Made by a program: the position numbers and the translations under genes. A DNA stretch of 11,105 nt from Alphaproteobacteria bacterium (GTDB lineage: Bacteria; Pseudomonadota; Alphaproteobacteria; Puniceispirillales; Puniceispirillaceae), in contig JAKMFG010000203.1 in assembly GCA_022425565.1 (NCBI GenBank), positions 1 through 11,105 of the forward strand. Direction: 5' to 3'. Each line of letters opens with the position of its first letter. The stretch's first letter is position 1. Below the pieces are notes generated by a model, which saw only the letters and a program-made list of their open reading frames with translations, ran no database searches and was not told the origin of the DNA. Below, in pieces: positions 1-11,105 of this stretch.

Positions 1-11
1 GGTGCGACATT

Positions 12-926
12 ATGAGCCAAATTGAGGAAATCCGTGCGTTCGTCATGGTCGTTGAAACGGGCAGTCTCACTCAGGCTGCGGAACGGCTGGGTATCGCCGT
101 GTCCGCCGTCAGCAGGCGCCTGAAAGACCTTGAACTCCGCCTCGGCGCGCCGCTGATCCAGCGAACCACGCGCCGCATGTACCTCAATGAGGTTGGCCAG
201 GGGTTTTATGAACGATGTAAAGCCGTACTCGATGAGCTCGAGGCAGCTCAGCAAGAGGTACTCAACTCTGGCGGTGGACTTGGCGGCGTGCTGCGGATCA
301 GCGCGCCGCTTTCATTTGGTGTCTCACATATGTCATCTGCCATTGCACAATTCATGCATGCGCATCCCGACGTGCGAATAGACATGGATTTGTCGGACAA
401 ACGGGTCGATCTGGTGGCCGAGGGATTTGATCTCGCCATCCGGATCGGGGTGCTTTCCGATTCAAGCCTGATCGCCAAGAAAATCTCGACGGTCCGGCAC
501 ATTCCCTGCGCCTCGCCAGACTTTCTGGCCAGATATTCCGAGATCACCAAACCGGAGGATCTCGAGAACGCGCCGGCGCTTGTCTATTCAAACGACAAGA
601 CACCAAACGACTGGCGCTATCGTGGGCCGGACGGCAAGCCGGGGGTGCTGCGGGTTACGCCAAGACTGTCGGCAAGCAATGGCGATGTGCTGCGCGAGGC
701 AGCGATTTCCGGCCTTGGTGTGACCAGCCTTCCGAACTTCCTGCATTATGACGCGATCAATAACGGGCTGCTGAAGCCATTGCTGACGGATTACGAATGG
801 CCGGAATATGATGTCTATGCCGTCTATCCGAAGACAACAATCCTGCCTAAGCGCACGCGCGCCTTTGTCGATTTCATCTCGACCCGTTACGGCATGGACC
901 CCTACTGGAACAAGATCCACGCCTGA
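12..926 (+). CDS. LysR-type transcriptional regulator
   Basis: A 304-residue protein of normal LysR-family length. The N-terminal winged helix-turn-helix covers about residues 1-60. Its core is the typical TQAAERLGIAVSAVSRRL stretch (20-37), followed by a linker helix to about residue 85. From about residue 91 (GGVLRISAPLSFG) to 295 there is a periplasmic-binding-protein-like effector domain. The sequence style (GxLRISAP, DLAIRIG, NGDVLREAAISGLGV) is that of the CrgA/DmlR/AaeR-like subgroup, which usually senses small carboxylates or aromatics and often controls neighbouring genes. The effector cannot be read from sequence. Only 11 bases lie upstream, so promoter and divergent partner are outside the window. 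The nearest downstream genes on the same strand are a broken VOC gene and a permease, which are plausible targets by position only. The stop codon lies inside the first unit of an 11-bp tandem repeat. Confidence 0.93.
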   Translation: MSQIEEIRAFVMVVETGSLTQAAERLGIAVSAVSRRLKDLELRLGAPLIQRTTRRMYLNEVGQGFYERCKAVLDELEAAQQEVLNSGGGLGGVLRISAPLSFGVSHMSSAIAQFMHAHPDVRIDMDLSDKRVDLVAEGFDLAIRIGVLSDSSLIAKKISTVRHIPCASPDFLARYSEITKPEDLENAPALVYSNDKTPNDWRYRGPDGKPGVLRVTPRLSASNGDVLREAAISGLGVTSLPNFLHYDAINNGLLKPLLTDYEWPEYDVYAVYPKTTILPKRTRAFVDFISTRYGMDPYWNKIHA

Positions 927-992
927 CTTATGTCTGACTTGCGCCTGACTTGCGTCTGGCTTGCGTCTGACTTGCGTCTGGCTTGCGTCTGA
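921..992. repeat. 11-bp tandem repeat, six units plus partial
   Basis: Six consecutive 11-base units (starts at 921, 932, 943, 954, 965, 976) follow the pattern G[T/C]CTG[A/G]CTT[G/A][C/T], with a seventh partial unit from 987 (GTCTGA). Unit four and unit six are identical, as are units two and five. The first unit overlaps the last codon and stop of the LysR gene, so the array extends into the 3' untranslated region. The unit is close to one DNA helical turn, so each copy would show the same face. Whether that matters, or the array is only slippage product, cannot be told from one sequence. Confidence 0.9.
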
Positions 993-1045
993 TCCCTCTC
1001 TGATTTCTGGCCGTTTGCAGGGCATTGCATCCCCCTACATTGTTA

Positions 1046-1234
1046 TGTGCTCTGGAAAAATCTTTTCCGGACACCGGCCTTTATCACTGGATTCGCAACG
1101 GTTACCGTTTTCACAGGTCAAGAGCGGCGAGTCGTCGCAAGGCCACAGTCTTTGTGTGATGGCACCCACACAAAGCTCCAACTCATCCTTCAGTTGGAGC
1201 ACACTAAAAGAGGCGCGTAAGCGCCTCTTTTTTT
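1046..1234 (+). ncRNA. Candidate structured small RNA or 3'-UTR RNA ending in a terminator
   Basis: This stretch has no credible protein but a dense set of complementary segments. Hairpins: 1051-1059 with 1063-1071 (nine pairs, one G-U); CTTTGTGTG 1150-1158 with CACACAAAG 1167-1175; and GCTCCAACT 1175-1183 with AGTTGGAGC 1192-1200. The last two are perfect nine-pair stems with eight-base loops, abutting at G1175. Longer-range pairs are GGCCTT 1076-1081 with AAGGCC 1139-1144, and TGTGCTC 1046-1052 with GAGCACA 1197-1203, the latter competing with two hairpins. A strong intrinsic terminator closes the element. I do not recognise the family. The 6S RNA, tmRNA, SRP RNA, RNase P RNA and common riboswitch signatures I know are absent. 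The 5' end is a guess and no clear promoter was found, so it could equally be the processed 3' UTR of the LysR mRNA. Confidence 0.45.
1206..1234 (+). terminator. Intrinsic terminator
   Basis: AAAAGAGGCGC (1206-1216) pairs perfectly with GCGCCTCTTTT (1221-1231) around the loop GTAA, and the T-run continues to 1234. An eleven-pair stem with a GC core and seven T residues is a textbook rho-independent terminator. The A-run on the 5' side makes it potentially bidirectional. It separates the LysR/RNA unit from the promoter of the next gene. Confidence 0.9.
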
Positions 1235-1262
1235 GTGCCCGCCATAATCAGGCAAATATAAT
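1233..1262 (+). promoter_or_regulatory. Sigma70-like promoter for the VOC gene
   Basis: TTGTGC (1233-1238) and a perfect TATAAT (1257-1262) are separated by 18 bases, predicting a start near 1269. It lies directly after the terminator and faces the VOC coding remnant at 1336. It is overlapped downstream by the palindrome at 1266-1280. The spacing and -10 match are good; the -35 match is partial. Confidence 0.6.
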
Positions 1263-1265
1263 CCA

Positions 1266-1280
1266 GCAAATGTGATTTGC
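1266..1280. promoter_or_regulatory. Palindrome at the predicted transcription start, possible operator
   Basis: GCAAAT-GTG-ATTTGC is a perfect inverted repeat with a three-base centre. A further GGCAAAT copy at 1251-1257 touches the -10 hexamer and can also pair with ATTTGCC at 1275-1281. A perfect palindrome at the predicted +1 position is where a repressor commonly binds. No regulator is identified. It could instead form a small hairpin in the leader RNA. Confidence 0.45.
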
Positions 1281-1335
1281 CTTGAATCGTTAGGGGGGTG
1301 CAGCATTTCCCGCGAATTTGGCAGGTTGCAAACTC

Positions 1336-1652
1336 ATGCATGACATTCTCGAACCACGGCATCACATGATCGACTATGTCGAGTTTGCGTCGACGGACCC
1401 GGCGCAGATGTGCGGTTTCTTCGAGGCCACGCTTGGCTGGAGGGTGGTATCTATCGCGCCAACCTGGCGAGCCGGTCTGCCGACGGCGGCGCCCTGATCG
1501 TGTTTTACAGCCGCGACCTTGATGCAAGCGAGACATTGGTTCTGGCCCATGGCGCGAGCATCATCAAACCCATCTTTGACTTTCCGGGCGGGCGCCGGTT
1601 CCAGTTTGCCGAGCCCACAGGCAATGAGTTCGCCTTCTGGTCGAATGTCTGA
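1336..1652 (+). pseudogene. Broken VOC (glyoxalase/bleomycin-resistance fold) protein gene
   Basis: Two frames hold the two halves of one VOC-superfamily protein. From ATG 1336 the first frame reads about 35 residues (HHMIDYVEFASTDPAQMCGF, then FEATLGW, ending at 1440), the usual beta-alpha start of a VOC domain. It then goes out of frame and stops at 1497. The rest resumes in another frame just after (GGIYRANLASRSADGG from 1443, then LIVFYSRDLDAS, PIFDFPGGRRFQFAEPTGNE, ending FWSNV) and stops at 1652. In intact relatives roughly 20 residues (GW-x-F...WG..Y..F.D) lie between LGW and GGIY, and these are absent here. The lesion therefore looks like an internal deletion of about 60 bases whose length is not a multiple of three. 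The promoter and palindrome upstream look intact, suggesting recent decay. A sequencing or assembly error could explain a frameshift but less easily the missing strand. Confidence 0.75.
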
Positions 1653-1667
1653 CACATCGGTCATCTG

Positions 1668-1695
1668 CCGGCCATCTGAATGAACATTTGGCCGG
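1668..1695. promoter_or_regulatory. Inverted repeat overlapping a promoter -35 element, possible operator
   Basis: CCGGCCA (1668-1674) and TGGCCGG (1689-1695) form perfect seven-base arms around a 14-base centre. The right arm covers most of the -35 hexamer of the predicted permease promoter. No T-run follows, so it is not a terminator. A further imperfect inverted repeat, GGACGG (1694-1699) with CTGTCC (1706-1711), follows in the spacer. Its position suggests regulator binding; the binding protein is unknown, although a LysR gene lies nearby. Confidence 0.4.
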
Positions 1696-1716
1696 ACGGT
1701 CAAAGCTGTCCATAAT
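1688..1716 (+). promoter_or_regulatory. Sigma70-like promoter for the permease
   Basis: TTGGCC (1688-1693) and CATAAT (1711-1716) with a 17-base spacer give a reasonable sigma70 match (4/6 and 5/6) and predict a start near 1723. This decides the start of the next gene: a possible TTG start at 1716 would lie inside the -10 element, whereas the ATG at 1758 falls about 35 bases downstream. Confidence 0.5.
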
Positions 1717-1757
1717 TGCGTTTTACCAACCCCGGACCAGCCACACCCCGTTTCTTC

Positions 1758-3098
1758 ATGGATTTCCTTTTTACAACCCTGCAGCGATTCCGTCTCCTCA
1801 GCCTGACGGTTGCCTGGGTTGCAGGCGTAGCCTCCATTCTGTTAGCCGAGCCGTCCGGGCCAGTAGCGGTTGCCGGGGCATACGCATTCGGTCTGTTCAT
1901 TCTGCTGACAGTGGCGCGTCTTCGCTGGGACTCTCTTGTCATCCTGTCTGTTCTGGGCGGAGTCACCTGGTTTCTTGTCGGTACCGTGCCAACGCCGGAA
2001 GATATCCTGGCAGGTGGTGAGCGTGTCCTCATCTTTGCCGCACTGATCCCGACCATGGCACTGGTTCGTGCGACGGCGATGACCATGCCGTCTGTGCACG
2101 CTACGCAGCTGAGGCTTGCGCGGCTTCCGGAAAATGCCTTTGCCGGCGGACAGCAACTGGCAGCGCATGTATTCGGCGGCATCATCAATACCGGGGCCTT
2201 CGCCCTGCTGTCGGCTGTGTTGCCGTCTGATGCACCGGAAGCGCGGCGCCGCAGTTCTGCCGAGGCGGTGATCCGTGGCATGGTGTCTTCATCGGCCTGG
2301 TCACCATTCTTCATCGCCTTTGCCATCGGCCAGACATTCGTCGAATCGGTCTATGCATGGATGGCGATTGCCATCGGCACGGTCTCGGCTTTTCTGTTTA
2401 CAATTGTGACCCTGCTGATCTTGACCCGCGGATTTGGCGTGGTCGAGCTTCGCAAGTCGCTTGCCTGTCTTGGGCCGGTGGCTTCGCGCCTTGCCGTTGT
2501 TCTGGCCAGCGTTCTTGCCGTGGCCCTGCTGTTTGGCCTGACAGCGCTGTCAGCAGTCGTGGTGGTGATGCCGCTTCTGGTGGCGCTGCAGCTGTTCCGC
2601 CATCGTGACAAGGCGCGACTGATCCTGGCCCAGACGCGTGACGCCATGCACAGCACGGCAGACGATCTGGTGGTGATCACGGCAGCAATGCTGGTGGCAT
2701 TTTTCGCCACTCAGGATGACAGCCTGGCCGGTCTTGTTGCCGGCATCTATCCCGGGCAGTTCCCCGGCTGGCTGGCGCTGGTTGCCACGCCAGTCCTGAT
2801 GATGGGGCTTTCTGTAGTCGGCATTCATCCGGTGATCACCAGCACCGCCTTGCTGGCGACCTTCAGCGGTGGCGGCGCCGACGTGCATCCGGCGCTGCTG
2901 GTTCAGGCGCATCTGATCGGCTGGGGTGCCGGCACGATGAGTTCGATCGCCTCGCTGTCGGTGCTGACCTGCGCCGGCTTGTATCAGGTGCCTGCCCGCA
3001 GGCTTGTTTTTGGCCACAACATGGCCAGCGGTTTTGCCTATGCGGCTGGCTGCGGGGGGCTTCTTGGGCTTGCCAATTTTGCGCTGGGCCATGTCTGA
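1758..3098 (+). CDS. Polytopic permease, ion-transporter-superfamily-like
   Basis: A 446-residue integral inner-membrane protein with about 12 hydrophobic segments (near residues 13-31, 34-52, 58-76, 88-106, 135-155, 176-192, 198-222, 241-260, 262-280, 303-318, 337-356 and 380-406, with another near the end). Two Ser/Thr- and Pro-containing segments, SSSAWSPFFIAFAI (177-190) and GIHPVITSTALLATF (355-369), occupy the two halves. They resemble the paired hairpin-loop regions of ArsB/CitM/DASS-type carriers, which move anions or small carboxylates with H+ or Na+. I cannot assign a substrate. The next gene encodes a persulfide dioxygenase, so a sulfur anion such as sulfite is one candidate, by context only. 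A TTG at 1716 is in frame and would add 14 residues, but it lies in the predicted -10 element. Neither start has a clear Shine-Dalgarno site. Confidence 0.8.
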   Translation: MDFLFTTLQRFRLLSLTVAWVAGVASILLAEPSGPVAVAGAYAFGLFILLTVARLRWDSLVILSVLGGVTWFLVGTVPTPEDILAGGERVLIFAALIPTMALVRATAMTMPSVHATQLRLARLPENAFAGGQQLAAHVFGGIINTGAFALLSAVLPSDAPEARRRSSAEAVIRGMVSSSAWSPFFIAFAIGQTFVESVYAWMAIAIGTVSAFLFTIVTLLILTRGFGVVELRKSLACLGPVASRLAVVLASVLAVALLFGLTALSAVVVVMPLLVALQLFRHRDKARLILAQTRDAMHSTADDLVVITAAMLVAFFATQDDSLAGLVAGIYPGQFPGWLALVATPVLMMGLSVVGIHPVITSTALLATFSGGGADVHPALLVQAHLIGWGAGTMSSIASLSVLTCAGLYQVPARRLVFGHNMASGFAYAAGCGGLLGLANFALGHV

Positions 3099-3164
3099 TC
3101 CACACATCATCTTGCCATAGAGGGCAGGATTTTGCAGATTCTGAGGTGAAAGGAGAAAGTCCTT

Positions 3165-4181
3165 ATGATTTTCCGTCAGATGTTCGATTCTGTTTCCTCG
3201 ACCTACACCTACCTGATAGCAAGCCGCACTGGCGGAGAGGCACTGCTGATCGATCCGGTGTTCGAAAAAACTGAACGCTATATCAGGCTGCTGGAGGAGT
3301 TGGACCTGAAACTGGTGAAGGTCGTCGACACCCATGTCCATGCCGACCATATCACCGCCATGGGCGCCCTGCGCGACCGAACGAACTGTGTGACGGTGAT
3401 GGGCGAGCAATCTCCTGTTGATGTGGTATCGATGCGGGTTTCTGACGGCGAGCGGGTGACAATCGAGGGGATCGACCTGGCGGCCATGCACACGCCGGGG
3501 CACACCGATGACAGCTATTGTTTCCGCATGGACGACCGGGTGTTCACCGGCGACACGCTTTTGATCCGTGGCACCGGCCGGACGGATTTCCAGAATGGCG
3601 ATGCCGGACAGCAATATGACTCGCTGTTCAACGGGGTGCTGAAACTTCCCGAAAGTACGCTTGTCTATCCGGCCCATGACTATAAGGGTGACATGGTCTC
3701 GACCATTGGCGAGGAACGGGCCAATAACCCGCGCCTTCAGGTCGAATCGCGCACTGAATATATCGAACTGATGGCCGGGCTGAACCTGCCGAACCCGAAA
3801 ATGATGGATGTGGCGGTGCCGGAGAATATCCGGATGGGGCTGAATCTCGACCGCCAGCGCGAAGTGGCGACGGTGACACCCGAAAGCATCATCATGGATA
3901 ATGCCGCGGGTATGCTTCTGGTCGATCTTCGCGAAGAGGGTGAGCGCGTGAAATTTGGCATCATTCCGGGGTCGGTCCATGCCCCCTACAGCCGCCTCGA
4001 CCAGCATCTCGGCATGCTGCGGCAGTCGGAAGACAGGCAGATCGTGTTCTACTGTGCTGTTGGTGAACGGTCGACGATGGCGGTGAACATCGCCGGCGGC
4101 GACGGCATTTCAACCTGCGCCCATATCCCGGGTGGCTTTGTCGCCTGGACCGAAGCCGGTGGCAATGTTGCACGTGTCTGA
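3165..4181 (+). CDS. Persulfide dioxygenase-rhodanese fusion (ETHE1/CstB-like)
   Basis: A 338-residue two-domain enzyme. Residues 1 to about 235 form a metallo-beta-lactamase-fold persulfide dioxygenase of the ETHE1 type. It has THVHADH (56-62), TPGHTDDS with H113, FTGDTL with D130, RGTGRTDFQ and YPAHDY with H171. By analogy with ETHE1, H57, H113 and D130 would bind the mononuclear iron. The family oxidises glutathione persulfide or related persulfides to sulfite with O2. Residues from about 238 to 338 form a rhodanese domain with the active-site loop CAVGERS, catalytic C297. Such fusions couple sulfite production to sulfur transfer, giving or using thiosulfate. The start is supported by AGGAG at 3151-3155. 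The permease lies 66 bases upstream and the FAD oxidoreductase begins 3 bases after the stop, so co-transcription is likely. No key residue is missing. The exact sulfur acceptor is not deducible. Confidence 0.93.
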   Translation: MIFRQMFDSVSSTYTYLIASRTGGEALLIDPVFEKTERYIRLLEELDLKLVKVVDTHVHADHITAMGALRDRTNCVTVMGEQSPVDVVSMRVSDGERVTIEGIDLAAMHTPGHTDDSYCFRMDDRVFTGDTLLIRGTGRTDFQNGDAGQQYDSLFNGVLKLPESTLVYPAHDYKGDMVSTIGEERANNPRLQVESRTEYIELMAGLNLPNPKMMDVAVPENIRMGLNLDRQREVATVTPESIIMDNAAGMLLVDLREEGERVKFGIIPGSVHAPYSRLDQHLGMLRQSEDRQIVFYCAVGERSTMAVNIAGGDGISTCAHIPGGFVAWTEAGGNVARV

Positions 4182-4184
4182 GCG

Positions 4185-5441
4185 ATGAGCAGCAAGAGCA
4201 TGAAAGTTGCGGTTGTCGGTGGCGGTATTGTGGGTGTCAGCAACGCGCTGGCGCTACAGAAAGCAGGGCATCAGGTCACGCTGATTGATCGCCGTACCCC
4301 TGGCCGCGAAACCTCTTATGGCAATGCGGGCGTGCTGTCGGAATCCTCAATTGGTGTTCTGAACAGTCCGGGTCTTCTGAAATCGCTGCCGAAACTTCTT
4401 CTTGGCAAATCCAACAGCGTGCGTTTCTCGCCGACCTTTGTCCTGAAGCGGCTCGGCTGGATGCTGAGCTTCCTGTCCTATTGCACCAAACGCCGCTGGC
4501 GCGCCGCCGGCTATGCGCTGCGGGCATTGCAAGTGATCTCGCTTGACCAGCACAAGGCGTGGATCGCCGAGGCCGGGGTCGACAGTCTGCTGCGCTATGG
4601 TGGCTGGATGAAGGTGTTCAGGCGCGGCGAGAGCTACGAGGCATACAAGGCCGAACTGGAACTCGCAGACGAGGTGGGAACCGAATACAGCATCTTTGAC
4701 CGCGAGCAGATTCGCCAGATCGAGCCGGGGCTGAAACCGATCTATGAAAAGGCGGTGCTCTATGACAATACCTGTGGCGTCAGCAACCCGGCGGCGCTGA
4801 CAGACGCTTATGTCAGGCTGTTTACCGAGGCTGGCGGCACGGTCCTGCAGGCATCGGTCGCCGGCCTGTCGCGGGATGCCGGTGCATGGCATGTCGCTTT
4901 TGCCGACCGCGAGGACATTGACGCCGACGGGGTGGTCATTGCTGCTGGTCCCTGGTCGTCCGAGATCGCCGGGTGGCTCGGCTATGACCTGCCGCTTGCC
5001 TGGGAGCGCGGCTATCACATGCATCTGGAGCCGGGTGAGGGGCCGCAGCTGAACCGGGCTGTGCATGACGTCGATGGCGGGTTCGCCATCGTGCCGATGC
5101 AGCAGGGCGTGCGCATCACCACCGGGGTGGAGATCGCCGCACGCGACGCGCCGCCGAATTACAGCCAGGTCACCCGCTCGGTGGAGCTGGCTCGCGACGG
5201 CCACGAGATGAAGGGCGAGATCGATGAGACGCCATGGATGGGCCGACGTCCGACAATGGTGGATTCACTGCCTGTGATCGGGCCGGCACCGCGCCATGAC
5301 GGGCTGTGGTTCAATTTCGGGCACCAGCATATCGGCCTGTCGATGGGTCCGGGATCCGGCCTTGCCATTGCCGCGATGATTGCCGGCGAGACGCCGCCAA
5401 TTGATATGGCGCCCTTCCGCCCGACACGGTTCTCGATCTGA
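4185..5441 (+). CDS. FAD-dependent oxidoreductase, DadA-like (D-amino-acid dehydrogenase family)
   Basis: A 418-residue DAO-fold flavoprotein of normal length for the DadA group. The N-terminal Rossmann motif VVGGGIVGVSNALAL (residues 10-24) binds the ADP part of FAD, followed by ETSYGNAG, the counterpart of the DadA segment ETSxANAG. The C-terminal part, MGRRPTMVDSLPVIGPAP then FNFGHQHIGLSMGPGSG, is the conserved FAD and substrate-closing region of this family. These enzymes oxidise D-amino acids or secondary/N-methyl amines, passing electrons to the quinone pool rather than O2. The substrate here is open. It starts 3 bases after the persulfide dioxygenase stop, which suggests translational coupling. 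An internal ATG at 4200 is an alternative start. It ends 3 bases from the convergent PanE-like gene, with no obvious terminator between them. Confidence 0.88.
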   Translation: MSSKSMKVAVVGGGIVGVSNALALQKAGHQVTLIDRRTPGRETSYGNAGVLSESSIGVLNSPGLLKSLPKLLLGKSNSVRFSPTFVLKRLGWMLSFLSYCTKRRWRAAGYALRALQVISLDQHKAWIAEAGVDSLLRYGGWMKVFRRGESYEAYKAELELADEVGTEYSIFDREQIRQIEPGLKPIYEKAVLYDNTCGVSNPAALTDAYVRLFTEAGGTVLQASVAGLSRDAGAWHVAFADREDIDADGVVIAAGPWSSEIAGWLGYDLPLAWERGYHMHLEPGEGPQLNRAVHDVDGGFAIVPMQQGVRITTGVEIAARDAPPNYSQVTRSVELARDGHEMKGEIDETPWMGRRPTMVDSLPVIGPAPRHDGLWFNFGHQHIGLSMGPGSGLAIAAMIAGETPPIDMAPFRPTRFSI

Positions 5442-5444
5442 CGG

Positions 5445-6377
5445 CTAGAACCCGGCCTCGATGGCGCGGACAAGCGCTGCCAGGGTCTCGTTGACCGGGG
5501 TCGCGATGCCGTGCCGTGCCCCGACGACCGGCACCATGCCGTTGATCGCATCGATTTCCGAACGTCGCCCGGCAAGATGGTCGAGCCGCATGGACGGGCT
5601 GGCATCAGGCATCAATGTTGCGAAATCGGTGACATAGCGGTCGATATCCTCGAAAGAGAAATTCACCCCTTCGGCAAGACCGCATTGATGTGCCTCGCGC
5701 GCGCAAGCGAGCGCAAGCTGCCACGCCTCGTCATTCGCCATGAGCCCGCCGATATTGACGTTAAAGGCGGTGCAGGGCGCGCTGAGCGTGACGTTGCAGA
5801 CGAACTTCTCCCAGATCAGCTGGGTAATGTCGGGAAAGGCGCGGGCGTTGAAGCCTGCCGCCTGCCAGAGAGCCTCCAGCGCTTTCAGGCGGTCGGTCAT
5901 GCCGCCATCCATCTCGCCGAGCCGGATCAGTTTCATCGCATTGTGGTGCGCCTCGCCCGGCCCTTTCATCGATGCACCGAACCCGTCGGCGACGCCGAGC
6001 AGAACATTGGCCGTCGGCATATGGCCGGCGATCCGATCGCCGGCGCCAAGTCCGTTCTGGATGGTCAGGACCAGCGAATCCGGCCGCATGGCTGAAGCAA
6101 CCATGCTGGCGGCGTCACCAACGCCGCTAGCCTTGGTGGCGATGATATAGAGGTCGCAGGCCCCGGCCTCGCCAAGATCGGTGGCGGCGCGGATCGAGGT
6201 GATGGTGCGATCACCGCTCGCCCCCGACAGGCGAAGGCCGTTCCTGTTGATGGCATCGACATGGTCCTGCCAGCCATCGACGGCCCATACCTCGTGCCCG
6301 GCCTCGGCCAGCAGCACCGCATAGACCGACCCCATGGCGCCCGTGCCGACAATGGCGATCTTGCGTGGCTCTGTCAT
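5445..6377 (-). CDS. 2-dehydropantoate 2-reductase family protein (PanE/ApbA-like)
   Basis: A 310-residue NADP-dependent reductase of the ketopantoate reductase family. GTGAMG (11-16) is the dinucleotide-binding loop. TKAS (81-84) and QNG (107-109) are family signatures. WEKFVCN (189-195) contains the likely catalytic lysine K191. The C-terminal helical domain carries S262, GRRSEIDAINGM (270-281) with E274, and GIATPVNETL. All the PanE catalytic positions I know are present, so it should be active on a 2-oxo acid. Many alphaproteobacteria hold several such paralogues, and this genomic setting is not a pantothenate operon, so the substrate may differ from ketopantoate. Its ATG overlaps the stop of the upstream methyltransferase by one base (TGATG), with an AAGGA Shine-Dalgarno inside that gene: a clear two-gene, translationally coupled unit. 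Confidence 0.9.
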   Translation of the reverse strand: MTEPRKIAIVGTGAMGSVYAVLLAEAGHEVWAVDGWQDHVDAINRNGLRLSGASGDRTITSIRAATDLGEAGACDLYIIATKASGVGDAASMVASAMRPDSLVLTIQNGLGAGDRIAGHMPTANVLLGVADGFGASMKGPGEAHHNAMKLIRLGEMDGGMTDRLKALEALWQAAGFNARAFPDITQLIWEKFVCNVTLSAPCTAFNVNIGGLMANDEAWQLALACAREAHQCGLAEGVNFSFEDIDRYVTDFATLMPDASPSMRLDHLAGRRSEIDAINGMVPVVGARHGIATPVNETLAALVRAIEAGF

Positions 6378-7177
6378 CAGCTGTCCTTTACCAGAATGAG
6401 TTCAGTCGGGGCGAGAATGCCTGCCTCGATATGGGCGGCGAGATTGCGGAACTGGTCCGGTGCCTTGCCGGGTTCTGTTGGCGGCTTCGTTGCCAGAACA
6501 TGTTTGAAGAAACCTTCTGCCGCTGCTGTCTCGTCATGCTGTGCGGCAAGGGTAAATCCTGCCGCTTTGGCGGCCGCGAGATAGTCCTGCGGCGTGGCAA
6601 CCGCGCTCACATCTGCAGTGGACGCCCAGGGCATCGGAAAGCTCACAATGCCTTCGCCGACCTGCATCATGTCATAGATTCCAAAAATCCCGCCTGGGAC
6701 GAGCACCCGCGCCACCTCTGCCAGCAGCGCAGGCTTGTCATCGATGTTCATGCCTACATGAAGCATCATCGCACGGTCGAACGCGCCGTCTTCAAACGGC
6801 ATGTCGAGGGCGCTGCCATGGTGCAGGGTGACGTGCTGCTCCAGACCGCACCGCCTATTGAGATCGACTCCGGCGGTGATAAAACCGGCGGTCAGGTCGA
6901 TACCGGTTACGGCGCAACCCGTGTCGGCAGCAATGGCACGGGCCGGACCACCGGCACCGCAGCCGACATCGAGAAGGCGCATCGGCGGCTCCAGCGACAG
7001 CCTTCCGGAAAAGCGCCTTGTTGCTGCCAGGCCGCCAACATGGAATTCATCATAAGGTGCCAGAATCTCGGGTGTCAGCTTGCCGGTGTCATGTCCCTCG
7101 GCAGCAAGCGTGGCAAAGATCCGTTCGGCAAGGCCGCGCCCGCTATAATGCTGCTCGACGGCGTCGGGTGAGGTCAT
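6377..7177 (-). CDS. Class I SAM-dependent methyltransferase
   Basis: A 266-residue protein with a UbiE/Methyltransf_11-type Rossmann fold. Motif I is LLDVGCGAGGPAR (68-80), motif II is GIDLT (92-96), the adenine-binding region is ALDMPFEDGAFD (123-134) and the post-motif is LLAEVARVLVPGG (151-163). The stretch about a third of the way in resembles the sarcosine/dimethylglycine and sterol/tocopherol methyltransferase groups, but the acceptor cannot be assigned. The start at 7177 has a good Shine-Dalgarno (GGAGA, about 7 bases upstream on the minus strand). It is the first gene of an operon with the PanE-like reductase and diverges from the DUF2306-like gene. The two share a short intergenic region of between 16 and 127 bases, depending on the start chosen for the neighbour. 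Confidence 0.87.
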   Translation of the reverse strand: MTSPDAVEQHYSGRGLAERIFATLAAEGHDTGKLTPEILAPYDEFHVGGLAATRRFSGRLSLEPPMRLLDVGCGAGGPARAIAADTGCAVTGIDLTAGFITAGVDLNRRCGLEQHVTLHHGSALDMPFEDGAFDRAMMLHVGMNIDDKPALLAEVARVLVPGGIFGIYDMMQVGEGIVSFPMPWASTADVSAVATPQDYLAAAKAAGFTLAAQHDETAAAEGFFKHVLATKPPTEPGKAPDQFRNLAAHIEAGILAPTELILVKDS

Positions 7178-7193
7178 GTCGTGTCTCCGATAG

Positions 7194-7697
7194 ATGCGCC
7201 AGCCATGTCACGCAGGCCGTACCAAGAGCATAGCAATCTTGTGCCTGATGGTAAGTGGATACTATGATGCCGCTTTGCGAACCCATCTGATTTATCCCAC
7301 GACATTGGACCCGCTTCTCTCGGCCCAGCAGCCGATCCCCGTGCATGCGATTGCCGCACTGCTGGCCATAGTGCTTGGCGGATTCCAGCTCTGGGGTCCA
7401 AAGGGAACCCGCAACCACCGGATGCTGGGATATATCTGGGTCGGGTTGATGGCAATCGTCGGTTTTTCAGGGTTCTTCATCCATGGTCTCAGGCTGGTCG
7501 GACCCTTCAGCCCCATTCATCTGCTGTCCGCCAACACCCTTGTCAGCCTGTGGCATGCCATCCGCGCGGCGCGGCGCGGTGACATCAGGCGGCATCGCAA
7601 GACAATGGTGGTGCTGTTCTGGATGGCGCTGATCCTGACCGGGTTTTTCACCTTCTGGCCGGGCCGGGTGATGCATCAGGTGGTGACGGGGGCATGA
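7194..7697 (+). CDS. DUF2306-like small membrane protein, start uncertain
   Basis: Up to 167 residues with about four hydrophobic segments (near 51-66, 79-97, 105-122 and 137-155, counting from the ATG at 7194). The pattern NHRMLGYIWVGLM, FSPIHLLSA, RRGDIRRHRKTM and FFTFWPGR matches the DUF2306 family of predicted membrane proteins, whose function is unknown to me. Several His residues (51, 75, 97, 109, 121, 134) sit in or at the ends of helices and could bind haem b; that is inference. Possible starts are ATG 7194, ATG 7248, TTG 7275 and TTG 7305. Family resemblance begins only around LDPLLSAQQPIPVHA, encoded from TTG 7305. A promoter-like site at 7239-7268 would exclude the first two. None has a clear Shine-Dalgarno site. 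It ends 23 bases before the dehalogenase-like gene, so the two are probably co-transcribed. Confidence 0.75.
   Translation: MRQPCHAGRTKSIAILCLMVSGYYDAALRTHLIYPTTLDPLLSAQQPIPVHAIAALLAIVLGGFQLWGPKGTRNHRMLGYIWVGLMAIVGFSGFFIHGLRLVGPFSPIHLLSANTLVSLWHAIRAARRGDIRRHRKTMVVLFWMALILTGFFTFWPGRVMHQVVTGA
7239..7268 (+). promoter_or_regulatory. Sigma70-like promoter inside the 5' end of the DUF2306-like frame
   Basis: TTGTGC (7239-7244) and TATGAT (7263-7268) with an 18-base spacer give the same arrangement as the promoter at 1233-1262. The predicted start is near 7275. If it is real, translation of the membrane protein must begin at TTG 7275 (essentially leaderless) or TTG 7305, not at the upstream ATGs. 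Confidence 0.4.
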
Positions 7698-7720
7698 ACC
7701 GGCGCTAGGCTTTCCGGACC

Positions 7721-9034
7721 ATGAAGACGGATCGCGAAGCGCCACAGACAGCCAGTAAAAAGACCGCCAGTGACAAGACTGGCAGTGACAAGACTGGCAG
7801 TGACAAGACTGGCAGTAAAAAGACGGGCAGTAAAAACACGGGCAGCAACCGACCTGACAGCCGCATTTCCAAAATGGATCGGGCTGCCGGCTTCGAGATT
7901 GGCCCGGATTTCACGCGGTTCGACCAGATCAACGATATTTTCTCGCGTGCCTTCTGGGACGACCGGGTGAAGAGCGTCGACACCGACGCCTTTTTCGACA
8001 GCTATCGCCGCGCGCCGGCCCCGCGCCGCGCCGACGGTTTCACACAGCGTGACTTTGCCTTCCGGAACGCGGCCTGGGCGATTTCCGACATGGTCTCGGA
8101 ACGCGGCGGCGACCGCGGTTTGCGCGAAGGGTTTCAGGCGCTGATCGAGCCTGCCGTGCCAATCGCGCCGGACGCGGTGCCGCTTGCCACCGCGGCCGAG
8201 GAGAGCCGATCGATCAAGGCCGTCGCAAAGCGGTTTGGTGCGGATCTTGTCGGCATTGCCGAAATCGACCTTCGCTGGCATTACGCGACGAGAGTGGATG
8301 TGCGCGATTTCAGCAAGGCACCGAACGAGCTTCCGGACGGCATGACCCATGTCATCGTGATGGCGCATGAAATGGCACCGGAGCTGGTCGCCACCTATCC
8401 CTCGGCACTGGCCGGAGCTGCCACCGGCATGGAATATTCGCATGAGGCTGCCATCGCCATCCAGCTGGCAAGCTATATCCGCCATCTCGGATATGACGCT
8501 GTCGCCTCGATGAATGATACAGCGCTCGCGGTGCCCTATGCGATACAGGCGGGCCTTGGCGAATATGGCCGCAACCAGATGGTGCTGACGCCGGAATATG
8601 GTCCGCGTGTCAGATTTTCCAAGGTCTTTACATCACTGCCGCTTACGGCCGATACGCCGCGTCGCCTTGGTCTGCACGACTATTGCCAGAGCTGCACGCG
8701 ATGCGCCGATTCCTGTCCGCCGCGCGCGCTTCCTTTCGGTGGTCCAGAGGAGGGTGGTGACAGCCCGTCGACCATTCGCGGCGTGCGCAAATGGTCGGCA
8801 AACTGTGAGAAATGCTTTGGCTTCTGGGCCAAGCTCAGGAGTGATTGCGCCATCTGCATGCGGGTCTGCCCGTTCAACCGCAGCTATGACCGGTTGGCCG
8901 ACCGGCTGTGGCGATGGCTTGCAACAGGCCGCTGGCGACGTTTGGCAAGATGGTGGGCGGAGCGCTGGCCGGCCGAGCGGCGTTCGGCCTCGGACTGGTG
9001 GAAGAGGGCCGGTGACGGTAGTGGTGGCGACTAA
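7721..9034 (+). CDS. Reductive-dehalogenase-like (RdhA) corrinoid and 2x[4Fe-4S] protein
   Basis: A 437-residue protein. Residues 1-50 are a Lys/Ser/Thr/Gly repeat. Residues from about 160 to 310 match the corrinoid-binding nitroreductase-like core of RdhA proteins (SYIRHLGYDAVASMND, YAIQAGLGEYGRNQMVLTPE). Two ferredoxin-type clusters follow: C322xxC325xxC328xxxC332P, then C362/C365, C376xxC379xxxC383P. Y239, N265 and R298 are spaced 26 and 33 apart, as I recall for PceA Y246, N272 and R305. Known relatives use cobalamin and reduced iron-sulfur clusters to remove halide from organohalides. There is no Tat signal (no RRxFxK), so it should be cytoplasmic, and no C-terminal flavin/ferredoxin reductase part as in self-sufficient catabolic enzymes. 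The last 50 residues are Trp/Arg-rich. QueG is a relative, but the second cluster motif with its FGFW segment fits RdhA better. ATG 7874 (residue 52) is an alternative start that would skip the repeats. The substrate is unknown. Confidence 0.8.
   Translation: MKTDREAPQTASKKTASDKTGSDKTGSDKTGSKKTGSKNTGSNRPDSRISKMDRAAGFEIGPDFTRFDQINDIFSRAFWDDRVKSVDTDAFFDSYRRAPAPRRADGFTQRDFAFRNAAWAISDMVSERGGDRGLREGFQALIEPAVPIAPDAVPLATAAEESRSIKAVAKRFGADLVGIAEIDLRWHYATRVDVRDFSKAPNELPDGMTHVIVMAHEMAPELVATYPSALAGAATGMEYSHEAAIAIQLASYIRHLGYDAVASMNDTALAVPYAIQAGLGEYGRNQMVLTPEYGPRVRFSKVFTSLPLTADTPRRLGLHDYCQSCTRCADSCPPRALPFGGPEEGGDSPSTIRGVRKWSANCEKCFGFWAKLRSDCAICMRVCPFNRSYDRLADRLWRWLATGRWRRLARWWAERWPAERRSASDWWKRAGDGSGGD
7754..7858 (+). 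repeat. 15-bp in-frame tandem repeat, seven units
   Basis: Seven units of 15 bases start at 7754, 7769, 7784, 7799, 7814, 7829 and 7844. The second to fourth are identical (AGTGACAAGACTGGC); the others differ at a few positions. They encode the pentapeptide S-[D/K]-K-T-G and variants. Each unit is five codons, so gain or loss of units keeps the frame. The perfect central copies point to recent expansion. Confidence 0.95.
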
Positions 9035-10140
9035 AGCCCGAGTTCGCCCGCCATCCTGTCGATGGTGGCGCATTGCCAGGCGACATGATCGGTTGTCGGC
9101 TGCTGCTCGATGAATTTCGGCAGGAACGGATCGGCAAGCTCGCTTTCCATACCGGCAAGCCCCTCGACCACACGGTGCCCGCAAAAGGGAACATAGGCCT
9201 CTGAATAACCACCCTCATGGACCGCAACCACGCGGCCGTCGCACAGCCTGTCGGCAGCCTGCATGACCATCGCTGTCATCTCGGCATAGGTCGAAGACAG
9301 GCAGGACATGCGCGCCAGCGGGTCGGTATGGGCTGCATCAAGCCCGTTGGCGATGATGATGACATCCGGCTGGAAATCATCGATCAGCGGCACCACCACA
9401 CGGCGCATGGCATAGAGGTAGGCCTCGTGCCCGCATCCCGCCGGCAGTGGCAGGTTGGTGTTGGCACCCTTGCCGGCACCGGTACCGCGGTCTTCCAGCC
9501 CGGCATAGCCGGTCGGGAACATGTTGGCCTGGTGGATCGACAATGTGTGGACGTCCGGATCTTCATAGAAAATAGCCTGCGACCCGTTCCCGTGATGAAC
9601 ATCCCAGTCGAGAATGAAAAACCGCTCTGCCAGCCCGGCCGCACGCGCGGCGGCGATGGCGATCGGAATATTGGCCAGCAGACAGAACCCCATCGCGCCG
9701 TCTGCAAGGCAATGATGCCCGGGTGGGCGGGTCAGCGCATAGGCGGTGTCATATTCGCCTCGAAGGACCGACAATAGCGCCTCGCGGGCCAGTCCGGCTG
9801 ACTGGCAGGCAATCTCGAATGAGCCATGCCCGAACGGTGCGGAAATGCCGAGCATGCCGCCGCGCTTGTCGCTCAGCGCCTTGAATTCGGCGAGATAGCC
9901 GGCGTCATGTACTGCGCCGATCTCGGTGGCGCTTGCCGGGTCGGCATCGCGCTGCGCCAGTTGCGACAGCAGGCCCGACCGGTCCATCAGATTGCGCATG
10001 CGCCGTTTTGATTCCGGGCTTTCCGCATGGCCGCCTGCTGCCATCGGCTGAAGCCAGCCGCCGACCGGGGCGGTCAGGACCGCCTCGCCAGTGGTGTGCC
10101 AGAAACAGGCCTCGGAGAGAAAGAAAGCGGATTTACGCAT
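9031..10140 (-). CDS. Histone-deacetylase-family amidohydrolase (acetylpolyamine amidohydrolase-like)
   Basis: A 369-residue zinc hydrolase of the arginase/deacetylase fold, of usual bacterial length. RPPGHH (138-143) supplies the catalytic His pair. DWDVHHGNG (178-186) gives zinc ligands D180 and H182. NGLDAAHTDPLARM (265-278) gives the third ligand D268, and EGGY (309-312) supplies the transition-state tyrosine Y312. All catalytic residues are present. Bacterial members deacetylate acetylpolyamines or other N-acetyl or short-acyl amides; they have no histone role. The start has a strong AGGGAG Shine-Dalgarno. It lies 21 bases downstream of the TRAP permease stop on the same strand, implying one operon and a possible link between uptake and deacetylation. 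Its stop codon overlaps that of the convergent dehalogenase-like gene over bases 9031-9034. Confidence 0.92.
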   Translation of the reverse strand: MRKSAFFLSEACFWHTTGEAVLTAPVGGWLQPMAAGGHAESPESKRRMRNLMDRSGLLSQLAQRDADPASATEIGAVHDAGYLAEFKALSDKRGGMLGISAPFGHGSFEIACQSAGLAREALLSVLRGEYDTAYALTRPPGHHCLADGAMGFCLLANIPIAIAAARAAGLAERFFILDWDVHHGNGSQAIFYEDPDVHTLSIHQANMFPTGYAGLEDRGTGAGKGANTNLPLPAGCGHEAYLYAMRRVVVPLIDDFQPDVIIIANGLDAAHTDPLARMSCLSSTYAEMTAMVMQAADRLCDGRVVAVHEGGYSEAYVPFCGHRVVEGLAGMESELADPFLPKFIEQQPTTDHVAWQCATIDRMAGELGL

Positions 10141-10161
10141 GCGTTTCTCCCTTGCTGATGA

Positions 10162-11105
10162 CTAGCCGCTCGCGGCCTGCGGCGCATCGGGTTTCGTGGT
10201 TGCGCGATGCCATGCCAGCAGGCCGATGCCTGCAACGGCGGCGGCCCCGTAAACAGCAACATCGCCGGCCAGAAGCAAAGCGGCGGCGGCAAGTCGTGCC
10301 GCCACCTCCCACAATGGCAGCGGGGCACGATCGAAGCGCGCCAGTGCGCTTGCCAGCAGAACAAGTGCCAGAAGCATCCGCAGGATCAGGACGCCAAGCG
10401 CACCAAGATCGACGGTGCCGTCATAGCCCGGAAGATAGGTTTTGGTGCCGGTCACTGTCGGGTCGATGAAAGCGGCCTCGATCAGCAGAATGTCCGGATA
10501 GAAGGCAAAGACGAACGGGATCACAAACATGACGATGCCGATCCGCACCGCCGCCACACCCGTCATCATCGGGTCTTCCTTGGTAATGCTGGCAGCGGCA
10601 AAGGCGGCCAGCGCCACAGGCGGGGTAATCGCCGAGGCGACGGCGAAGTAGAAGATAAACATATGCGCGGTGAAGACCGCGATGCCGAGGCCGGCCAGCA
10701 CCGGCCCCATCAGCAACGCGACATTGATATAGGCTGGCACCGCCGGCATTCCCATGCCGAGAACCACGGCCAGCATCATTGTCAGTGCCAGCGCAATGAG
10801 CTGGAAGAGAAACGAGCCTCCATCCCCGAGATTGAGCGATTTCAGCCAGGTCAGCACATCCAGCGAGATGAAGACCGGCAGGCCGGTGAATTTCAGGCAG
10901 AAATCGATGATCGAGACGGCGAGGAACATCAGATAGAGGGTCGAGATCAGAATGCCGGCATTCGACAGCGCATCGATCAGCCGTCGCGGCCGCGCGCGCA
11001 TCTCCGGATCAAGGAACAGCAGGATCATCAGCAGTATCACCGCCCACCAGCCGGCGCTGCCGGCGTCGCCCGCCGAATTCTGGATGATGCCGAACAGCCA
11101 TGGCA
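10162..11105 (-). CDS. Fused TRAP-type transporter permease, C-terminal part
   Basis: The frame is open from the window edge (reading PWLFGIIQNSAG at 11103-11068) to TAG at 10162-10164, about 314 residues, so the N-terminal part lies outside. A GTG at 11040 is internal, not the start. Repeated hydrophobic helices surround the strongly conserved DctM-type region: GMGMPAVPAYINVALL, then FYFAVASAITPPVALAAFAA and DPMMTGVAAVRIG. This wording is typical of the fused 4TM/12TM permeases that work with TAXI-type solute receptors (DctQ and DctM parts in one chain) and use a Na+ or H+ gradient to import organic acids or similar solutes. The final 90 residues hold further membrane segments and a short charged tail. 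The receptor gene should lie upstream, beyond the window. The HDAC-like gene follows after 21 bases. Confidence 0.88.
   Translation of the reverse strand, partial: PWLFGIIQNSAGDAGSAGWWAVILLMILLFLDPEMRARPRRLIDALSNAGILISTLYLMFLAVSIIDFCLKFTGLPVFISLDVLTWLKSLNLGDGGSFLFQLIALALTMMLAVVLGMGMPAVPAYINVALLMGPVLAGLGIAVFTAHMFIFYFAVASAITPPVALAAFAAASITKEDPMMTGVAAVRIGIVMFVIPFVFAFYPDILLIEAAFIDPTVTGTKTYLPGYDGTVDLGALGVLILRMLLALVLLASALARFDRAPLPLWEVAARLAAAALLLAGDVAVYGAAAVAGIGLLAWHRATTKPDAPQAASG

Follow-up and report, generated by a model that had tools for sequence, protein, structure and literature searches.

The locus analysed here lies in an 11,105-nucleotide stretch of alphaproteobacterial DNA (the whole stretch is referred to as the window) and encodes a 437-aa protein resembling reductive dehalogenases of the RdhA type. 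It raises the question of whether a protein with neither the export signal and RdhB partner of respiratory RdhAs nor the built-in reductase of catabolic ones represents a new class, and which reaction it might catalyse. The features on which the answer depends are collected in Table 1.

Table 1 Features of the reductive dehalogenase (RDH) locus in the window.
Feature	Position	Strand	Basis
DUF2306 membrane protein gene, 23 bp upstream of the RDH gene	7248..7697	+	Pfam; longest frame, from 7194, used
RDH gene, putative short Tat-less reductive dehalogenase (RdhA-type), 437 aa	7721..9034	+	ORF and translation
In-frame tandem repeat with a 15-bp unit (about 6 copies), coding for an N-terminal tail rich in KTGS, probably disordered	7753..7845	+	TRF
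Corrinoid-binding core, PF13486 match, residues 210-308	8348..8644	+	hmmscan
Tyr239, counterpart of PceA Tyr246, with flanking Glu238 and His241	8435..8437	+	Gap-free alignment
Asn265, counterpart of PceA Asn272	8513..8515	+	Gap-free alignment
Arg298, counterpart of PceA Arg305	8612..8614	+	Gap-free alignment
First [4Fe-4S] motif, CQSCTRCADSCP, residues 322-333, full CxxCxxCxxxCP	8684..8719	+	Sequence
Second [4Fe-4S] ligands, Cys365 and CAICMRVCP (376-384, CxxCxxxCP); includes Trp369	8813..8872	+	Invariant columns
Histone-deacetylase-family gene, convergent, overlapping the RDH stop by 4 bp; a neighbour, not a partner	9031..10140	-	Pfam

Assignment of the gene product to the RdhA superfamily

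In a profile search, the RDH model TIGR02486 matched the protein with a score of 165.6 bits (cut-off, 160.35), and hmmscan gave a score of 30.9 for PF13486 (cut-off, 24.3). Besides the TIGR02486 match, the protein has the two [4Fe-4S] motifs and the catalytic Tyr and Arg of the RdhA superfamily, in which Lys may take the place of Arg. This agrees with the original prediction of an RdhA-type protein with two cluster motifs and a corrinoid core. The assigned RDH start is supported by the relatives P0002-P0007, whose first residues were similar by eye. The gene is under purifying selection; a dN/dS of 0.063 was obtained over 385 codons beyond the tail in comparison with L005, the nearest relative with DNA, which is a "Rhodospirillaceae bacterium" MAG in which two upstream genes and one downstream gene match those of the window in strand and size.

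Cluster ligands and catalytic residues

Among the matches listed, the nearest solved structure was PceA (26% identity in the structural alignment); two PceA entries gave the best sequence matches (1.2e-44 and 6.6e-42), followed by NpRdhA (about 1e-25) and QueG (6e-11). Residues 204-395 were aligned with PceA of S. multivorans without gaps at a constant offset of 7, and by the same offset Trp369 is the counterpart of PceA Trp376. Tyr239, Asn265, and Arg298 were invariant in all 121 aligned sequences, that is, the query and its best 120 relatives listed. The proposal that these three residues superpose on the active-site Tyr, Asn, and Arg of PceA was therefore borne out, and the misalignment that had been named as counter-evidence did not occur. 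A passage of PMC5500849 describes PceA Tyr246, Asn272, Arg305, and Trp376 as surrounding bound bromophenols.

Two CxxCxxCxxxCP motifs had also been claimed; the first is exact, whereas the second is a shorter CxxCxxxCP preceded by the separate Cys365. The two motifs are 54 residues apart. As judged from the sequence and the predicted model, the fold, both cluster motifs, and the PceA-type Tyr-Asn-Arg-Trp set are present, and in all of these, including the cobamide core, the window protein is like PceA. His187, possibly close to the pocket, varies within the clade (kept in 134/166 sequences).

N-terminal region, partners, and genomic setting

The Tat-like pattern RR.F[LIVMK] was searched in the first 60 residues and was found in none of the 121 clade sequences, compared with 76 of the 120 sequences, some of them fragments, of a respiratory comparison set. 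No 19-residue stretch exceeded the hydropathy threshold in the same 121 sequences, in a test run without a transmembrane RdhA control. A separate hydropathy test on the first 70 residues is weak because it flagged just 4/120 of the respiratory set. In the predicted model, residues 1-42 had a pLDDT under 50 and the first helix did not begin before residue 47; the KTGS-repeat tail is hydrophilic, and it is lengthened by the 15-bp repeat, being shorter in the nearest relative P0002. The features of a transmembrane RdhA were accordingly missing from the window protein, given the hydropathy result without such a control, the hydrophilic tail, and the late first helix.

An RdhB-like small membrane ORF was looked for within 700 bp and was found at none of 47 loci, window included, whereas all three controls were recovered. 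From its sequence, then, the window protein is without a Tat signal, without RdhB, and, having a single core in 437 aa, without a fused reductase, as had been proposed on all three counts.

The neighbourhood survey covered 50 stretches (the window, L005-L033, and L093-L112, with at least one contig, L014/L094, present twice), 47 of which were used because the gene caller missed the RDH gene in L095, L108, and L111. Within five genes on each side at the 47 loci, each neighbouring family was confined to at most 4 of 15 lineages, those met most often being parts of one conserved block, namely an HNH endonuclease (Pfam) and a glucose-6-phosphate dehydrogenase (by sequence reading only). Among the loci compared, pairing of the DUF2306 gene with the RDH gene was met again only in L005. 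The convergent downstream gene might, as a guess, encode an acetylpolyamine amidohydrolase-like protein. Gene neighbourhood was rejected as a clue to function, there being no widely recurrent family and no pointer to a substrate in the window. No cobalamin riboswitch was detected at the gathering score in the window and seven further loci. An 11-bp tandem repeat of about 6 copies was found by TRF at positions 923-1003 of the window, just past a LysR-family gene.

A short RdhA kind already in print

In 2026, Li et al. described Ros_A3X954 of Roseobacter sp. MED193, which was chosen from an uncharacterised cluster and expressed in E. coli. According to that paper (PMC13101508), the enzyme is short and has no Tat signal, a PF13486 match at 174-269, and the motifs CDICTKCADACP at 283-294 and CAICMRVCP at 337-345; it was assigned no ortholog group. 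It converted 2,6-dibromophenol to 2-bromophenol with a kcat of 1.1 per s and a Km of 71 uM, and a Pararhodobacter enzyme with 72.2% identity to it is reported there to dehalogenate 2,4,6-triiodophenol (PMC13101508). These two were the only tested clade members in the literature searched. The latter, A0A2T7UTL8 of Pararhodobacter aggregans, is presumably RdhC1 of Ng & Silver 2024.

As far as the printed motifs and coordinates allow comparison, the window protein shares with both enzymes the lack of a Tat signal, the single PF13486 core, and the CxxCxxCxxxCP and CAICMRVCP motifs 54 residues apart, differing from them in its longer KTGS-repeat tail. CAICMRVCP occurs letter for letter, with the 54-residue spacing, in the window protein and in 146/167 clade sequences, duplicates included. 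Furthermore, the exact Ros_A3X954 motifs were found at 283 and 337, with starts as given by the gene caller, in ten loci (L015, L016, L018, L020, L022, L032, L098, L101, L103, and L105), the proteins of which have 58-64% identity to the window protein. Since the cluster motifs agree in sequence and spacing, we place the window protein in the Ros_A3X954 kind, and the enzyme appears to be a further member of a recently described kind.

Consequently, one part of the original prediction has to be given up, namely that the protein fits neither class and would be new or poorly described; the short Tat-less kind was described by Li et al. 2026 (PMC13101508), and some relatives are already named "reductive dehalogenase" by their sources. 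Its description of an RdhA with PceA-type residues and without Tat signal, RdhB, or reductase stands. The surprise was fair, because the division into four subfamilies by Fisher et al. 2023, in the passages concerned, has no place for a short single-core Tat-less form (PMC10463259).

Proposed reaction and nature of the substrate

We consider it about 75% probable that the window protein is a cytoplasmic, single-module reductive dehalogenase with a cobamide and two [4Fe-4S] clusters, of the Ros_A3X954/Pararhodobacter kind, which would act on a halophenol with electrons from an unlinked donor. Electrons from a ferredoxin or flavodoxin encoded elsewhere would travel via the two clusters to the cobamide and bring it to Co(I), which may then reduce a halogenated phenol-like aromatic held above the cobalt. 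Tyr239 would serve as the proton donor while the halide departs, and the dehalogenated aromatic could enter ordinary aerobic catabolism, or the reaction could be plain detoxification. Several observations stand against this reading. The locus has no linked electron donor and the neighbours in the window offer no clue to the substrate. Ros_A3X954 as expressed contained about 8 Fe and just 0.11 Co per enzyme (PMC13101508), and its high oxygen sensitivity, for which data are not shown there, is odd for aerobic hosts. Membership in the Ros_A3X954 kind was judged from printed motifs and coordinates, and the AU tests given below allow a grouping with either the respiratory or the catabolic RdhAs.

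An unlikely, but serious, alternative is a cobamide reductive dehalogenase whose natural substrate is another organohalide or a halogenated amino-acid-derived aromatic rather than a halophenol. The variable His187, possibly near the pocket, is in line with this, and PMC6797604, in the part concerned, regards RDase sequence as a poor predictor of substrate. A further argument comes from one branch of the clade, carried by a single alphaproteobacterial family. In the order of G791, a short RDH was found at E <= 1e-80 in 6 of 15 genomes, and in five of the six a kynureninase gene lies directly downstream, the sixth gene (L143) being cut by the contig end. Tryptophan 2,3-dioxygenase comes next after kynureninase in most branch loci, and both genes were confirmed by Pfam in L028; in L142, kynureninase follows the RDH gene and the dioxygenase was looked for and not found. 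Kynureninase itself is present in 10 of the 15 genomes, four of which (L148, L150, L153, and L154) had no RDH in roughly 4.2 kb around it.

Both residues flanking the catalytic Tyr are replaced by Gly in this branch (4/4 in L026-L029, and also in L142 and L143); the branch comprises six genes in total, as the L026-L029 records overlap the genomes of that order, judging by contig positions or lengths that agree. In an alignment that contains L026-L029, duplicates included, Glu238 is kept in 162/166 and His241 in 161/166 sequences. The kynureninase adjacency and the Gly/Gly flanks suggest a second substrate class, perhaps halo-tryptophan-derived. No paper was found in a literature search for "reductive dehalogenase" and "kynureninase" together. 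The window protein, however, retains Glu238 and His241, and the lead from this branch therefore leaves its reading unchanged; moreover, the two tested relatives use halophenols according to PMC13101508.

Taken more broadly, and as a tentative idea that we consider rather unlikely, the short clade might constitute a fifth RdhA architecture, cytoplasmic and free-standing, which occurs in aerobic Alphaproteobacteria and draws on housekeeping electron carriers. It would have diversified beyond halophenols through the kynureninase-linked sub-branch, toward the dehalogenation of tryptophan, kynurenine, or anthranilate that carries a halogen and derives from natural products. The two tested members already put cobamide-dependent debromination inside aerobic heterotrophs, and the clade raises the questions of what supplies electrons to an RDase with no linked donor, by what means an enzyme reported as oxygen-sensitive can function in an aerobe, and whether a halogenated-tryptophan route runs via the kynureninase-linked branch.

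It is quite improbable that the same corrinoid chemistry is directed at a bond other than carbon-halogen, such as C-O or C-S. No feature of the window indicates a halogenated substrate, and QueG illustrates that the fold is able to reduce an epoxide; the Tyr/Asn/Arg/Trp set is nevertheless that of PceA, and the characterised relatives dehalogenate.

Relationship to respiratory and catabolic RdhAs and to QueG

A maximum-likelihood tree was constructed from 243 core columns of 85 sequences. Three clades had a support of 100 each, consisting of 32 short sequences, 14 long catabolic RdhAs, and 7 QueGs. The short clade joined 25 of the 27 respiratory-type RdhAs with a support of 96 (those 25 without the short clade, 97), and the tree sets it apart from BhbA and NpRdhA. 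Three other arrangements were not rejected in the AU tests, with a p-AU of 0.26-0.30 for a joint clade with the long catabolic RdhAs, 0.48 for a sister relation to the Sulfurospirillum sequence, and 0.22-0.24 for a branch adjacent to QueG and outside the remaining RdhAs. Forcing the short clade together with two alphaproteobacterial QueGs cost 125.6 log-likelihood units (p-AU 9e-53). As the AU tests allow several branching orders of the RdhA classes, our claim is limited to the position relative to QueG: the short clade is not within QueG, the placement that had been named as counter-evidence being rejected.

Characterised catabolic RdhAs (NpRdhA, BhbA, and JtRdhA) are, in the passages of PMC10463259, cytoplasmic like the window protein, without Tat, and active on ortho-halophenols. 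Their cobamide domain is duplicated, with a vestigial copy, and most of them have a fused reductase as well (PMC10463259); neither is seen in the single-core window protein. Catabolic RdhAs also have Lys at the position of Arg298 in the 5 rows shown.

The grouping with respiratory-type RdhAs and the closeness to the PceA structures would also fit a respiratory dehalogenase exported to the periplasm through a non-Tat route. PceA is Tat-exported. The window protein, in contrast, lacks a Tat signal and an adjacent rdhB, as does its clade in the searches above, and its tail is a hydrophilic KTGS repeat (the N-terminal hydropathy test being weak), which makes this route highly improbable.

A QueG-like epoxyqueuosine reductase can be virtually discounted despite the common cobamide/[4Fe-4S] core and the use of that name by a source for 7 of the 120 listed relatives (P0012, P0026, P0050, P0072, P0094, P0112, and P0121), since the QueG model TIGR00276 gave only 51.8 for the window protein against a cut-off of 200 and 414.7 bits for a true QueG in the host genome, the placement with QueGs was rejected as above, and the PceA-type Asn and Arg, both present in the window protein, are absent from the 3 QueG rows shown. 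The names of those seven relatives are likely misannotations, and the clade is probably undercounted in annotation because some sources label its members in this way.

Distribution and host genome

The host genome is 82.6% complete and carries COX1, CobS, and CbiC; the haem-copper oxidase gene fits an aerobe. Another RdhA is encoded on contig C196 of the same genome (G000:C196, L001); it is of the long catabolic type with a vestigial domain, and its frame runs off the fetched stretch.

The best 120 protein-search matches had 61-91% identity to the window protein, and at least 1931 of 8000 scored candidates matched at E <= 1e-3, a number that may include other RdhAs. Judging by these matches, short Tat-less RDases of this clade are common. 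Of the 385 alphaproteobacterial genomes sampled, 13 have close homologues (E <= 1e-60), a number that counts the window's genome itself; no such homologue was found in the 4 further genomes listed for the window's family. In the family of G083, 24 of 149 genomes had the short RDH at E < 1e-80. Such a patchy distribution fits loss or transfer.

In that family, a long RdhA was present in 15/24 genomes with the short form versus 41/125 without it (counted by hand; one-sided Fisher p 0.006, with the genomes treated as unrelated), which is only suggestive of a functional link between the short form and the long RdhAs. The family also contains RdhA-like proteins of about 335 aa (L088, L090, L092, and others) that form a separate clade, with Thr at the Asn265 position in the 2 rows shown. 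Several short RdhA-like genes can occur in one genome; three were found in G710, and in G394 there are four, with products of 349-403 aa, besides one of 756 aa.
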